A stretch of 64,000 nt of DNA from an uncultured Gammaproteobacteria bacterium. GTDB taxonomy: Bacteria > Pseudomonadota > Gammaproteobacteria > Steroidobacterales > XN24. The notes under the pieces are model-generated. The model worked only from the letters and a program-made list of their open reading frames with translations. It did not search any database and was not told where the DNA came from. Positions 1 to 64,000 of this stretch are shown in pieces. The position numbers and the translations under genes are program-made. Each line of letters begins with the position of its first letter. The first letter of the stretch is position 1. The stretch covers positions 1 through 64,000 of the forward strand of contig CAMYOC010000049.1 of the NCBI GenBank assembly GCA_947259915.1, written 5' to 3'.

Positions 1-1
1 G

Positions 2-88
2 AGACGACTCAACGAACGACCAAGAGAAACGCTAAACTTCGAAACACCAGCCGAGCGGTTTGGCCAATGTGTTGCATCGACCGATTGA
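2..88 (+). pseudogene. 3' end of an IS30-family transposase (second copy)
   Basis: The first 87 bases read as the last 28 codons of an IS30-type transposase plus a TGA stop. The end, GQCVASTD, closely matches the end of the complete transposase that finishes at 1906 (NECVASTD), and the last 19 bases, 70-88, are identical to the right terminal inverted repeat of that element. The upstream part lies outside the window, so it may be an intact neighbour cut by the window edge or a true remnant. The amino acid differences show it is a related copy, not the same one. Confidence 0.8.
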
Positions 89-260
89 ATCCGCAGCCGT
101 TTGCAGACCTTCACGCGTAACTTCAGGCTGACCCCGGTCTGCGCCGCAGCAATCTGTCCGCAACCCAAAGCGGACATCGCGGTTTCAATCTGGCCGGGTA
201 TGCTTAATGGGCTAGATACAACAACAATACTAAGCAGAAAAATCCTAAGGGGACCAACTC

Positions 261-623
261 ATGACTAAGAAAGTACTCATTTGCATTTCTTTCCTCGCAG
301 CAATACTCCTTTCGTCCGCTACGATGGCGGAAGATGGGGTGGCAGCTGATCCGGAGCATTACACTGTCGAATTTGAAAACGATAGAGTTCGAATCATACG
401 GATCAAATACGGGCCAGGCGAAAAGTCCGTTATGCATACGCATGGCCCGAACGCGGCGGTTTTTCTTACCTCAAATGCTGTTCGCTTTACCCTGGCTGAC
501 GGCACATCCGTGGAGACGACATCAGAGGCCGGTGCTACTCAATGGTCCGATTCGGAAGAGCACTTGCCAGAAAACCTGAGCGACGAACCACTGGAAGTCG
601 TTCTCGTTGAACTGAAAGAATAG
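261..623 (+). CDS. Small secreted cupin-domain protein
   Basis: A 120-residue protein with a clear N-terminal signal peptide (about residues 1-23, ending near TMA-ED). The mature part carries a single cupin-like beta-barrel pattern, with GPGEKSVMHTHGPN as the metal-binding style first motif and a second strand set around residues 80-115. It is expected to be periplasmic. Small single-domain cupins bind a metal or small ligand, but no substrate can be read from this one. An AAGGGG ribosome site lies about 9 bases before the ATG. The gene sits alone between two IS30-type sequences that point the same way, so it may have travelled with them. Confidence 0.75.
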   Translation: MTKKVLICISFLAAILLSSATMAEDGVAADPEHYTVEFENDRVRIIRIKYGPGEKSVMHTHGPNAAVFLTSNAVRFTLADGTSVETTSEAGATQWSDSEEHLPENLSDEPLEVVLVELKE

Positions 624-687
624 TAACTACGAATTCATCGGTTTAAGTCATGGCGGGCACTTCAGCGTTCCTGGAACGTCCGCTTGT

Positions 688-716
688 GGCTGTGACTTCA
701 ATCGGTCGATGCAACA
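688..716 (+). repeat. Left terminal inverted repeat of the IS30 element
   Basis: A 29-bp sequence beginning GGCTGTGACTTC and ending GATGCAACA. It is the reverse complement of 1888-1916 apart from one mismatch at 696. It serves as the transposase recognition end. Confidence 0.85.
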
Positions 717-751
717 CCTAGACTCTAGCACTAGAGCAGGAGGTGTTGCAG

Positions 752-1906
752 ATGAGGAAGAGACGGTACTTTACTCAGCCCGAGATGGAAGAGGTCTGGG
801 ACCGGTGGGAGAGCGGTGAGTCGCTTAACTCGATAGCCCGCGGTCTGGAGCGAGGCCATTCAGCGGTACAGGGCATGCTGTCGAGAACCGGTGGTGTTCG
901 CCCTGCACCGAAGAAGCGTTCCCGCCTTGCACTGACACTGGCCGAACGCGAAGAGATCTCTCGAGGCATTGCCGCCGGCCACACGATGCGAGCGATCGCT
1001 GCACAGCTGGGCCGAGCACCCTCAACGATCAGTCGCGAGATTAATCGCAACGGCGGTCGCCGTCGTTACCGAGCCAACCAGGCCGACGAGGCCGCCTGGC
1101 AACGCGCGCACCGGCCCAAGACCTGTAAACTGGCACAGAACCCTGTGGCAGCGCGCCTTGTGGCCGGGAAGCTGATGAAGCGATGGTCGCCGCGCCAGAT
1201 CGCAGGTTGGCTGAAGCGCACCTACGCGGATGATGAGAGCTTCCAGGTGTCACACGAGACGATCTACCTCACGCTGTACATCCAGGCCCGCGGGGCCTTG
1301 AAGAAAGAGCTGATCAAGTACTTGCGGCGCAGCCGCGCAATGCGCCGCTCACGCCATCACACGCAGAAGACGAGCGACCATGGGCGCATCACCGACGCCG
1401 TGTCGATCAGTGAGCGGCCGCCTGAAGCCAAGGACCGGGCCGTGCCCGGTCACTGGGAAGGAGACCTTTTGTGTGGCAGTAACAACAGCCAGATCGCGAC
1501 CTTGGTGGAGCGCCACACACGCTACGTGATGCTGGTCAGAGTGCCGAGCAAGGACACCAAGACGGTGACCAATGCACTCATCAAGCAGGCCCACAAGTTA
1601 CCGCGGGAACTCTACAAGTCCCTCACCTGGGATCGCGGCAAGGAACTGGCCGACCACAAACGGTTCAGCTTGGCGACTGACATCGACGTGTACTTCTGTG
1701 ACCCACAGCAACCATGGCAGCGTGGCTCCAATGAGAACACGAACGGGCTCTTGCGCCAGTACTTCCCGAAGGGAATGGACCTGTCCAACGTCCATCAAAA
1801 TCGACTGAATGCTGTTGCAAGAGAACTCAACGAACGACCGCGAGAAACGTTAGACTTTTACTCGCCGGCCGAAAAATTTAATGAATGTGTTGCATCGACC
1901 GATTGA
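752..1906 (+). CDS. IS30-family transposase
   Basis: A DDE transposase of about 384 residues that moves the surrounding element. The N-terminal third holds two helix-turn-helix regions, the second around APSTISREINRNGG, which is typical for IS30. The catalytic core shows the expected acidic residues in HWEGDLLCG, TWDRGKEL and NENTNGLLRQYFPKG. The ATG at 752 is preferred because an AGGAGG ribosome site at 738-743 sits 8 bases upstream. A GTG at 743 would add three residues but overlaps that site. The frame is intact, so the element could still be active. Confidence 0.95.
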   Translation: MRKRRYFTQPEMEEVWDRWESGESLNSIARGLERGHSAVQGMLSRTGGVRPAPKKRSRLALTLAEREEISRGIAAGHTMRAIAAQLGRAPSTISREINRNGGRRRYRANQADEAAWQRAHRPKTCKLAQNPVAARLVAGKLMKRWSPRQIAGWLKRTYADDESFQVSHETIYLTLYIQARGALKKELIKYLRRSRAMRRSRHHTQKTSDHGRITDAVSISERPPEAKDRAVPGHWEGDLLCGSNNSQIATLVERHTRYVMLVRVPSKDTKTVTNALIKQAHKLPRELYKSLTWDRGKELADHKRFSLATDIDVYFCDPQQPWQRGSNENTNGLLRQYFPKGMDLSNVHQNRLNAVARELNERPRETLDFYSPAEKFNECVASTD

Positions 1907-1916
1907 AATCACAGCC
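1888..1916 (-). repeat. Right terminal inverted repeat of the IS30 element
   Basis: This 29-bp repeat overlaps the last 19 bases of the transposase gene and continues 10 bases beyond its stop. The first 19 bases are identical to 70-88, the end of the second copy at the window start, which shows both are ends of the same element family. Confidence 0.85.
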
Positions 1917-2211
1917 GTTTCTGGCCGCTCGGGCAAACGCCCGCTTCGAGTCGGTCTGGATCGTTTTGACTCGGGTGAACGCGGTAAGCAGGGCCCGCGC
2001 AGCCGCACCAGATGCGCCATTCCACCCGTTTTTGGTCTATTTCAGGCAACAATTTTGCGTTTAAGATCATGCCAATCAATAGCTTAGGTATTTTTTCGCC
2101 CGAAATCCGCCTGAAGCAATATGCCAACAAAAAGACCGACTGTGGCATTGTTTTGGTCTGGCCAGCCTGCGAAAATTTCGCCCACTGACGCCGAAATGAC
2201 GGAAACGAGCT
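1917..2211. other. Gap between the IS30 element and the DUF882 gene; no gene seen
   Basis: About 295 bases with only short frames that lack supporting features. A small GC hairpin (GGGC AAAC GCCC) lies near 1931. A GGAAACGAG sequence just before 2212 may serve as the ribosome site of the next gene. Confidence 0.5.
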
Positions 2212-2751
2212 ATGAGCCACTGTCCAGATCGACGCCGATTCCTGCGCACCGCCGCCACCCTAGCGCCGATCGCGTGTCTGCCCACGATGGCTTTTGCCAG
2301 CGTGCAGGAGCCCCGTCGTCTGCGCTTCTACCACACGCATACCGCAGAGAAACTCGACGTCGTCTATTTCGAGGACGGCAGCTATCTGAACGACGGTCTC
2401 GGTGAGCTCAATTATCTGCTGCGTGACTTCCGTTCCGGCGAAATCACCGACATCGACCCTGCGCTGTTTGACTTCCTGCATGCGGCACAACAGCGCGTCG
2501 GCAGCAACGGCAGTTTCGAGATCATCTCCGGCTATCGTTCACCGGCCACCAACGAGATGCTGCGCAAGCGCGGCGGCGGGGTGGCCAGGACCAGCCTCCA
2601 TATGCAAGGCAAGGCCATCGACGTGCGGCTGACCGACGCGGATTCAAAACATCTGCGTCAGGCCGGTCTGGATCTGGCCCGCGGTGGCGTCGGCTACTAC
2701 GAAAAATCCAACTTCGTTCATCTGGATACCGGCCGCGTCCGCTGGTGGTAA
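2212..2751 (+). CDS. YcbK-like DUF882/M15-type peptidoglycan peptidase, exported
   Basis: A 179-residue protein of the DUF882 group of zinc metallopeptidases (peptidase M15 clan), which act on peptidoglycan peptides in the periplasm. The N-terminus, CPDRRRFLRTAATLAPIA, has a twin-arginine style motif followed by a hydrophobic stretch, so Tat export is likely. Zinc-site motifs are visible as SLHMQGKAIDVR (His and Asp ligands) and NFVHLDTGRVRWW (the last His). The length and the terminal W-W ending match the family. The exact bond cleaved is not deducible. Confidence 0.88.
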   Translation: MSHCPDRRRFLRTAATLAPIACLPTMAFASVQEPRRLRFYHTHTAEKLDVVYFEDGSYLNDGLGELNYLLRDFRSGEITDIDPALFDFLHAAQQRVGSNGSFEIISGYRSPATNEMLRKRGGGVARTSLHMQGKAIDVRLTDADSKHLRQAGLDLARGGVGYYEKSNFVHLDTGRVRWW

Positions 2752-2844
2752 GCGGCGCCGACGCGTGATCCGATGACGAGCGGCGCGACTGCGCCGAACT
2801 GCCCGGATGCCCTGCGCAGTGTTTGCCGCTAGACTCTGAGCGCA

Positions 2845-3282
2845 ATGAGCGCTATCCAGCCAGCCGATCCAGCGGCCCGTCGCCGGGCAGTCTGGCTGCT
2901 GGTCATCGCCGCAGTGCCTGGCGCGCTGCTGATCATGATCTTCGAACGGCACGGCGCGGCCCTGTTCGAATGGCTGATCTCCGATCCCGCCCGGGCGCAA
3001 GCGCGTCTGCGCCTGACGTTCCTGCTCAGCGGCGCCGTATTCGCATTACCCCTGCTTATGCTGGCAGCGTATCTCCGCTCGCTGGCCAGACGCGTACGCA
3101 AGACCGGGCGGTTTCCGCTACCCGGGCAGTCGGTGCTGCGTGACACGCCGGTGCTCGAGGGTGACCCGGCTCTCGGCCGCGCGCGTATGTTTGAGCACTT
3201 CGCCGCCGCGTTGATGTCCGCGGCCCTGGTGCTTGCCTTTATCTGGTGGCGTATTTTCTCGATGCTGAACGCGAGCCTGTAA
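2845..3282 (+). CDS. Hypothetical membrane protein
   Basis: A 145-residue protein with three probable transmembrane segments, around residues 16-34 (VWLLVIAAVPGALLIMIF), 57-77 and 121-137. A basic, arginine-rich loop follows the second segment. No conserved catalytic motif is recognised. It is preceded by the exported peptidase gene and followed at 59 bp by a glutathione transferase gene, but nothing ties the three together. The ribosome site before the ATG is weak, so the start is only probable. Confidence 0.6.
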   Translation: MSAIQPADPAARRRAVWLLVIAAVPGALLIMIFERHGAALFEWLISDPARAQARLRLTFLLSGAVFALPLLMLAAYLRSLARRVRKTGRFPLPGQSVLRDTPVLEGDPALGRARMFEHFAAALMSAALVLAFIWWRIFSMLNASL

Positions 3283-3340
3283 CCCGCGCGGGAGCGCTTT
3301 TGTCGAGTGACGTGTCGCACTACACCGCTGGAGGATGACG

Positions 3341-3967
3341 ATGCTGAGGCTCTATGACTATCTGGATTCCGGCAACGCCTACAAGATCCGTCTGCTTCTG
3401 AGCCAGCTGGGCTTGCCCTTCGAACGGGTCGAAGTCGACATCCGTCAGGGCACGACCCGGCGACCGGAGTTTCTGGCCAAGAACCCGAATCAGCGGATTC
3501 CGCTGCTGGAATGGCCGGACGGTCGTCGTCTGGCCGAATCCAACGCCATCCTGTTCCATCTGGCCGAGGGCACTGCGTTCCTGCCCGACGACGCCTGGGA
3601 GCGCGCCGAGACCATGCAGTGGATGTTCTTCGAGCAATACAGCCACGAGCCGTACATCGCCGTGGTCCGCGCCTGGCATCACAACGGTCTGGTCGAGGAG
3701 AACAGCGCCGCGCTGCCGGCAAAGATGGAGGCTGGCAATCACGCATTGAACGTGATGGAGCAACATCTGAAGACCTGTCGATTTTTTGCCGGCGACCGAT
3801 ACTCCATCGCCGATATCGCGCTCTATGCCTACACCCATGTCGCTGACGAAGGCGGATTCGACCTCGCCGGCTATCCGGCCGTCGGCGACTGGCTGGAACG
3901 GGTGGCCGGCCAGCCCGGGCATGTCCGGATTGCTGACCCGGTCGGGACCCTGGTTAGCTGGCCTTGA
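3341..3967 (+). CDS. Glutathione S-transferase family protein
   Basis: A protein of about 208 residues with the two-domain cytosolic GST layout. Residues 1-80 form a thioredoxin-like domain with NPNQRIPLLEW (the cis-proline glutathione site) and LAESNAILFHL (the conserved E-S pair that binds the gamma-glutamyl group). The rest is the helical domain, with FFAGDRYSIADIALYAY as the usual N-capping motif. It probably conjugates or reduces small electrophiles with glutathione; the substrate is unknown. GGAGG at 3330-3334 is better spaced for the ATG at 3341 than for the ATG at 3335. Confidence 0.9.
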   Translation: MLRLYDYLDSGNAYKIRLLLSQLGLPFERVEVDIRQGTTRRPEFLAKNPNQRIPLLEWPDGRRLAESNAILFHLAEGTAFLPDDAWERAETMQWMFFEQYSHEPYIAVVRAWHHNGLVEENSAALPAKMEAGNHALNVMEQHLKTCRFFAGDRYSIADIALYAYTHVADEGGFDLAGYPAVGDWLERVAGQPGHVRIADPVGTLVSWP

Positions 3968-4031
3968 GGCGGCGACCGGGAAAACCCGGACCGCCGATCC
4001 GTGACGGCAATTGTTGCGGTGGGCCGGACCG

Positions 4032-5234
4032 GTGACAAACGACACCGCCCCTTCGCGGCGCAGGCTGCCGGCCGGTATCTGGGTGCTGGGCCTGGCATCG
4101 CTGTGCATGGATGCATCTTCGGAGCTGATCCACAGTCTGCTGCCGGTCTTTATGGGCACCGTCCTCGGCGTATCGATGCTGACCATCGGCATTATCGAGG
4201 GCGTGGCCGAAGCCACGGCGGCGGTCACCAAGGTGTTCTCGGGTGCGATCAGCGATTATCTGAAACGGCGCAAGACGCTGGTCGTGATCGGTTACGGGCT
4301 GGCGGCGATCACCAAATTCGTGTTCCCGCTGGCGACGTCGATCGGATGGGTGTTCGGCGCCCGTTTTGTCGACCGCATCGGCAAAGGCATCCGCGGTGCC
4401 CCACGCGACGCGTTGATCGCGGACATCACCCCGCCCGAGCAGCGCGGCGCCGCCTACGGTCTGCGTCAGGCTCTCGACTCGGTGGGTGCGTTCCTCGGTC
4501 CGTTGCTGGCGCTGGTGCTGATGATCTGGCTGGCCAGCGACATCCGCGCGGTGATGTGGTTCGCGGTCCTGCCGGCCATGATGGCGGTGGCGCTGCTGGT
4601 GTTCTTTCTGCGTGAGCCGGGCGGTGTCAGCGAGCAACGTGGCCCGCGCACACCCCTGCGGCTGGGCGATGCCCGGCGTCTGCGGTTCGATTACTGGCTG
4701 GTGGTCGCCCTCGGGGCCGTATTCACGCTGGCCCGATTCAGCGAAGCATTTCTGGTGTTGCGCGCCGAGGATGTGGGTTTGAGCCTGGCCTTCGTGCCGC
4801 TGGTGATGATCGTGATGAATATCTTCTACTCGGGCTTCGCCTACCCGGCCGGCGCCGCCGCGGACCGGATGAGTCGACGCAGCCTGATGCTGATCGGTCT
4901 GGCGCTGCTGGTGGCCGCAGACCTGATGCTGGCTTACGCCAGCTCGCCGGCGCTGGCGCTGGCAGGAAGCGCGCTGTGGGGCCTGCACATGGCCTTTACC
5001 CAGGGCCTGTTGTCGAAAATGGTCGCGGACACCGCGCCGGCCGACCTGCGCGGTACCGCCTTCGGGTTGTTCAACCTGGTCAGCGGCGGCGCGCTGTTGC
5101 TGGCCAGCGTGCTGGCCGGTGCATTGTGGAGCGTGTACGGTCCGGCCGCGACGTTCCTCGCCGGCGCAGGTTTTGCGGTCGTGGCCGCGCTGGGTCTGCT
5201 CGCGCGCGGGGCGCTTCGCGCGCGCGCCGGTTGA
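4032..5234 (+). CDS. Major facilitator superfamily transporter
   Basis: A protein of about 400 residues with 12 predicted membrane helices and the MFS loop motif around GRIGKGIRGAPRDALIAD-type sequence (here DRIGKGIRGAPRDALI). The first helix pair begins at LGLASLCMDASSELIHSLLP, a pattern found in a widespread but poorly characterised MFS subgroup. The substrate cannot be told from sequence. The GTG at 4032 gives a sensible N-terminus. A TTG at 4011 would add seven residues. The stop is followed by a separate small monooxygenase-like gene. Confidence 0.85.
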   Translation: MTNDTAPSRRRLPAGIWVLGLASLCMDASSELIHSLLPVFMGTVLGVSMLTIGIIEGVAEATAAVTKVFSGAISDYLKRRKTLVVIGYGLAAITKFVFPLATSIGWVFGARFVDRIGKGIRGAPRDALIADITPPEQRGAAYGLRQALDSVGAFLGPLLALVLMIWLASDIRAVMWFAVLPAMMAVALLVFFLREPGGVSEQRGPRTPLRLGDARRLRFDYWLVVALGAVFTLARFSEAFLVLRAEDVGLSLAFVPLVMIVMNIFYSGFAYPAGAAADRMSRRSLMLIGLALLVAADLMLAYASSPALALAGSALWGLHMAFTQGLLSKMVADTAPADLRGTAFGLFNLVSGGALLLASVLAGALWSVYGPAATFLAGAGFAVVAALGLLARGALRARAG

Positions 5235-5317
5235 GCCGATGACGCCTGCTCACGTACCCTTGCAGCTGTCCGCGGATTGCGGCAACACCCATCCTCCCGA
5301 TCAAGGAGTGTCGATTC

Positions 5318-5632
5318 ATGTTCTGCGTGGCCTACCGCTTCCATCCGCTCGAGGAGGATGACACCGCGTTCATCGCCTGCTGGAAGGAGATGACTCAGCT
5401 CATCGAAAGCGAGCTCGGCGGCCTCGGCTCGCGTTTGCATCGGACCGAGGACGGCGACCTTTACGCCTATGCTCAATGGCCCGACCGGGCCAGCTGGGAA
5501 CGCATGTGGGAGACCGAGGACAGCGGCCGCATGGCCGAGCTCACCGAGTACTGGCGCGAGCTGGCCGGACCCTCGGAGATCGTTTTCGCCGGCGACGTGG
5601 TCGAAGACCTTCACGTGCCCGGCGGGGCCTGA
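5318..5632 (+). CDS. Antibiotic-biosynthesis-monooxygenase-like (ABM) protein
   Basis: A 104-residue protein that fits the dimeric alpha/beta-barrel (ABM) fold: FCVAYRFHPL and LYAYAQWPDRASWERMW are typical first-strand and W-x-x-x-W helix motifs. Members range from heme-degrading enzymes to quinone monooxygenases and proteins with no known activity, so function is open. AAGGAG lies about 9 bases before the ATG. The gene ends about 50 bp before the start chosen for the next one. Confidence 0.7.
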   Translation: MFCVAYRFHPLEEDDTAFIACWKEMTQLIESELGGLGSRLHRTEDGDLYAYAQWPDRASWERMWETEDSGRMAELTEYWRELAGPSEIVFAGDVVEDLHVPGGA

Positions 5633-5682
5633 GCGGTCCGGCGGGCCGTCTCTGCCACTCCACCTTGCAACAACATCCGCCC

Positions 5683-6744
5683 TTGTCCGCAAACGAATCG
5701 GCGCCCCGGGTCTGGGTCCTGCTGGGCAAGGGCAAGGGTGGCAACGTGCAGATGCTGAATCTGGCCGAGGCCCTCGGCTGGCCCTATGAGACGCGCCAGC
5801 TCTATCACAACGTACTCAATCGCGTGCCCAATCTGTTGCTCGGTGCGTCCGCGTTGAGCGTCGACCGCTCGCGTTCGGATCCGCTCGAGCCGCCGTGGCC
5901 GGACCTGGTGATCGCGGCCTCGCGCCGCAGTGCGCCGGTGGCGCGATGGATCCGCAAGCAGTCCGGCGGTCGCAGCCGTCTGGTGCATCTGTTCCACACT
6001 CAGGCGCCGCTGGATGACTTCAATCTGGTCATCACCCTGCCACAATACCGCTTGCCGAAGCGGGCCAACATCCTGCATCTGCACAGCGCGTTGAACCGCA
6101 TCGACCCGGACCGACTGGTGCGGGACGCGGCGCAATGGCGAGCGCAATTCGCATCACTGCCGCGCCCCCATATCGCGCTGATCGTCGGCGGCACCAGTTC
6201 CTCGTATGTCCTCGATCCGGCCACCGCCGCACGGCTGGGACGCGAGGCGAGCGCCGAGGCCCGTGATGCCGGCGGTTCGCTGTTGATCAGCACGACGCCG
6301 CGCACGCCGGCCGCGGCAGCGGATGCGTTGTTCGCGGACATCGACGCGCCGGCCTTTCGTTATCGCTGGCAGGCGGAGGATCCGGACAATCCCTACTTCG
6401 CGCTGCTCGCGCTGGCCGATCGCTTTATCGTCACCGTTGACAGCGCCTCGGTGCCGGTCGAGGCCTGTGCCAGCGGCAAGCCGGTGGCGTTGTTCGAATG
6501 GCCACGACGCCAGGCGAGCGGCCCCTGGCAGCGTCTGCTCAAGCGCTCGCCGCTGCGACAGCTTTACCAGGCGCTGCTCTATCTCGGGCTGTTCAAGCCT
6601 GCCAGGGACTTCGACGCCTATCACCGGATCCTCAGGGAGCGCGGTCTCGTCAGTCGACTTGGCGAGACCGCGGCAACACCACGTCAGCCGCTTGAAGACG
6701 GTCTGGCCGTGGCCGTCGAGCGGATCAGCGAACTGGTAAAATAG
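5683..6744 (+). CDS. ELM1-family (DUF1022) glycosyltransferase-like protein
   Basis: About 353 residues of the family named after plant mitochondrial fission protein ELM1. Bacterial members are common in lipopolysaccharide and surface-glycan gene sets and look like GT-B glycosyltransferases. Diagnostic features are VWVLLGKGKGGNVQ near the start, PPWPDLVIAASRRSAPVARW, RPHIALIVGGTSSSY, and the C-terminal nucleotide-sugar style segment FIVTVDSASVPVEACASGKP. The start is uncertain: TTG at 5683 or TTG at 5665, neither with a strong ribosome site. A longer frame back to 5476 overlaps the previous gene and lacks family similarity. A second ELM1 domain is fused to another protein at 13793-16180. Confidence 0.85.
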   Translation: MSANESAPRVWVLLGKGKGGNVQMLNLAEALGWPYETRQLYHNVLNRVPNLLLGASALSVDRSRSDPLEPPWPDLVIAASRRSAPVARWIRKQSGGRSRLVHLFHTQAPLDDFNLVITLPQYRLPKRANILHLHSALNRIDPDRLVRDAAQWRAQFASLPRPHIALIVGGTSSSYVLDPATAARLGREASAEARDAGGSLLISTTPRTPAAAADALFADIDAPAFRYRWQAEDPDNPYFALLALADRFIVTVDSASVPVEACASGKPVALFEWPRRQASGPWQRLLKRSPLRQLYQALLYLGLFKPARDFDAYHRILRERGLVSRLGETAATPRQPLEDGLAVAVERISELVK

Positions 6745-6787
6745 CGCGCTTGTCCTTGCTTGACGGGCCCGGCTTGGAATCTTGATT

Positions 6788-7768
6788 ATGCCCACAGATC
6801 ACAGCACCCAGACCGCCGACGACGCGCCCGACTCACGCGCGATCTTTGTGGTTGGGGCAGGACGTAGCGGCACCAGCACCATCACCCGCGGTCTGCAGGC
6901 GCTCGGCGTCGAGCTGGGCGATCGCCTCAAGGCGCCGACGGAGAAGAACCCGACCGGCTTTTTTGAGGACCGGGATCTGCTACGTATCGCCAAGCGCGTG
7001 CGCAGCGAGCTGGGGCTGCGCGCAGAGAGCGTGTCGCTGATCGATCCGGGACAGTGGGGATCGCCGGCGCTGGAGGCCCTGACCAGCGAGGCGGAGGACA
7101 CCATCCGGCGGCGCTTCGGCCGCTACCCGCTGTGGGGCTTCAAATATGCGCAGACGCTGCGCATGCTGCCGTTCTGGGAATCTGTGATGGCGCGGACCGG
7201 CGTCAAGCTCGCTTTTGTGCTTGCCGCGCGTAATCCGTTGAGCGTGGCCCGCTCGCGCAGCAAGCTCGACCCCTTGCGCGGGCTGCAGGAGAAGACCGAT
7301 CTGGAGTGGCTGGTCAACGTCGTCCCGTATTTCCGGCGACTTGCCGGATATCCCTTCGTGGTGGTGGAGTACGACTTGTTGATGGAAGACCCCCGTGCCC
7401 AGCTCACGCGGATGGCGACGGCGCTGGATATCCCGTTGAACGAGGCGAGCCGGCGGGGCATCGAGGAATTCGCCAGCGAGTTTCTCAAACACGGGATGCG
7501 TCACACTCGTTTCGTCGACGCGGACCTGGAGCGTGAACCGCGCCTCAATCCACTGACCCGCGACGCCTATCGCTGGCTGCGCCGGCTGGCCACCGACGAA
7601 ATCAGCGCCGATGACGCGGCGCTATGGCAGGACTGGGCCCGGCTCGAGTCACGTCTGGCCGAGACGGCGCCGGCACTGCGTCATGTCGATTATCTGGAGG
7701 CGGAAGCCCGCCGCCATCGTGGCGGCGCGTTGGGCCGGCTGGCGGCAAAGGTGTTCGGCCGAGGCTGA
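6788..7768 (+). CDS. Sulfotransferase-family protein
   Basis: About 326 residues with the 5' PAPS-binding loop at the N-terminus (FVVGAGRSGTSTITRGL) and a later conserved arginine/serine stretch, ARNPLSVARSRSKLD, matching the 3'-phosphate binding region of sulfotransferases. Members transfer sulfate from PAPS to sugars or other hydroxyls. The acceptor is unknown. It follows the ELM1-family gene after 43 bp on the same strand, so the two may be co-transcribed and act on the same glycan. The ATG at 6788 is preferred over TTG at 6782. Confidence 0.85.
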   Translation: MPTDHSTQTADDAPDSRAIFVVGAGRSGTSTITRGLQALGVELGDRLKAPTEKNPTGFFEDRDLLRIAKRVRSELGLRAESVSLIDPGQWGSPALEALTSEAEDTIRRRFGRYPLWGFKYAQTLRMLPFWESVMARTGVKLAFVLAARNPLSVARSRSKLDPLRGLQEKTDLEWLVNVVPYFRRLAGYPFVVVEYDLLMEDPRAQLTRMATALDIPLNEASRRGIEEFASEFLKHGMRHTRFVDADLEREPRLNPLTRDAYRWLRRLATDEISADDAALWQDWARLESRLAETAPALRHVDYLEAEARRHRGGALGRLAAKVFGRG

Positions 7769-8024
7769 CATTTAATCAGTCTGCTGTGTCGAAGTTTTTC
7801 GATGCGAAAAGATTGCCTGGTTCGGGGTTCGGACCTTAAAAAGCTTCAGTCCGGCCTCGATATATTCTGGCCTGAACCCCATTGCAGCGCCTTAGAGGTG
7901 TCTTTCGGGGTCTGAAAATGCGGGTTTAAGCGCCGAGGACCGGCCAAATCAACCGGGATTGCAAACCAATACAGACAGTTATCGTGGTCCGACCCCAATG
8001 CAAGTCGTCCGACTGAATGCGCAT
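7769..8024. other. Gene-free junction next to the cassette-like region
   Basis: About 255 bases with no convincing gene, more AT-rich at its left end than the flanks. It holds two partly complementary stretches around 7818-7830 (GGGGTTCGGACC) and 7871-7880 (CCTGAACCCC). It separates the sulfotransferase gene from the cassette-like genes and may hold the decayed outer half of an attC site. Confidence 0.4.
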
Positions 8025-8031
8025 GTTAGGC
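7998..8031 (-). other. Partial attC-like site after the ytoQ-family gene
   Basis: On the minus strand a GCCTAAC core box (8031-8025) lies 3 bases after the ytoQ stop codon, exactly where a cassette gene meets its attC site. It is followed by a hairpin-like stretch, CAGTCGGACGACTTGCAT, down to about 7998. A matching GTTRRRY box at the far end was not found, so the site looks truncated or diverged. Confidence 0.45.
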
Positions 8032-8034
8032 GCA

Positions 8035-8478
8035 TTAGCGGGTACTTGTGACATAGGTCAGTATTTCAACGACCTGTCCTGGCGTCTTGGCCCAAGCCAT
8101 CGCTGACGCATCCACTTCTTTCAATGCGTGAACGATATCTTCATCGTGAAGTGTGATGTAAGGCTTTCCGATAGCGGAACAATATCCGGCATCAAAAGCC
8201 GCATTCCATTGTTTGTATTTGTCTCCGAAGCGGACAACCGCGATATCGCATTTTTCCAACAAAGTTTTGGTGCGAATGCTGTTTACCTTGGAGGATTTGT
8301 GATCACGCCAAAAACTGCTGGATTCAGGTCCCAGCATGTCCCCAGCCGCGTCGCTTGCCTGGTGATCTGTCACGGCAGACGAAAAGGTTACTGGCAAATC
8401 CCGCGCTTTCGCGCCATCAGATATTTGCCGTCGCCAATCTGTATGGATTTCGCCAGAGAGGTACACGGTCCATTTCAT
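8035..8478 (-). CDS. YtoQ-family protein
   Basis: A 147-residue protein matching the YtoQ family: the start MKWTVYLSGEIHTDWRRQI and the later WNAAFDAGYCSAIGKPYITLH are characteristic. It has the look of a nucleoside 2-deoxyribosyltransferase-like alpha/beta fold, but the biochemical role is not established. The start is about 70 bp inside one attC-like site (8542-8601) and the stop is 3 bases from another core box, so the gene looks like the content of an integron cassette. Base composition is lower in GC than neighbouring genes, consistent with transfer. Confidence 0.8.
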   Translation of the reverse strand: MKWTVYLSGEIHTDWRRQISDGAKARDLPVTFSSAVTDHQASDAAGDMLGPESSSFWRDHKSSKVNSIRTKTLLEKCDIAVVRFGDKYKQWNAAFDAGYCSAIGKPYITLHDEDIVHALKEVDASAMAWAKTPGQVVEILTYVTSTR

Positions 8479-8541
8479 TTCGGCTCCTGACTAACATTGC
8501 AAATCATAGAATAGTCTAAATGTTGTGGTGTTCACCTATGC

Positions 8542-8601
8542 GCCTAACTTCTGCGGTAAATTGCCGAGTGTAACGAGGTCAATTTGACTGCTTTGTTAGC
8601 T
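8542..8601 (-). other. attC-like integron recombination site
   Basis: Read on the minus strand, this 60-bp segment starts at a GCTAAC box (8600-8595), runs through AAAGCAGTCAAATTGACC and GGCAATTTACCGC arms that pair with a few unpaired bases, and ends at GTTAGGC (8548-8542), which fits the GTTRRRY core. That is the standard attC plan: two core boxes around an imperfect palindrome. The stop codon of the preceding gene (8598-8596) lies inside the first core box, as is common in cassettes. Confidence 0.65.
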
Positions 8602-8808
8602 GCGATTCAGCCACTGCACAGCCAGCAATGCAATGTCTTCATTCAAATCGCAATACGAATCATCGAGCCTACCCAAGGCACCCTCGTGCGCATCCAATGC
8701 ACCGTATTGCTGATCGGTCAACTCGCTATTGAACGGCCTTCCAATAAAATCGATAGCCCGATGAAGCAGAGATTGGGCGGCGACAGCACCGATTTCACCA
8801 AGGCACAC
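8596..8808 (-). CDS. Short hypothetical gene of a cassette, possibly truncated
   Basis: A 70-residue frame starting at GTG 8808 and ending with its TAA inside the attC-like core box. The acidic C-terminal half (GALDAHEGALGRLDDSYCDL) looks like part of a helical protein. I do not recognise a family. An in-frame stop lies 15 bases upstream and the next gene's stop is only 12 bp away, so this may be the tail of a longer cassette gene cut at the junction. Confidence 0.4.
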   Translation of the reverse strand: MCLGEIGAVAAQSLLHRAIDFIGRPFNSELTDQQYGALDAHEGALGRLDDSYCDLNEDIALLAVQWLNRS

Positions 8809-8819
8809 TTGCGCTCGCG

Positions 8820-10133
8820 CTAGTCAACCCTTACTGCCGGGTCCGCACCCACGGGCAGCAGCTCTTCCGTTTCCTCCCGGTTCTTCAGGAACGGCACCAG
8901 GCAAAGCGGGATCAGGACGATCAGTGAGTCCAGGGCCAGGACGGCGGCGTAGTCGAAGCGCTCGGCGACGATGCCCTGCCAGTAATTCCCGATGCTGATG
9001 GCCAGGTTGCCCATACCCATGAACGCGGTGAACTGGGTGGCCGCGACCGCGGGGTTGGTCATGCCCATGAAGATGGCGTTGCGAACACCGAAGCTCATGC
9101 CGAAAACCGCGCCGTGGGCGATGATAGCGGCGTAGAGCAGGTCCAGGGGAACGGCCTGCAAACCGTGCGCATAAATCTGCATCGCCAGCATCATCGTCGG
9201 CACCGTCGTCAGCGCATAGGAGGCGGCCAGGGTCTTCTTGAGTCCGTAGCGGTCACCCAGCCAGCCCCCGAACAGACAGCCCAGTCCGGCAGCCACGGTA
9301 TTGTAGATGTTGATCGCCGCGATCTGACTCTCGGTCAGTCCGTAGTCCACCTGGATCGTGTTGAGGATGGCGTAGGCGAGCGCCATGGCCCCGCACGGCA
9401 GCAAGGAGAACGCCACGCCGACCATGGGCCCCCGGCCGGATCGCCAGAAGCTGTCGTAGGTGACCTTCACGAACGAGATCAAGTTCGTCACCAGCTTTCT
9501 CAGGACGTCGCGCTCCCTCGGCGCTGAGGGATCTGCGTAGGGGTCCCGCACGAAGAAGACGACGAATAAAAGGTTCATTGCCATCATCCCGCCGATGTAC
9601 GCCAGGGTGGCGTCGAAGCCGTATTGCCCGAAGACCCATATGGCGGCGCCACCACCCAGGCCGATGCCCAGGTACTGGCCACCGAACATGAATCCGTTGC
9701 CCCGGCCCCGTTCATCTTCCTTGAGCGCATGCACGGCGAGGGAGTCGATGGCCACGTCCTGGGTGGCGCAGAAAATATTGTTGAGCACGATCATGGCCAG
9801 CAACAGATCGAAATTCGCCGCGAAGTCGATCTTGGCGACAATCATCAAGGTCACGACCATCATGCTCGTGCAAAACAGGATCCATGCCTTGCGACCGCCC
9901 AGTCGCGGCAGCTTGATCAGGTCGATCAGGGGCGCCCACGCCCACTTGAAGGCCCAGGGCAGGTACAGGGCGGCGACGAAAGCGCCAATCTGGTCCAGCG
10001 GTATGCCCTGCTGGCGCATAAAGGCCACCATGGCAGTCGAGGTGAAGCCAACAGGTATGCCTTCCGAGATGTACAGGATGCCGAAGGTCAGGAAACGGCC
10101 GTTGGTGCTGTCGAGCAGATTCTTGGCGCTCAA
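8820..10133 (-). CDS. AmpG-like major facilitator permease
   Basis: A 437-residue polytopic membrane protein with about 12 helices. ISEGIPVGFTSTAMVAFMRQ near the start, WAFKWAWAPLID, GGRKAW and the helix-4 style CATQDVAIDSLAVHAL match the AmpG/acetyl-CoA transporter branch of the MFS. AmpG proper imports anhydro-muropeptides for cell-wall recycling, but no recycling genes lie nearby, so the substrate is open. The start appears to be TTG at 10133, with AAGAAGAG shortly upstream. Confidence 0.85.
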   Translation of the reverse strand: MSAKNLLDSTNGRFLTFGILYISEGIPVGFTSTAMVAFMRQQGIPLDQIGAFVAALYLPWAFKWAWAPLIDLIKLPRLGGRKAWILFCTSMMVVTLMIVAKIDFAANFDLLLAMIVLNNIFCATQDVAIDSLAVHALKEDERGRGNGFMFGGQYLGIGLGGGAAIWVFGQYGFDATLAYIGGMMAMNLLFVVFFVRDPYADPSAPRERDVLRKLVTNLISFVKVTYDSFWRSGRGPMVGVAFSLLPCGAMALAYAILNTIQVDYGLTESQIAAINIYNTVAAGLGCLFGGWLGDRYGLKKTLAASYALTTVPTMMLAMQIYAHGLQAVPLDLLYAAIIAHGAVFGMSFGVRNAIFMGMTNPAVAATQFTAFMGMGNLAISIGNYWQGIVAERFDYAAVLALDSLIVLIPLCLVPFLKNREETEELLPVGADPAVRVD

Positions 10134-10351
10134 GTGGGCTCTTCTTTTGGGTGTTCGCCGGCCGGCGGAGAGGCGACGTTAGCAGGAATGCCGCGATTGG
10201 TGCCAGTTGTTGCGCGGACGGCCGCGGCCCTGTGGGGGTCGTTGGAGCGCGTCGTTCATTGTCCCGGTTGCCTTCTCGAAGTTACCTCCGGCACCGCCTG
10301 CGCGAGTTGGGAAAATGCGGTCTGACCTCATTAATGCCCGACTTACGTGAG

Positions 10352-11182
10352 CTAACGCCGTTGCCGGCGTTCCATGCTCTGTATCAGCACCTCGAGCTCG
10401 TCCGGGTCGAGATCACCGTCGCCGTTCTTGTCTGCGCTGGCAAAGTCACTCTCCGGAAACCACTGGACCCCGTCGCCGCTGGCGGCTAATTCGCTGATCG
10501 AGGCGCCGCCGCTGTTGTCGGCATCGATTTGCTGAATCCATAACTCGGTCCGGCTGAGACCGCCTGTACCCGGGAGCGCCCCATCAGCCGTAGTGGTCAC
10601 GGACGCTACCTCCGGCGAGCGGCCGCCTGACCCGCCCACACCTGTTTCTATGCCGGGAGTCCCGGCCGATAGAGTTTCCGCGTTTGGCGTTGATGCCGTC
10701 TCCGCTTCTGCAGTTGTCGACAATCCGGCCGCTGACGTTGGTGCCATCTCCGCCGCCGGGGCTGCAGACAATCCGGTCGCCGGTGTTGGCGGAACCTCCA
10801 CCGCAGGAGTGACTACCGTTACGGCCTCTGGTGTTGACGCCACCTCCGCGGCTGTGGCTGGTGCCATGCCGGTCGCGGGGATTGCTGCAGTCTCGCCGGA
10901 TGCCGGGGTTGCCATCCCCGCCCCTGGCACGGTCTCTGCCGTTGCATCCGCCTGCACCCGGCGCTCGGCCTCGCTGATCAGGCCATCACCGTCGGTGTCG
11001 TAATCGGCGAACGATTGTTCGATGCGCCGGTTGAATTCCATGTCTGCGTAGTAGGCCGCCCGGAGTTCATAGAGCGACACATAGCCGTCGCCGTTTGCAT
11101 CGGCCCGGTCCACCAGTTCGTCGGCGTTCACCGGGAACGCCGCCAGCACGGCGACAATGGTGATGAGACGTTGTGCCATCAT
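10352..11182 (-). CDS. Secreted EF-hand calcium-binding protein with a low-complexity linker
   Basis: About 276 residues starting at the adjacent ATG codons 11182/11179, which place a signal peptide (RLITIVAVLAAFPVNA) at the N-terminus. Two EF-hand loops follow directly (DANGDGYVSLYE and DTDGDGLISEAE), then roughly 120 residues of Ala/Thr/Pro/Glu-rich repeats (units such as AAEMAPTSAAGLS), then two more EF-hand loops near the C-terminus (DADNSGGASISE and DKNGDGDLDPDE). The layout suggests an exported calcium sensor or binder with two separated EF pairs. The 10134-10351 gap upstream of its stop holds no clear gene. Confidence 0.85.
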   Translation of the reverse strand: MMAQRLITIVAVLAAFPVNADELVDRADANGDGYVSLYELRAAYYADMEFNRRIEQSFADYDTDGDGLISEAERRVQADATAETVPGAGMATPASGETAAIPATGMAPATAAEVASTPEAVTVVTPAVEVPPTPATGLSAAPAAEMAPTSAAGLSTTAEAETASTPNAETLSAGTPGIETGVGGSGGRSPEVASVTTTADGALPGTGGLSRTELWIQQIDADNSGGASISELAASGDGVQWFPESDFASADKNGDGDLDPDELEVLIQSMERRQRR

Positions 11183-11544
11183 GACAGACCGTCCTCGGCG
11201 CGCAATAATGGTGTCAGGTGAGATGGTAATATCATTGCGGATACTTCGTTCAGGCAACATTGCCGTAATTCTCATGCTCTATCAGGCTGTAGTAGCCTAA
11301 CATTGAGCATAGAAAAAAGGTGTCGGGTGAGGTGGTCAGGGTTTATTTATCAAGACGATTAATCTGACCCCCGCTCAGCATCAGGCTTTTTATTCGCTCT
11401 AGCTGATCAAGCTCCGGACACCACAGACTGGTTCCAGCCCAGATTGCCGCTTCATAGACGACCGCTACCGGACGTTTGCAGCCTGTTTGAGAATCTCAGT
11501 TGGGTCGTAGTGAACCTCTGATCGGCTTAGCAGACGCCGGTCGC
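11183..11544. other. 362-bp gap with repeats and a hairpin, no gene
   Basis: No coding frame here is convincing. It contains two near-identical 20-bp direct repeats (11210-11229 and 11319-11338) and an imperfect hairpin between them (11274-11310). A TAATCTGACCCC stretch near 11360 resembles sequence often found beside short mobile repeats. The whole looks like the remains of a small repeat element. Confidence 0.4.
11210..11338. repeat. Direct 20-bp repeats flanking a hairpin
   Basis: GGTGTCAGGTGAGATGGTAA at 11210-11229 and GGTGTCGGGTGAGGTGGTCA at 11319-11338 agree at 17 of 20 positions. Between them, 11274-11310 folds as ATGCTC/GAGCAT with an inner AGGCT/AGCCT stem. This is a compact repeat-hairpin-repeat structure of unknown origin. 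Confidence 0.5.
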
Positions 11545-12273
11545 TCACGCCGCTCTTAGCGCGTGGCGCAAAAAATGCGGGTGGATCCGCCCCATGGCCA
11601 CCGCCTTGACGATGTCAGCACGATGGACGAACCCTGCCGTCATTGCCTCGTGGAGCCATTCTTCCCATTGCGCCGTCATCGGGTGTTGCGGACGTTTCCA
11701 CGGCTGCTCGCGAACGTGGCTGAAATGGATCAGACGCGTGTCGTCCCTGACCATGTTGTAGTGGTTCCAGCGCGGATCGATGGCCTGGATTAGCGCCGGG
11801 TCCACCCAGGCCAGACGGATAAAATCCTTGTAGCGGATCTGACCCGGACCCGGCTCGGCGGTGTTGGGCACCACCGGATCGAACATCGTCTCCGGATCCC
11901 AGTCCTTCAGCCGCGCGCAGTCGAGGACCATCACGCTGGTCTCGTTGCGCGGCGCGACCGGCTCGCCGGCAAACGTCCCCTCGATATTGCGCACGATGCC
12001 GATGGCGTGTGGCGGCTGCAGCTGCGCGGCCAGTTCCACCACGTCCGCGAGCACCAGCTGGTCGGCATCCATATAGATGCCGGTGCCCTGATAGGCGCAC
12101 AGCCTGGGCACGGTAAAGCGGACAAAACCGAACCGTGTGCCGCCCTTGCGCTTGTGTGTCTGGCAACCGGCGATGATCTCGATCTCGGCGCTGGTGTGTT
12201 TGCGGATCGAATATTCCAGTACCCGTTGCGCCACGTATTGACTGGGATCGGTGCCGATGACGATCTTGATCAT
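11545..12273 (-). CDS. Glycosyltransferase family 8-like protein
   Basis: A 242-residue protein starting MIKIVIGTDPSQYVAQ, with a metal-binding D-x-D motif in GIYMDADQLVLADV (residues 69-71) and the later substrate region TSVMVLDCARLKDW and HYNMVRDDTRLIHFSHV. This is the pattern of GT8-like or nucleotide-diphospho-sugar transferases acting on surface glycans. It is the last gene of the leftward set that starts at 16180, with 43 bp to the oxygenase gene. Its core resembles the N-terminal domain of the large fusion at 13793-16180, so the two may have arisen by duplication. Confidence 0.75.
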   Translation of the reverse strand: MIKIVIGTDPSQYVAQRVLEYSIRKHTSAEIEIIAGCQTHKRKGGTRFGFVRFTVPRLCAYQGTGIYMDADQLVLADVVELAAQLQPPHAIGIVRNIEGTFAGEPVAPRNETSVMVLDCARLKDWDPETMFDPVVPNTAEPGPGQIRYKDFIRLAWVDPALIQAIDPRWNHYNMVRDDTRLIHFSHVREQPWKRPQHPMTAQWEEWLHEAMTAGFVHRADIVKAVAMGRIHPHFLRHALRAA

Positions 12274-12316
12274 GTTGCACTCTCGGCGGCGCCGGCAGCA
12301 GCCCGCCCCTCGGAAA

Positions 12317-13021
12317 TCATGCGACCTTGCGCAGGAAACGACGCACCCGGGCGACCGGGCTGCCGCTGTTGACGACGACGATAAACACCTTTCTTAGCTC
12401 ACCTTCAGGGCAGCAGATCTCGCGCACGCCGTGCCAGGAATTCTTGCGCTGCATAAAGATCAGGCTGCGGTTACCCAGCGCGTCAGCGCCAAGCACGCGG
12501 TCAAAGTCATCAAAGCCGGGCGCCGAATCCCGCCGGAAGCGGCCTCCATCGTCGAGGATCAGCGTCTCGCCGCCCCACTCCGTGCGCCAGTCCTCGGCCG
12601 TGTTCAGATAAAAGATATGCGAGCCCAGCTTGTGGCGGGCGTCACAATGGGGCGAGACGGAGCAACCGTTGGGCGTGTAATGCCAGTGGTAACTGAGATC
12701 CAGCAGACGCACACCGAATATGCGGCGCAGAAATTCCCGGTAGCGTGGACCCCTTAGCTCGTCGACGAAATCCTGCCACGGCGCTGGCACCACGACTTTG
12801 TCGCTGTACTCCAGCGTATAGCGGTCATGGCTCTGCTGACCGTGTGCGCGCTCGACACCAAAGACCTTTTTGAACAACGCTATTCCGGGCAGATTGTCGC
12901 GCAGCGCCTGGTAACCCGCAGCGGTCAGCAGGCCTTCCGGATTGAGCCAGGGATAGGGCTGCTGTTGGCGAAAATACTCGCCGTCCAGCGCGTCCATCTT
13001 CTCGTAGTTCAGGTATTCCAT
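12317..13021 (-). CDS. 2-oxoglutarate/Fe(II)-dependent oxygenase-like protein
   Basis: About 234 residues. The iron-binding facial triad is visible as H-x-D in SVSPHCDARHKLGSH and the distal His in MQRKNSWHGVREI, with a following arginine suited to bind 2-oxoglutarate. The spacing and GGETLILDDGG strand match the double-stranded beta-helix of prolyl-4-hydroxylase-like enzymes. ATG at 13021 is chosen because it begins the conserved part and lies 5 bp after the stop of the upstream gene. In this setting it probably hydroxylates a sugar or a lipid-linked intermediate, but that is inference. Confidence 0.8.
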   Translation of the reverse strand: MEYLNYEKMDALDGEYFRQQQPYPWLNPEGLLTAAGYQALRDNLPGIALFKKVFGVERAHGQQSHDRYTLEYSDKVVVPAPWQDFVDELRGPRYREFLRRIFGVRLLDLSYHWHYTPNGCSVSPHCDARHKLGSHIFYLNTAEDWRTEWGGETLILDDGGRFRRDSAPGFDDFDRVLGADALGNRSLIFMQRKNSWHGVREICCPEGELRKVFIVVVNSGSPVARVRRFLRKVA

Positions 13022-13026
13022 GGTGT

Positions 13027-13800
13027 TCAGACCCTGTTCCCGGACCGGTTGCTGTGGATCCAGCGCGCGAGCGCGGCCTGAGCCAGACGCTTGACCCGGC
13101 CGGTCGGGATCAGCTCGCGTTGCCAACGCACGGCCAGCGTCTCATCCAGCGCATAGGCGATCGGCTTTCCGGTCTCCACCGTGAGCGAGGAGATCGCCTC
13201 GTCGGAGATACCTTCGAGCAGCTTGCGTATCGCTCTTACGCTGGTCTTGTGGGCCACGACCAGCACCCGCTCACCGGCGCCGAGGGCCGGGACGATGTCC
13301 TCTTCCCAGCAGGGCAGGACCCGTCGCAGCGTGTCCTGCATGCTTTCGCCCCGGGGCAGCGACTCCGGCTGGAGTTGCGCATAGCGCGGATCGTTGCCCG
13401 GAAACCGCGGATCGTCTTCGGCGACTGACGGCGGACGCTGCGCATAACCGCTCTGCCAGGTGGCGAACTGCCGGAGACCGAACTCCCGGGCCGCCTGCTG
13501 ACGGCTCATGCCCTGCAGGACGCCGTAATGGCGTTCGTTGAGACGCCAGCTCCGTTGTACGGGCAACTCTGGCTGGTCCATTTCCGTCAGCACGATATCC
13601 AGTGTCTCTTCGGCGCGCCGCAGCCAGGATGTCAACGCGATATCGAATTCGTATCCGGCTTCGCGCAGGATGCGGCCCACGGCGCGGGCCTGATCGCGGC
13701 CGCGCGCATTGAGATCCACATCGCTCCAGCCGGTCATGCGCCGATCCCGATTCCACTCGCTTTGGCCGTGACGGACGATAACCAGGTTTGCGTCAGCCAT
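13027..13800 (-). CDS. gpmA: 2,3-bisphosphoglycerate-dependent phosphoglycerate mutase-like
   Basis: 257 residues starting MADANLVIVRHGQSEWN, with the phosphohistidine RHG motif, RRMTGWSDVDLNARG and LNERHYGVLQG as in dPGM. The usual interconversion is 3-phosphoglycerate to 2-phosphoglycerate in glycolysis. The second histidine motif reads AHKTSVRAI where the family normally has AHGNSLRAL, and the C-terminal substrate loop is also altered, so the enzyme is divergent. It overlaps the upstream fusion gene by 8 bp and sits in a glycan locus, which hints at a dedicated phospho-sugar or phosphoglycerate role. The gpmA symbol describes the family, not a proven function. Confidence 0.8.
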   Translation of the reverse strand: MADANLVIVRHGQSEWNRDRRMTGWSDVDLNARGRDQARAVGRILREAGYEFDIALTSWLRRAEETLDIVLTEMDQPELPVQRSWRLNERHYGVLQGMSRQQAAREFGLRQFATWQSGYAQRPPSVAEDDPRFPGNDPRYAQLQPESLPRGESMQDTLRRVLPCWEEDIVPALGAGERVLVVAHKTSVRAIRKLLEGISDEAISSLTVETGKPIAYALDETLAVRWQRELIPTGRVKRLAQAALARWIHSNRSGNRV

Positions 13801-16180
13801 TACCCGGCTCCAGCATCGCTCGCACCCGCGCCGCAACGTGCTCTGCTTCGCGCAGCGCCGGCCGCCCACCGGGCGCGAGCTCGCGCCCGAACATCTGTGC
13901 AACGCCGGCGTCGACCAAGGCCCGATGCAACAATGAAGCCTTACGGCGCGGCCGCACCCAGCCCCGATCGATCAGACGCGCGCAAAGATATTGCAGGCCA
14001 CGCTGCGGCCGGATGGTGCCACGCTTGTTCAGCCGCGGTTTGCGCGATCGGCGCAACACCCATTCGGCAAGACGCGCCCGCGCTCCGGCCCGGCGCTCGG
14101 GCAGCGGGTAGATATACAAGGGCTTGCCGGCGGCGGAGGCTTCGCTGAGCATGGATTCACTCTCGCCGGTGACCACCAGGATGTCGGCCAGCGCCAGATA
14201 GCCCGCATAGGGATTTTCGGTCGCGTCTGGCGCCCAGCGGTGGAGCGCATTATTGGGTCCAAGCGCTTGCTCCAGCGCATCGGTCGCCGCGGTGCTTGTG
14301 CGCGGACTGGTGATGGCAAACACCGAACCGCCGAGCGCGCCGGCAAAGGCACGGACTTCCTCGCCCATAGTCGCCGCAGCGGACGAGTCGCAACGATGCA
14401 GGGCCGAGTCACCGCCAACGATCAGCGCGATGCGCGGTCGCGGCGCGTTACCAAACAGGCCCTGCCAGCGCGCGGCCGCAGACTCGATCGCGGCGCGGTC
14501 AAACGGATTCAGCGGCGCCAGTGTCTGTAGCCGATGAGGATGGGCGAACTGGCGAAAGTGGGCGCAGCCAACTACCAGATCGAAGTGCTCCGCCACTTCG
14601 CCGCCCTTGCGTCCCAGGTGGACCAGACGGCTGCCGCCGGCATTCTGCGCGCCGATCCAGCGGGCCACCGGCGCGCTGCGCCTGCCGACCGAAATCACCA
14701 GATCCGGCCACGGTGGTGTCAGCAGGTCCGAGCCGCGGCGATCCACGCCACGCAGACTGGGACCGAGCAGCCCGTTGCTGAGGTAATTGAACAGATTGAA
14801 ACGCAGCTGCTTGACCTCGGTCGGCCAGCCCAGGGCTTGCGCCAGCGCCCGGGATTGTATCGAATGCCCGGCCTTATCGTCCGCCAGCACCCACACCCGG
14901 GGCTGTTCGCCCAGACAACGACCACCCCCGTGATGGTCCCATGACAGTCGGCCGAAGCGGTGCCGGGTGCGGATTGTCAACCGCCAGTGAACCAGCGGAT
15001 GCCGGCGGGCGGCGCCGTCGATCAGCGCCAGCCACCATGCCTGATCACGGGTCCGGCGTCGGGACTCATCAGCGGCACCAGGATCCTGGTCATCGATCAC
15101 CAGCAACACGAACTTCGCGGCCACTGCGAACATCTCGTCGAGCAGCCAGGGCACATCCTCGTCGGGCAGATATTCCAGCAGCCGGCTGCAGATGACGCCG
15201 TTCGCCGGCCGCGGCATCGTACCCGGTGGACGACGCAGCGGATTGTGCCGCGATGCGTCGACCCCGGCGATGGTATCGCCCAAGGTGTAATGCACCAGAT
15301 CAGGGTCGCCGGCCTGCGCCATGAGTTCGGGCAGACTGCGCCAGACCGCGGCTGGCGACGGCCTGACGGCACTCCGCGCCGGGCCGTCCGTCTCCGCCGT
15401 CAGCGCCAAAAATTTTCGGCTCGGGCGTTCAGCGGTGAACGGCTGGAAGCCTGCTGCGTCTGCGTCATGCTCGAGGGCCTCCCAAACCGGGGCGACCGGA
15501 TTCGCCTGATAGACGAATTGCCGCGGGAAGGGCCGCCAGGGCTGTGTCTGTAACACGGTGAAATGGATCAGATGCGAATGGCCTGGACGATACTCGTCGT
15601 CCCGGGCGTTCCAGCCGTGATCGATCGGACCCCACAGACCGCTGATCCTTCGCGCGCGCGCTTCCAGGCGCTTGCGCCGCTCCCGGCGCACCGCTGCCAG
15701 CGGCCACACCGTGGCCATGCGCGCGCAGTCGACCAGCATCACTGACGTGTCGCGGTCGGAGATCGACATAAAACCGTGCTCACCCATGGGCGTATCGAAC
15801 AGGTCGGCCGGATCGCTGAGATAGACCTGGTCCACGTCGTTATAGATGGCGCGCCCGGTGCCGCCGGCCAATTCGGGGATGGCAAAGCGATAGTTGGTAA
15901 AACCGGTCAGCCAGCGCCGCGGATCAAAACCCGGCAGCTCTTTCATCAGCGTGATCTCGTAGACGCGCGCAGGATCACGCACCTGCTCGACCGACCAGAT
16001 AAAAACGCGCTCGGCGCGCTGCTGCGCGGTCTCGGTGCCGACAAAGATCCGCACCGGCGCCCGCTCGCTGGGCACAAACCCCTCGCGCACGCCCAGCACC
16101 ACGCGCTCCAGATCGAAGGGCGTGGTCGGCGGACTGGATTGCTCGATACCGGCCAGAACGGCCTGGCGCTCGGCTACCAT
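13793..16180 (-). CDS. Three-part fusion: GT-like, methyltransferase-like and ELM1 domains
   Basis: A 795-residue protein. Residues about 43-260 resemble a GT8-like glycosyltransferase (RIFVGTETAQQRAERVFIWS; D-x-D in AIYNDVDQVYLSD at 115-117; SHLIHFTVLQTQPW). Residues about 275-410 look like the back half of a class I methyltransferase (ANGVICSRLLEYLPDEDVPW, a motif-IV style region) without an obvious SAM-binding GxGxG loop. From about 428 the rest is an ELM1 domain (PPWPDLVISVGRRSAPVARW, RPRIALIVGGDSAL, ILVVTGESESMLSEASAAGKP). It starts the leftward glycan operon, is followed by the mutase gene with an 8-bp overlap, and faces the ABC exporter across 116 bp. No other protein in the window has this arrangement. 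Confidence 0.8.
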   Translation of the reverse strand: MVAERQAVLAGIEQSSPPTTPFDLERVVLGVREGFVPSERAPVRIFVGTETAQQRAERVFIWSVEQVRDPARVYEITLMKELPGFDPRRWLTGFTNYRFAIPELAGGTGRAIYNDVDQVYLSDPADLFDTPMGEHGFMSISDRDTSVMLVDCARMATVWPLAAVRRERRKRLEARARRISGLWGPIDHGWNARDDEYRPGHSHLIHFTVLQTQPWRPFPRQFVYQANPVAPVWEALEHDADAAGFQPFTAERPSRKFLALTAETDGPARSAVRPSPAAVWRSLPELMAQAGDPDLVHYTLGDTIAGVDASRHNPLRRPPGTMPRPANGVICSRLLEYLPDEDVPWLLDEMFAVAAKFVLLVIDDQDPGAADESRRRTRDQAWWLALIDGAARRHPLVHWRLTIRTRHRFGRLSWDHHGGGRCLGEQPRVWVLADDKAGHSIQSRALAQALGWPTEVKQLRFNLFNYLSNGLLGPSLRGVDRRGSDLLTPPWPDLVISVGRRSAPVARWIGAQNAGGSRLVHLGRKGGEVAEHFDLVVGCAHFRQFAHPHRLQTLAPLNPFDRAAIESAAARWQGLFGNAPRPRIALIVGGDSALHRCDSSAAATMGEEVRAFAGALGGSVFAITSPRTSTAATDALEQALGPNNALHRWAPDATENPYAGYLALADILVVTGESESMLSEASAAGKPLYIYPLPERRAGARARLAEWVLRRSRKPRLNKRGTIRPQRGLQYLCARLIDRGWVRPRRKASLLHRALVDAGVAQMFGRELAPGGRPALREAEHVAARVRAMLEPGNG

Positions 16181-16296
16181 CAGCGGGGTCTCGGGTGGCT
16201 GCGGATGAACCGGGTATTATACGCGAACCCGGTTTGCCGAGCCGTGGCCGGGCCTGCCCCGGCGCATGGCCCGGCGCGCCCTCGAGAGAACTCTGC

Positions 16297-18003
16297 ATGA
16301 AGTTCCTGATCCACATCATGCGCGCCTATCCGGCGCGTACCCTGATCACCCTGGCTGCGCTGCTCGTCGCCGGCATCGTCGCCGGCGTCAGCCTGACCGC
16401 CCTGCTGCCGGTCCTCAATCTGGCGACCGACCCGCAAACCGCCGGTGATGACAATGTGCTGGTCAGGGCGCTGAGGGCTATCGGTCTGACCCCCACCCTG
16501 GGTGTTCTGCTGTGGGTGCTGGTGATCGGAATGGCTCTGAAGAGCCTGATCACGCTGTTCGCCAACCGGCACGTCGGCTACACGGTGGCGCAGATCGCCA
16601 CCGACCTGCGGCTGAACCTGCTGCGGGCCCTGCTCGAAGCGCGCTGGGACTACTATGTTCATCAGCCCGTCGGCGCACTGAGCAATTCCATGGCCACCGA
16701 GGCAGCCCGTGCCGCCAATGCCTATCTGGACGGGTCGCGCACCGTCGCGCTGTTGATCGAAACCCTGGTCTATGTGGCCGTGGCGATGATGGTGTCCTGG
16801 CAGGCCACCCTGGTGGCCCTGGGGTTTGCTTCGCTGATCGTGCTCGGTTTTGGCCGCCTGGTGCGCACCTCCAAACGCGCCGGTAGCCGGCAGACCCAGC
16901 TGCTGCGTTCCCTGATCGGCCGTATGACGGACACCCTGCAGTCGGTAAAGGCACTCAAGGCCATGGGTCTGTCAAAGCGGGCCAATCTGGTGCTGGAAGG
17001 CGAGACCGGCCAGCTGAACAAGGCGCTGCGGCGCGAGGTCTTTAGCCGCGAGGCGCTGAGCTCTCTGTACGAGCCGGTGATCATCGGGTTCACCGCGCTG
17101 GGCTTGTTTGTAGCGGTCAGTCGTTTCGCGGTGCCGCTGGCGAGCATCCTGGTGCTGATCATCCTGCTGGTCCGCGTGATGGCGGCCCTGGGCAAGGTCC
17201 AGCGCTATTACCAGAAGATGGTCATCGATGAGAGCGCCTATTGGTCGATGACCGCGACGATCGAGCGCGCGGAGCAGGCGCGCGAAACCAGCCGGGGCGG
17301 TCTCAGCCCCGGCTTCGAGCACGCGATCGAATTGGAGCGAGTCTCGCTGGCCTTTGGCGACACGCCAGTGCTGCGCGACCTGAGCCTCACCCTGCCCGCC
17401 GGCGCGTTCACCACCATCATCGGCCCATCGGGTTCCGGCAAAACCACGATCATCGACATCCTCACCGGGCTGCTGGAGCCGGGGTCCGGCCGCGTGCTGG
17501 TCGACGGCTTGGATCTGAGCCAGTGCGATATCGGCCAGTGGCGCTCGATGATCGGCTATGTGCCCCAGGAGACCCTGCTGCTGCACGACACCATCGAGCA
17601 CAACATCACGCTGGGCGATCCGCAGCTGGGACCCGCCGACACCGAGCGGGCGCTGCGCGAGGCCGGCGCCTGGGACTTTGTCAGCGCGATGCCCGAACGC
17701 ATACAGTCGATCGTCGGCGAACGCGGCGGCAAGCTCTCCGGCGGCCAGCGCCAGCGCCTGTGTATCGCCCGCGCGCTGGTGCGTCAGCCAAAATTGCTGA
17801 TCCTCGACGAGGCGACCAGCGCTCTGGACCCCGACAGCGAAGCCGCGATCTGCGAGACTCTGGAGAACCTGCGCGGCCGGATCACGATCCTCGCCATCTC
17901 CCACCAGACCGGCCTGGCCGCGGTCGCCGACCGGGTATTGCGACTGGAGGCCGGTGCCTTGCTGGATTCGCCGGCCACCGATCTGATCGCCGGAGCGCCC
18001 TAG
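16297..18003 (+). CDS. MsbA-like ABC transporter, fused permease and ATPase
   Basis: 568 residues with six predicted membrane helices in the first 300 and a C-terminal ATPase: Walker A in IIGPSGSGKTTII (376-383), signature LSGGQRQR (from 480), Walker B LLILDEATSALD and the switch His in ISHQTG. This is the layout of lipid-A, lipid-linked oligosaccharide or peptide exporters that act as homodimers in the inner membrane. The ATG at 16297 is preferred because the membrane domain begins there; a frame open further upstream has no similarity. It is transcribed divergently from the glycan operon and is its obvious export partner. Confidence 0.9.
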   Translation: MKFLIHIMRAYPARTLITLAALLVAGIVAGVSLTALLPVLNLATDPQTAGDDNVLVRALRAIGLTPTLGVLLWVLVIGMALKSLITLFANRHVGYTVAQIATDLRLNLLRALLEARWDYYVHQPVGALSNSMATEAARAANAYLDGSRTVALLIETLVYVAVAMMVSWQATLVALGFASLIVLGFGRLVRTSKRAGSRQTQLLRSLIGRMTDTLQSVKALKAMGLSKRANLVLEGETGQLNKALRREVFSREALSSLYEPVIIGFTALGLFVAVSRFAVPLASILVLIILLVRVMAALGKVQRYYQKMVIDESAYWSMTATIERAEQARETSRGGLSPGFEHAIELERVSLAFGDTPVLRDLSLTLPAGAFTTIIGPSGSGKTTIIDILTGLLEPGSGRVLVDGLDLSQCDIGQWRSMIGYVPQETLLLHDTIEHNITLGDPQLGPADTERALREAGAWDFVSAMPERIQSIVGERGGKLSGGQRQRLCIARALVRQPKLLILDEATSALDPDSEAAICETLENLRGRITILAISHQTGLAAVADRVLRLEAGALLDSPATDLIAGAP

Positions 18004-18124
18004 GCGTCACCGCCGCGGGGCCTGCCACGTCCAGCCAGCGGCGGTACAATGGTCGGTCTACGCGCCCGTAATCTCAGCCTGCCTGACGTCCCGGGCGCCG
18101 CTGAGCACAGAACAAGGAAACGAC

Positions 18125-20254
18125 ATGGATAAGTTCACCCCAAGCGCCGTCCTCGCAGTCTTTATCGGCTGTACTGCCGGCCTCGCAGGCTGCGGCCGCG
18201 ACGATAACAATGAGCCCGCAAGCGCGCCGGCAACGACTGACACCACCGAGGTGGTGGAGATGGAGACGATCCCGGCACCCGAGCCCGGTGAGCCGTTCGA
18301 GGTCCGCGCCGACCGCTTCGCCGATGTCGAGGTGCTGCGCTATCAGGTGCCGGGCTTTGCCGAGATGCCGCTGCCGCAGAAAAAGCTGGCCTACTTCCTG
18401 TCACAGGCCGCGCTGGCCGGGTGGGACATCATCTGGGATCAGAATTACGAGCACAATCTGCGTGTGCGCCGGACCCTGGCCGCGGTCATCAATAGCTATA
18501 GCGGCGATCGCGGATCCGATGATTATCTTGCGCTGCTCGAATACGCCAAGCGGGTGTGGTTTGCCAATGGCATCCATCATCATTACTCGTCGCTGAAGAT
18601 GCAGCCCGGCTTTGACCAGGCCGCGTTCGAGGCGATGGTGCGCGAGTCGGATCCGGCGCTGCTGCCGCTTGAGAATGGTGGCGACGTCGACACGCTGCTG
18701 GCGCTGCTCGGACCGGTGTTGTTCGATCCGACGGTGGCGCCGATAAAGGTCAATCTGGATTCCGGCCAGGACCTGCTGCTGGGCTCGGCTACCAACTATT
18801 ACCACGGCGTCAGCCAGGCGGAAGCCGAGGCCTTTTATGCCGCGCGCATTGACCCGGATGACCCGCGACCGATTTCATGGGGCCTGAATTCCCAACTGGC
18901 CAAGATCGACGGAAAGCTCGTCGAGCGTGTGTGGAAGATCGGGGGTATGTACGGCCCGGCACTGGAACAAGTGGTCTACTGGTTGGACCGGGCACTGGAA
19001 GTGGCCGAGAACGACGCACAGCAAGCCTGGCTCGAGGCGCTCATCGCCTACTATCGCAGCGGTGATCTGAAGCAATACGACAAATACAACATCGCCTGGG
19101 TCAAGGACACCGATTCCCGCGTCGATTCGGTCAACGGGTTTACCGAGGTTTATGGCGACCCGTTGGGCTATCGCGGCGCCTGGGAAGCGATGGTCTCGAT
19201 CCGCGATCTGGAGGCGTCAAAGCGCATCTCTGCGCTGGCCGAAAACGCGCAGTGGTTTGAGGACAACTCGCCGCTGCGGGAGCAAGACAAAAAGCCCAAT
19301 GTGGTCGGCATCTCGGCCAAGGTCATCACCATCGTTACCGAGGGCGGTGATGCAGCTCCGCTGACACCGATCGGCGTGAATCTGCCGAACGCAAACTGGA
19401 TCCGCAAAGAACACGGGTCGAAGTCCGTGACCCTGGGCAATATCATCGAGTCCTCCGAACAATCCTCTGCCGCAAGCGGTCTGCATGATGAGTTCATGCT
19501 GACCGAGGCAGAGAAGGATCGCTACCATCGTTACGGCACGCTCTCGTACTTCCTCGACGTGGATCTGCACGAGGTCATCGGCCACGCTTCGGGCCAGATC
19601 GCACCGGGCGTGGGCACGCCCAAGGAGACGCTGAAGAACTACGCCTCTGCGCTGGAAGAGACCCGCGCCGACCTGGTCGCCCTGTACTACATGATGGATC
19701 CGAAGCTGGTCGAACTGGGTCTGATGCCGTCGCTGGAGGTCGGCATGACCACCTACGATCGCAACATCCGCAACGGCCTGATGATCCAGTTACAGCGACT
19801 CAAGCCCGGAGAGAACCTGCAGCAGGCCCACATGCGCAACCGCCAGCTCGTCGCCGGCTGGGCCTACGAAAAGGGTAAACCGGACAACGTCATCGAGAAG
19901 GTCACGAAGGACGGTAAAACCTACTTCGTGATCCGGGACTATGACGCGCTACGCCAGCTTTTCGGACAGCTGCTGCGCGAGGTGCAGCGGATCAAGTCCG
20001 AGGGCGACTATGAGGCCGGCAAAGCGCTGGTGGAAACCTATGGTGTGCAGGTCGATCAGGCCCTCCATCAGGAGGTGTTGAAGAGGGTGAAGCCGCTGAA
20101 CATCGCGCCCTACAAGGGCTTTATCCAGGCCGAGCTGGTCCCGGTGGAGGACAGCGGCGAGATCCTCGATGTCGTGGTGGAATACCCCATCGACTTCGCG
20201 CGACAGATGCTCTCCTATGAGGAGAACTTCAGCTTCCTGCCGGTCTCAAACTGA
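18125..20254 (+). CDS. M49-family dipeptidyl-peptidase III-like lipoprotein
   Basis: 709 residues. The N-terminus has a lipobox (GLAGC, Cys 23), so it is likely anchored in a membrane and exposed to the periplasm. The zinc motif is HEVIGH (482-487), followed by EETRAD (511-516), which correspond to the HExxGH and EEcRAE motifs of dipeptidyl peptidase III. That enzyme removes dipeptides from peptide N-termini. Length matches the family. AAGGA lies just before the ATG. It is a single gene with no clear partner; the exporter gene ends 121 bp upstream on the same strand. Confidence 0.9.
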   Translation: MDKFTPSAVLAVFIGCTAGLAGCGRDDNNEPASAPATTDTTEVVEMETIPAPEPGEPFEVRADRFADVEVLRYQVPGFAEMPLPQKKLAYFLSQAALAGWDIIWDQNYEHNLRVRRTLAAVINSYSGDRGSDDYLALLEYAKRVWFANGIHHHYSSLKMQPGFDQAAFEAMVRESDPALLPLENGGDVDTLLALLGPVLFDPTVAPIKVNLDSGQDLLLGSATNYYHGVSQAEAEAFYAARIDPDDPRPISWGLNSQLAKIDGKLVERVWKIGGMYGPALEQVVYWLDRALEVAENDAQQAWLEALIAYYRSGDLKQYDKYNIAWVKDTDSRVDSVNGFTEVYGDPLGYRGAWEAMVSIRDLEASKRISALAENAQWFEDNSPLREQDKKPNVVGISAKVITIVTEGGDAAPLTPIGVNLPNANWIRKEHGSKSVTLGNIIESSEQSSAASGLHDEFMLTEAEKDRYHRYGTLSYFLDVDLHEVIGHASGQIAPGVGTPKETLKNYASALEETRADLVALYYMMDPKLVELGLMPSLEVGMTTYDRNIRNGLMIQLQRLKPGENLQQAHMRNRQLVAGWAYEKGKPDNVIEKVTKDGKTYFVIRDYDALRQLFGQLLREVQRIKSEGDYEAGKALVETYGVQVDQALHQEVLKRVKPLNIAPYKGFIQAELVPVEDSGEILDVVVEYPIDFARQMLSYEENFSFLPVSN

Positions 20255-20344
20255 CCCGGGCGCCGGGCCCGTAATGCGTCAGCTGCTCGCGCGGCCCACG
20301 ACCCCGGGGTCGGCGTCTCACGAGCAGCCGGGGGAGCAACATCC

Positions 20345-20590
20345 ATGAATTACGACCTGTTCGATCTGGTCGGGAACGTGGGCGTCGCGCTGATCGTGCT
20401 CGCTTATCTGGCGCTGCAGATCGAGCGCATCAGCGCGCGTGATCTGAGCTATTCGGTGCTCAACGCGGTCGGTGCGGGTCTGATCCTGGTGTCACTGAGT
20501 TCGGACTTCAATCTCTCGGCTGCGATTATCGAGGTATTCTGGATCGGCATCAGTCTGATCGGCATCTTCAAGGCGGCCCGTGCCCGGTGA
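20345..20590 (+). CDS. Small membrane protein of the CBU_0592-like type
   Basis: An 81-residue protein with three hydrophobic segments (LVGNVGVALIVLAYLALQ, AVGAGLILVSLS and AIIEVFWIGISLIGIF). The L-N-A-x-G-A and I-E-x-F-W-x-x-I-S-x-x-G signatures match a widespread family of small integral membrane proteins. Function is unknown. GGGGAG sits 8 bases before the ATG. It ends 51 bp before the glycosylase gene. Confidence 0.7.
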   Translation: MNYDLFDLVGNVGVALIVLAYLALQIERISARDLSYSVLNAVGAGLILVSLSSDFNLSAAIIEVFWIGISLIGIFKAARAR

Positions 20591-20641
20591 CAGAGCAGTG
20601 GCACAGCCGCGGCACGTGAGCGTGATCGCGCAACCGTACCT

Positions 20642-21862
20642 ATGATCACGGAGACGATCAGCCGCAGCGAGGCCCGGCGTCTGGCGCTGATCCGCGCCGG
20701 ACTGCTCAAACCGGAATGGACCGGCCTGCCGCGTCGTGCTGGCGGTGGCGGTCAGCGCGCACGGGATGCGGCGCTGCAGATCATCGAGCGCTTCGGCTAT
20801 CTGCAGCTGGACACGGTCGCGGTAGCCGGTGCCCGCAGCCATGCGCTGGTCCTGTTGTCGCGTCTGGAGAATTTCGAGCCGCAGTTGGGCGAAGCGCTGC
20901 TGCAGCCGGGCGAGCCGCTGTTCGAATACTGGGGCCACGAGGCCAGCTGGCTGCCGCTGGACGACTATCCGCTGTTTGGCTTCCGCCGCCGCGCCTACCG
21001 CCGCCATCCCTGGTGGGGCGACCTGATCCGACAGCATCCGAAAGTTGCCGACAAGCTGCGCCGGCGGGTGCAGATGGAAGGTGCGCTGCGCTCGCAGGAC
21101 ATGGAAGGCCGCGGCTCGCGTGGCTGGTGGGACCTCAAGATCGCGCGCAAGGTCGCCAGCGCCCTGTGGTCCGCTGGAGAATTCGCGATCCGCGAGCGAC
21201 GCAATTTTCAGCGCAGCTTCGACCTGACCGAGCGCGTGATCCCGGGCGAATTGCTCGATGCCGAGGTGGACGAGTCCGAAGCGCTGCCTCGTTTGCTCTT
21301 GCGCGCCCTCGCCGGCCACGGCTGGGCCAGTACCGGCACCCTCGCACAAACCTGGCGTCTGACCCACTGCCAGCCAAAGATCCGCCTGGCTCTGGAAATG
21401 CTGCGGGAATCCGGCGAGATCCTGCCCTGCCGGCTGCTCGACCGGGACGGCAGGGCCACCGCCGGCTGGATCCGCCCATCGGATCTGACGCTGGCGGGTC
21501 GCGCCGGCGGACTGCGGCCACGGCGCGACCGCGGCGTGTTGTTGTCACCCTTCGACCCCGTGCTCTGGGACCGGAACCGGGTGCGCAGGCTGTTCGGTTT
21601 CGAGCAGGTGCTGGAGATCTTCAAACCGGCCGCGCAACGCGTGTACGGCTACTATTGTCTGCCGGTCCTCGCCGGCGAACGACTGGTGGCGCGTGTGGAT
21701 CTCAAGGCCCAGCGCAAGCTCGGGAGCCTGCAGGTACTGGCCACCCACTATGAGACAGACGACGATGCGCAGCGCGTTGCACCCGCGCACGTGAATGCGG
21801 TCAAATCCGCCCTCGAACGCTACGCCGGCGCTCTGGGTCTGGAGCCGTACCAGGCACTATGA
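20642..21862 (+). CDS. ycaQ: YcaQ-family winged-helix DNA glycosylase
   Basis: 406 residues of the YcaQ/AlkX family, which in E. coli unhooks DNA interstrand crosslinks and removes alkylated bases. The signature Gln-x-Asp is visible in FGYLQLDTVAV (Q55, D57), and LFEYWGHEASWLPLDDYPLF is a strongly conserved block. Winged-helix domains follow in the middle (GHGWASTGTLAQTWRLTHCQ) and the C-terminus has the family's beta-rich end (VYGYYCLPVLAGERLVARVDLK). The ribosome site before the ATG is weak, so the start is probable rather than certain. Confidence 0.88.
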   Translation: MITETISRSEARRLALIRAGLLKPEWTGLPRRAGGGGQRARDAALQIIERFGYLQLDTVAVAGARSHALVLLSRLENFEPQLGEALLQPGEPLFEYWGHEASWLPLDDYPLFGFRRRAYRRHPWWGDLIRQHPKVADKLRRRVQMEGALRSQDMEGRGSRGWWDLKIARKVASALWSAGEFAIRERRNFQRSFDLTERVIPGELLDAEVDESEALPRLLLRALAGHGWASTGTLAQTWRLTHCQPKIRLALEMLRESGEILPCRLLDRDGRATAGWIRPSDLTLAGRAGGLRPRRDRGVLLSPFDPVLWDRNRVRRLFGFEQVLEIFKPAAQRVYGYYCLPVLAGERLVARVDLKAQRKLGSLQVLATHYETDDDAQRVAPAHVNAVKSALERYAGALGLEPYQAL

Positions 21863-21988
21863 ACGGCACAGAAATGCGCGCTATTGCTGGCCTGCGAGAC
21901 TCGCGACCGCCCGCGCGGCAGTCAGGGCCAGCGCCAACGCCCGGTCCATCGTCGGGACAGCGCTCTGGCTCTATAATGCGAGCCCTTG

Positions 21989-22052
21989 CTCGACAGGCAA
22001 GGGGCCCGACAGGCAAGGGGCCCGACAGACAGGGGGCTCGACAGGCAGGGGA
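21989..22052 (+). repeat. Four tandem copies of a 16-bp unit in a 328-bp gene-free gap
   Basis: Units at 21989-22004, 22005-22020, 22021-22036 and 22037-22052 all follow the pattern [CT]CGACAG[GA]CA[AG]GGGG with one to three changes. They lie in the stretch 21863-22190, which has no convincing gene; a frame from 21859 to 22194 only reflects the repeats. A CTATAAT sequence at 21971 just upstream resembles a -10 box, so the repeats may fall in the leader of the acetyltransferase gene. Confidence 0.75.
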
Positions 22053-22190
22053 AAAAGAGCGTGACGACACGGCAACACATGACAGGCCGGCCGCCGGGTA
22101 CCCGCGGCACGTGCATATGATCTGGCCTGGTTTGAATTTCCTTGACTCGATCACCGGGGGATACGGCGCCGAATATCCGCCGCTGATTCG

Positions 22191-22769
22191 ATGATCCGGG
22201 TCATGGGCGCCGACAACTTCCCGCAACTCGTCAGCGAACGGTTGCGGCTGCGCGCATTCAACGCGGCCGACGCCGCTACTGTCCGGCGCCTCGCCGGCGA
22301 CCGCGACATCGCCGCGACCACGCTGTCGATCCCCCATCCCTATCCTGAAGGTCACGCCGAGCAGTGGATCGCGTCGCATCACGAGGCGTTTGTCGACGGC
22401 CGGCGGATCAGCCTCGCCATCACTCTGCTAAAGGACGATAGCCTGATCGGCGCGATCAGCCTGATGCTCGACGGCAACAACCGCCGCGCTGAAATGGGTT
22501 ACTGGGTGGGGCGGCCGTTCTGGGGCCAGGGTTATGCCACCGAAGCCGCGCGAGCGATGCTCGACTTCGGTTTCGAGAATCTCGGTCTGAATCGGATCTT
22601 CGCCCACCACATGCAGGACAATCCCACCTCGGGGCGGGTGCTGCTCAACATCGGCATGCAGCAGGAAGGGGTCCTGCATCAACACATATTGAAATGGGAT
22701 GAATACAAGGACATTGCCTTGTATGGTCTGACCCGCGACCGCTATCGTTCCAGCACGGACAGCGGCTGA
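22191..22769 (+). CDS. GNAT N-acetyltransferase, RimJ/RimL type
   Basis: About 192 residues with the RimJ/RimL layout: LVSERLRLRAFNAADAATV at the start, GYWVGRPFWGQGYATEAARA as the acetyl-CoA binding Q/R-x-x-G-x-A motif, and NLGLNRIFAHHMQDNPTSGR followed by NIGMQQEGVLHQ. Members acetylate protein N-termini or small amines; the target here is unknown. The ATG at 22191 or the ATG at 22203 could be the start, and neither has a clear ribosome site. A different acetyltransferase lies at 58274-58825. Confidence 0.85.
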   Translation: MIRVMGADNFPQLVSERLRLRAFNAADAATVRRLAGDRDIAATTLSIPHPYPEGHAEQWIASHHEAFVDGRRISLAITLLKDDSLIGAISLMLDGNNRRAEMGYWVGRPFWGQGYATEAARAMLDFGFENLGLNRIFAHHMQDNPTSGRVLLNIGMQQEGVLHQHILKWDEYKDIALYGLTRDRYRSSTDSG

Positions 22770-22803
22770 CCGGCCGCTCGCTTGCCACGGAGTAATGGCA
22801 TTT

Positions 22804-23193
22804 ATGGATATTTCGATCTGGTGTCTGCTGGTGGCCTTTATGATGATCTATGCGCCGCGCATGCCGGCCATACGCGGCGTCATCGAAGCGGAGGGCCGCT
22901 ATGATCTGGCCAACCCGCGACCTCAGCAGGCGCGTCTGACCGGCCGTGGCGCGCGGGCCCAGGCCGCACACGAGAACTCACTCGAGGCTTTTGCGCCGTT
23001 CGCCGCCGCGGTATGGGTCGCTCATTACGGCGGCACCGATGCTGGGTTGCGGGACACGCTGGCGCTGGTGTTTGTCGCTGCGCGGGGCCTGTATATCCTG
23101 GCCTATCTCAACGACCTCAACCCCTGGCGCACGGTCGTATGGACGATCGGCATTTTCAGCGTGATCGGCTTGTTCGTGTCGCCGTTGTTCTGA
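22804..23193 (+). CDS. MAPEG-family membrane protein
   Basis: About 129 residues with four predicted membrane helices. The family signature AQAAHENSLEAFAPFAAAV (membrane-associated eicosanoid/glutathione metabolism proteins) follows GRGARAQ, and the last helices LYILAYLNDLNPWRTVVW match. Bacterial members are mostly uncharacterised; some have glutathione transferase activity. GGAG at 22789-22792 is well placed for the ATG at 22804 and too close to the ATG at 22795. It converges on the oxidoreductase gene 13 bp away. Confidence 0.85.
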   Translation: MDISIWCLLVAFMMIYAPRMPAIRGVIEAEGRYDLANPRPQQARLTGRGARAQAAHENSLEAFAPFAAAVWVAHYGGTDAGLRDTLALVFVAARGLYILAYLNDLNPWRTVVWTIGIFSVIGLFVSPLF

Positions 23194-23206
23194 GCCGGTC
23201 CCGCCG

Positions 23207-23881
23207 TCAGACCGTGCCACCGAGCCGCCGGATCTCTTCGGACTCGATCACCCGTACGCCGCTGACGCCAGTCTCGGCCACCTGCATCATCGCGATCGCC
23301 AGTTCGCGGTCGCTGACCGCCTTGTAACGGGCCGGGACCAGCGGAGCGAAGAGGCTCATCGCCGCGTTGCCGAGTTCCTCGCCGAGCCGGAACTCGTCCC
23401 GCGCGCCGCGCAGCAGCGAGGGACGGAACAATGCCAGCCCGGGCAGATCGAGCGCCTCGAGTTCGGTCTCGGTCTCGCCTTTTACCCGCAGATAGAAATT
23501 GCCTGCGTCCGGATCGGCACCGAGCGACGACACCACCAGCAGACATCGAGCCCCGAGGTCCCGGGCCAGACGTGCAAACGCGACCACGTAGTCGTGATCG
23601 ACACGGCGGAACGCAGGCTTGCTGCCGGCCTGACGGATCGTCGTCCCCAGCGCGCAATAGGCCTCATCGATCGGACCGATGTCGGCCGCCGATGCGGGCA
23701 GATCATCAAAGTCCACCACATGACTGACCACCGGCTCGCTGGTCTCGAGAGGCCGGCGTACCAGCGCATGGATGCGCGTGTAGCGGTCACTGTCCGCCAG
23801 CTGCGAGATCAGCCTGCGGCCGATCAGACCGGTGGCGCCGGCCACCAGGGCACGGCGCTCGGTGGCCGCAGACGCAGCCAT
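23207..23881 (-). CDS. TIP30/HTATIP2-like NAD(P)-binding oxidoreductase
   Basis: 224 residues of an atypical short-chain dehydrogenase fold. The nucleotide-binding loop is ALVAGATGLIGRRLISQL, the later CALGTTIRQAGSKPAFRRVDHDYV is typical of the TIP30-like branch, and LVVSSLGADPDAGNFYLRVKGETE holds the Y-x-x-x-K-like pair. Such proteins are found widely in bacteria with unknown substrates. Its start codon overlaps the stop of the OmpA lipoprotein gene by one base (TGATG), so the two are probably translated together. Confidence 0.82.
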   Translation of the reverse strand: MAASAATERRALVAGATGLIGRRLISQLADSDRYTRIHALVRRPLETSEPVVSHVVDFDDLPASAADIGPIDEAYCALGTTIRQAGSKPAFRRVDHDYVVAFARLARDLGARCLLVVSSLGADPDAGNFYLRVKGETETELEALDLPGLALFRPSLLRGARDEFRLGEELGNAAMSLFAPLVPARYKAVSDRELAIAMMQVAETGVSGVRVIESEEIRRLGGTV

Positions 23882-24552
23882 CAGGTCAGCGGCGTCAGCA
23901 CGATCTCTACGCGTCGGTTCATCGCACGACCATCCGGCGTGTCGTTGGACCCGATCGGGTTGCTCGGTCCACGGCCGCTCACCACCAGCCTCTGCTGCAG
24001 CACCTGCTGACTTTCCAGATAGGAGGCGACGCTCCGCGCACGGCGCTCGGACAGCGCCTGATTATAGTCCAGCGCGCCGGTGCTGTCGGTAAATCCGATC
24101 ACGTCGACATAGGTCTTCTCGTACTTGTTGACCACGATGGCGACCGAATCGAGCACCGGATAAAAGTTTGCGTTGACGTCCGACGAGTTGGTCGGGAAGG
24201 TCACATTGCCTGGCATGTTCAGGATGATGTAGTCACCGCTGCGCGTCACGCTGACACCGGTCGCCTGCAAACGCTCACGCAGCTCCCGCTCCTGCTTGTC
24301 CATATAGGCACCGACACCACCGCCGACCAGCGCGCCGATACCGGCGCCGATCAGCACTTGTTTACGGCTGCCACCGACGATGATGCCGCCGATAGTGCCG
24401 GCGACGGCGCCGATGGCGGCACCCTTGGTAGTGTTGCTGGTCTTGGTCTCGCCGGTATACGGATCGAGAGTCTGGCAGCCAGCGGCCGCCACGGCGGTGG
24501 CGACGACGGCGACCAGGCCCAGCCTGAATGTATGCGGAGTCGAAAGGGTCAT
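23881..24552 (-). CDS. OmpA-family outer-membrane lipoprotein, YiaD-like
   Basis: 223 residues with a lipobox at VAAAGC (Cys 26), a glycine-zipper segment (GAAIGAVAGTIGGIIVGGSR and a second, IGAGIGALVGGGVGAYMD) and a C-terminal OmpA peptidoglycan-binding domain (IGFTDSTGALDYNQALSERR, RAMNRRVEIVL). It should anchor the outer membrane to the cell wall. ATG at 24552 has GAGGAG 7 bases upstream. Its stop overlaps the start of the downstream oxidoreductase gene. Confidence 0.92.
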   Translation of the reverse strand: MTLSTPHTFRLGLVAVVATAVAAAGCQTLDPYTGETKTSNTTKGAAIGAVAGTIGGIIVGGSRKQVLIGAGIGALVGGGVGAYMDKQERELRERLQATGVSVTRSGDYIILNMPGNVTFPTNSSDVNANFYPVLDSVAIVVNKYEKTYVDVIGFTDSTGALDYNQALSERRARSVASYLESQQVLQQRLVVSGRGPSNPIGSNDTPDGRAMNRRVEIVLTPLT

Positions 24553-24604
24553 GGAGTTCTCCTCGGAGTGAATCAAGAACGGAACAATGTGGCGGGCGTG
24601 GCGT

Positions 24605-25324
24605 TCAGGCTGCGACCGGTTGTGCCCGCGGATCGGACAGGATCAGCGGCAGCGGAAACACCCATGCCGGGTCCGGCAGGTATTCCAGCATCAGGTTGAT
24701 CCGCGGCGTGTCACCCTCGTTATGGACGGCATGAGTCCAGCGGTTGTTGAAATCGTAGGCAATACCCGGGGTCATCGCGAAACGCTCGTCACCGATAGTG
24801 TAGAAACAGCTCGGGCAATCGCTGATCGCGACGTGTATCCGATGGGCGCGGCTGGCCAGCGCCTGGCCGTCGCGATGCGGTTTGATCACGGCACCCGGCG
24901 GCAGCCGCACGAACAACGCCCGGGTCAGCACGCCGGCGGGCCGGGCGATCGGCTGCAGCACCGCCGAGACGATGGGCAGCACACGCGCCTGCCAGCGGAA
25001 CCAGTCGGGGAAGGTGAAGATGCTGGTCTCGCTGTTGCGCTCCTCCATCACCGGCAGCATGGGTGCGCCGTCACGGCCGTTGCGTTGGGCCCAGTCCAGC
25101 AGCGACTCCTGCAGGGTCTTGAAGCCTCTGCGGGAATAGGACGGCACCCACTCGTGGCGCAACACGATCGAATCCGCCGCGCAGTGGCTCTCGCTGCCGG
25201 CCAGTGACGCGCGCCGGATCGGTCGCGCGTCCCAGTCGGCATCGCTCAGGCCGAGCAATTCCGCGGCCAGATCCGAGAGATCCAGTGTAGCCAGCTCTTT
25301 GTAAGGTACGCCGATGTCCATCAT
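24605..25324 (-). CDS. Aspartyl/asparaginyl beta-hydroxylase-domain protein
   Basis: 239 residues. The C-terminal half shows the family pattern: KPHRDGQAL with the first iron ligand and the 2-oxoglutarate style residues, HRIHVAISDCPSCFYTIGD, then YDFNNRWTHAVHNEGDTPRINLMLEY with the second His and Arg. Members hydroxylate Asp/Asn in proteins or act on small molecules such as lipid A or ornithine lipids. The substrate here is unknown. It lies upstream of folA on the same strand with a 90-bp gap. Confidence 0.82.
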   Translation of the reverse strand: MMDIGVPYKELATLDLSDLAAELLGLSDADWDARPIRRASLAGSESHCAADSIVLRHEWVPSYSRRGFKTLQESLLDWAQRNGRDGAPMLPVMEERNSETSIFTFPDWFRWQARVLPIVSAVLQPIARPAGVLTRALFVRLPPGAVIKPHRDGQALASRAHRIHVAISDCPSCFYTIGDERFAMTPGIAYDFNNRWTHAVHNEGDTPRINLMLEYLPDPAWVFPLPLILSDPRAQPVAA

Positions 25325-25413
25325 CGTCCCCGTCGCATCAACCTGCGTATCGTCACCTATGGTAACGCAGGCCCGCAGGATGATTCTCTCTTTGCGTGCC
25401 GGCTGCGGCCCGG

Positions 25414-25923
25414 TCAGGCATCGTCCCGGGTCCGGCGCCGGACCAGTTCGATAAAGCTCATGGCCACCGGGTTGGCCGCATCGGCCTCGCGGCGGCTGCG
25501 TGAGACCTCATACCAGTCCACCGGACTGAATGCCGGCAATCGGGTGTCGCCCTCAAACGCGCCATGTACCCGGGTCAGAAGGATCCTCTCCGCCCGCGGC
25601 AAGGCCTCGCGATACAGCCCGGCGCCGCCGATGATCATCAGCTCCCCGGCGCCGTCGCGCTCGGCCCGCGCCACGGCCTCGTCAAGACTGTGCACCAGCT
25701 CGCAACCCGGCGCCGCATAGTCTTGCTGACGCGTCAGCACCAGATTGAGCCGGCCAGGCAGCGCGCGGCCGATGGATTGATGGGTCTTGCGCCCCATCAG
25801 GATCGGCTTGCCCAGGGTCGAGCGCTTGAAGTGCTTGAGATCCGCCGGCAGATGCCAGGGCAAAGCACCATCGCGGCCGATCACGCCGTTTTCGGCCGCG
25901 GCCACCACCAGGGTCAGCCGCAC
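25414..25923 (-). CDS. folA: Dihydrofolate reductase
   Basis: 169 residues. NGVIGRDGALPWHLPADLKHFK contains the catalytic and substrate-binding block, GKPILMGRKTHQSIG the NADPH site, and AGELMIIGGAGLYREAL the second cofactor loop. It reduces dihydrofolate to tetrahydrofolate, the partner reaction to the thymidylate synthase encoded just upstream. The start is GTG at 25923, overlapping the thyA stop by one base (TAGTG). Confidence 0.95.
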   Translation of the reverse strand: MRLTLVVAAAENGVIGRDGALPWHLPADLKHFKRSTLGKPILMGRKTHQSIGRALPGRLNLVLTRQQDYAAPGCELVHSLDEAVARAERDGAGELMIIGGAGLYREALPRAERILLTRVHGAFEGDTRLPAFSPVDWYEVSRSRREADAANPVAMSFIELVRRRTRDDA

Positions 25924-26756
25924 TAGATCGACACCGCTGCCTTGATATGGGCCTGGGGCTCGTAACCTTCGATCTCGAAGTCCTCGTAGCGGTAATCGAA
26001 AATCGATGGCGGCCGCCGCGCAATGCGCAGCGTTGGCAACGCACCGGGCGCGCGGCTGAGCTGTTCGTCCGCCTGCTCGAGATGATTCAGATACAGATGC
26101 ACATCACCCCCGGTCCAGACGAAGTCTCCGGGCTGCAGATCACATTGTTGGGCGATCATGTGGGTCAGCAATGCGTAGGACGCGATATTGAAGGGCACCC
26201 CCAAAAACACATCACAGCTGCGCTGATAGAGCTGGCAGGACAGCTTGCCGTCACCGACCCAGAACTGGAACAGGCAATGGCACGGGGCCAGGGCCATGCG
26301 ACCGGCGCGGACGTTGTCCTGGGGGCTGACCTGCTCATCGGGCAGCTCGGCGGGATTCCAGGCGACGACGATGATGCGGCGTGAGTCCGGGTTTTCCGTG
26401 ATCTGTTCGACGACCTGGCTGATCTGATCGACACTGCCGCCGTCCGCGCGCGGCCAGGCCCGCCACTGGCGGCCATACACAGGACCGAGCTCCCCGTCTT
26501 CGGTGGCCCACCCGTCCCAGATCCTGACGCCCTGTTCCTTCAGATAGCGGATGTTGGTGTCGCCGTTGAGGAACCAGAGCAGCTCGTGAACGATGGAGCG
26601 GATGTGCAGCTTTTTTGTAGTCAGCAGCGGGAAGCCCTGACCAAGGTCGAAGCGCATCTGATGACCAAACACCGACAGGGTGCCGGTACCGGTGCGGTCT
26701 TCCTTGCGCAGACCATGCCGACGGATGTGACCGAGCAGATCGAGATATTGACGCAT
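25923..26756 (-). CDS. thyA: Thymidylate synthase
   Basis: 277 residues, closely matching bacterial Thy[50 protein letters not shown], the active-site [13 protein letters not shown] and [17 protein letters not shown] are all intact. It makes dTMP from dUMP with methylene-tetrahydrofolate. Compared with the 264-residue E. coli enzyme there is an extra stretch of about 13 residues ([13 protein letters not shown]) just before the active-site cysteine segment. It is 4 bp after lgt and overlaps folA by one base, forming lgt-thyA-folA. Confidence 0.96.
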
Positions 26757-26760
26757 GGAC

Positions 26761-27549
26761 TCAGGTACGCGCCGCGGCCGCCGGCGCGCGGTAGGCGAGG
26801 AACAGGAACAACAGACCGAACAGGATCATCGGCGTAGACAGGATCTGACCCATGGTGACCCAGTCCAGAGCCAGATAACCCAGATGCGCATCCGGCACCC
26901 GCACGAACTCGACACTAAAGCGGAACAGACCATAGAGCAGCAGAAACGCGCCGGAGACGGCCATGACCGGCGGACGTCTCGACGAGTACAGCCACAGGAT
27001 CACGAACAGCACGATACCCTCGAGACCTGCCTCATAGAGCTGAGATGCGTGGCGTGGTTCGCCATTGACAACAAAGGCCCACGGCACGTCGGTGGGCTTG
27101 CCCCACAGCTCGCCGTTGATAAAGTTGCCGATGCGCCCCGCACACAGGCCGAGGGGCGCAAGCGGGACGACAAAATCGGCCGTCTCGAAAAACGACTTGC
27201 CGACCTTACGGCCGAACAGCCAGATGGCCAGCGCCACGCCCAGCAGACCGCCGTGGAAGGACATGCCGCCCTCCCAGATACGCAGCAGCGATAGCGGATC
27301 GGCGAGGATCCCGGCCATGCCGTAGAACAACGTATAGCCCAGACGGGCGCCGACGATCAGACCGACCGCAAGGTAGAAGATCAGATCGTCCACCCACTCG
27401 ATCTTCCAGCCGAACTCCGGCCGCCGGGCGCGGCTGCGGGCCAGAAACCAGGCGACGGCGAAGCCAATCAGGTACATCAGCCCGTACCAGCGGATCTTGA
27501 GCGGTCCCAGCGCCAGGGCGACCGGATCGATCTGGGGGTAGGTAATCAT
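26761..27549 (-). CDS. lgt: Phosphatidylglycerol-prolipoprotein diacylglyceryl transferase
   Basis: About 262 residues with seven predicted membrane helices. The Lgt signature [20 protein letters not shown] is intact, along with [14 protein letters not shown] and the start [20 protein letters not shown]. It attaches diacylglycerol to the cysteine of lipoprotein precursors in the inner membrane, the first step of lipoprotein maturation. This serves the lipoproteins in this window, such as those at 18125 and 23881. The ATG at 27549 matches the family N-terminus. Confidence 0.96.
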
Positions 27550-27621
27550 GGGCGCGTAGTTTAGCAGCACCGATGGCGGCGCAGGACCCACCGACTGCCG
27601 CCACCCACCGGCTCCGCAGAG

Positions 27622-28833
27622 CTAGCTGTCGGCGCCGACGACGCGGCAGAACACCGTTTTCAGGTACGCGGTCTCAGGGATCGCGGGATGCTGCGGGTGG
27701 TCGGCGGATTGGCCACCGATTTCGAGCACCTGCACCAGCCGGTCCACGTGGCGAGCGGCTCGCTGCAGCGCCCCCAGCAGATCCGCGGTGGAGAGATGAT
27801 GGGAGCAGCTGCAGCTGACCAAAAACCCGTCGCGCTCCAGCAACAGCATGGCCAGTTGGTTGATCCGTTGATAGGCGGCCAACCCGCCGCGGAAGTCCTT
27901 TTTGCGCTTGATAAACGCGGGCGGATCGACGATGACGGCGCGGAACCGGCGGCCTTCATCACGCAGCCCGCGCAGCACCTCAAAAGCGTTGCCCTGCATC
28001 AGCTCTGCCTCAACACCCAGCCGGCCCGCGCCCGCTTCGACCCATTGCAGCGCCTGTCCAGAGGCGTCGACAAAGCTGGCGCTGGCACCGCGGCTGGCGG
28101 CGCCGAGACCCCATGCGCCGGTGTAGCAGAACACGTCGAGCACGCTCTCGGTCGGATAGCGGGCGAAGCGCAGGCGGTTGTCACGCTGGTCATAGAACCA
28201 GCCGGTCTTCTGCCCCTCGCGCACCGGCGCCATGAACTCGAGTGCCCCCTCGCGCACCGGCACCTGTTCGGGCACCTCGCCCCAGGCTACCTCCACGTAT
28301 CGATCCAGCTCCTCCAGCTCGCGCGCCCCGCCGTCGTTACGCCACAGGATGCCGGCGGGCGACAATTCGCGTCTGACCGCGTCGATGATCTCGCCCTTGA
28401 AGCGCTCCATCGCGGCCGTCGCGCTCTGCAGCACGACGATATCGCCGTAGCGATCGGCTACCAGCCCCGGTACGCCGTCTGCTTCGCCGAACAACAAGCG
28501 GTAACAGCCGTTGCCGTAGAGCGCATCGCGCAGGCTCCGTGCGACCCGCATCCGATGTACGAACAGCGAGCGTCCGGGCGGATGGCCCGGATCCCTGGAC
28601 AGCACGCGGGCGGCGATCAGCGCATGGGGATGGACGCCGGCATAGCCGAGAAAGCGGCCCCGGTCGCTGACCACACGGACGAGGTCGCCCGGTTCAAACG
28701 ACTTTAGCGGCGTCGCCGCCACGTCCACTTCATTGCTGTAGATCCACAGGTGTCCGCCGCGCAAGCGCCGGTCCTGGCGTGCCTTGAGTTTGAGCTCCGG
28801 CAGAACCGGGGCGACTGTTGCGGCTTCACTCAC
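27622..28833 (-). CDS. RlmI-like 23S rRNA cytosine methyltransferase
   Basis: 403 residues: an N-terminal PUA domain (KARQDRRLRGGHLWIYSNEV) and a C-terminal SAM methyltransferase with ESVLDVFCYTGAWGLGAASRG as the SAM loop and AVIVDPPAFIKRKKDFRGGL as the catalytic motif IV. SCSCSHHLSTADLL carries the cysteines of the C5-methyltransferase type. RlmI methylates C1962 of 23S rRNA in E. coli. The close match in length and motifs makes this the likely role, but related enzymes with other targets exist. Confidence 0.88.
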   Translation of the reverse strand: MSEAATVAPVLPELKLKARQDRRLRGGHLWIYSNEVDVAATPLKSFEPGDLVRVVSDRGRFLGYAGVHPHALIAARVLSRDPGHPPGRSLFVHRMRVARSLRDALYGNGCYRLLFGEADGVPGLVADRYGDIVVLQSATAAMERFKGEIIDAVRRELSPAGILWRNDGGARELEELDRYVEVAWGEVPEQVPVREGALEFMAPVREGQKTGWFYDQRDNRLRFARYPTESVLDVFCYTGAWGLGAASRGASASFVDASGQALQWVEAGAGRLGVEAELMQGNAFEVLRGLRDEGRRFRAVIVDPPAFIKRKKDFRGGLAAYQRINQLAMLLLERDGFLVSCSCSHHLSTADLLGALQRAARHVDRLVQVLEIGGQSADHPQHPAIPETAYLKTVFCRVVGADS

Positions 28834-28921
28834 GTTGTTGTCTCACTGCTGACATCGGCGGCCCGGGATGGCCTCCGGTATAGTCTCCAGTCTATCCGAG
28901 TTCGTCGTCTCAGGAGCGTCC

Positions 28922-30988
28922 ATGACCGCTGCCGCCAACCACCTTGCCACCGAAACCAGCCCGTATCTGCTGCAACACGCGGATAACCCCGTGGACTGGT
29001 ATCCGTGGGGCCCGGAGGCCCTGGAGCGGGCGCGCGAGGAAGACAAGCCGATCCTGCTTTCGGTGGGCTACTCGGCCTGTCACTGGTGTCACGTCATGGC
29101 CCATGAGTCGTTCGAGGACACCGCCACTGCGGCGCTGATGAACCAGCTGTTTGTCAACATCAAGGTAGACCGGGAGGAGCGCCCGGACCTGGACCAGATC
29201 TACCAGCTTGCCCACCAGCTGCTGATCCAGCGCCCCGGCGGCTGGCCGCTGACCATGTTCCTGACGCCGGACGATCACACGCCGTTTTTTGGCGGCACCT
29301 ATTTCCCGGATCGTCCGCGCCACGGCATGCCGGCCTTTAGCGAGATCCTGCAGCGCGTGGCCACCTACTACCGGGAGCACCGTACCGAAATTCGCGAACA
29401 GGCCGGAGCGGTACGCGACGTGTTCCAGCGGATCTCGACGGTGGACGACGCCACGGCCCTGCCGTCGGCGACATTGCTGGATAAGGCCCGGGAACAGCTC
29501 GAGGAAAACTTTGACAGCGCCCACGGTGGCTTTGGCCGGGCGCCGAAGTTCCCCCACCCCACCAGCATCAAGCGCCTGCTGCGCGGCTGGCGCAGCACCG
29601 CGATGGGCGACGCTCCGGATCTGCGCGCATTGTTTATGGCCAGCTTCACGCTGCAACGCATGGCCCAGGGCGGGCTCTATGACCAGGTCGGAGGCGGGTT
29701 CTGCCGCTACTCGGTCGACGACCATTGGATGATCCCCCACTTCGAGAAGATGCTCTACGACAACGGGCCGTTGCTGGCGCTGTACAGCCAGGCCTGGGCC
29801 GCCACCAACGAGCCCCTGTTCGGACGCGTCGCCACGGAGACCGCCGACTGGGTGCTGCGCGAGATGCAGTCGGACCAGGGCGGTTACTACGCCACGCTGG
29901 ACGCGGATTCCGAGGGCGAGGAAGGTCTGTTTTATGTGTGGGACGCACCCGCGGTTCAAGCGCTGCTCGGCGAGGAGGTCTTTGCGCCATTCGCCGAGGT
30001 GTTCGGCCTCGACCGCCCGCCCAACTTCGAGGGCCGCTGGCATCTCCATACCTTCCGGCCCGTGGCCTCGGTGGCCGATGCGCGCGGGATGACGGCGGAA
30101 GATCTGGAGACGCAGCTGGCTGAGGCGCGCCGCCTGCTTCTGGACGCGCGCTCCGAGCGGGTACGCCCGGGCCGGGACGAGAAGATCCTCACCGCCTGGA
30201 ACGGTCTGATGATCCGCGGCATGGCCATCGCCGCGCGCCATCTGCAGCGGCCGGAGCTGGCGGATTCCGCCATCGCCGCCACCGGATTTATCCGCGAGCA
30301 TCTGTGGCAAGACGGGCGCCTGCTGGCCTGCTGGAAAGACGGACAGGCGCGCTTCCCGGCCTATCTGGATGATTATGCGTTTTTGCTCGACGGGGTCCTC
30401 GAGCTGTTACAGGTGCGTTGGGACGGCCAACTGCTCGACTTCGCTACCGCCCTGGCCGACGCGCTGCTCGAGCATTTTATGGATCGCGAACACGGGGGCT
30501 TTTTCTTTACCGCGGACGATCACGAGTCGCTGATCCATCGCCCGCGACCCTTCTCTGACGATGCGACCCCGTCAGGCAACGGTATCGCCGCCCTCGCCCT
30601 GGCGCGTCTGGGCCACTTGTTGGCAGACACCCGCTATCTGGATGCGGCCGAATCGACGCTGCGCGCGGCCGCCGGGCCGATGGCGCAGATGCCCTATGCG
30701 CATTGCAGCCTGCTCGACGCGCTGGAGGAACAGCTTTATCCGCCGGAGATCATCATCATCCGCGGCGAAGCGGACGCCATGGCGGACTGGCAACGTACCG
30801 CGCTGCTGATGTACGCGCCGCGCCGACTGGTCTTCGCCATCCCGGCCGACGCCACGACCCTGCCCGAAGGTTTGGCGACCAAGGCGCCGAGGAGTGAAAC
30901 CAGCGCCTATCTCTGCCGCGGCACGTCCTGCTCTGCGCCCATCGAGTCACTGGCGGCGCTGACCTCGAGTTTGCGCGAGTCGGCCTGA
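28922..30988 (+). CDS. YyaL/Spermatogenesis-associated-20-like thioredoxin-domain protein
   Basis: About 688 residues. The N-terminal DUF255 thioredoxin-like domain contains [16 protein letters not shown] with the C-x-x-C-like pair and GGTYFPDR, followed by a large alpha/alpha-toroid region ([49 protein letters not shown]) typical of glycosyl-hydrolase-like barrels. Function in bacteria is not established. The ATG at 28922 opens the conserved [21 protein letters not shown]-type block (residues 5 onward). Its 3' end overlaps the convergent gene ending at 30907 by 82 bp. Confidence 0.88.
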
Positions 30989-31467
30989 CCGAGGCGTTCG
31001 AGCAAGCCGCCGATGATCCGGCCGGCCAGATCCTCCATGGCCGGCGCCTGGCTGCGACGGGGCCCGGCCACGTTGAGCACCGCCACAGCATGCTCCGCGA
31101 GAAAGTCCATCAGCTGATCGACCATGCGGTCGATATCCGTATCGGTGGCGTCGACCAGACACAGAGGACGGCCGAGACGCCGCGCCAGCTCGTCAGTGAG
31201 ACGGGTCCCGCCGGTCAGCGGCCCAACCGCGATGATCGCGGTCGCGTCGCTGTCCCGGATATTGGCCTCGGTACGCCAGGCCGGATCGATGCTATCGGCT
31301 TCGCGCAACGGGTAGCGGGCAGGGATCGGGCCATCCTCGGCCCATCTGCCCCGGGGACACCAGCCGCCACATGGAAACCCGTGGTGGAGCGCGGCATCCA
31401 GTGCGGCGCGATCGACGCCGGTCTGCCCACCGCTGACGATGCGGCGCAAACCGGCAGCCCGGCTCAA
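30907..31467 (-). CDS. Molybdenum-carrier-like (YpsA-related) protein
   Basis: About 186 residues, starting at TTG 31467 just before the conserved [20 protein letters not shown]. The rest ([47 protein letters not shown]) matches the putative molybdenum carrier family, a Rossmann-like fold related to nucleotide-sugar and TIR-type binding proteins. The start overlaps the stop of the protease gene as TTGA, so translation may be coupled. Its last 82 bp run into the convergent thioredoxin-domain gene. A longer frame upstream overlaps the protease gene and is not supported. Confidence 0.75.
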
Positions 31468-34286
31468 GGTGCCGAGGCCAGCGGAGAATCGATGGCCTTG
31501 CGGTGCCAGCCATCCTGCTCGCGCAGCAGCTCGTAGGCCGGCCAGTAACGATTGTCCAGTTTCAGCGTGATGATCTCGACGGAGCGGTTCCAGTTGAGCG
31601 TCTTCAGACGCACCGCCGCCCTGTCGGCACGGCCGGCCACCGCATCGAGAAATGCATCCAGGTCCGGCGTCGGCTGCCCGTCGACCTCGACGATGCGCTG
31701 ACCCGCCCACAGCTTGTAGCGTGAGGCCGGCGAGCCGTAGCCGAAATAGGCCACGTACACCCCGTAAGGCTCGACGCCGCGTTGCGCGGCGATGGCCCTG
31801 TGGGGCGCCTGCAGCATGGCACCGGCCCAGACCACCAGACGATCGATGTCCTGACCTTCCAGCGCCACCGTGGCCAGCTTGAGACGCTGCTCGGTGTCGT
31901 CACGCCAGATGGTCAGTTCCACCTCCGGCTTCTGGCTCAGCATCTCGACCTGGTGGAAGCTGGTCACCGGTTGATCGTCGACGGCAAGCAGCAGATCACC
32001 GGTAGTCAGGGACGCCGCTGCCGGGGAGCCGGCCACCAGGCGGATCACCTGCAGCACCTCCCTCTGGTCACCGTTGTGACCCTCCAGACGTCGCGCCCAG
32101 GACTCGGGCAGGCCGAAGTTCCGTGCGCTGGCCAGCGGGATGGTGGCGAATTCCGCTTCCAGCGAGCGGATCGGTTTCTGCTCACGCACGATCTCGGCCA
32201 CTTCGGCAACGATGGCCGACGGCACGCCCTTGTTGACCTGATTAAGTTCTTTACCCGCGTGGTAGGCGAAGCTGGACCAGAGCGAGATGACGTCGCCAGC
32301 ATCATTGATAAGCACGCCGTCAAAATCCGACGGACCGTTGACCAGCGAGATGGTTTCCAGATTGGTGTCGCGAAAGCGCAACGTGCGCGACAGCGGGAAG
32401 GCCACCGGATCGATCGACGCGACCTCGGTGCGCTGAGACGCGAGGCTCTGATCACCCTTGATGCCGACCGCCCATACGGTATCGCCGGCGCGTACCTTTG
32501 CGTCGGCAAAGCGCACGGTGCGCACTGGCGTGTCGCCGATCAGCGCCGGATCGTATTCCACTACGGCCAGGTTATGCAGCGGATGAGTCCACACCACCCG
32601 GGCGGGCAGTTCCAGCGAGCCGGCGATGGTGATGCGCGCATCACCCATGGATACCGGCACCGTATTGCGATCCACGACGACCAGACCACGCTCGGCGTCG
32701 ATGACAACGCCGGTCCCCTGGTAATGGCGTTCGGACACCCCGGAGATGGGATAGGGCATGTCGAAGTTGACCATTACCAGCGACTGACTCAGACGCCCGA
32801 GTCGCGCGTCGGGCTGAGCGACGAAACGGGTGCTGGCCGGCTCCGGGGGCGGCGCCATACCGGCTTCGGCAAGTGGCTCGCAGGGCCAGTAGCCCGCGAC
32901 GTCGTCGCGACGGCAGAATGCGGCCGGAAACCAGCGCCGATCCATGCGCAGCACGCGCAGCGTGCTGTTGCGGGGTTCTTCAAAACTGAAAAAACGTACC
33001 GCCACCTGCTGGCCGTCGGCGAGCCCCTCGACGATACGGCGAAAATCCTCAAGCTCCAGCGTCGGCTGACCGTCGATCTCTATGATCACCGCCGCGCGCG
33101 GGATCCCGGCCCTGGCGAATACATAGCCCGGATTGGCGACGTAGATGCCCTCCGGCGGCATATTGAGATGCCGCGCCTGTTGATAGGAGAGCTGATTGAC
33201 GACAGCGTCACCGAACTCGATAAACGCGTCGGGCGTGATGACGTGCAGATCGAGCGGCTCCACCTGCATCTGCACCACCTTGCCCCCGCGCCGCAGCTCG
33301 AGATCGATGGTCTGCCCCACGTGGCTGTCGAGCACCTGCGCCAGGGTGACGAACCCCGGCACTGACGCGCCATCCAGCTCCACCAGGATGTCGCCCGGCT
33401 CTATCTGCCCCGCAACCGGCGACCCCGGCACGACCTGCTCGACCACCAGCATGCCGGTGGCGTCCGGGAAGCGCGCACGGATGCGGGTCTCGGTGGCATC
33501 GTCCAGACCCAGCCGGCGCAGCTCGTCGAATGGCGTGTAGACGAATTCGGTCATCAAGGTGCCACGGGGCACCGGTCTGCCCTCGCGGACGTAACTCAGC
33601 GCATGCTGCACCCGATCCAGCGGCAGGAAAAAACTCGAGGCGGCCTGGGTGTTGGCGCCGGCGTTGAGCGCCACGACCTGGCCATCGATATCGATCACCG
33701 GCGAACCGGAGGAGCCGCCGGATGTGCTCGAGGCTGCCTGGAAATAGAAGGTATTAAAATCCCCGTACTTGCCGCGACCGTAGTCGGGCGCCCTGCGATC
33801 CAGCCGTGCCAGCGTGCCGGCGAGGATCGACAACTGTTCGCCGGCATCGTTACCGACGACCCGGATCTCGCGACCGACTTGGGCGCCGGCGGGCTGCAGC
33901 GGCAGTTCCGCTGGCTGGATAAAGCGCAGACTCGAAGGGTCATAGCGATAAAACCCAAAATCGTGGACCGGGTCTCGATAGACCGCGCGCAATTCGACTT
34001 CCTCGTTGTTGATAAAGATCGCTTCGGCCACCACCGGCCCCGGCGTGACCACATGTCGGTTGGTCAGAATCAGACCGCGCTCGGCATCGACTACAAAACC
34101 GGTGGCCTGAGTCGACTGGTTCCAGTTGGTGTCGAACGCGCGGGTCCCGTCGACGCGGATCGACACCACGCCGGACGCGACTTGCCCGAGGGTGCTACGC
34201 CAGTCCGTCTCCTGGGCAGTGGCCGCGCCGGCAAACAGCGACAGCACCAGCAGCAGCCTCTGCAGCATGGACACGGACAGGTTCAT
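31464..34286 (-). CDS. Exported HtrA-like protease with a second, inactive protease-like domain
   Basis: 940 residues with a signal peptide (LLLVLSLFAGAATA). The first trypsin-like domain has an intact triad: H78 in TNRHVV, D110 in VHDFGF and S194 in GGSSGSPVI. PDZ-like domains follow around residues 275-350 and 380-450. A second protease-like domain starts near 520; its His, Asp and Ser positions read DRNTV, LHNLAVVEY and NGPSDFDGV, so it is probably catalytically dead. One or two further PDZ-like repeats end the protein (ARNFGLPESWARR, YVAYFGYGSPASRYKLWAGQ). The layout recalls eukaryotic Nma111-type HtrA proteins. It starts with an ATGA overlap with the kinase gene. Confidence 0.85.
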   Translation of the reverse strand: MNLSVSMLQRLLLVLSLFAGAATAQETDWRSTLGQVASGVVSIRVDGTRAFDTNWNQSTQATGFVVDAERGLILTNRHVVTPGPVVAEAIFINNEEVELRAVYRDPVHDFGFYRYDPSSLRFIQPAELPLQPAGAQVGREIRVVGNDAGEQLSILAGTLARLDRRAPDYGRGKYGDFNTFYFQAASSTSGGSSGSPVIDIDGQVVALNAGANTQAASSFFLPLDRVQHALSYVREGRPVPRGTLMTEFVYTPFDELRRLGLDDATETRIRARFPDATGMLVVEQVVPGSPVAGQIEPGDILVELDGASVPGFVTLAQVLDSHVGQTIDLELRRGGKVVQMQVEPLDLHVITPDAFIEFGDAVVNQLSYQQARHLNMPPEGIYVANPGYVFARAGIPRAAVIIEIDGQPTLELEDFRRIVEGLADGQQVAVRFFSFEEPRNSTLRVLRMDRRWFPAAFCRRDDVAGYWPCEPLAEAGMAPPPEPASTRFVAQPDARLGRLSQSLVMVNFDMPYPISGVSERHYQGTGVVIDAERGLVVVDRNTVPVSMGDARITIAGSLELPARVVWTHPLHNLAVVEYDPALIGDTPVRTVRFADAKVRAGDTVWAVGIKGDQSLASQRTEVASIDPVAFPLSRTLRFRDTNLETISLVNGPSDFDGVLINDAGDVISLWSSFAYHAGKELNQVNKGVPSAIVAEVAEIVREQKPIRSLEAEFATIPLASARNFGLPESWARRLEGHNGDQREVLQVIRLVAGSPAAASLTTGDLLLAVDDQPVTSFHQVEMLSQKPEVELTIWRDDTEQRLKLATVALEGQDIDRLVVWAGAMLQAPHRAIAAQRGVEPYGVYVAYFGYGSPASRYKLWAGQRIVEVDGQPTPDLDAFLDAVAGRADRAAVRLKTLNWNRSVEIITLKLDNRYWPAYELLREQDGWHRKAIDSPLASAP

Positions 34287-35221
34287 ACGCCCGGCTCGTA
34301 GCCGAAGTTCTCGATGAATCGCTCGCGGAAATTATCCGGATTCAGATGATGGTTTTGCGTGCCGTGACTGGAGATCTTGATCGCCCCCATCAATGAAGCG
34401 ATACGGCCGGTGGTCTCCCAGTCGGCGCCGGCCATCAATCCGTATAGCAGGCCGGCACGGTACGCGTCACCACAGCCGGTGGGGTCGCTGACCGCACTGG
34501 GTCTCGCCGTCGGGATTTCCGTCACCTGACCGTCGCGGATCACCACGGACCCCTCGCTGCCACGGGTGATCACCAGCGCGTCGACCCGCTGCGAAATCTG
34601 CTCGGCGCTGAGACCGGTGCGATCCTGCAGCATCTGGCCCTCGTAATCGTTGACCGCGACCACGCTGGCCTGTTCGATAAAGCGCTCGAGGTCGTCGCCG
34701 TCGAACATCGGCAGACCCTGACCGGGATCGAACACGAACGGGATGCCTGTCTCGGCGAATTGACGCGCGTGATCGATCATCGCCTCGCGGCCGTCCGGCG
34801 AGACCATGCCCCAGCTGAATCCCGCGTCGGCCGGCACCGCGATCTCGTGGGCATGACCCATCGCGCCGGGATGGAAGGCGGTGATCTGGTTATCCTGCAT
34901 ATCGGTCGTGATGTAGGCCTGGGCGGTAAAGGCCGACGGCACCTCGAGCAGGAAGCGCCGCGATACACCGTGGTCATCCATCCAGCCGGCATAGGGCGCG
35001 AAATCGTGGCCGACCGCGCCCATCGGCTCTCCCTCGCCGCCGAGCAGCTTGAGATTGAAGGCGATGTTACCGGCGCAGCCGCCGAACTCCCGGCGCAGCT
35101 CCGGCACCAGAAACGCCACGTTCAGCATATGGATCTGATCGGGCAGGATCTGATCGGCGAAGCGGCCCGGAAAGACCATGATGCAGTCATAGGCAAACGA
35201 TCCGCAGATCAGTGCGGGCAT
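34283..35221 (-). CDS. PfkB-family carbohydrate (adenosine-like) kinase
   Basis: 312 residues starting MPALICGSFAYDCIMVF, with GGCAGNIAFNLKLLG near residue 40 and the catalytic DPTGCGDAYRAGLLYGLM motif near the C-terminus. The pattern is closest to the adenosine kinase/ribokinase group; the sugar or nucleoside phosphorylated is not certain. A GGAGATTG ribosome site lies before the ATG at 35221. It follows gcvPB by 35 bp and overlaps the protease gene by ATGA, so it probably belongs to the glycine operon transcript or a downstream extension of it. Confidence 0.85.
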   Translation of the reverse strand: MPALICGSFAYDCIMVFPGRFADQILPDQIHMLNVAFLVPELRREFGGCAGNIAFNLKLLGGEGEPMGAVGHDFAPYAGWMDDHGVSRRFLLEVPSAFTAQAYITTDMQDNQITAFHPGAMGHAHEIAVPADAGFSWGMVSPDGREAMIDHARQFAETGIPFVFDPGQGLPMFDGDDLERFIEQASVVAVNDYEGQMLQDRTGLSAEQISQRVDALVITRGSEGSVVIRDGQVTEIPTARPSAVSDPTGCGDAYRAGLLYGLMAGADWETTGRIASLMGAIKISSHGTQNHHLNPDNFRERFIENFGYEPGV

Positions 35222-35256
35222 GGCAATCTCCTCACGGCGATGTCGCCGGATCAGCC

Positions 35257-36711
35257 TCAGGCGGCGTCGGTGTCCGGGGCCCACGCCACATCGAGGTGAC
35301 GCGCGGCACGGACGTCATCAAGCCGGCGCACCGGGGTGGTATGGGGCGCGGACTTGAGCATCTCCACATCCTTGCTGGCTTCTCCGAGGATCGCCGCCAT
35401 GGCGTCGACAAAACCGTCCAGGACTTCCTTGGCTTCGGTCTCGGTGGGCTCGATCAACAGACACTCCGGGACCAGCAGCGGGAAATACGTGGTCGGCGCA
35501 TGATAACCGTAGTCCAGCAGGCGTTTGGCGAAGTCCATCGCGGTCGCGTTGAACTGCCTGGCCGTGACGATGAACTCATGGCTGGCGCGACGGTCCGGGT
35601 GGGCCAGCTCGAAACCCTTCTCCTGCAGGCGCGCGGCCATGTAGTTCGCGTTCAGGGTGGCGAAATCAGCCACCCGCCGCATGCCCTCGCGACCGAGCAT
35701 CCGCGCGTAGACATAGGCGCGCAGCAGAACGCCCGCGTTGCCCATGAATGCCGACAGCCGGCCGATGGTCTGTGGTTTGTCTGCCTCGGTCAGCCAGCGA
35801 TAAGACGCACCCTCTTTGCCCACCACCGGAAGCGGCAGGAATGGCTCCAGACATTCGGCGACGCCGACAGCGCCGGATCCCGGGCCGCCGCCGCCGTGCG
35901 GCGTGGAGAAGGTCTTGTGCAGATTCATGTGGATGACGTCGAAGCCCATGTCGCCCGGCCGCGCGCGGCCGAGGATGGCGTTGAGATTGGCGCCGTCATA
36001 ATAGAGCAGGCCGCCGGCCTCATGGACCATGTCCGAGATCTCGAGGATGCTGCGTTCGAACACACCGACGGTCGAGGGATTGGTCAGCATGATCCCGGCC
36101 GTGTTGGGCCCCAGCACCTGCCGCAGCGCCTCGATATCCACATCACCGTCGTCACGGGTCGGGATTTCGATCACCTTGCAGCCACACATGGTGGCGGTGG
36201 CCGGGTTGGTGCCGTGGGCCGCGTCGGGGACGATGATCTCGTCGCGATGCGAATCGCCGCGCGCCTGATGATAGGCGCGGATCATGGCAACGCCAGCAAA
36301 CTCGCCCTGGGCGCCAGCCATCGGCGTCAGCGACACCGCCTGCATCCCGGTGACGTCCTTGAGCATCTCCTGCAGTTCGAACAAACACTCGAGGAAACCC
36401 TGGCCGTGACTGACCGGTGCCAGCGGATGCCGGCCAATAAAGCCCGGCAGCATGGCCAGCGTGTTGCAGGCCCGCGGGTTGTATTTCATGGTGCATGAAC
36501 CCAGCGGATAGAAGTGCGTATCGATAGAGAAATTGAGCTTCGACAGCCGGGTAAAGTGGCGCACGGTCTCCAGCTCAGAGACCTCGGGCAGACGCGGTGG
36601 CGTCTTGCGCCGCAAGGCCGCGGGCAGATCGATCGTCGCCATCTCGGCCGGCGCCTGGGCCTGGGCGCGGCGGCCCGGGCGGGAATATTCGAAAATGACA
36701 GGCTCAGTCAT
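35257..36711 (-). CDS. gcvPB: Glycine dehydrogenase (decarboxylating) subunit 2
   Basis: 484 residues, the PLP-binding half of the split P protein of the glycine cleavage system. The lysine that carries PLP lies in [16 protein letters not shown]. The N-terminal [21 protein letters not shown]-type region is intact, and the length fits the two-subunit form rather than the single-chain form. It decarboxylates glycine and passes the aminomethyl group to GcvH. It is separated from its partner gcvPA by the thiol peroxidase gene. Confidence 0.95.
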
Positions 36712-36746
36712 GACGTTTTGGCAACCTCTGTCGTCGGGTCCGGGGT

Positions 36747-37247
36747 TCAGCCGAGCGCCTTGAGTGCAGCGTCGTAATCCGGCTCCTGGCCGATCTCGGG
36801 CACCAGTTCGGAGTGCACCACGTTGTCGTTCTCATCGAGGACCAGCACCGCGCGCGCGCACAGGCCGGCGAGCGGTCCGTCCTCGAGTTGTACACCGTAG
36901 TTGGCGGCGAATTCCGGCGCGCGCATGGATGACAAGGTGAGCACGTTGTCCAGGCCTTCGTCGCCGCAGAAGCGTTTATGCGCAAACGGCAGGTCGGCGG
37001 AGACCATCAGCAGCACGCTGTCGGCATGTTCACGAGCATAGTCGTTGAACTTCTTGGTCGAGAGCGCACAGACCGGCGTATCGATGCTGGGGAAGATCGA
37101 CAGGAGCTTCTTCTTGCCCACCCAGTCGCCGAGCGAGACGTCGTTGAGATCGCGATCGGTAAGGGTGAAGTCGGGCGCTTTCGAGCCCACGCGCGGCAGG
37201 TCGCCGTTGGTGTGGATCTCGTTACCGTGCAGGGTCACTGTGGCCAT
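36747..37247 (-). CDS. tpx: Thiol peroxidase (Tpx)
   Basis: 166 residues of the 2-Cys peroxiredoxin Tpx group. The peroxidatic cysteine is in [16 protein letters not shown] and the resolving cysteine in [12 protein letters not shown]. It reduces hydrogen and organic peroxides with thioredoxin, in the cytoplasm or periplasm. The ATG at 37247 begins the conserved [13 protein letters not shown] segment. It lies between gcvPA (40 bp) and gcvPB (35 bp), all on the same strand, so it is very likely part of that transcript. Confidence 0.95.
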
Positions 37248-37287
37248 GGTGTTCTCCAGATTCGAAAAATGACGTTGCGGGCGAAGC

Positions 37288-38661
37288 TCAGGCGACCTGA
37301 GCTTCGCGCATGATTTCGCCCAGAGCCCGGGCGTATGCTTCGATATCCTGTTCCAGTTTGGTCTCGGTGGCGCACACCAGCAGCGCGTTCCCCAGTTCAG
37401 GGAAATCCGCAGACAGATCGTAACCGCCGAGCAGGTCACGCTCGGCGAGGGCCGCGAGCACCGGTGCTACCGGGCGATCCAGCGTCAATACCGCTTCATG
37501 GAAACGCGCTCCCTTGAATAACGGCCGCACGCCGCGTATCTCGCTCAGACGACGCACCAGTTCTTTGGTGTTGGCGACCGACGCCGCCGCGACTCGCTCC
37601 AGGCCGTCGCTGCCGAGCAAGCTCATGTAGATGGTGGCGGCGGTGACCATCAGGCCCTGGTTGGTGCAGATATTGGAGGTGGCTTTGGACCGACGGATGT
37701 GCTGCTCCCGGGCCTGCAGCGTCAGCGTAAACCCGCGCCTGCCCTCCACGTCGACCGTGCGGCCGACGATACGCCCGGGCATCTGGCGCACAAACCCGAT
37801 CTTGCAGGTCATAAAGCCAAAATAAGGGCCGCCTGAAGACAGCGGCACGCCCAGCGGCTGACCCTCCCCACAGGCGATGTCGGCACCATCCGCGCCCCAC
37901 TCTCCCGGCGGTTTGAGCAAGGCCAGGGACAGCGGGTTGACCACCGCGATGGCCAGCGCATCGCGCGCATGAGCCCAGTCGACCAGTTCGTCGACCTGCT
38001 CCAGGTTGCCGAGGAAATTCGGTTGCTGGATCACCACCGCAGTGATGTCCTCATCGTCGAAGCGCGCCAGCGCCTCACGATCTATCTGACCGGTCGCAGC
38101 ATCCATCGGGATCGGCTCAAAACTGAGCCCCTGGTTGCCGGCGACGGTGCGAGCCACATTCGAATAGACCGGATTGACGGTACCGGCCACGAGGATCCGC
38201 GCGCTGTGCGATTTGCGATTCGCACGCACCGCCATCAACGCCGCCTCGGCCACCGCCGACGCGCCGTCATAGAGAGAAGCGTTGGACACATCCAGACCGG
38301 TCAGACTGCTCATCATGCTCTGGTATTCGTAGATGAGCTGCAGCGTGCCCTGGCTGGCTTCCGCCTGATACGGCGTGTAGGCGCTGTAGAACTCACCACG
38401 GGTGGTGATCTCCCACACTGCCGCCGGGATGTGGTGCTCATAGGCGCCGGCACCGATAAAGCACAGCGCACCGTGATCCTGTGCGGCTCGCTGATGCATG
38501 AGTCGCTGAATCTCCATCTCGCTCATGCCGGCCGGCACATGTTCCAGCTCGGAGATCCGCAGCGACTGTGGGATCTCGTCGAACAGATCATCGATGGTCT
38601 CGACACCGATGGCGTCGAGCATCGCGCGGATGTCATCTTCGTTATGCGGGATAAAAGGCAT
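37288..38661 (-). CDS. gcvPA: Glycine dehydrogenase (decarboxylating) subunit 1
   Basis: 457 residues, the first half of the split P protein. Conserved stretches include [19 protein letters not shown], the [20 protein letters not shown] motif and [19 protein letters not shown] near the C-terminus. It pairs with GcvPB in the alpha2beta2 enzyme. It lies 47 bp downstream of gcvH. Confidence 0.95.
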
Positions 38662-38708
38662 CGGTCAATTCCTGTATTTGCAGCGGACTCCTGGCGGAGC
38701 CAGCGGCG

Positions 38709-39095
38709 TCACTCGTCCAGGATCGCGGCATAGGCCGCGGGGTCGAGCAACGCATCCATACCCGCATCGTCATCCAGCCGGATCTTGACCAGCCAGCCGT
38801 CACCATAGGGGGCGTCATTGACCTTCTCCGGCGCATCGGCCAGACCCTCATTGGCCTCCACGACTTCGCCGCTGACCGGGCAATAGACGTCGGAAGCCGC
38901 CTTGACCGACTCGACCACGGCGCAGGCATCGCCGACCGCCAGCTTGCGGCCGACCTCGGGCACCTCGACGAATACCAGATCTCCCAGCGCGGCCTGGGCA
39001 TGATCGGTGATACCCATGGTCACGGTGCCATCGCCGGCATCGCGCACCCATTCGTGAGATTTGGTGTATTTCAGATCGGCAGGTGTTTCACTCAT
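38709..39095 (-). CDS. gcvH: Glycine cleavage system H protein
   Basis: 128 residues. The lipoyl-lysine is in [20 protein letters not shown], and the start [16 protein letters not shown] is typical. It shuttles the aminomethyl group between GcvP and GcvT on its lipoyl arm. ATG at 39095 is chosen by similarity; upstream in-frame codons have no support. Confidence 0.96.
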
Positions 39096-39153
39096 ATCCC
39101 CATCCCCTCGCAGATAGCACGGGCCCGGAACCCGTGGTGCAATCAAATACTAA

Positions 39154-40239
39154 CTAAACCCTTGGCTTACCGTGGCGCACGAACGGCGGCCTGACCACGC
39201 GCGCCGCCAGGTGTCGTCCGCGTATCTCGACCGTGCAGGTATCGGCGGTCGCGGCGGGCACCCTGGCCAGACCGATCGAGCGTCCCAGGGTCGGCGAGAA
39301 GCTGCCGCTCGTCACCTCGCCTTTGCCGACGCCCTCCACCAGCACTCTCTGATGCCCGCGCAGCACGCCTCGATCCTCCAGCAACAACCCGACCAGCTTG
39401 CGCCCGGCTCCATCGCGGCGCTGTTTCTCCAGCACCTCGCGACCGATAAACGCACGTTCGGCAGGCTCCCAGGCAATGGTCCAGCCGAGACCCGATTCCA
39501 GCGGTGATGTCGTTTCGTCCATGTCACCGCCATAGAGGTTCATGCCTGCCTCCAGACGCAGCGTATCCCTTGCGCCAAGGCCACAGGGCCGGATACCGGC
39601 CGCTGCCAGACAGGCCCAGAGCTCGGTTGCGCGGTCGCCGGGCAGGATGATCTCCCAGCCGTCCTCACCGGTATAACCGGTGCGGGCCACGAACAGATCA
39701 CCGGCGGCGGCGGCAAAAAACGGCGTCAGTTCCATCGCCGCCTCGCGGCCTTCTTCAGGCAGACAGGTCGACGCCTTGTCCCGCGCGTTCGGGCCCTGCA
39801 CCGCGATCATGGCCAGCTCGCGACGCTCCTTGACGTCGACATCAAATGTTTCAGCGTGGCGCCGGATCCAGGCCAGATCCTTTTCGCGGGTGGCGGCATT
39901 GACCACCACCCGGTACCAGTCATCGCGCAGATAGTAGACGATCAGATCGTCGATAACGCCGCCGTCCTCGGTCAGCATGCAGCTATAGAGCGCCTTGCCC
40001 GGCTCGCCGAGCTTGCCGATGTCATTGGCCAGCAGCCGTCTGAGGAAATCCGCGACACGCTCACCGTACAGATCGACGACGGTCATGTGCGAGACGTCGA
40101 ACATACCGGCGTCCTTGCGCACCGCATGGTGCTCCTCGATCTGTGAACCGTAGTGCACCGGCATGTCCCAGCCGCCAAAGTCCACCATCCGCGCACCCAT
40201 GTCGACGTGGGCGTCGTAAAGCGGTGTTCTGTCTCCCAT
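39154..40239 (-). CDS. gcvT: Glycine cleavage system T protein (aminomethyltransferase)
   Basis: About 361 residues. [27 protein letters not shown] at the start (read in parts), [20 protein letters not shown] and the C-terminal [16 protein letters not shown] fit the family. It moves the one-carbon unit from the lipoyl arm of GcvH to tetrahydrofolate, releasing ammonia. ATG at 40239, with GGGAG 7 bases upstream, is preferred over a TTG two codons earlier. It is the first gene of the operon and follows the glycine riboswitch and its terminator. Confidence 0.95.
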
Positions 40240-40287
40240 CTGCAAACTCCCGGATCGGCCGGCCCCCGCCAGTTGGCGGCGAGAGCA

Positions 40288-40322
40288 ATAAAAAAGGCGA
40301 CAGGACTCACGTCCTGCCGCCC
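40288..40322 (-). terminator. Riboswitch-linked intrinsic terminator
   Basis: On the minus strand GGCGGCAGGAC-GTGA-GTCCTGTCGCC forms a strong stem with one G-U pair, followed directly by a run of T residues. It lies between the glycine riboswitch and the gcvT start, so it is the expected expression platform: glycine binding would prevent it from forming and switch the operon on. Confidence 0.8.
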
Positions 40323-40513
40323 CTCTGTCCTGATACCTGAGAGATTGAGCGCAGCGCCCTGAAGCGCCGGCCGTACCCCTTCGGTGGGCCGCGATGGCGA
40401 CCGCTCTCCAGAGTCAACATGGTCCCGCCGTCTCGTTTGCCTGAGCGTTTCCGGGCGGGTTGCGCCTTCGGCGTCCTGCCGCACTGCGGCAGGATCTCTC
40501 CCGCGGGACCATC
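40318..40513 (-). promoter_or_regulatory. Tandem glycine riboswitch
   Basis: Two glycine aptamers lie in series upstream of gcvT. The first (about 40513-40420) has the hallmark CGCCGAAGG...GCAA and AAACGCTCAGGCAAA segments. The second (about 40413-40318) has GGAGAG, CACCGAAGGGG and AATCTCTCAGGTA, ending ACAGAGGGG. A TTGA-like linker joins them. Glycine riboswitches sense glycine and here should activate the glycine cleavage genes. The structure stretches about 195 nt. Confidence 0.88.
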
Positions 40514-40527
40514 TGGTTGAATCGACG

Positions 40528-40556
40528 ATAATAGCCCAAGCCCCGCGGCCCGGCCA
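40528..40556 (-). promoter_or_regulatory. Putative sigma-70 promoter of the gcv operon
   Basis: On the minus strand TATTAT (40533-40528) is a good -10 box with a weaker -35-like TGGCCG (40556-40551) 17 bases upstream. The start point would fall a few bases before the first aptamer, consistent with the riboswitch lying at the 5' end of the transcript. Confidence 0.5.
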
Positions 40557-40639
40557 GCACACGCGCTTGCCCTGCAGAGGTGCGCATACCAATATGTCGC
40601 GGCTGAGTCCCTGTCCTGCCCTTCGAGTCGAGAAAGCTG

Positions 40640-42421
40640 ATGCGAAACGTGCTTGCCCTGACCCTGATCCTGCTCACTCCCTGCGCTGTCGCCGAAGTCC
40701 AGCCGGACACCGCGACGGCCACCCTGCATCAGTTGTTCGAGCTTGACTGGGAGCGGCGTCTGGCGGATGAGCCCACCCAGGCGTCACGGCTCGGAGACCG
40801 GCGCTATAACGATCGCTGGCCGGATCTGAGCCTGCAGGCGCTGGCGCGTCGGCACCGGGACGACCAGGCGGCGTTAGCGGCGCTGGCGGCCGTCGACCGG
40901 GACGATCTGGAGCCGCTCGACCAGGTCAATTACGACCTGTTCAGACGCAATCTGCAGAATCGGCTGGATATCCACCGCTTCGGGCGTCAGTCGCTGTACG
41001 GCGGCAACGAGGCGACACCGATGAACCAGCGCGACGGCGTGCAGACCGCCTATGACCTGGCAGAAAGCCTGCGCTTCGAGCGCGAGCAGGACTACCGCGA
41101 CTGGATTTCCCGGCTGCAGCGCTTCGGCGTCTATGTGGACCAGACCATCGCGCTGTTCCAGGACGCCCTCGACCGTGGCATCGCGCAACCCCGAATCATC
41201 GTCGAACGCATCCGCGACCAGCTGCCACCGCTGCTGGTGGCAGATCCCGCTACAAGCCCCTTCTATACCCCGTTCGGCACGATGGCGGAGAGTATTTCGC
41301 CGGCGCAGCAGACGGCGCTCCGGGCCGAGGCCACCAGCGCGATCGAGGACGTCGTAGTCCCGGCATACAGTCGCTTTGCTGAATTCCTGGACAACACCTA
41401 TCTGCCTCGCTCACGCGCCAGCTTCGGCGTCGGCGCGGAGCCGGAGGGTCAGGCCTTCTACGCCAACCGCGTGCGCTATTTCACCACCACTGACCTGACT
41501 CCGGAACAGATCCACGCGATCGGCCTGACCGAGGTCGCCCGTATCCGCGCCGAGATGCAGGACCTGATCGACAGCCTCGGCTTCGACGGCAGCTTTGCGG
41601 ATTTCCTCACCTTCCTGCGCACCGACCCGCAGTTCTACTACGAGACGCCGGAAGCCCTGTTCGAGGCCTATCTGGCGACCAGCAAGCGTATCGATCCCGA
41701 ACTGGTAAAACTGTTCGGCCGTCTGCCGCGCATGCCCTATGGGCTGCGCCCGATCGCAGATGCGGTGGCGCCCCATACCACCACCGCTTTTTACTCGCCG
41801 CCGGCCGATGACGGCAGCCGCGCGGGTTTTTATTACGTCAACCTCTATGAGCCATCGACCCGACCCAAGTACGAGATCGAGGTGCTGACCGTGCACGAAG
41901 CCATGCCCGGTCATCATCTGGAAAACGCGCTGACCATGGAACTGGGTCAACTACCGGCATTCCGCCGTCATGATTATCTGACCGCGTTCAGCGAGGGCTG
42001 GGCGCTGTACACCGAAAGCCTGGGGGCAGACCTGGGTCTCTACCGGGATCCGTACTCCAGGTTCGGCCAACTCACCTACGAGATGTGGCGAGCGGTGCGG
42101 CTGGTGATTGACACCGGCATCCATGCGTTTGGCTGGGAGCGCCAGCGCGCGATCGAATTCTTCAAGGCCAACGCAGCAAAAACCGAGCTGGATATCGTCA
42201 ACGAAGTTGATCGCTACATCAGCTGGCCCGGCCAGGCCCTCGCCTACAAGATCGGCGAGCTGCAGATCAAGCGCCTGCGAGCGGAGGCTGAAACGCGGCT
42301 GGGCGAGGAGTTCGACATCCGCGCCTTCCATGATCAGCTGCTGGCGACGGGACCGGTGCCGTTGGCGTTGATGGAGCAGAACACGCGTCGCTGGATCGAG
42401 CAGCAGGCTGCAGCCCGCTAG
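40640..42421 (+). CDS. DUF885-family metallopeptidase-like protein, exported
   Basis: 593 residues with a signal peptide (RNVLALTLILLTPCAVA). The zinc-binding pattern is VHEAMPGHHLENAL followed by TAFSEGWALYTESLG, as in the DUF885 family of putative metallopeptidases. Such proteins are abundant in Xanthomonadales and related groups; substrates are unknown. It is transcribed away from the glycine operon, and the two promoters must share the 40521-40640 region. Confidence 0.9.
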   Translation: MRNVLALTLILLTPCAVAEVQPDTATATLHQLFELDWERRLADEPTQASRLGDRRYNDRWPDLSLQALARRHRDDQAALAALAAVDRDDLEPLDQVNYDLFRRNLQNRLDIHRFGRQSLYGGNEATPMNQRDGVQTAYDLAESLRFEREQDYRDWISRLQRFGVYVDQTIALFQDALDRGIAQPRIIVERIRDQLPPLLVADPATSPFYTPFGTMAESISPAQQTALRAEATSAIEDVVVPAYSRFAEFLDNTYLPRSRASFGVGAEPEGQAFYANRVRYFTTTDLTPEQIHAIGLTEVARIRAEMQDLIDSLGFDGSFADFLTFLRTDPQFYYETPEALFEAYLATSKRIDPELVKLFGRLPRMPYGLRPIADAVAPHTTTAFYSPPADDGSRAGFYYVNLYEPSTRPKYEIEVLTVHEAMPGHHLENALTMELGQLPAFRRHDYLTAFSEGWALYTESLGADLGLYRDPYSRFGQLTYEMWRAVRLVIDTGIHAFGWERQRAIEFFKANAAKTELDIVNEVDRYISWPGQALAYKIGELQIKRLRAEAETRLGEEFDIRAFHDQLLATGPVPLALMEQNTRRWIEQQAAAR

Positions 42422-42478
42422 CCCGGGCATCGGCTATCATTCCCGCTCCGGACAGCCGCAGACAAGCTTCAAACACCA

Positions 42479-43714
42479 ATGATCCAGCAGACCGCCAGCG
42501 TGATACGCCGCCACACCCTTGGTGTAGCCGTCGACCATGTGCGTGTCGGCGGCGGCGCGCCGGTGGTCGTGCAGTCGATGACCAATACCGACACGGCGGA
42601 CGTGGACGCCACTGTCGAGCAGGTCAAGGCGCTGGCAAAAGCCGGCTCGGAGCTGGTGCGTATCACGGTCGACACCGAGGAAGCCGCCCGCGCGGTGCCG
42701 ACCATCCGCGAGCGGCTGTTCCAGCTCGGGGTGAACGCCCCGCTGGTCGGCGATTTTCATTTCAACGGCCACAAGCTGCTGACCCGCTATCCCGAGTGTG
42801 CCGAGGCCCTGTCCAAATACCGGATCAACCCCGGCAACGTCGGCCGCGGCAGCAAGCGGGACCCGCAGTTCGCCGCCATGATCGAAGTCGCCTGCCGTTA
42901 TGACCGACCGGTGCGCATCGGCGTCAACTGGGGCAGTCTGGATCAGGAGCTGTTGACCCGGCTGATGGACGAGAACTCGGCCAGCAGCGAGCCACTGGAC
43001 GCCGACCAGGTGGTGCACAAAGCCATGATCGCGTCAGCGGTCGGTAGTGCCCGGCGGGCGGAGCAGATCGGTCTGGCCGCCGACCGCATCATCCTGTCGT
43101 GCAAGATGAGCGGCGTACAGGACCTGATTGCGGTCTACCGCGCACTGGCGGATGCAAGCGACTATCCCCTGCATCTGGGGCTGACCGAAGCCGGTATGGG
43201 CTCCAAGGGCATCGTCGCTTCCACGGCAGCCCTGGCCGTGTTGTTGCAGGAAGGGATCGGCGACACCATCCGTATCTCGCTGACGCCGGAACCCGGAGGT
43301 GACCGCACCCGCGAGGTCATCGTCGCCCAGGAGATCCTGCAGACCATGGGGCTGCGCTCGTTCACACCGATGGTTATCGCCTGTCCGGGCTGCGGGCGCA
43401 CCACAAGCACCGTGTTTCAGGTTCTCGCCCGGGACATCCAGGCCCACATACGCCAGCGCATGCCCGAGTGGCGCAAGCAATTTCAGGGCGTGGAAGACAT
43501 GACCGTGGCGGTGATGGGCTGCGTGGTGAACGGTCCCGGCGAGAGCAAGCATGCGAACATCGGCATCAGCCTGCCGGGCACCGGAGAAACACCGGTCGCG
43601 CCCGTCTACGAGGACGGCAAGAAGACCGTGACGCTAAAGGGCGACGCCATCGCAGCGGATTTCCAGAATCTGGTCGAAGCCTATGTCAGCCGTCATTACC
43701 CGCCAAGAGCCTGA
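42479..43714 (+). CDS. ispG: 4-hydroxy-3-methylbut-2-en-1-yl diphosphate synthase
   Basis: 411 residues of IspG (GcpE), the penultimate step of the MEP isoprenoid pathway. Iron-sulfur cysteines are visible in [13 protein letters not shown] and [37 protein letters not shown] near the start is characteristic, and the length fits the form with an extra middle region. It is a separate unit 57 bp after the DUF885 gene. Confidence 0.96.
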
Positions 43715-43814
43715 TCCGGAGCGCGTCACAGCGTAGAACGTGCGGCGCCGCGTCATGTGACGGTGCGAGATCGCGGATAGAATACGCGCATGTTATTTAC
43801 AACGGAGTCTGACT

Positions 43815-44618
43815 ATGGGTAAGGGCACGAAGTACGCCTCCAAGACCCCGGACGAAAACGGTTATATCCATTACAGCGAAGAAGAAGACCAGATCTGGTC
43901 GGAGCTTTATGCGCGCCAGATGAACATCCTGCCAGACCGCGCCTGCAGCGCTTATCTGGAGAACCTGGAACGACTGGAATTGTCCCGCGACCGGGTACCC
44001 CAGTTAAACGATATATCCGCGGTGCTGCGCGAACAGACCGGCTGGGAGGTAGCGCCGGTACCAGCGCTGATCCCGTTCACCGAGTTCTTCGAATTGCTGG
44101 CCGCCAGGCGTTTCCCCGCGGCCACCTTTATCCGCTCCCGCGAGCAGATGGAATATCTGCAGGAGCCGGACGTATTCCACGAGATCTTTGGCCACACGCC
44201 GCTGCTGCTGGATAAAGGCTTCGCTGCTTTTAGCCATGCCTACGGCCGGGCCGGCGCGGCAGCACGCAAAGAAGATCACGCGATGCTGGCGCGTCTTTAC
44301 TGGTTCACCGTGGAGTTCGGTCTGATCCAGCGGCCCGGACGCCCGCTGCGGGCCTATGGGGCCGGTCTGTGCTCCTCTATCGGCGAAGTCCAATACGCGT
44401 TGGACAGCGATGTGCCGGTACGCAAACGCTTCGACCCACTCGAAGCCCTGCGCACCCCGTACCGCATAGACATCTACCAGCCCATCTACTTTGTCATAGA
44501 GAGCTCCGACGAGCTCTACCGACTGGCCCAGATGGACCTGCTCGGCATGATCGACGAGGCGCGTAAGCTGGGCATGCATCCTCCCGCTTTCCCGCCCAAG
44601 GAAAAGGCGGCGAGCTGA
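43815..44618 (+). CDS. phhA: Phenylalanine-4-hydroxylase
   Basis: 267 residues. The iron ligands are visible in VFHEIFGHTPLLL (two His) and RLYWFTVEFGLIQ (Glu), with GLCSSIGEVQYAL and HGYEEALRTPYRIDIYQP-like ends (here LEALRTPYRIDIYQP). It converts phenylalanine to tyrosine using a pterin cofactor. GGAG is well spaced before the ATG. It is followed by phhB at 35 bp. Confidence 0.96.
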   Translation: MGKGTKYASKTPDENGYIHYSEEEDQIWSELYARQMNILPDRACSAYLENLERLELSRDRVPQLNDISAVLREQTGWEVAPVPALIPFTEFFELLAARRFPAATFIRSREQMEYLQEPDVFHEIFGHTPLLLDKGFAAFSHAYGRAGAAARKEDHAMLARLYWFTVEFGLIQRPGRPLRAYGAGLCSSIGEVQYALDSDVPVRKRFDPLEALRTPYRIDIYQPIYFVIESSDELYRLAQMDLLGMIDEARKLGMHPPAFPPKEKAAS

Positions 44619-44653
44619 ACCCCGGCCGTGCCGGAGCATCCTGAGGAAACCCG

Positions 44654-44986
44654 ATGAACGAATTGACTGCTGAACGCTGTGAACCCTGCGAGGGTGGCGT
44701 AAGACCGATGAGCCGGGAGGAAGCCGGAGGGCTGCTCGCCAATCTCCACGCAGACTGGAGCCTGAACGCCGATGCCACCGAGATCCGGCGGGATTTCACC
44801 TTCAAGGGGTTCTACCGCACCATGGCGTTTGTCAATGCGGTGGCCTGGGTCGCGAATGGCGAAGCCCATCATCCGGACCTGGAAGTGGGCTGGGGCCATT
44901 GTCTGGTGCGTTTCACTACCCACGCGATCGACGGTCTGTCACGCAACGACTTTATCTGCGCCGCCAAGGTCGACGCGCTGCTATAG
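44654..44986 (+). CDS. phhB: Pterin-4a-carbinolamine dehydratase
   Basis: 110 residues. The family pattern is visible as GEAHHPDLEVGWGHCLVRFT, followed by THAIDGLSRNDF. It dehydrates the carbinolamine made by phenylalanine hydroxylase so that the pterin can be recycled. GAGGAA lies before the ATG. It forms an operon with phhA, as in Pseudomonas. Confidence 0.95.
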   Translation: MNELTAERCEPCEGGVRPMSREEAGGLLANLHADWSLNADATEIRRDFTFKGFYRTMAFVNAVAWVANGEAHHPDLEVGWGHCLVRFTTHAIDGLSRNDFICAAKVDALL

Positions 44987-45002
44987 CCACGCGGGCGGCG
45001 AT

Positions 45003-45550
45003 CTAGAACTGCCCGCTGACGCGCAGACCCACCAGGCCCGCGCCGGCCACCGGCTCGACCGTGATCGGATCGCGGGGCCTGACCAGCCACCAGTTCCAGC
45101 CGATCGCCAGCGCGGCGCCGCCGATTACGTCCCAGGTGTCATGGTTATCGGAATCGACCCGCGTCCAGCCGGTATAGGCGGCGAGCACATAGGCGGGCCA
45201 GGCATCCGACCAACCGTACCGCCGGTGCAAAAAGGCGGCGCCCGCGAACGCGCTGGAGGTGTGGCCGGAGGGAAACGCGTCGTTGTCATCCCCGTTGGGC
45301 CGCTCCTTTTTGATCGCGGCCTTGAGCCCGTAGGTGCTGGCAACGGTACCGGCAAAGGCCCACAGGAATTGTCGACGGCCGGGCGCGTCATCGCGCCGCC
45401 AGGCGATACCGTAGGCCGCCAGCGGGATCGCCACACGCAGCACGTCGCCGGAGGTCTCGACCGTGTCGGCCCGAGCATCCCCTATATGCCAACCCGGGAT
45501 CATCAGGGCCAGCGCCAGCCACAGCTCCGGCCGCAGGCGGAGAGAGCTTT

Positions 45551-45554
<4 letters not shown>
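45003..45554 (-). CDS. PAP2-family phosphatase
   Basis: 183 residues with a signal or first membrane segment (ELWLALALMIPGWHIGDA). The three phosphatase motifs are present: KKERPN, DAFPSGHTSSAFAGA and RVDSDNHDTWDVIGG. Members remove phosphate from lipids such as undecaprenyl diphosphate or phosphatidic acid in the membrane or periplasm. Its start overlaps the stop of the acyl-CoA dehydrogenase gene by ATGA, so it is the last gene of the ubi-containing operon. Confidence 0.9.
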
Positions 45555-47247
<1,693 letters not shown>

Positions 47248-47248
<1 letters not shown>

Positions 47249-47523
47249 CAGATGCCGAGCTTGTTCAAAGCGTCCATGATGCGACCCAGAGTCATGGTCA
47301 GAGTCGGGTGAGTGGATTCGAAGCGGTCGATGAACTCGGCCAGAGGCTCGGTGACTGCCTGCTCATCGGTTTTCGGCGGCGTCTGCTCAGCGGCCAGCAC
47401 ATGGCCGATGCGGGTCTGCAGCTCGCCCAGGGCCTCCATCTCCTCTGGAGCAAGCGCGTCGTCCTGCTCCAGTTCCCGGGCCAGTTCATCCAGTAGCTGT
47501 TCCAGTTCTCTCTTCGGCATCAT
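47248..47523 (-). CDS. DUF4404 family protein
   Basis: A 91-residue acidic, mostly helical protein, starting MPKRELEQLLDELAREL and ending HPTLTMTLGRIMDALNKLGI, which matches DUF4404. Function is unknown. The ATG at 47523 overlaps the ubiI stop (ATGA) and its own stop overlaps the next start (TGATG), so it is tightly coupled to both neighbours. Confidence 0.85.
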
Positions 47524-48794
47524 TCGCTCCAGGATGCTTGCGCATCGATGACTGCTGCGCCCGCCGCGCGGGCAACGCGGGGCAGGTCTCCGCTCAGGCC
47601 CATGGCCCGACGGATAAATTCATTCTTCAGCATCGCCGCGTCGTTGACGAGGGTCAATCCCAAACGGCGCGCCACGCCGACCAGCTCATGCCGGTCGAGA
47701 AACAGCTGGCCGATGGCATCGATGCCGCTGGCTGCCAGCAGATTCTCGCCCTTGCGCCAGCGCTCGTAGCGTCGCAGCGGCTGCTGCTCACCGGGATCCC
47801 GGTCCGCGGCGACCGCGTCGAGCACGACCTCGGCCAGCGCGGCTGCATCGAGGAAGCCGAGATTGACGCCCTGGCCGGCCAGCGGGTGCACGGTGTGGGC
47901 GGCGTCACCGGCCAGCGCGAAGCGTGTCGTGGTGTAATCCCGGGCGTGCTGCAGACGCAACGGGAAGCTGGCGCGCCGACCGCTGTCCACGACCTCCCCC
48001 AACACGCCCGCACTGGCATCGGTGACCAGCCGGTGGAATGCGTTGGCGTCGGCCTCCTGCAGTGCTGCAGCCTGCTCGGGGGTGGTCGACCAGACGATCG
48101 AGCAGCGACCGTCGTGGAGCGGTAACAGGGCAAGAGGGCCGTCAGGCAGGAACCGCTGCCAGGCGGTCTCCTGGTGGGGACGCTCGGTGCGGATGTGGGC
48201 GACGACGGCGGTCTGATCATAGGACTTGCCGTCGACCTCGATACCAGCAAATCCGCGGCTCGGTGAGGCGCCGCCGTCGGCGCCGACGGCAAGCGAAGCA
48301 CCAATCTGCTGGCCACCTTCCAGCTGCAGAACAACACGATCTTCGTCGAGTTCGAGTCCGGTGACGCGCTCGGGACAACATAGCGTAACGCCAGCCAGCC
48401 GCCGCAGCCGTTGCCACAAAGCCCACTGGATCAGACCGTTGTCGACGATGTGCCCGAGACAGGAGACGCCCAGCTCCGCGCTATCAAAACAGATCGAACC
48501 TCGACCGAACGGCTCGGCCTGCGCATCCCACACCACCATGCGGCCATACGGGCTGACACCGGCATCCTGGATTTGCGACCAGACTCCGCACGCTGCCAAC
48601 ACCCGCTGCGAGGCCCGCGAGATGGCGGACACACGCAGACCCGGGAATCGCTCCGTGGTGAAGTCCGGCACGCCGGGTTCGCGGGCTTCCACGACCGCCA
48701 CGCGAAACTCGTCGCGGCCGCCGGCCAGCAGACATGCCAGCGCAGCACCGACCATGCCGCCGCCGATCACCACCACATCGAATTGACGATTCAT
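47520..48794 (-). CDS. ubiI: UbiI/VisC-type FAD-dependent ubiquinone hydroxylase
   Basis: 424 residues. The FAD loop is FDVVVIGGGMVGAALACLLAG, the middle RVSAISRASQRVLAACGVWS and LGHIVDNGLIQWALW match VisC/UbiI, and GDAAHTVHPLAGQGVNLGFLD is the second FAD motif. UbiI hydroxylates the C5 position in aerobic ubiquinone synthesis. It follows ubiH with an ATGA overlap. A UbiF-type role cannot be fully excluded on sequence alone. Confidence 0.9.
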   Translation of the reverse strand: MNRQFDVVVIGGGMVGAALACLLAGGRDEFRVAVVEAREPGVPDFTTERFPGLRVSAISRASQRVLAACGVWSQIQDAGVSPYGRMVVWDAQAEPFGRGSICFDSAELGVSCLGHIVDNGLIQWALWQRLRRLAGVTLCCPERVTGLELDEDRVVLQLEGGQQIGASLAVGADGGASPSRGFAGIEVDGKSYDQTAVVAHIRTERPHQETAWQRFLPDGPLALLPLHDGRCSIVWSTTPEQAAALQEADANAFHRLVTDASAGVLGEVVDSGRRASFPLRLQHARDYTTTRFALAGDAAHTVHPLAGQGVNLGFLDAAALAEVVLDAVAADRDPGEQQPLRRYERWRKGENLLAASGIDAIGQLFLDRHELVGVARRLGLTLVNDAAMLKNEFIRRAMGLSGDLPRVARAAGAAVIDAQASWSE

Positions 48795-50017
48795 GCGACA
48801 GGCAGACCGCGCGCGAGCCGCGGCAGCCGGCCGGCAAGGCCGGTAGTCTGGCGCACGAATCCGGCCTTGGCGGCCGGCAGCAGATCGAGGCCCAATAGCG
48901 CCAGTCCACGAGCCGCCTTGACCGGCCCGAGAGGATTGGTAAACAGACGCACCAACGAGTCGGTCAACGTGATCACCCGTTCATGGTCCTCGCACCGCCA
49001 TTGCTCATAGGCCTCAAGCACCGACGCGCCACCGGGATCGTCGCCATCGCGTACCGCTGCCGCGAGCACCTCGGCCAGCGCTGCCACATCGCGCAGCCCC
49101 AGATTAAAGCCCTGGCCCGCAACCGGATGCAGCGCGTGAGCGGCGTTGCCGATCAACGCCACGCGCGGCGCCGTCTGCGAGCCAGCCCTGACCAGGGTCA
49201 GCGGATAACTCTGGCGGCGCCCCACACGCTCGATGCGGCCGAGCCTGAATCCGAAAGCCTGCTGCAGTTCATCGAGAAACGCGTCTTCTGGCGCCGCGAG
49301 CACACGCGCCGCAGCCTCGGGCGCCATGGTCCACACGAGCGAGCAGCGCCGCCCGGCCATCGGCAGCATCGCCAGCGGTCCGTGCTCGGTAAAGCGTTCG
49401 AAGGCCTCGTTAGCGTGGGGCTGCGAGGTGCTGACATTTGCGATCACCGCGGTCTGGCCATAATCACGGCTGTCGTTATCGATACCAGCCAGCTCGCGCA
49501 GCGGCGAACGCGCGCCGTCTGCCGCTACCACCAGCGCCGCGCCAAAACGCTCGCTGCCGCCATCCTCGCGACTCACGGTGACTTCGGCCCCATCGCCTGC
49601 CACCGTCAATGCAGAGACCCGGGCCGGACATATCATCCGCAGGTTGTCATGACCGCCGATCTGATCCCACAGGGCCGGACCGATGGCACGATTCTCGATC
49701 ACGTAGCCCAGCGCCTCGAGCCCGTAGTCGCGGCTATCCATGCGGGTGAAACCGAAACGGCCCCGGTCCGAGACATGGATGCGACGAATCGGCGTCGCTG
49801 CCGACTCCAGCGCCCGCCAACAACCCATAGCGTCGAAAATACGGCGGCTGCCATAGGCCACGGCGGTGGCGCGGTCGTCGTAACTGGGCTGCTCGCTGCT
49901 CGTCGGCGGCAAGGCTTCGATCACCGCAACCCGCAGCGGTAGCGGCGCCAGCGCCGCGGCCAGGGAGGCGCCGACCATGCCGCCGCCGACGATCACGATG
50001 TCATAGGATTCGGACAT
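48791..50017 (-). CDS. ubiH: UbiH, 2-octaprenyl-6-methoxyphenol hydroxylase
   Basis: About 408 residues. YDIVIVGGGMVGASLAAALA, IHVSDRGRFGFTRMDSRDYG and GNAAHALHPVAGQGFNLGLRD match UbiH, the FAD enzyme that hydroxylates C1 in ubiquinone synthesis. ATG at 50017 starts the conserved N-terminus. It lies 18 bp after pepP and overlaps ubiI by ATGA. Confidence 0.93.
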   Translation of the reverse strand: MSESYDIVIVGGGMVGASLAAALAPLPLRVAVIEALPPTSSEQPSYDDRATAVAYGSRRIFDAMGCWRALESAATPIRRIHVSDRGRFGFTRMDSRDYGLEALGYVIENRAIGPALWDQIGGHDNLRMICPARVSALTVAGDGAEVTVSREDGGSERFGAALVVAADGARSPLRELAGIDNDSRDYGQTAVIANVSTSQPHANEAFERFTEHGPLAMLPMAGRRCSLVWTMAPEAAARVLAAPEDAFLDELQQAFGFRLGRIERVGRRQSYPLTLVRAGSQTAPRVALIGNAAHALHPVAGQGFNLGLRDVAALAEVLAAAVRDGDDPGGASVLEAYEQWRCEDHERVITLTDSLVRLFTNPLGPVKAARGLALLGLDLLPAAKAGFVRQTTGLAGRLPRLARGLPVA

Positions 50018-50035
50018 GGCCCCCAAGGCGCCGGC

Positions 50036-51343
50036 TCAGGCGGCCTGTATCAGCTCCTCGATGGCTTCCGGGTCAGTGGGGACCGAGCGGCTGAGGACGT
50101 CGCAGCCATCTCGGGTCACCAGCACATCATCCTCGATACGTACACCGATACCGCGCCACTTGGCCGCCACGCCCTTCGCATCGGGGGCTATATAGATGCC
50201 GGGCTCCACGGTCAGCACCATGCCAGGCTCGAGCTCGCGCCATTCCTCACCGACCTTGTAGTCACCGACATCATGCACGTCCAGACCGAGCCAGTGGCCG
50301 GTGCGGTGCATAAAGAAGGGTTTGTAGGCCTCCTCCTTTATCAAGGTCGGCAGGCGGCCCTTGAGGATACCGAGCTTGACCAGCCCGCGGGTGATGGCGC
50401 GTACCGCTGCGTCATGCGGCTCGTTCCAGTGATTGCCTGGCTTTACCTTATCAATGGCGGCTTTCTGCGCCGCCAGCACCACCTCATATACGGCCCGCTG
50501 GGCGGCGCTGAAACGGCCGCTGACAGGGAAAGTGCGGGTAATGTCCGAAGCATAGCCATCGATCTCGCAGCCGGCGTCGATCAACAGCAAATCGCCCGCG
50601 CCCAGTTCCGCGTTGTTTTCGGTGTAATGGAGGATGCAGGCATTGGCGCCACCGCCGACGATCGGGTTATAGGATGGCTGAGAGCCGTGGCGACGGAACT
50701 CGTGCAGGAATTCCGCCTCGATCTCGAATTCCTTCATCCCCGGACGCACGGTCCGCATGGCCCGGCAATGGGCGTTGGCGGCGATCTTGGCGGCCCGCCG
50801 CATGGTGCTGATCTCGGCGCGGGACTTATACAGACGCATGTCATGGAGCATGTGATCCAGCGCCACAAACTCCTGTGGCGTATGACAGCCCTTGCCCGCC
50901 TGGGCACGCAGCTCGTTCACCCACCCCATCAGGCGAGTGTCGAATTCCGGATGCACGCCCATCGTGTAATAAACCCGTTCGCATCGCTCCAGCAGTCCGG
51001 GCAGGATATCGTCGATATCCGAGACCGGGAACGCGTCATCGGCGCCAAAATCGGATACCGCCCCCTCGGTGCCAGCGCGCCGGCCGTCCCAGGTCTCGCG
51101 CACCGGATCTCGTTCTCGGCAGAACACGATGTACTCACCGTGCTCGCGGCCGGGGATCAGCACGGCGACGGATTCCGGCTCCTCGAATCCGGTCAGATAG
51201 AGAAAATCGCTGTCCTGCCGATAGGCATACTCGCTGTCCCGATTGCGTTTGCGCACCGGGGCAGCCGGCAGGATAGCGATGCCACCCTTGCCCATCATCC
51301 GCATTATCTGTTTCCTGCGCCGCTCGAATTCTCTCGGGCTCAT
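50036..51343 (-). CDS. pepP: Xaa-Pro aminopeptidase (aminopeptidase P)
   Basis: 435 residues. The N-terminal domain starts PREFERRRKQIMRMMGKGG with the typical NRDSEYAYRQDSDFLYLTGF. The metal-binding C-terminal domain has LLIDAGCEIDGYASDITRTFP, HRTGHWLGLDVHDVG and EPGMVLTVEPGIYIAP. It removes N-terminal residues next to proline. The pepP-ubiH-ubiI order is conserved in many gammaproteobacteria. Confidence 0.95.
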   Translation of the reverse strand: MSPREFERRRKQIMRMMGKGGIAILPAAPVRKRNRDSEYAYRQDSDFLYLTGFEEPESVAVLIPGREHGEYIVFCRERDPVRETWDGRRAGTEGAVSDFGADDAFPVSDIDDILPGLLERCERVYYTMGVHPEFDTRLMGWVNELRAQAGKGCHTPQEFVALDHMLHDMRLYKSRAEISTMRRAAKIAANAHCRAMRTVRPGMKEFEIEAEFLHEFRRHGSQPSYNPIVGGGANACILHYTENNAELGAGDLLLIDAGCEIDGYASDITRTFPVSGRFSAAQRAVYEVVLAAQKAAIDKVKPGNHWNEPHDAAVRAITRGLVKLGILKGRLPTLIKEEAYKPFFMHRTGHWLGLDVHDVGDYKVGEEWRELEPGMVLTVEPGIYIAPDAKGVAAKWRGIGVRIEDDVLVTRDGCDVLSRSVPTDPEAIEELIQAA

Positions 51344-51375
51344 ACGTGCTCCGGGCCTGGTTGTGGAATGGGGGA

Positions 51376-51945
51376 TCAGTGAAGCTGCGCGGGCCTGAGC
51401 GTGTCGGCTTCAGGCGGATTCAGTACGTCGTAGACAAGCTGGACACCCACGCGCACATATTCGACCAGATTGGCATAGGCATTTTCGCCCTCTTCTTCGC
51501 CCTCACCATCAGCGAACTGAGCCTCGGTGATCTGGGACATATCTTCGAGGATCTCGCGCAGTTCCTCCGGCAACTCTTCAAAGGTCTTCACGCCGCGCAC
51601 GGCCAAGCCGTAGAGAAAGCCCTGGCACCATCGACCGAGGGCGTCCGCCCGCAGCCCGAGCTGTATCTCGTCGCCGGGCAAAAACATTTCGAATTCGAAC
51701 TGAGTACCGCTGAGGAGATCAGAGGCCGCCTGATACAGCGCCGCCAGCCGCTGCCTGGTATGGGCATCCGCGTCATCGGCCGCCGCTCCGGCGTCGGCCA
51801 GCGTGTTCTGAATCCAGGCGTCCGGCAGGTCGTCGGCGGCGATACACATCAGACCGCACAGCGTGCCGTGGGCTTCGGCCGCAGCGCTGCCTCCGATCGC
51901 TCCACCGAGGCAATCCTGTATCTCGTCGTATTCGGGTCTTTGCAC
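51376..51945 (-). CDS. ygfB: UPF0149 family protein (YgfB-like)
   Basis: 189 residues. AHGTLCGLMCIAADDLPDAW near the N-terminus and LGRWCQGFLYGLAVRGVKTFEEL in the middle match the UPF0149/YgfB family; an acidic stretch and the EYVRVGVQLVYDVLNP end also fit. Function is not clear. The start is probably GTG at 51945. It heads the leftward pepP-ubi operon and is divergent from the zap genes. Confidence 0.9.
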   Translation of the reverse strand: MQRPEYDEIQDCLGGAIGGSAAAEAHGTLCGLMCIAADDLPDAWIQNTLADAGAAADDADAHTRQRLAALYQAASDLLSGTQFEFEMFLPGDEIQLGLRADALGRWCQGFLYGLAVRGVKTFEELPEELREILEDMSQITEAQFADGEGEEEGENAYANLVEYVRVGVQLVYDVLNPPEADTLRPAQLH

Positions 51946-52078
51946 CGCTGTCTCTGCTGTTTCGGCGACCGGGCGAAAGGGTTTTCCTGCTTAATCCTAT
52001 CACCCCTCAGGAACATGGCACACAGACTGTGAACGGCTCGATTGACCATGGTCGCGGGCCACGCGTAGTATTCGCGGC

Positions 52079-52309
52079 ATGAGCGATAGTGCAATGCAAG
52101 CCTTTGACCTCGAGCTGAAGCGGCTGGAATCCCGGCTCGACGAGCTGGTAACAGTTTGCGATGACCTGAAGGAAGAGAACCGGTCGCTGCGGCACCGGCA
52201 GGACACCCTGATGTCAGAGCGCGCCACGCTGCTGCAAAAAAACGAGCAGGTCCGGGCACGGGTGGAAGCAATGATCGGCCGCCTCAAGGCCATGGAACAA
52301 GGTAGCTAG
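52079..52309 (+). CDS. TIGR02449-family ZapB-like coiled-coil protein
   Basis: A 76-residue protein that is almost all coiled coil (LELKRLESRLDELVTVCDDL, then LRHRQDTLMSERATLLQKNE). It matches the TIGR02449 family, which is routinely encoded directly before zapA and resembles the division protein ZapB. The stop is 2 bp before the zapA start, so co-translation is likely. Confidence 0.85.
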   Translation: MSDSAMQAFDLELKRLESRLDELVTVCDDLKEENRSLRHRQDTLMSERATLLQKNEQVRARVEAMIGRLKAMEQGS

Positions 52310-52311
52310 AT

Positions 52312-52620
52312 ATGGAAATGGCTCAGGTCAGTGTCCGCATCCTCGAGAAGGAATATCAATTTGCCTGTCCCGCGAGCGAGCGTAACGATCTGCTCAATTC
52401 GGCGGAGTTCCTGAACGCCAAGATGCGTCAGATCAGGGATTCGGGAAAGGTCGTCGGCCTGGACCGGATCGCGGTGATGGCAGCCCTCAACCTGGCTAAT
52501 GATCTGCTTAAGAACCGGCACGAGGGCGAGACTGTGGATTCCAGTCTCGGACTGCGCCTGAAGTCTATGCGCGAGCGCGTCGAATCGGCGCTGGAGACCA
52601 GTAAACAGCTGGAGCTGTAA
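52312..52620 (+). CDS. zapA: Cell division protein ZapA
   Basis: 102 residues: VSVRILEKEYQFACPASERND, then AEFLNAKMRQIRDSGKVVGLDRIAVMAALNLANDLL (in parts), matching ZapA, which bundles FtsZ filaments at the division ring. An ATG two codons in (52318) is an alternative start. It is followed by the 6S RNA gene, the standard order in this class. Confidence 0.93.
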   Translation: MEMAQVSVRILEKEYQFACPASERNDLLNSAEFLNAKMRQIRDSGKVVGLDRIAVMAALNLANDLLKNRHEGETVDSSLGLRLKSMRERVESALETSKQLEL

Positions 52621-52666
52621 TCGGCGATACTGGTCGGCAATGGTCTCGCCGACGATTTAAAAATTT

Positions 52667-52855
52667 GGTGTCTCCTGCGGTGTCCGATAGCGGTCCGGGT
52701 ATTTCTCGACCCTAATTACCAACCCAGGGGCTATGTTCTGTCGGCAAAACTGAGCATGTCCGCGTCGCCGCGGAAAGCCTTAATTGTCACGGCCTGCCCC
52801 ACCTTTTGCTCTGGTTCGAGAGCAAAGGTCCGCACCGGCACAAGCGGGAGACACC
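52667..52855 (+). ncRNA. ssrS: 6S RNA
   Basis: The region between zapA and the cyclo-ligase gene, where 6S RNA is encoded in most gammaproteobacteria. GGTGTCTCC at 52667-52675 pairs with GGAGACACC at 52847-52855 to close a long hairpin of about 189 nt. The middle shows the AAAGCCTTAATTG segment typical of the 3' side of the central bubble. AT-rich sequence (GATTTAAAAATTT) just upstream suits a promoter. 6S RNA binds sigma-70 RNA polymerase in stationary phase. Confidence 0.85.
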
Positions 52856-52865
52856 ATCCCTTTCC

Positions 52866-53495
52866 ATGACGACCTCCGAGATCCCAGACATCGCCAGCGA
52901 GCGGGCGCGCATCCGCCGGATGCTGCGGGCGCGGCGGCGGGCGCTGTCGCGCAGAGCTCGCCGCGAGGCTGCCCTTCGTGTGGCAGCCCGGATCTGCCGG
53001 TTGCCAGGCTTCTCGGCGGCCCGCCGGATAGCAGCCTATCTGCCGTTCGACGGCGAACTGGATCTGCAGCCGCTGATGCGCCTGGCGAGCGCCAATGGCA
53101 AACAATTGTGTCTACCGATGATTGACCCGCGCCGACCAGGGGTTATGGCACTGGGGCATCTGGGTTCGGGCACCCGCCTCCTTCCCAACCGTTTCGGCAT
53201 CCTCGAACCGTGGCGTCGCTCGACGGTGCAGCTGCCACTGACTCAGATCGACGTGGTGCTGGTGCCGCTGGTGGCCTTCGACGATGCCGGCAACCGGCTT
53301 GGCATGGGCGCCGGTTACTACGATCGTCTGTTGCAACGCAGGCAGCATGGTCGGTGGCAGCGCCCGCTGCTGATCGGCACCGCCTTCGACATGCAGAGAG
53401 TAGGACGCCTGCCATGTCAGCCGTGGGACGTTACTCTCGATTATGTGATTACCGAAAAGCGCAGCTATCGGCCGTTGCAGAAACACCTTCGCTAA
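52866..53495 (+). CDS. ygfA: 5-formyltetrahydrofolate cyclo-ligase
   Basis: About 209 residues: RRMLRARRRALSRRARREAA at the start, AAYLPFDGELDLQPL, and the nucleotide-binding NRLGMGAGYYDRLLQR near residue 145. It converts 5-formyl-THF to methenyl-THF. ATG at 52866 lies 10 bases after the end of the 6S RNA, matching the known 6S RNA-ygfA arrangement. Confidence 0.93.
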   Translation: MTTSEIPDIASERARIRRMLRARRRALSRRARREAALRVAARICRLPGFSAARRIAAYLPFDGELDLQPLMRLASANGKQLCLPMIDPRRPGVMALGHLGSGTRLLPNRFGILEPWRRSTVQLPLTQIDVVLVPLVAFDDAGNRLGMGAGYYDRLLQRRQHGRWQRPLLIGTAFDMQRVGRLPCQPWDVTLDYVITEKRSYRPLQKHLR

Positions 53496-53517
53496 CAAAA
53501 AATCATGGAACCATACG

Positions 53518-53979
53518 ATGAATTATTGGTTGTTCAAATCAGAGCCGGGTGAATTCAGTATCGATGATCTGGCGTCACGACCTCGCAAGACTGAGCATTG
53601 GGACGGCGTACGCAATTATCAGGCGAGAAACTTCATGCGCGACAAAATGCGCAAACACGACCTCGGTTTCTTCTATCACTCCAGTTGCGCCGAGCCCGCG
53701 ATCGTCGGCATCGTGCGGGTCACAAAGGAGGCTTACCCCGATCACACAGCCTTCGACCCAGGCGACAAACACTTCGATGACAAGAGCGATCCGACATCGC
53801 CCCGATGGTTCATGGTCGATGTGCAGTTGGTGCAGAAGCTCGACGTCCCCATCACCCTGCAGACGTTAAAGTCCTTTAATAATAGGGCTCTCAGAGATTT
53901 CGCTTTATTGAAACGCGGCAATCGTCTGTCGATCATGCCGGTGACGAAATCTCAGTGGGACTTTATCCTCGGCCTGTAA
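53518..53979 (+). CDS. EVE domain-containing protein
   Basis: 153 residues starting MNYWLFKSEPGEFSIDDLA, with HWDGVRNYQARNFMRDKMR and FFYHSSCAEPAIVGIVRV: all hallmarks of the EVE (PUA-like) domain as in thymocyte nuclear protein 1. The domain binds modified bases in nucleic acids. No restriction or modification gene lies nearby, so the target is open. It starts 22 bp after ygfA. Confidence 0.93.
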   Translation: MNYWLFKSEPGEFSIDDLASRPRKTEHWDGVRNYQARNFMRDKMRKHDLGFFYHSSCAEPAIVGIVRVTKEAYPDHTAFDPGDKHFDDKSDPTSPRWFMVDVQLVQKLDVPITLQTLKSFNNRALRDFALLKRGNRLSIMPVTKSQWDFILGL

Positions 53980-54089
53980 CGTCCATCCGATCGCGAAAAA
54001 TCGCAGCATGGAAAATTCGCCGCGACCAGCGACGCGTGACGCGCGCGTGACCGGCGTCACTTTTTTCTGACTTGCAAAACGCGGAACGC

Positions 54090-54119
54090 TTGGTGGAATT
54101 TCCAACACTGTTGTATATA
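54090..54119 (+). promoter_or_regulatory. Putative promoter of the lysine-rich histone-like gene
   Basis: TTGGTG (54090-54095) and TATATA (54114-54119) are separated by 18 bases, a plausible sigma-70 pair about 30 bp before the start codon. The gap from the EVE gene is 172 bp. Confidence 0.5.
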
Positions 54120-54151
54120 CTCATGCGCGAACCCCTAACACGGAGATTGTC

Positions 54152-54694
54152 ATGGCGAAGAAACCTGCATCGCGGAAGAAAACCGCAAGCAAGAAGAAAC
54201 CGGTGCGTAAGAAGAAGGTAGTGCGCAAGGCGAAGGCGAAGAGGAAGGTCGTACGTAAGACTGCGGCGAAGAAGCGGCCGGCCACCAGGAAGAAAGCGGC
54301 GAAAAGGAAAGTAGCCAAGAGGAAGGCCACCAAGAAGAAGGCCACGCGCAAGAAGGTAGCCAAGAAGAAGGCCACCCGGAAGAAAGCGACCAAGAAGAAA
54401 GCCACGCGCAAAAAGGTAGCCAAGAAGAAGGCCACCCGAAAGAAAGCGACCAAGAAGAAAGCCACGCGCAAGAAAGCGACGCGCAAGAAAGCCACGCGCA
54501 AGAAAGCGACGCGCAAGAAAGCCACGCGCAAGAAAGCCACGCGCAAGAAAGCGACGCGCAAGAAAGCGACGCGGAAGAAAGTAGCCAAGAAGCGGCCAGC
54601 CGCCAGGAAGAAGGCGTCGAGGAAGAAAGTCGCCAAGAAGCGGCCAGCTGCCAGAAGGAAGGTGTCGAGGAAGAAAGTCTCCCGCAGGAGATAA
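54152..54694 (+). CDS. Lysine/arginine-rich histone H1-like repeat protein
   Basis: 180 residues composed almost wholly of K, R, A, T, V with no acidic residue. The middle (about residues 55-145) repeats KKATR/KKATK and KKVAK units of five residues. Such proteins resemble eukaryotic H1 tails and AlgP-like bacterial DNA-binding proteins, and should bind DNA non-specifically in the nucleoid. A small N-terminal part (MAKKPASRKKTASKKK) also fits. No globular domain is visible. The gene stands alone with its own promoter and terminator. Confidence 0.85.
   Translation: MAKKPASRKKTASKKKPVRKKKVVRKAKAKRKVVRKTAAKKRPATRKKAAKRKVAKRKATKKKATRKKVAKKKATRKKATKKKATRKKVAKKKATRKKATKKKATRKKATRKKATRKKATRKKATRKKATRKKATRKKATRKKVAKKRPAARKKASRKKVAKKRPAARRKVSRKKVSRRR
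54311..54585 (+). repeat. 15-bp-period tandem repeats within the histone-like gene
   Basis: Units like AAGAAAGCCACGCGC recur every 15 bases, with longer 60-bp blocks repeated near 54370-54470. Such repeats allow copy-number change by slippage, so the protein length may vary between strains. Confidence 0.75.
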
Positions 54695-54729
54695 TCGACG
54701 CTTCTGACGCTGAAGCTTCAGCAAAACAA

Positions 54730-54762
54730 CCGGGTCGTCCCACAGGACGGCCCGGTTTTTTT
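54730..54762 (+). terminator. Intrinsic terminator after the histone-like gene
   Basis: CCGGGTCGTCC-CACA-GGACGGCCCGG forms an 11-bp stem with one G-U pair, followed by seven T residues. It separates the histone-like gene from rpiA. Confidence 0.9.
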
Positions 54763-54805
54763 GTACTAGCATGCCGCCAGCGGAACGGACAGATTTGGAG
54801 CACCC

Positions 54806-55462
54806 ATGACCCAGGACGAGATGAAAGCGGCGGCGGCACTGGAGGCCTTACGCTTTGTGGATGGTGGATTGATCGGCGTCGGCACCGGCTCCACCGTGAA
54901 CCATTTTATCGATGGCCTGGACACCATCCGCCAGCGCTTCGATGGCGCCGTGTCCAGTTCGGAAGCGTCAAGCGAGCGCCTGCGAGCGCTCGGCATCGAG
55001 GTCGTGGACCTCAACGAGGCCGGCGAACTGGCGCTTTACGTCGATGGCGCCGATGAGGCCGACCCGCGACTCAATCTGATCAAGGGTGGAGGCGGGGCGT
55101 TGACCCGGGAGAAGATCGTGGCCGCCGCCAGCCGGACATTCGTCTGCATCGCTGACCACAGCAAGCTGGTGGACGTACTCGGGGGCTTCCCCTTGCCGGT
55201 GGAAGTGATCCCGATGGCTCGCGCCTATGTCGCGGGCCGCCTCGGCGCGTTGGGCGGCAAGCCCGTGCTACGGGAAGGCTTTGTTACCGACAATGGCAAC
55301 CAGATCCTGGACGTCCATGGGCTGCGCATCTCGGATCCGGTCGCGCTCGAGGGCGAGATCAACCAGATTACCGGCGTCGTCACCAACGGCATCTTCGCGC
55401 TGCGCCCGGCAGATGTGCTGCTCCTGGGCACCGAAAACGGTGTCGAGACCATCGGGGACTGA
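54806..55462 (+). CDS. rpiA: Ribose-5-phosphate isomerase A
   Basis: 218 residues: [17 protein letters not shown] is the phosphate loop, [20 protein letters not shown] (20 residues) and [11 protein letters not shown] hold active-site residues, and the start and end match RpiA. It interconverts ribose-5-phosphate and ribulose-5-phosphate. GGAG is close before the ATG. The nearby ygfA and 6S RNA resemble E. coli gene order. Confidence 0.96.
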
Positions 55463-55555
55463 ACGCTATCGCTGACTCCGGGTCGGCACCAGAAAGCTCT
55501 TACCCGCCGGGCGCGACAAGGGCCCGCCGTTTCGCCCCCTGGTCTTTTTTCTCCG

Positions 55556-57109
55556 TCATGCGGCCTGCTGCTGCGCCGCGGGTGCCGGTGGTGCGGGCGT
55601 TTGATAGTCCCGCAGCCGGAACCGCCGGGTGCGCCACCAATATTCGACCGTAAACCCCGGCCATAGCGTCACGTTGCGGCCGTTCGCGTCCAGATACCAG
55701 CTGCGACAGCCGCTGGCCCACACCGTCCGTGCCAGCCTGCGCTGGAGATGCCGGTTAAAGTTCGCTTCCACCGCGGGCCGGACCTCCAGTGCGCCGACAC
55801 CGCTCTGTTCCATCGCAGCGAGGCCATCCATCACATAGCGCACCTGGGCCTCGAGCATAAAGATCACGGAGTTATGACCAAGTCCGGTATTGGGGCCATT
55901 GAGAATGAACAGATTGGGGAAGCCGGACACGCTGATACCTTTGAAGGCCTCGATCCCGCCGGACCAGCGCTCGGTGATATCCAGTCCACCGCGACCGACG
56001 ATCACCCCCGGGGGCAGCGGCGCCGTGGCCTGAAATCCGGTGCCGAGGATGATCGCATCCACTTTGGTCTCGTGACCATCAGCCATCACCAGGCCCGTCG
56101 CGGTGATCTCCCGGATCGGGTCAGTCACCAGATCGACGTTGGTTCGATTCAGTGTCGGATAGTAATCGTCGGACAGCAGCACCCGTTTGCATCCCGCCGG
56201 ATAGTCCGGCGTTACCTGTTTACGCAGCGCCGGATCCGGGATGCCGCGGCGTATGTGTCGCCGGGCCATGGCCTCGATCGCCACGCCAAGCCGCGGCCAG
56301 ACTGTAAAGACCACCGCGCGGCTCTCGAGCCGCCAGTACAACAGGCTGCGGAAGATCCGCTGGGTGACCGGCCAGCGTTTGAACAACCATCGTTCGAAAC
56401 GGCTGATCATGCGATCGGGACGCGGCAGTATCCATGGCGGCGTCCGCTGGAACAGGTAGAGATGGCCGACCGCCGGCGCGATGGCGGGCACGAATTGTAT
56501 CGCGCTGGCGCCGGTACCGATGACGGCGACGCGTTTGCCCGCAAGCGGATAGTCGTGATCCCAGCGGGCGGAATGGAAGATCTCGCCTTCGAAGCGGTCG
56601 AGACCGGGGATATCCGGTAGCGCGGGCCGGCTCAAACCGCCGGTTGCCGCCACCAGCACCGGAGCCCGGTAGCGGGCGCCGTCGTCGGTCTCGACATGCC
56701 AGCGTTGCTCGCGCTCCTGAAACGCGGCACACGTCACCGCGGAAGACAATCGGAGATACGGCGAGAGACCGTATTTCTCCACGCAGTGACGCTGATAGCC
56801 AAGGATCTCCGGCTGACGCCCGAACATATGGGACCAGTCCGGGTTTGGCTCGAAGGAATAGGAATACAGATGCGATTGCACGTCACAGGCGCAGCCCGGA
56901 TAGCTGTTGGCCCACCAGGTGCCACCAGCTTCGGCGTCTTGTTCCAGTATCAGGAAATCGTTGATGCCGGCCTGTTTGAGCTTGATCGCCATGCACAGGC
57001 CGGCGAAGCCCGCACCGATGATGATCACTCTGACCTCACGCGGCGGTGAGGATTGCGTGGGCTGCCCAGACTTCGGTTGCATCTCGTGACTGCCGGTCCT
57101 GTTTATCAA
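55556..57109 (-). CDS. Flavin-containing Baeyer-Villiger-type monooxygenase
   Basis: 517 residues. VIIIGAGFAGLCMAIKLKQ is the FAD loop, FEGEIFHSARWDHDY carries the F-x-G-x-x-x-H-x-x-x-W fingerprint of type I Baeyer-Villiger monooxygenases, and VAVIGTGASAIQFVPAI is the NADPH loop. It should insert oxygen next to a ketone using NADPH. The substrate is unknown. ATG at 57109 or at 57082 could start it. It converges on rpiA. Confidence 0.9.
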   Translation of the reverse strand: MINRTGSHEMQPKSGQPTQSSPPREVRVIIIGAGFAGLCMAIKLKQAGINDFLILEQDAEAGGTWWANSYPGCACDVQSHLYSYSFEPNPDWSHMFGRQPEILGYQRHCVEKYGLSPYLRLSSAVTCAAFQEREQRWHVETDDGARYRAPVLVAATGGLSRPALPDIPGLDRFEGEIFHSARWDHDYPLAGKRVAVIGTGASAIQFVPAIAPAVGHLYLFQRTPPWILPRPDRMISRFERWLFKRWPVTQRIFRSLLYWRLESRAVVFTVWPRLGVAIEAMARRHIRRGIPDPALRKQVTPDYPAGCKRVLLSDDYYPTLNRTNVDLVTDPIREITATGLVMADGHETKVDAIILGTGFQATAPLPPGVIVGRGGLDITERWSGGIEAFKGISVSGFPNLFILNGPNTGLGHNSVIFMLEAQVRYVMDGLAAMEQSGVGALEVRPAVEANFNRHLQRRLARTVWASGCRSWYLDANGRNVTLWPGFTVEYWWRTRRFRLRDYQTPAPPAPAAQQQAA

Positions 57110-57174
57110 TGATTAGTGTGCGCCGGTCGCGCAAGCCTATGCTCGACTGATCCTGGAGAAAAACTCCGGTTGAC

Positions 57175-58245
57175 TCAAAACTCGAAGCTCGCGCGCAGGC
57201 CGAAAACCCAACCGTCCGCATTCTCCGCCGCATCGAGTTCCTCAGAAATATATTGCACGTCCGCAGTCAGCCACAGTTGCGCGCGCAGCGCCAGCCGATA
57301 ATAAGCCTCGGCGACCTGCGACCGGTCGATCTCGAGATTGCCGCCGTCCAGATAACCGTAGGCCACACCGATGTTGTCCAGCGGCCGGCCCCAGGCCTGC
57401 CCGACGATGTCGATACCCGCTGAATACAACGCGTCATAGTTGATTGCGGCAGCGTCGTCCTCCACCGCAATCCGGACGAAACCGCCCCAATAAGGACCTA
57501 ACTGCTGGTCGAAGGACAAGATGATCTGTTTCCCTCGCGCATCTCCGTCTCCACCCGGCTCAGGCAGATCATGTGACGTTGCCGCCAGGATCACCCGATA
57601 ATTACCCTCACCCAGGCCGCTGTTGACCCTGCGGCCCACCTGCAGGCCGAAAAAATCGTAGCTGCCGCCGGGTCCATCACTGCCGACATTCATGGCTACG
57701 CCCCGCAACGACCAGTCGCCGGAATCCCACTCGAGAGCAGCACCCGCATCATAGGAAGGCAGCAAAGTAGACGGGGCGTTGACCAGGGCCGCATTCATGA
57801 ACTGGCTGTATTCGTCGTTTGAATACCGGTTATGGTCCAGATAGTCGGTGGCGTCGATAATGCCCATCGTGAGCTTAATCTCGCTGGCCCCGGCAACGCG
57901 GAAATCGTGCCGGTACCAGGCCGTCAGCAAATGGCTGCGATCCCGACCGTTGATGTCCTTGACGTCATCTTCCAGATCCGCGGCCCAGGCGCTCAGATTG
58001 ACCGGCAAATTGTTCAGGCCATTGCCGCTGGCGAAGCCCAATTTGACGTGGAGGTGATTGCGCTCGTTCGCGGAGAAATTCAACTCTGGCTGCAACGGCG
58101 CCGGGCTACGGCATTTATCCTCGGCCCCGGAGGCCTGCTGACACTGCACCGCAACGGCGACTACGCCATCGAATTCGAGCCCGTCCGCCAGCTCCACAGC
58201 ATGTGACCGTCCGGCCATGCAAAGGAGGAGCAATATTGCAGCCAT
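57175..58245 (-). CDS. OprB-like outer-membrane porin
   Basis: About 356 residues from ATG 58245, giving a signal peptide (AAILLLLCMAGRSHA). The mature protein is rich in alternating beta strands and ends in F (GLRASFEF), typical of outer-membrane barrels. Stretches such as IIDATDYLDHNRYSNDEYSQ, YDAGAALEWDSGDWSLRGVA and VGYG-like turns fit carbohydrate-selective OprB-type porins. The start is uncertain: ATG at 58302 or further up would overlap the acetyltransferase gene and add an arginine-rich stretch. Substrate is unknown. Confidence 0.75.
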   Translation of the reverse strand: MAAILLLLCMAGRSHAVELADGLEFDGVVAVAVQCQQASGAEDKCRSPAPLQPELNFSANERNHLHVKLGFASGNGLNNLPVNLSAWAADLEDDVKDINGRDRSHLLTAWYRHDFRVAGASEIKLTMGIIDATDYLDHNRYSNDEYSQFMNAALVNAPSTLLPSYDAGAALEWDSGDWSLRGVAMNVGSDGPGGSYDFFGLQVGRRVNSGLGEGNYRVILAATSHDLPEPGGDGDARGKQIILSFDQQLGPYWGGFVRIAVEDDAAAINYDALYSAGIDIVGQAWGRPLDNIGVAYGYLDGGNLEIDRSQVAEAYYRLALRAQLWLTADVQYISEELDAAENADGWVFGLRASFEF

Positions 58246-58273
58246 CTGAGCGCGTCGCCAGTGGCCGCGAGAC

Positions 58274-58825
58274 CTATCGACGCAACACGACAACCGGCTC
58301 ATCCTTGTAATGTGTTTCGACCCACAGGCGAAATCCGCATTTCTCTGCGACACGGATGGAAGCCGCATTGTCAGGATCGATCATGCAGGCACTCCCATTG
58401 GGGCCCAGATGGTCGTGCCCCCATTCCAGGGCCGCCTGCACCGACTCGGTGGCGTAACCGCGCCCGAAGGCCCAGGGCGCCAGCACCCAGCCGATTTCGT
58501 GGAGGTCTGTCAGCGGAGGCTCGATCTCACGCTGGAAATCACTAAAACCAACCTCGCCGATAAAACGACCGGACGCCTTGTCTTCCACCACCCAGTAGCC
58601 AAAACCCATCAGGGACCAATGCCCCACATACCGCAGCAGCCGCGACCAGCACTCCTCCCGGGTAAACGGTCGCCCGCCGATATGCCGTGTGACGATCGGG
58701 TCACCCCACATCGCCGCGCTTGACTCCAGATCGTCCAGCCGGTGTCCACGCATCCGCAACCGCGGGGTTTCCAGCACGGGTATGGCAGCGGAAACGTCGG
58801 GCAGCTGGGACAAGCAACACCTCAA
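58274..58825 (-). CDS. GNAT-family N-acetyltransferase
   Basis: 183 residues: LETPRLRMRGHRLDDLESSA at the start, IGWVLAPWAFGRGYATESVQ with the acetyl-CoA binding motif, and IDPDNAASIRVAEKCGFRLW. This is the RimJ/RimL-like small acetyltransferase pattern. Target unknown. It precedes the porin gene on the same strand with a small gap or overlap depending on the porin start. Confidence 0.88.
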   Translation of the reverse strand: MRCCLSQLPDVSAAIPVLETPRLRMRGHRLDDLESSAAMWGDPIVTRHIGGRPFTREECWSRLLRYVGHWSLMGFGYWVVEDKASGRFIGEVGFSDFQREIEPPLTDLHEIGWVLAPWAFGRGYATESVQAALEWGHDHLGPNGSACMIDPDNAASIRVAEKCGFRLWVETHYKDEPVVVLRR

Positions 58826-59058
58826 GACGGACTCTTAGGGAAGCACGGGGATCGACCTTAGAAGAAAGACCTCAGAGCGTCCAGCCAGCAGGCAGTCGCG
58901 CGCGGACAGGAGCGGCCGATCTGCGGGCGTTAAGATAGCGGCATCCAGCGACCGGCCGCCGATCGCCAGGTGCCTGCCGACCACCAGGCGCCGGGGACCA
59001 AGAACTCCCGGGCCGGCGACGGGTCGCAAGGTCTTAGCAACAGAGTCGAGATCAGCTC

Positions 59059-59898
59059 ATGATAAAAGCCTGCACATTGGTGATGATGCTGTTGGTTTTT
59101 TCCGCCGCCCAGGCAGGACTGCATTACGAGTGGGCGGACGAGTTCAGTGCCCGTGAGCGAGGCATGCTGACCGACTGGGTCCAGCGGACCGCCGATGGTC
59201 TGGAAGCCCTTGGCGGCCGCCTGCCCTTTGACATACGCGTGCGTTTTCAGCGTGCCAGCAGCGGGCTGGAACCGGTGCCCTGGGCCAATACGGTCCGCAG
59301 TCCCGGTCAGGGCGTGCGTTTTGTTGTCAATCCGACTTTCCCGCTTGATGAGTTTTTACAGGACTGGACCGCACCGCACGAACTCAGCCATCTGTTGATC
59401 CCTTATCTCGGTCGTCGTCACGCCTGGTTCGCAGAGGGCTTTGCCAGCTATATGCAATACCAGGTCATGTATCACATGGGGGTGATGGACTGGCCCCAGG
59501 TCGTCGATCGCTACCGGCGACAGATGAGCAAAGCGGAGGGCAATTACCATCTCGACGGCACCTCCTTTCCTGCCGCCGCGTCGCAACTGCGCGCTGCCGG
59601 TCAATATCCGACTCTTTACTGGGGCGGCGCAGTCCTGTTTCTGCGCGCGGACAGCCGGCTGCGTCAGCGCGGAGACCAGACGCTGGGCACGGTGATCGCG
59701 GAATATCTGACCTGCTGCCGCATGCGCACCAGCAAACTCTCCGAGCTGATCAGCGCGCTGGACGAGATCTCCAACACTACGGTCTTTAGCGAAGAACTGA
59801 CCCTGTTCGACGCTCAACCAGGTTTTCCCGAATTCGAGGACGCATTGGAAGGGCTCGCTGAAGCGGAGCCGGTGCCGCAGCCCCAAGCTGACCAGTAA
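59059..59898 (+). CDS. Exported gluzincin-type metallopeptidase-like protein
   Basis: 279 residues with a signal peptide (KACTLVMMLLVFSAAQA). A zinc motif HELSHLLIPYLGRRHAWFAE combines H-E-x-x-H with a following Glu in AEGFASYMQY, as in the M1/MA-clan gluzincins. The rest has no close family. It probably acts in the periplasm. It converges with the gene ending at 59967. The preceding gap (58826-59058) has nothing clear. Confidence 0.75.
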   Translation: MIKACTLVMMLLVFSAAQAGLHYEWADEFSARERGMLTDWVQRTADGLEALGGRLPFDIRVRFQRASSGLEPVPWANTVRSPGQGVRFVVNPTFPLDEFLQDWTAPHELSHLLIPYLGRRHAWFAEGFASYMQYQVMYHMGVMDWPQVVDRYRRQMSKAEGNYHLDGTSFPAAASQLRAAGQYPTLYWGGAVLFLRADSRLRQRGDQTLGTVIAEYLTCCRMRTSKLSELISALDEISNTTVFSEELTLFDAQPGFPEFEDALEGLAEAEPVPQPQADQ

Positions 59899-59930
59899 AA
59901 GAAAAATACGCCCGCAGATGCGGGCGTATT
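59897..59930 (-). terminator. Intrinsic terminator for the gene at 59967-60401
   Basis: AATACGCCCGCA-TC-TGCGGGCGTATT on the minus strand is a near-perfect stem followed by TTTCTTTT. It lies just after the stop of the minus-strand gene and may also help end the plus-strand peptidase gene, although the plus-strand T run is short. Confidence 0.85.
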
Positions 59931-59966
59931 GGACCTGTCCTGGCCGAAATGACGGCCTTGTGCTGC

Positions 59967-60401
59967 TTACTTGGAGAAGGACATCTCGCGCAGCAGCGAC
60001 GTGCTCATGATCGTGCGCAATTTGCCGCGGTCGATATTGGCCATATCTCCCTTGTCTGCGCTGCCAAAGATCTTTGCGGTCAGACCCTCGAAATATTCGG
60101 TCGGGGTGTCGAGCATGTCGGCGCCGGAATTCCACTCGACCATCAGCCACAGATTTGGCTCGCCATCACGGGCGTGAACGTTTGCAAACATCGTGTAGCT
60201 CTTGACCTTGCCGTCAGCCACCTGCATGTCCAGAGAGCGGCGGTAGTTGGCCTTCAGATCATCCAGATAATCTACGAAATGACCGGGCTTGGTGTCGACG
60301 CCGGTGACGGTCCAATAGGTGCCCCAGACATGGGGATCGCCATCCGCGGCAAAACCGGACAGCGGTAACAGCAGCGCTGCGAGTAAGATGAATCTCTTCA
60401 T
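59967..60401 (-). CDS. Small secreted protein of unknown function
   Basis: 144 residues with a clear signal peptide (KRFILLAALLLPLSGFA) followed by HVWGTYWTVTGVDTKPGHFV. The mature part has W-x-x-x-Y-like and LWLMVEWNSGADMLDTPTEY stretches that could form a dimeric alpha/beta barrel, but I do not recognise the family. It has its own terminator. Nothing nearby suggests a role. Confidence 0.7.
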   Translation of the reverse strand: MKRFILLAALLLPLSGFAADGDPHVWGTYWTVTGVDTKPGHFVDYLDDLKANYRRSLDMQVADGKVKSYTMFANVHARDGEPNLWLMVEWNSGADMLDTPTEYFEGLTAKIFGSADKGDMANIDRGKLRTIMSTSLLREMSFSK

Positions 60402-60669
60402 GGAGTATGTTTCCTTGATGGGTGTTTTTGAATGTCACCGCACGGCCCCCTGGCGTGTGGTCGACGGCCGCAGCATAGACAGTTGCCGGGAAAAAGGAAG
60501 CTGCAGCGCAACAAATCGGTCAGCAAGGTCCGAGTATCGACTCGATTCAGCGACTCATCAACTCTGCGACGTCCGGCCCGCCACCCATCGCGTGACGCCC
60601 ACATGGCGGTTTTCCGGCCTTCGGATACCATGGGCGAACCCGCCCAACCGACCAGACGGGAACAAAAAT

Positions 60670-61011
60670 ATGGCGAAACACCTGCCCTACCGTGCAACCA
60701 CCTCCTCCGGCAATATGTTCGACTTCGAGTTTCCGTTGCATGAGGAGACCGTGTCGCCGGTCACCGTGTCCAATCTCTTAGGCGCCGTTCTGGCGGCGCT
60801 GGATCGCGAGATAAGCTTGATCGGCCAGGTAGGCAATGGCGATGTGCTACAGGCGATGACCATGGCGCTGGCCGTGCGTACCCGTATGCTCCCGGGCAAT
60901 ACGGCCCAGCTTGACCCGCTGGTCAGTGCTTTGCTGCAGGCTGCTCTGGCCGCCCCGGTCACGCCCGCCGAGGGCAATCTTCCGCCGGATGGCACCCGGG
61001 ATATGCATTGA
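60670..61011 (+). CDS. Hypothetical protein
   Basis: 113 residues starting MAKHLPYRATTSSGNMFDFE, with EETVSPVTVSNLLGAVLAAL and a helical C-terminal half (VLQAMTMALAVRTRMLP). It has no signal peptide or membrane helix. It may be a conserved gammaproteobacterial protein, but I cannot name a family. The ATG at 60670 is preferred; the frame stays open upstream to 60319 but that part overlaps the opposite-strand gene and reads as non-coding. 60402-60669 holds no other clear gene. Confidence 0.6.
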   Translation: MAKHLPYRATTSSGNMFDFEFPLHEETVSPVTVSNLLGAVLAALDREISLIGQVGNGDVLQAMTMALAVRTRMLPGNTAQLDPLVSALLQAALAAPVTPAEGNLPPDGTRDMH

Positions 61012-61118
61012 CACAGGACGTGCGAGCGATGTGCGGGCCGCAGTGGACTGACATCGTTTGGCCGCGACTTCACGTCGAATATAATATCGGTTACCTATGA
61101 CCGACCGGAGTGACCGCA

Positions 61119-61637
61119 ATGCCCAGGCTACTAGTCCTGATTAGTTTTTTTCTGGTGCTGGCTCTGCCTGCCGCAATGGCCGACGAAGTCAGCGAAAGAG
61201 GCGCCGACGAGAGCGTCGTCCGCCTGTCCGAGCCGGTGGAAGTCACGGATACCTATGAGGTGTTCGGGGCCCCGCTGACCGCATCGGGACCCGGGCTGGG
61301 GCTAAAAGAACTGGTCAGCAACAGCGACCGCTATCTGGACAGCGAGGTGCTGGTGACGACGCGTATCGCCAAGGTCTGTCAGAAAAAGGGCTGCTTCTTC
61401 GTGGCCCAGGAAGGCGATGCCATCGCTCGCGTCACCTTCAAGGACTATGGATTCTTTATCCCCACCGACTCGGGCGGCAAGACGGTCACGCTGGCCGGCA
61501 CTCTTACGCGCAGCGAACTGAGCCCGGAAAAAGCGCATCACTACCGGAAAGACCTGGGTGAGGCGAAAGCAGGGCCGGCGGCCGCTACGATGGAATATCA
61601 GATCGTAGCCACGTCGATCCGAATTCCGAAGGGCTGA
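61119..61637 (+). CDS. Exported DUF4920 family protein
   Basis: About 172 residues with a signal peptide (LLVLISFFLVLALPAAMA). The later KVCQKKGCFFVAQEGDAIARV and RVTFKDYGFFIPTDSGGK match DUF4920, which has a conserved pair of cysteines near a lysine. Possibly a periplasmic metal- or redox-active OB-fold protein; unproven. GGAG 61107-61110 is well spaced for ATG 61119. Confidence 0.82.
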   Translation: MPRLLVLISFFLVLALPAAMADEVSERGADESVVRLSEPVEVTDTYEVFGAPLTASGPGLGLKELVSNSDRYLDSEVLVTTRIAKVCQKKGCFFVAQEGDAIARVTFKDYGFFIPTDSGGKTVTLAGTLTRSELSPEKAHHYRKDLGEAKAGPAAATMEYQIVATSIRIPKG

Positions 61638-62678
61638 TCAGGGCGCCAGACTGACGGCGATCCGGCTGGCGGCCTCCAGCCCACTCAAGAACGCACCTTC
61701 GATCCGGGAGCCTGCACACCAGTCCCCGGCGATGGCCAGGCCGCGGGCTCCGAACCACAGGGCTCCCTTGTCCAGGGGCGCGCCGGCCAGAGCATAACGC
61801 CAGCGATGGGCGCTGGCGTATTCGGCCCGGACAGCCGTGGCGCCCTGCAGGCGTGCGAGCTCGGCAACAAGAGCACCGGCCACGCTTTCAGGATCGTCTT
61901 CAAGATGTGCCCGGGACCAGGCGGCGCTGGCGTGAAGCACCCACGCCTGGACCGACGGCCGGCCGGGCTTCGATGCCTGGGACGCGATCCAGGACAAGGC
62001 TCCGGTATTGACGAAGGCGGCGTCCCAAGCCTGCAGCAGTGGACGATCGAACACCGCCATCACCGCCCAACAAGGGCGCATGTCTATCGGCTCCAGGGCC
62101 CGGTGGACCGGGGCATAGTCGATCAGAGCCCGACACTGTTCCGGCGGAACGGTGAGGAGCAGACAATCGGCCTCCAGCCGCTCCCCGTCTGATGACTCCA
62201 GCATCCAGCCGTCACCCAGGGACTGTGTCCGGATCACCTGCCAACCAAAACGGCAGTCGGCCAGGGCCCCGGCCAGGTGTCCGCAGACGGCGTTCATGCC
62301 CGGCACGCCGACATAGCGGCGAGTCCCGGCGCTTGCCGGCCGGATGGTGTCGGACTCGATCACCGCGATGCCTGCATCCCAGCGCTGCACCAGACCGGCA
62401 TCGCGCCAGGCCTCCACCTGGGAGATAAACCGCGGATCCCGGGCGGTGAAATATTGGGCCCCGTGGTCAAAGCGAAAAGTGCCCTCGCGACGGGTGCTCA
62501 TGCGACCGCCCGGCCCGCGGGCTTTCTCCAGCACGACCACCCGATGTCCGTGTTTGACCAGTTCCCGAGCCGCGGTCAGCCCGGCGAGACCGGCGCCGAT
62601 GACCGCGATCCGCTGCGCGTCAGCGCACGGATTGGATGAGGGCGGTGTGGTTGGTCTTAGGCCTGTCGTCATCGTCAT
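61638..62678 (-). CDS. Renalase-like NAD(P)/FAD-dependent oxidoreductase
   Basis: 346 residues: RIAVIGAGLAGLTAARELVK is the FAD loop, KARGPGGRMSTRREGTFRFD and HGAQYFTARDPRF mark the renalase-like amine-oxidase branch, and LAIAGDWCAGSRIEGAFLSG the second FAD motif. Substrate unknown; related bacterial renalases oxidise isomeric forms of NAD(P)H. It ends directly next to the DUF4920 gene stop on the other strand. It lies 112 bp after the MerR regulator gene on the same strand. Confidence 0.88.
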   Translation of the reverse strand: MTMTTGLRPTTPPSSNPCADAQRIAVIGAGLAGLTAARELVKHGHRVVVLEKARGPGGRMSTRREGTFRFDHGAQYFTARDPRFISQVEAWRDAGLVQRWDAGIAVIESDTIRPASAGTRRYVGVPGMNAVCGHLAGALADCRFGWQVIRTQSLGDGWMLESSDGERLEADCLLLTVPPEQCRALIDYAPVHRALEPIDMRPCWAVMAVFDRPLLQAWDAAFVNTGALSWIASQASKPGRPSVQAWVLHASAAWSRAHLEDDPESVAGALVAELARLQGATAVRAEYASAHRWRYALAGAPLDKGALWFGARGLAIAGDWCAGSRIEGAFLSGLEAASRIAVSLAP

Positions 62679-62790
62679 TCATCACCCGGGAGGCGAGCGC
62701 CCCACTCGCAGCGCCCGTAATGTTGTGGCGGGCTGCAACCACAACGAATTTGCCGACCCTGCCCCCGATCCTCCTATCCGACAGGCCGAA

Positions 62791-63753
62791 TCAAAATTCG
62801 ATGCCTTCAGCCGCGGCCGTGCGGATCAGAGCGTCTTCGATCATCGCCCGAGCCCGGGCGGTGGTCACGTGCAGATAGGCATGCAGGGCAGCGTCCTGCT
62901 CGTTGCGGTTGCGGCACTGACGACTGTAAACCTCGAAGGCAGTCAGGTTCCGGACCAGATCGACCAGATGGTGAGGACACTCACATTCGACCGTGGACGT
63001 CACCCGCGCCAGACGCTGCAGGGCCTGGGCGGACAGCCGGCGCGGCGGTGCCTCGTCCTCGTCCACGCTGGCCGGGAGCATCGGTGCGAGTTCGCCCTTG
63101 GCCTCGGGTTCGGATGCGGCGCCCCGTGCGCCGAGCAGATCGCCGATGGCGTGAAGGTCGACGGGTGATCTCAGCACGACCGCACCATCGTTGACCAGCC
63201 GCTCGACATCGGCAGAGCGACCGAAACCGTAAATCACCAGGATGCGGTCGGTACGGGCCGCGCGCCGCAGGTCGGCGATGCGCTCTGGAGAATCGCTCTG
63301 GACGGTCGGCACTTCGATCACCAGGGCATCGACCGAAGCCAGGCTCGCATCGGAGGCAAAGCGCTCCGGATCCGTTTCCGCCAGCACCACCGCTGTCCCG
63401 GGCGGCGGCGAATCACTCAGGACCACGGACAGGGTCTCGCCGAGTACCGCCAGCTTCACCGTCCCGGAGGACAGGTCGCTGCGGGTCTGGCTATGATCCT
63501 GATAGGTGGCCATCCGCGCACGCAGGGCATCGGTATTCTCGGAGGCGATCTGTCCGATACGGTCACCGCGATCCACCAGCGCCTTGAGCAAAGTGAGCCG
63601 CTCTACGTCTTCGTTGGAGTACAGCCGCTGCCCTCCCTCGCTGCGGCCTGACTCAACTGCCTTGTAGCGTCGCTCCCAAACGCGCAGCGTGTGTTGGGAA
63701 ATCCCGGTGAGTCGGGACACCGTGCCGATAGAAAAGTCTTCAGTCGCGGACAT
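62791..63753 (-). CDS. MerR-family transcriptional regulator with a long C-terminal sensory region
   Basis: 320 residues. The N-terminal MerR DNA-binding domain is clear (FSIGTVSRLTGISQHTLRVW and RRYKAVESGRSEGGQRLYSN). Residues about 95-200 look like a Rossmann-like domain, without the cobalamin-binding D-x-H-x-x-G motif of the LitR/CarH light sensors. After a linker, a helical end contains STVECECPHHLVDLVRNL and a later YSRQC, a possible metal or Fe-S site. Such regulators often control redox and photolyase genes. The renalase-like gene downstream is a candidate target. Confidence 0.85.
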   Translation of the reverse strand: MSATEDFSIGTVSRLTGISQHTLRVWERRYKAVESGRSEGGQRLYSNEDVERLTLLKALVDRGDRIGQIASENTDALRARMATYQDHSQTRSDLSSGTVKLAVLGETLSVVLSDSPPPGTAVVLAETDPERFASDASLASVDALVIEVPTVQSDSPERIADLRRAARTDRILVIYGFGRSADVERLVNDGAVVLRSPVDLHAIGDLLGARGAASEPEAKGELAPMLPASVDEDEAPPRRLSAQALQRLARVTSTVECECPHHLVDLVRNLTAFEVYSRQCRNRNEQDAALHAYLHVTTARARAMIEDALIRTAAAEGIEF

Positions 63754-63793
63754 CAGGCTGTGCTCCTAGATCAAGCTTCGACAAAACCGGCGA

Positions 63794-64000
63794 TCATGCC
63801 TTGCGGCGCGCGATCAACATGTAATTGACACCAGGATAGCGGTGGATACGGAATTTGCGGTTCAATGGATTAACGCCGACCCCGACCCGGTCCCGGACCT
63901 CGAAGTCATAGTCTTCGAGTATGGTCTCCAGTTCTTCAGGCTTGGGGAATCGGCGCCACTGGTGGGTGCCGCGGGGCAGCCAGCGCAGTATGTATTCAGC
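63794..64000 (-). CDS. UbiG-like methyltransferase, C-terminal end (partial)
   Basis: 69 codons at the right edge, reading AEYILRWLPRGTHQWRRFPK then NPLNRKFRIHRYPGVNYML before the stop. This matches the C-terminus of UbiG-type O-methyltransferases in ubiquinone synthesis (LPRGTHD-like and VNYML blocks). The 5' part lies outside the window, so the catalytic domain cannot be checked. Confidence 0.75.
   Translation of the reverse strand, partial: AEYILRWLPRGTHQWRRFPKPEELETILEDYDFEVRDRVGVGVNPLNRKFRIHRYPGVNYMLIARRKA

Follow-up and report, generated by a model that had tools for sequence, protein, structure and literature searches.

A candidate locus for the assembly and export of a glycosylated sphingolipid in an uncultured gammaproteobacterium

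Organization of the locus

The window, a stretch of 64,000 nucleotides from an uncultured gammaproteobacterium, carries five reading frames at 11545-18003 whose common product is the question addressed here. Four lie on the minus strand and the exporter gene lies on the plus strand (Table 1). An earlier note on this DNA had proposed a locus for the assembly and export of a surface glycan, and the present analysis supports that proposal in part, for an envelope glycoconjugate. We consider it quite likely that the product which these genes make and export is a glycosylated sphingolipid, its lipid being most probably ceramide, rather than lipid A or a polysaccharide carrier. The gene families, the clade of the exporter, the genome-wide association with serine palmitoyltransferase (Spt), and the presence of these genes in ceramide operons of relatives were all computed directly.

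The GT8-like and oxygenase genes are separated by 43 bp, the oxygenase and mutase genes by 5 bp, and the mutase and fusion genes overlap by 8 bp; re-reading of the frames returned the same spacings as had been given before. The fusion and exporter genes are divergent, with a gap of 116 bp between them. A promoter and terminator scan of the locus gave nothing beyond chance. The gene set itself recurs beyond chance, as fusion plus oxygenase, with or without the exporter and the mutase, across phyla. The expectation that all five genes travel together is borne out for the fusion/oxygenase core, while the full set is not constant. This core is the common element. Beyond it, the exporter has a broader distribution that goes with sphingolipid genes, the GT8-like gene belongs to the same pool as a mobile member, and Binatota are the only group in which the mutase is found again.

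Two further genes lie outside the interval first described. The second ELM1 protein is 41% identical to the ELM1 domain of the fusion. Homologues of the sulfotransferase-like protein (46-51% identical) are encoded directly after fusion-oxygenase in three relatives (L062, L065 and L157), and the gene probably belongs to the wider locus. An EF-hand protein with a long Ala/Pro/Thr linker (10352-11275) adjoins the locus; no association of this gene with the locus was found in relatives.

Table 1. Features of the locus and its surroundings, in window coordinates
Feature	Position	Strand	Basis or remark
Second ELM1/KdoT-type glycosyltransferase	5476..6744	+	PF06258 198 bits; true start probably near 5698
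Sulfotransferase-like protein	6782..7768	+	PF13469 slightly below cut-off
GT8-like glycosyltransferase	11545..12273	-	Paralogue of fusion N-terminal domain; DxD motif YMDADQ
2OG/Fe(II) oxygenase	12317..13021	-	PF13640; start placed by homologues
Bisphosphoglycerate-dependent mutase-like enzyme	13027..13800	-	TIGR01258 268 bits (cut-off 81.7)
Fusion glycosyltransferase, 795 aa	13793..16180	-	PF06258 193 bits (curated cut-off 27); GT8 weak
GT8-like GT-A domain of fusion	~residues 20-262, window 15395-16120	-	DxD motif, fold
Middle segment of fusion	~residues 263-425	-	Between the GT-A and GT-B domains
ELM1/KdoT-type GT-B domain of fusion	residues 426-795, window 13796-14905	-	PF06258
MsbA-like ABC exporter	16297..18003	+	Start placed by homologues; ATG seen there

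The fusion glycosyltransferase

The largest of the minus-strand genes had been described as a GT/methyltransferase/ELM1 fusion. Its GT8-like and ELM1 domains stand, but the methyltransferase part is not supported. The match to the ELM1 family is far above threshold, while PF01501 (GT8) stays under its cut-off of 24.3 in both GT8-like proteins of the locus (14.3 and 17.6 bits). The NDVDQ (DxD) and TSxRT motifs of the fusion are conserved in at least 13 relatives from several phyla. In Foldseek searches, the AlphaFold model (pLDDT 86.9) matched the GT8 structure 3tzt (TM 0.61 by target length) and many GT-B enzymes. On the model, the fusion is two predicted glycosyltransferases in one chain, a GT-A joined to a GT-B. 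Residues ~263-425 gave no Pfam match and a best methyltransferase match of E=0.2, and the segment is absent from the Binatota homologue, all of which leaves a functional methyltransferase domain unsupported.

ELM1 proteins were proven to be glycosyltransferases in 2024-2025, and KdoT moves Kdo from CMP-Kdo in vitro (PMC10936431, PMC12856342). The GT-B half of the fusion resembles KdoT of Acinetobacter baumannii in its family (PF06258, called ELM1-like in PMC10936431 and PMC12856342), in its GT-B fold and in the Arg-Thr of the SRRT motif, whose Arg was shown to be important (PMC10936431, PMC12856342). The motif reads SPRT in the fusion, the first Arg being substituted, while R627 and T628 are at least 90% conserved in the alignment. 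In contrast to KdoT, which is a single-domain enzyme of the LPS core, the ELM1 domain here shares a chain with a GT8-like domain and is associated with ceramide genes.

A genome scan found the fusion in Nitrospirota, Myxococcota, Binatota, Deltaproteobacteria, Immundisolibacter and other Gammaproteobacteria, at an overall identity of ~43-53%. In Alphaproteobacteria, the same scan found the GT domain or ELM1 encoded as separate genes. Both are present, unfused, in the cultured alphaproteobacterium Hansschlegelia beijingensis DSM 25481 (L010), where the order is SPT-ACP-ACS-exporter, then ELM1 and GT domain; that they are separate but neighbouring points to a functional link between the two domains. 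A clue to the donor comes from other neighbours. Genes for a KdsB-like cytidylyltransferase and an HpcH-type aldolase adjoin the fusion in L062/L065 (G015, G028), and a NeuB-family synthase gene lies near the fusion or ELM1 in L004, L005 and L012, which suggests a CMP-activated ulosonic acid.

The GT8-like protein, oxygenase and mutase

The separate GT8-like protein has the DxD motif expected of the family to which it had been likened, although its Pfam score falls short as given above. It is 28% identical to the N-terminus of the fusion, and its relatives adjoin ELM1 and exporter genes in many Spt-positive genomes.

The 2OG/Fe oxygenase is confirmed as such, with PF13640 (2OG-FeII_Oxy_3) at 28.9 bits against a cut-off of 27, and an intact metal triad; the HxD...H triad and the 2OG-binding Arg are invariant among the sequences of 10 relatives. 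The solved structures closest to it, by sequence and by fold, are the octosyl-acid oxygenases PasI and PolD, yet these are just ~19-20% identical and both act in nucleoside pathways. Since the PasI structure carried a bound octosyl-type 8-carbon sugar acid, a sugar acid is, by analogy, a plausible substrate for the oxygenase. Homology to KdoO was considered and dropped: KdoO was absent from the PDB sequence searches and from the top 50 fold matches.

The mutase had been called divergent, and it does score well below the canonical copy on contig 10 (383 bits to TIGR01258). As the genome holds that better copy, a glycolytic role of the locus enzyme was rejected. It retains the RHG and ERHYG motifs and the second His, but the conserved AHGNS loop is altered to AHKTS, which likely reflects a change of substrate. 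The mutase recurs once elsewhere, in a Binatota genome that also has a sphingolipid cluster, and there the gene order exporter-fusion-mutase-oxygenase matches that of the window. The two mutases group together in the tree (97/96), but as two long branches that meet, so a locus-specific mutase clade is tentative.

The exporter

The exporter has ABC_membrane and ABC_tran domains with intact Walker A, LSGGQ and Walker B motifs. It had been described as a divergent, MsbA-like protein, with the proviso that it might group tightly with the MsbA of lipid A. It shares the fold and general type of MsbA but is separated from it by both score and phylogeny, so that its identity with MsbA is ruled out. 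Against the MsbA model TIGR02203 it reaches 234 bits (cut-off 602), whereas the true MsbA of this genome, on contig 50 next to a CMP-Kdo synthetase-like gene, reaches 780. A tree was built with nine true MsbA proteins, further ABC exporters and exporters from the Spt or ELM1 clusters of relatives. The window protein and 12 from such clusters (for at least one, L006, spt is on a different contig) form a clade of 13 with 100/100 support, which a long branch separates from true MsbA and the further exporters. Tight grouping with the MsbA of lipid A, the outcome that would have spoken against the earlier proposal, is thus not seen, and the lipid concerned is most probably ceramide. Because a housekeeping mutase (contig 10) and MsbA (contig 50) are also present in the genome, the mutase and exporter of the locus appear to be second, specialised versions.

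In L233 (G229) and L234 (G358), the exporter gene follows spt directly on the same strand. In genome G000, a second exporter of the same clade appears to be split across two contig ends (C29, positions 1-969, and the end of C38; L051, L052), and each half adjoins another ELM1 gene; the two contigs are probably adjacent, forming a second copy of the locus. The fusion-bearing sphingolipid clusters of L062 and L065 (G015, G028) show no exporter of this ABC clade; a Wzx-like flippase frame is present, and is a possible substitute.

Association with serine palmitoyltransferase

A survey of 369 Gammaproteobacteria, most of them MAGs, gave Spt above the cut-off in 21 genomes. Its identity rests on NCBIfam NF047599 (582 bits, cut-off 500), and serine palmitoyltransferases in the PDB also match. 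The exporter, counted at E <= 1e-75, was found in 18 of the 369 genomes, from 11 families, and 17 of these are Spt-positive (Fisher p 1e-24, shared ancestry ignored); the sole exception is a 75%-complete MAG. The exporter thus occurs almost only in sphingolipid-making bacteria. In nine of the 17 Spt-positive genomes, exporter and spt are no more than ~11 kb apart. The genome of the window itself has Spt (NF047599, 605 bits) on contig 10 (C10), while the locus is on C49, and physical linkage is seen in relatives.

Strong ELM1/fusion matches are equally restricted, with 11/369 genomes, all Spt-positive (p 1e-15, shared ancestry ignored), and the fusion itself is found in six, again all with Spt. 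The oxygenase is present in 12 of the 369 genomes; seven have Spt, and the five others score lower. Among the 97 nearer relatives, ELM1/fusion is present in 12, Spt in 13, and both in 11. Of the eight named fusion carriers, five have Spt above the curated cut-off, the Myxococcota and Deltaproteobacteria carriers have matches below it (~400 bits), and the Binatota carrier has an Spt fragment at a contig edge, adjoining CerR.

Ceramide operons in relatives

The recurring neighbours of these genes in relatives are a fatty acyl-AMP ligase (ACS), a CerR-like reductase, an ACP and serine palmitoyltransferase. In Nitrospirota (L004) the order is ACS-CerR-ACP-SPT-FUSION, and in Immundisolibacter (L226) and G356 (L158) the same order is extended by the oxygenase. 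L064 (G028) shows ACS-CerR-fatty acid hydroxylase-FUSION-oxygenase-hydroxylase-CerS-like, and in L157 (G372) ceramide genes, FUSION, ELM1, oxygenase, sulfotransferase-like gene and exporter all fall inside 17 kb. The labels CerS, ceramide-kinase-like and nucleotidyltransferase denote distant homology to seeds named by position, and the CerS seed gave no match to the curated families. Around Spt in many positive genomes (L054-L068, L163-L166) there are several ELM1 paralogues together with GT8-like and sulfotransferase-like genes, which suggests a large, variable pool of glycosphingolipid genes.

These arrangements bear on whether the glycosyltransferases act on the same lipid as the exporter. 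The exporter accompanies Spt in several genomes that have no strong ELM1 (G139, G229, G279, G358 and G416), so that head-group and export are separable. The exporter is therefore likely a sphingolipid flippase of general use, and the genes for the glycosyltransferases and the oxygenase would be head-group modules that vary. The same genomes, and the presence of the oxygenase outside Spt-positive genomes, would also fit a locus in which the other genes glycosylate a capsule, exopolysaccharide or glycoprotein and merely share an envelope-gene neighbourhood with the flippase. This is unlikely, as the fusion and strong ELM1 genes are tied to Spt as tightly as the exporter is, and in both L158 and L159 no more than ~60 bp separate the end of the spt match from the start of the fusion match.

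An LPS-core locus, in which ELM1 adds a third Kdo to lipid A like KdoT and the exporter is an auxiliary MsbA, is improbable. The established acceptor of KdoT is indeed Kdo2-lipid A (PMC12856342), and the genome, which also has a normal MsbA and KdsB, makes Kdo-lipid A. However, the exporter clade leaves out MsbA, the fusion is located in ceramide operons, and exporter and fusion follow Spt, a rare gene, and not LPS, which nearly all members of the class have. ELM1 proteins with weak matches, possibly those of the LPS type, track Spt poorly (just 3 of 14).

A proposed pathway

For a glycosylated ceramide, we infer the acceptor, the donor, the order of steps, the oxygenase substrate, the role of the mutase and export itself as follows. 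The Spt cluster of contig 10 would provide the ceramide from elsewhere in the genome. Both halves of the fusion would act at the inner membrane: its GT8-like domain would use a UDP-sugar to add a sugar, and its ELM1 (KdoT-type) domain would use a CMP-activated donor to add a Kdo-like ulosonic acid. The result would be a short acidic glycan on ceramide, which two further enzymes, the separate GT8-like protein and the second ELM1 glycosyltransferase, may extend or vary. Hydroxylation by the 2OG oxygenase would fall on the sugar acid or, with lower probability, on the lipid, and the mutase could supply 2-phosphoglycerate or edit a head-group phosphate. Once complete, the lipid would be flipped to the periplasmic leaflet by the divergently transcribed MsbA-like exporter; a second Lpt-type system could then carry it on to the outer membrane. 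Tentatively, and with somewhat less than even confidence, the locus may provide sphingolipids with an equivalent of the LPS inner core: a GT8-KdoT fusion would build a ceramide glycan with a Kdo-like 8- or 9-carbon sugar acid, an oxygenase like PasI would hydroxylate it, and a dedicated MsbA-like flippase, widely conserved together with Spt, would export it.

The mutase feeding 2-phosphoglycerate into a ceramide phosphoglycerate head-group, like that of Caulobacter CPG2, is speculative; the "phosphoglycerate-bearing" product suggested earlier is unproven, and is made more sensible by the ceramide-phosphoglycerate lipids of Caulobacter (PMC11324152). That the product is mainly such a Caulobacter-like lipid, with the mutase as the source of 2-phosphoglycerate and little or no sugar, is doubtful: CPG2 does bear phosphoglycerates (PMC11324152), nucleotidyltransferase-like genes lie beside Spt here also and the mutase keeps its catalytic residues, but the locus has two to four glycosyltransferase domains, the mutase is present in just one other locus, and no ceramide-kinase-like gene was seen in the Spt region of the genome.

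Relation to known sphingolipid systems

The Caulobacter ceramide/CPG2 cluster (CC_1152-CC_1168; PMC11324152) has in common with the clusters of relatives Spt, ACP, an acyl-ACP ligase, and CerR-like, nucleotidyltransferase and LptF/G-like genes, but as described (PMC11324152) it is without an ELM1, GT8-like or 2OG gene. Caulobacter CC_1166 is annotated as a potential flippase. The ceramide glycosyltransferases Sgt1/Sgt2 (PMC6445935) transfer a sugar to ceramide, the type of reaction proposed here; their description makes no connection with ELM1 or with a fusion of GT8 and ELM1 (PMC6445935). A search of the open-access literature found no ELM1, GT8-type enzyme or ABC flippase reported in bacterial sphingolipid clusters.

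A 2024 paper described the transport of bacterial sphingolipids across or out of the inner membrane as unknown (PMC11324152). An exporter family that is nearly always alongside Spt in the sampled Gammaproteobacteria is a candidate for this step. With the proposed glycosylated ceramide, the reach of the ELM1 family would also go beyond LPS to ceramide, and glycosphingolipids bearing acidic sugars would be expected as a class from Nitrospirota to Gammaproteobacteria. In Caulobacter, sphingolipids influence polymyxin sensitivity and phage adsorption (PMC11324152, PMC6445935).

Elsewhere in the window, a long tandem low-complexity repeat (54121-54694) is open in reading frames of both strands, and its plus-strand frame may encode a lysine-rich histone-like protein.
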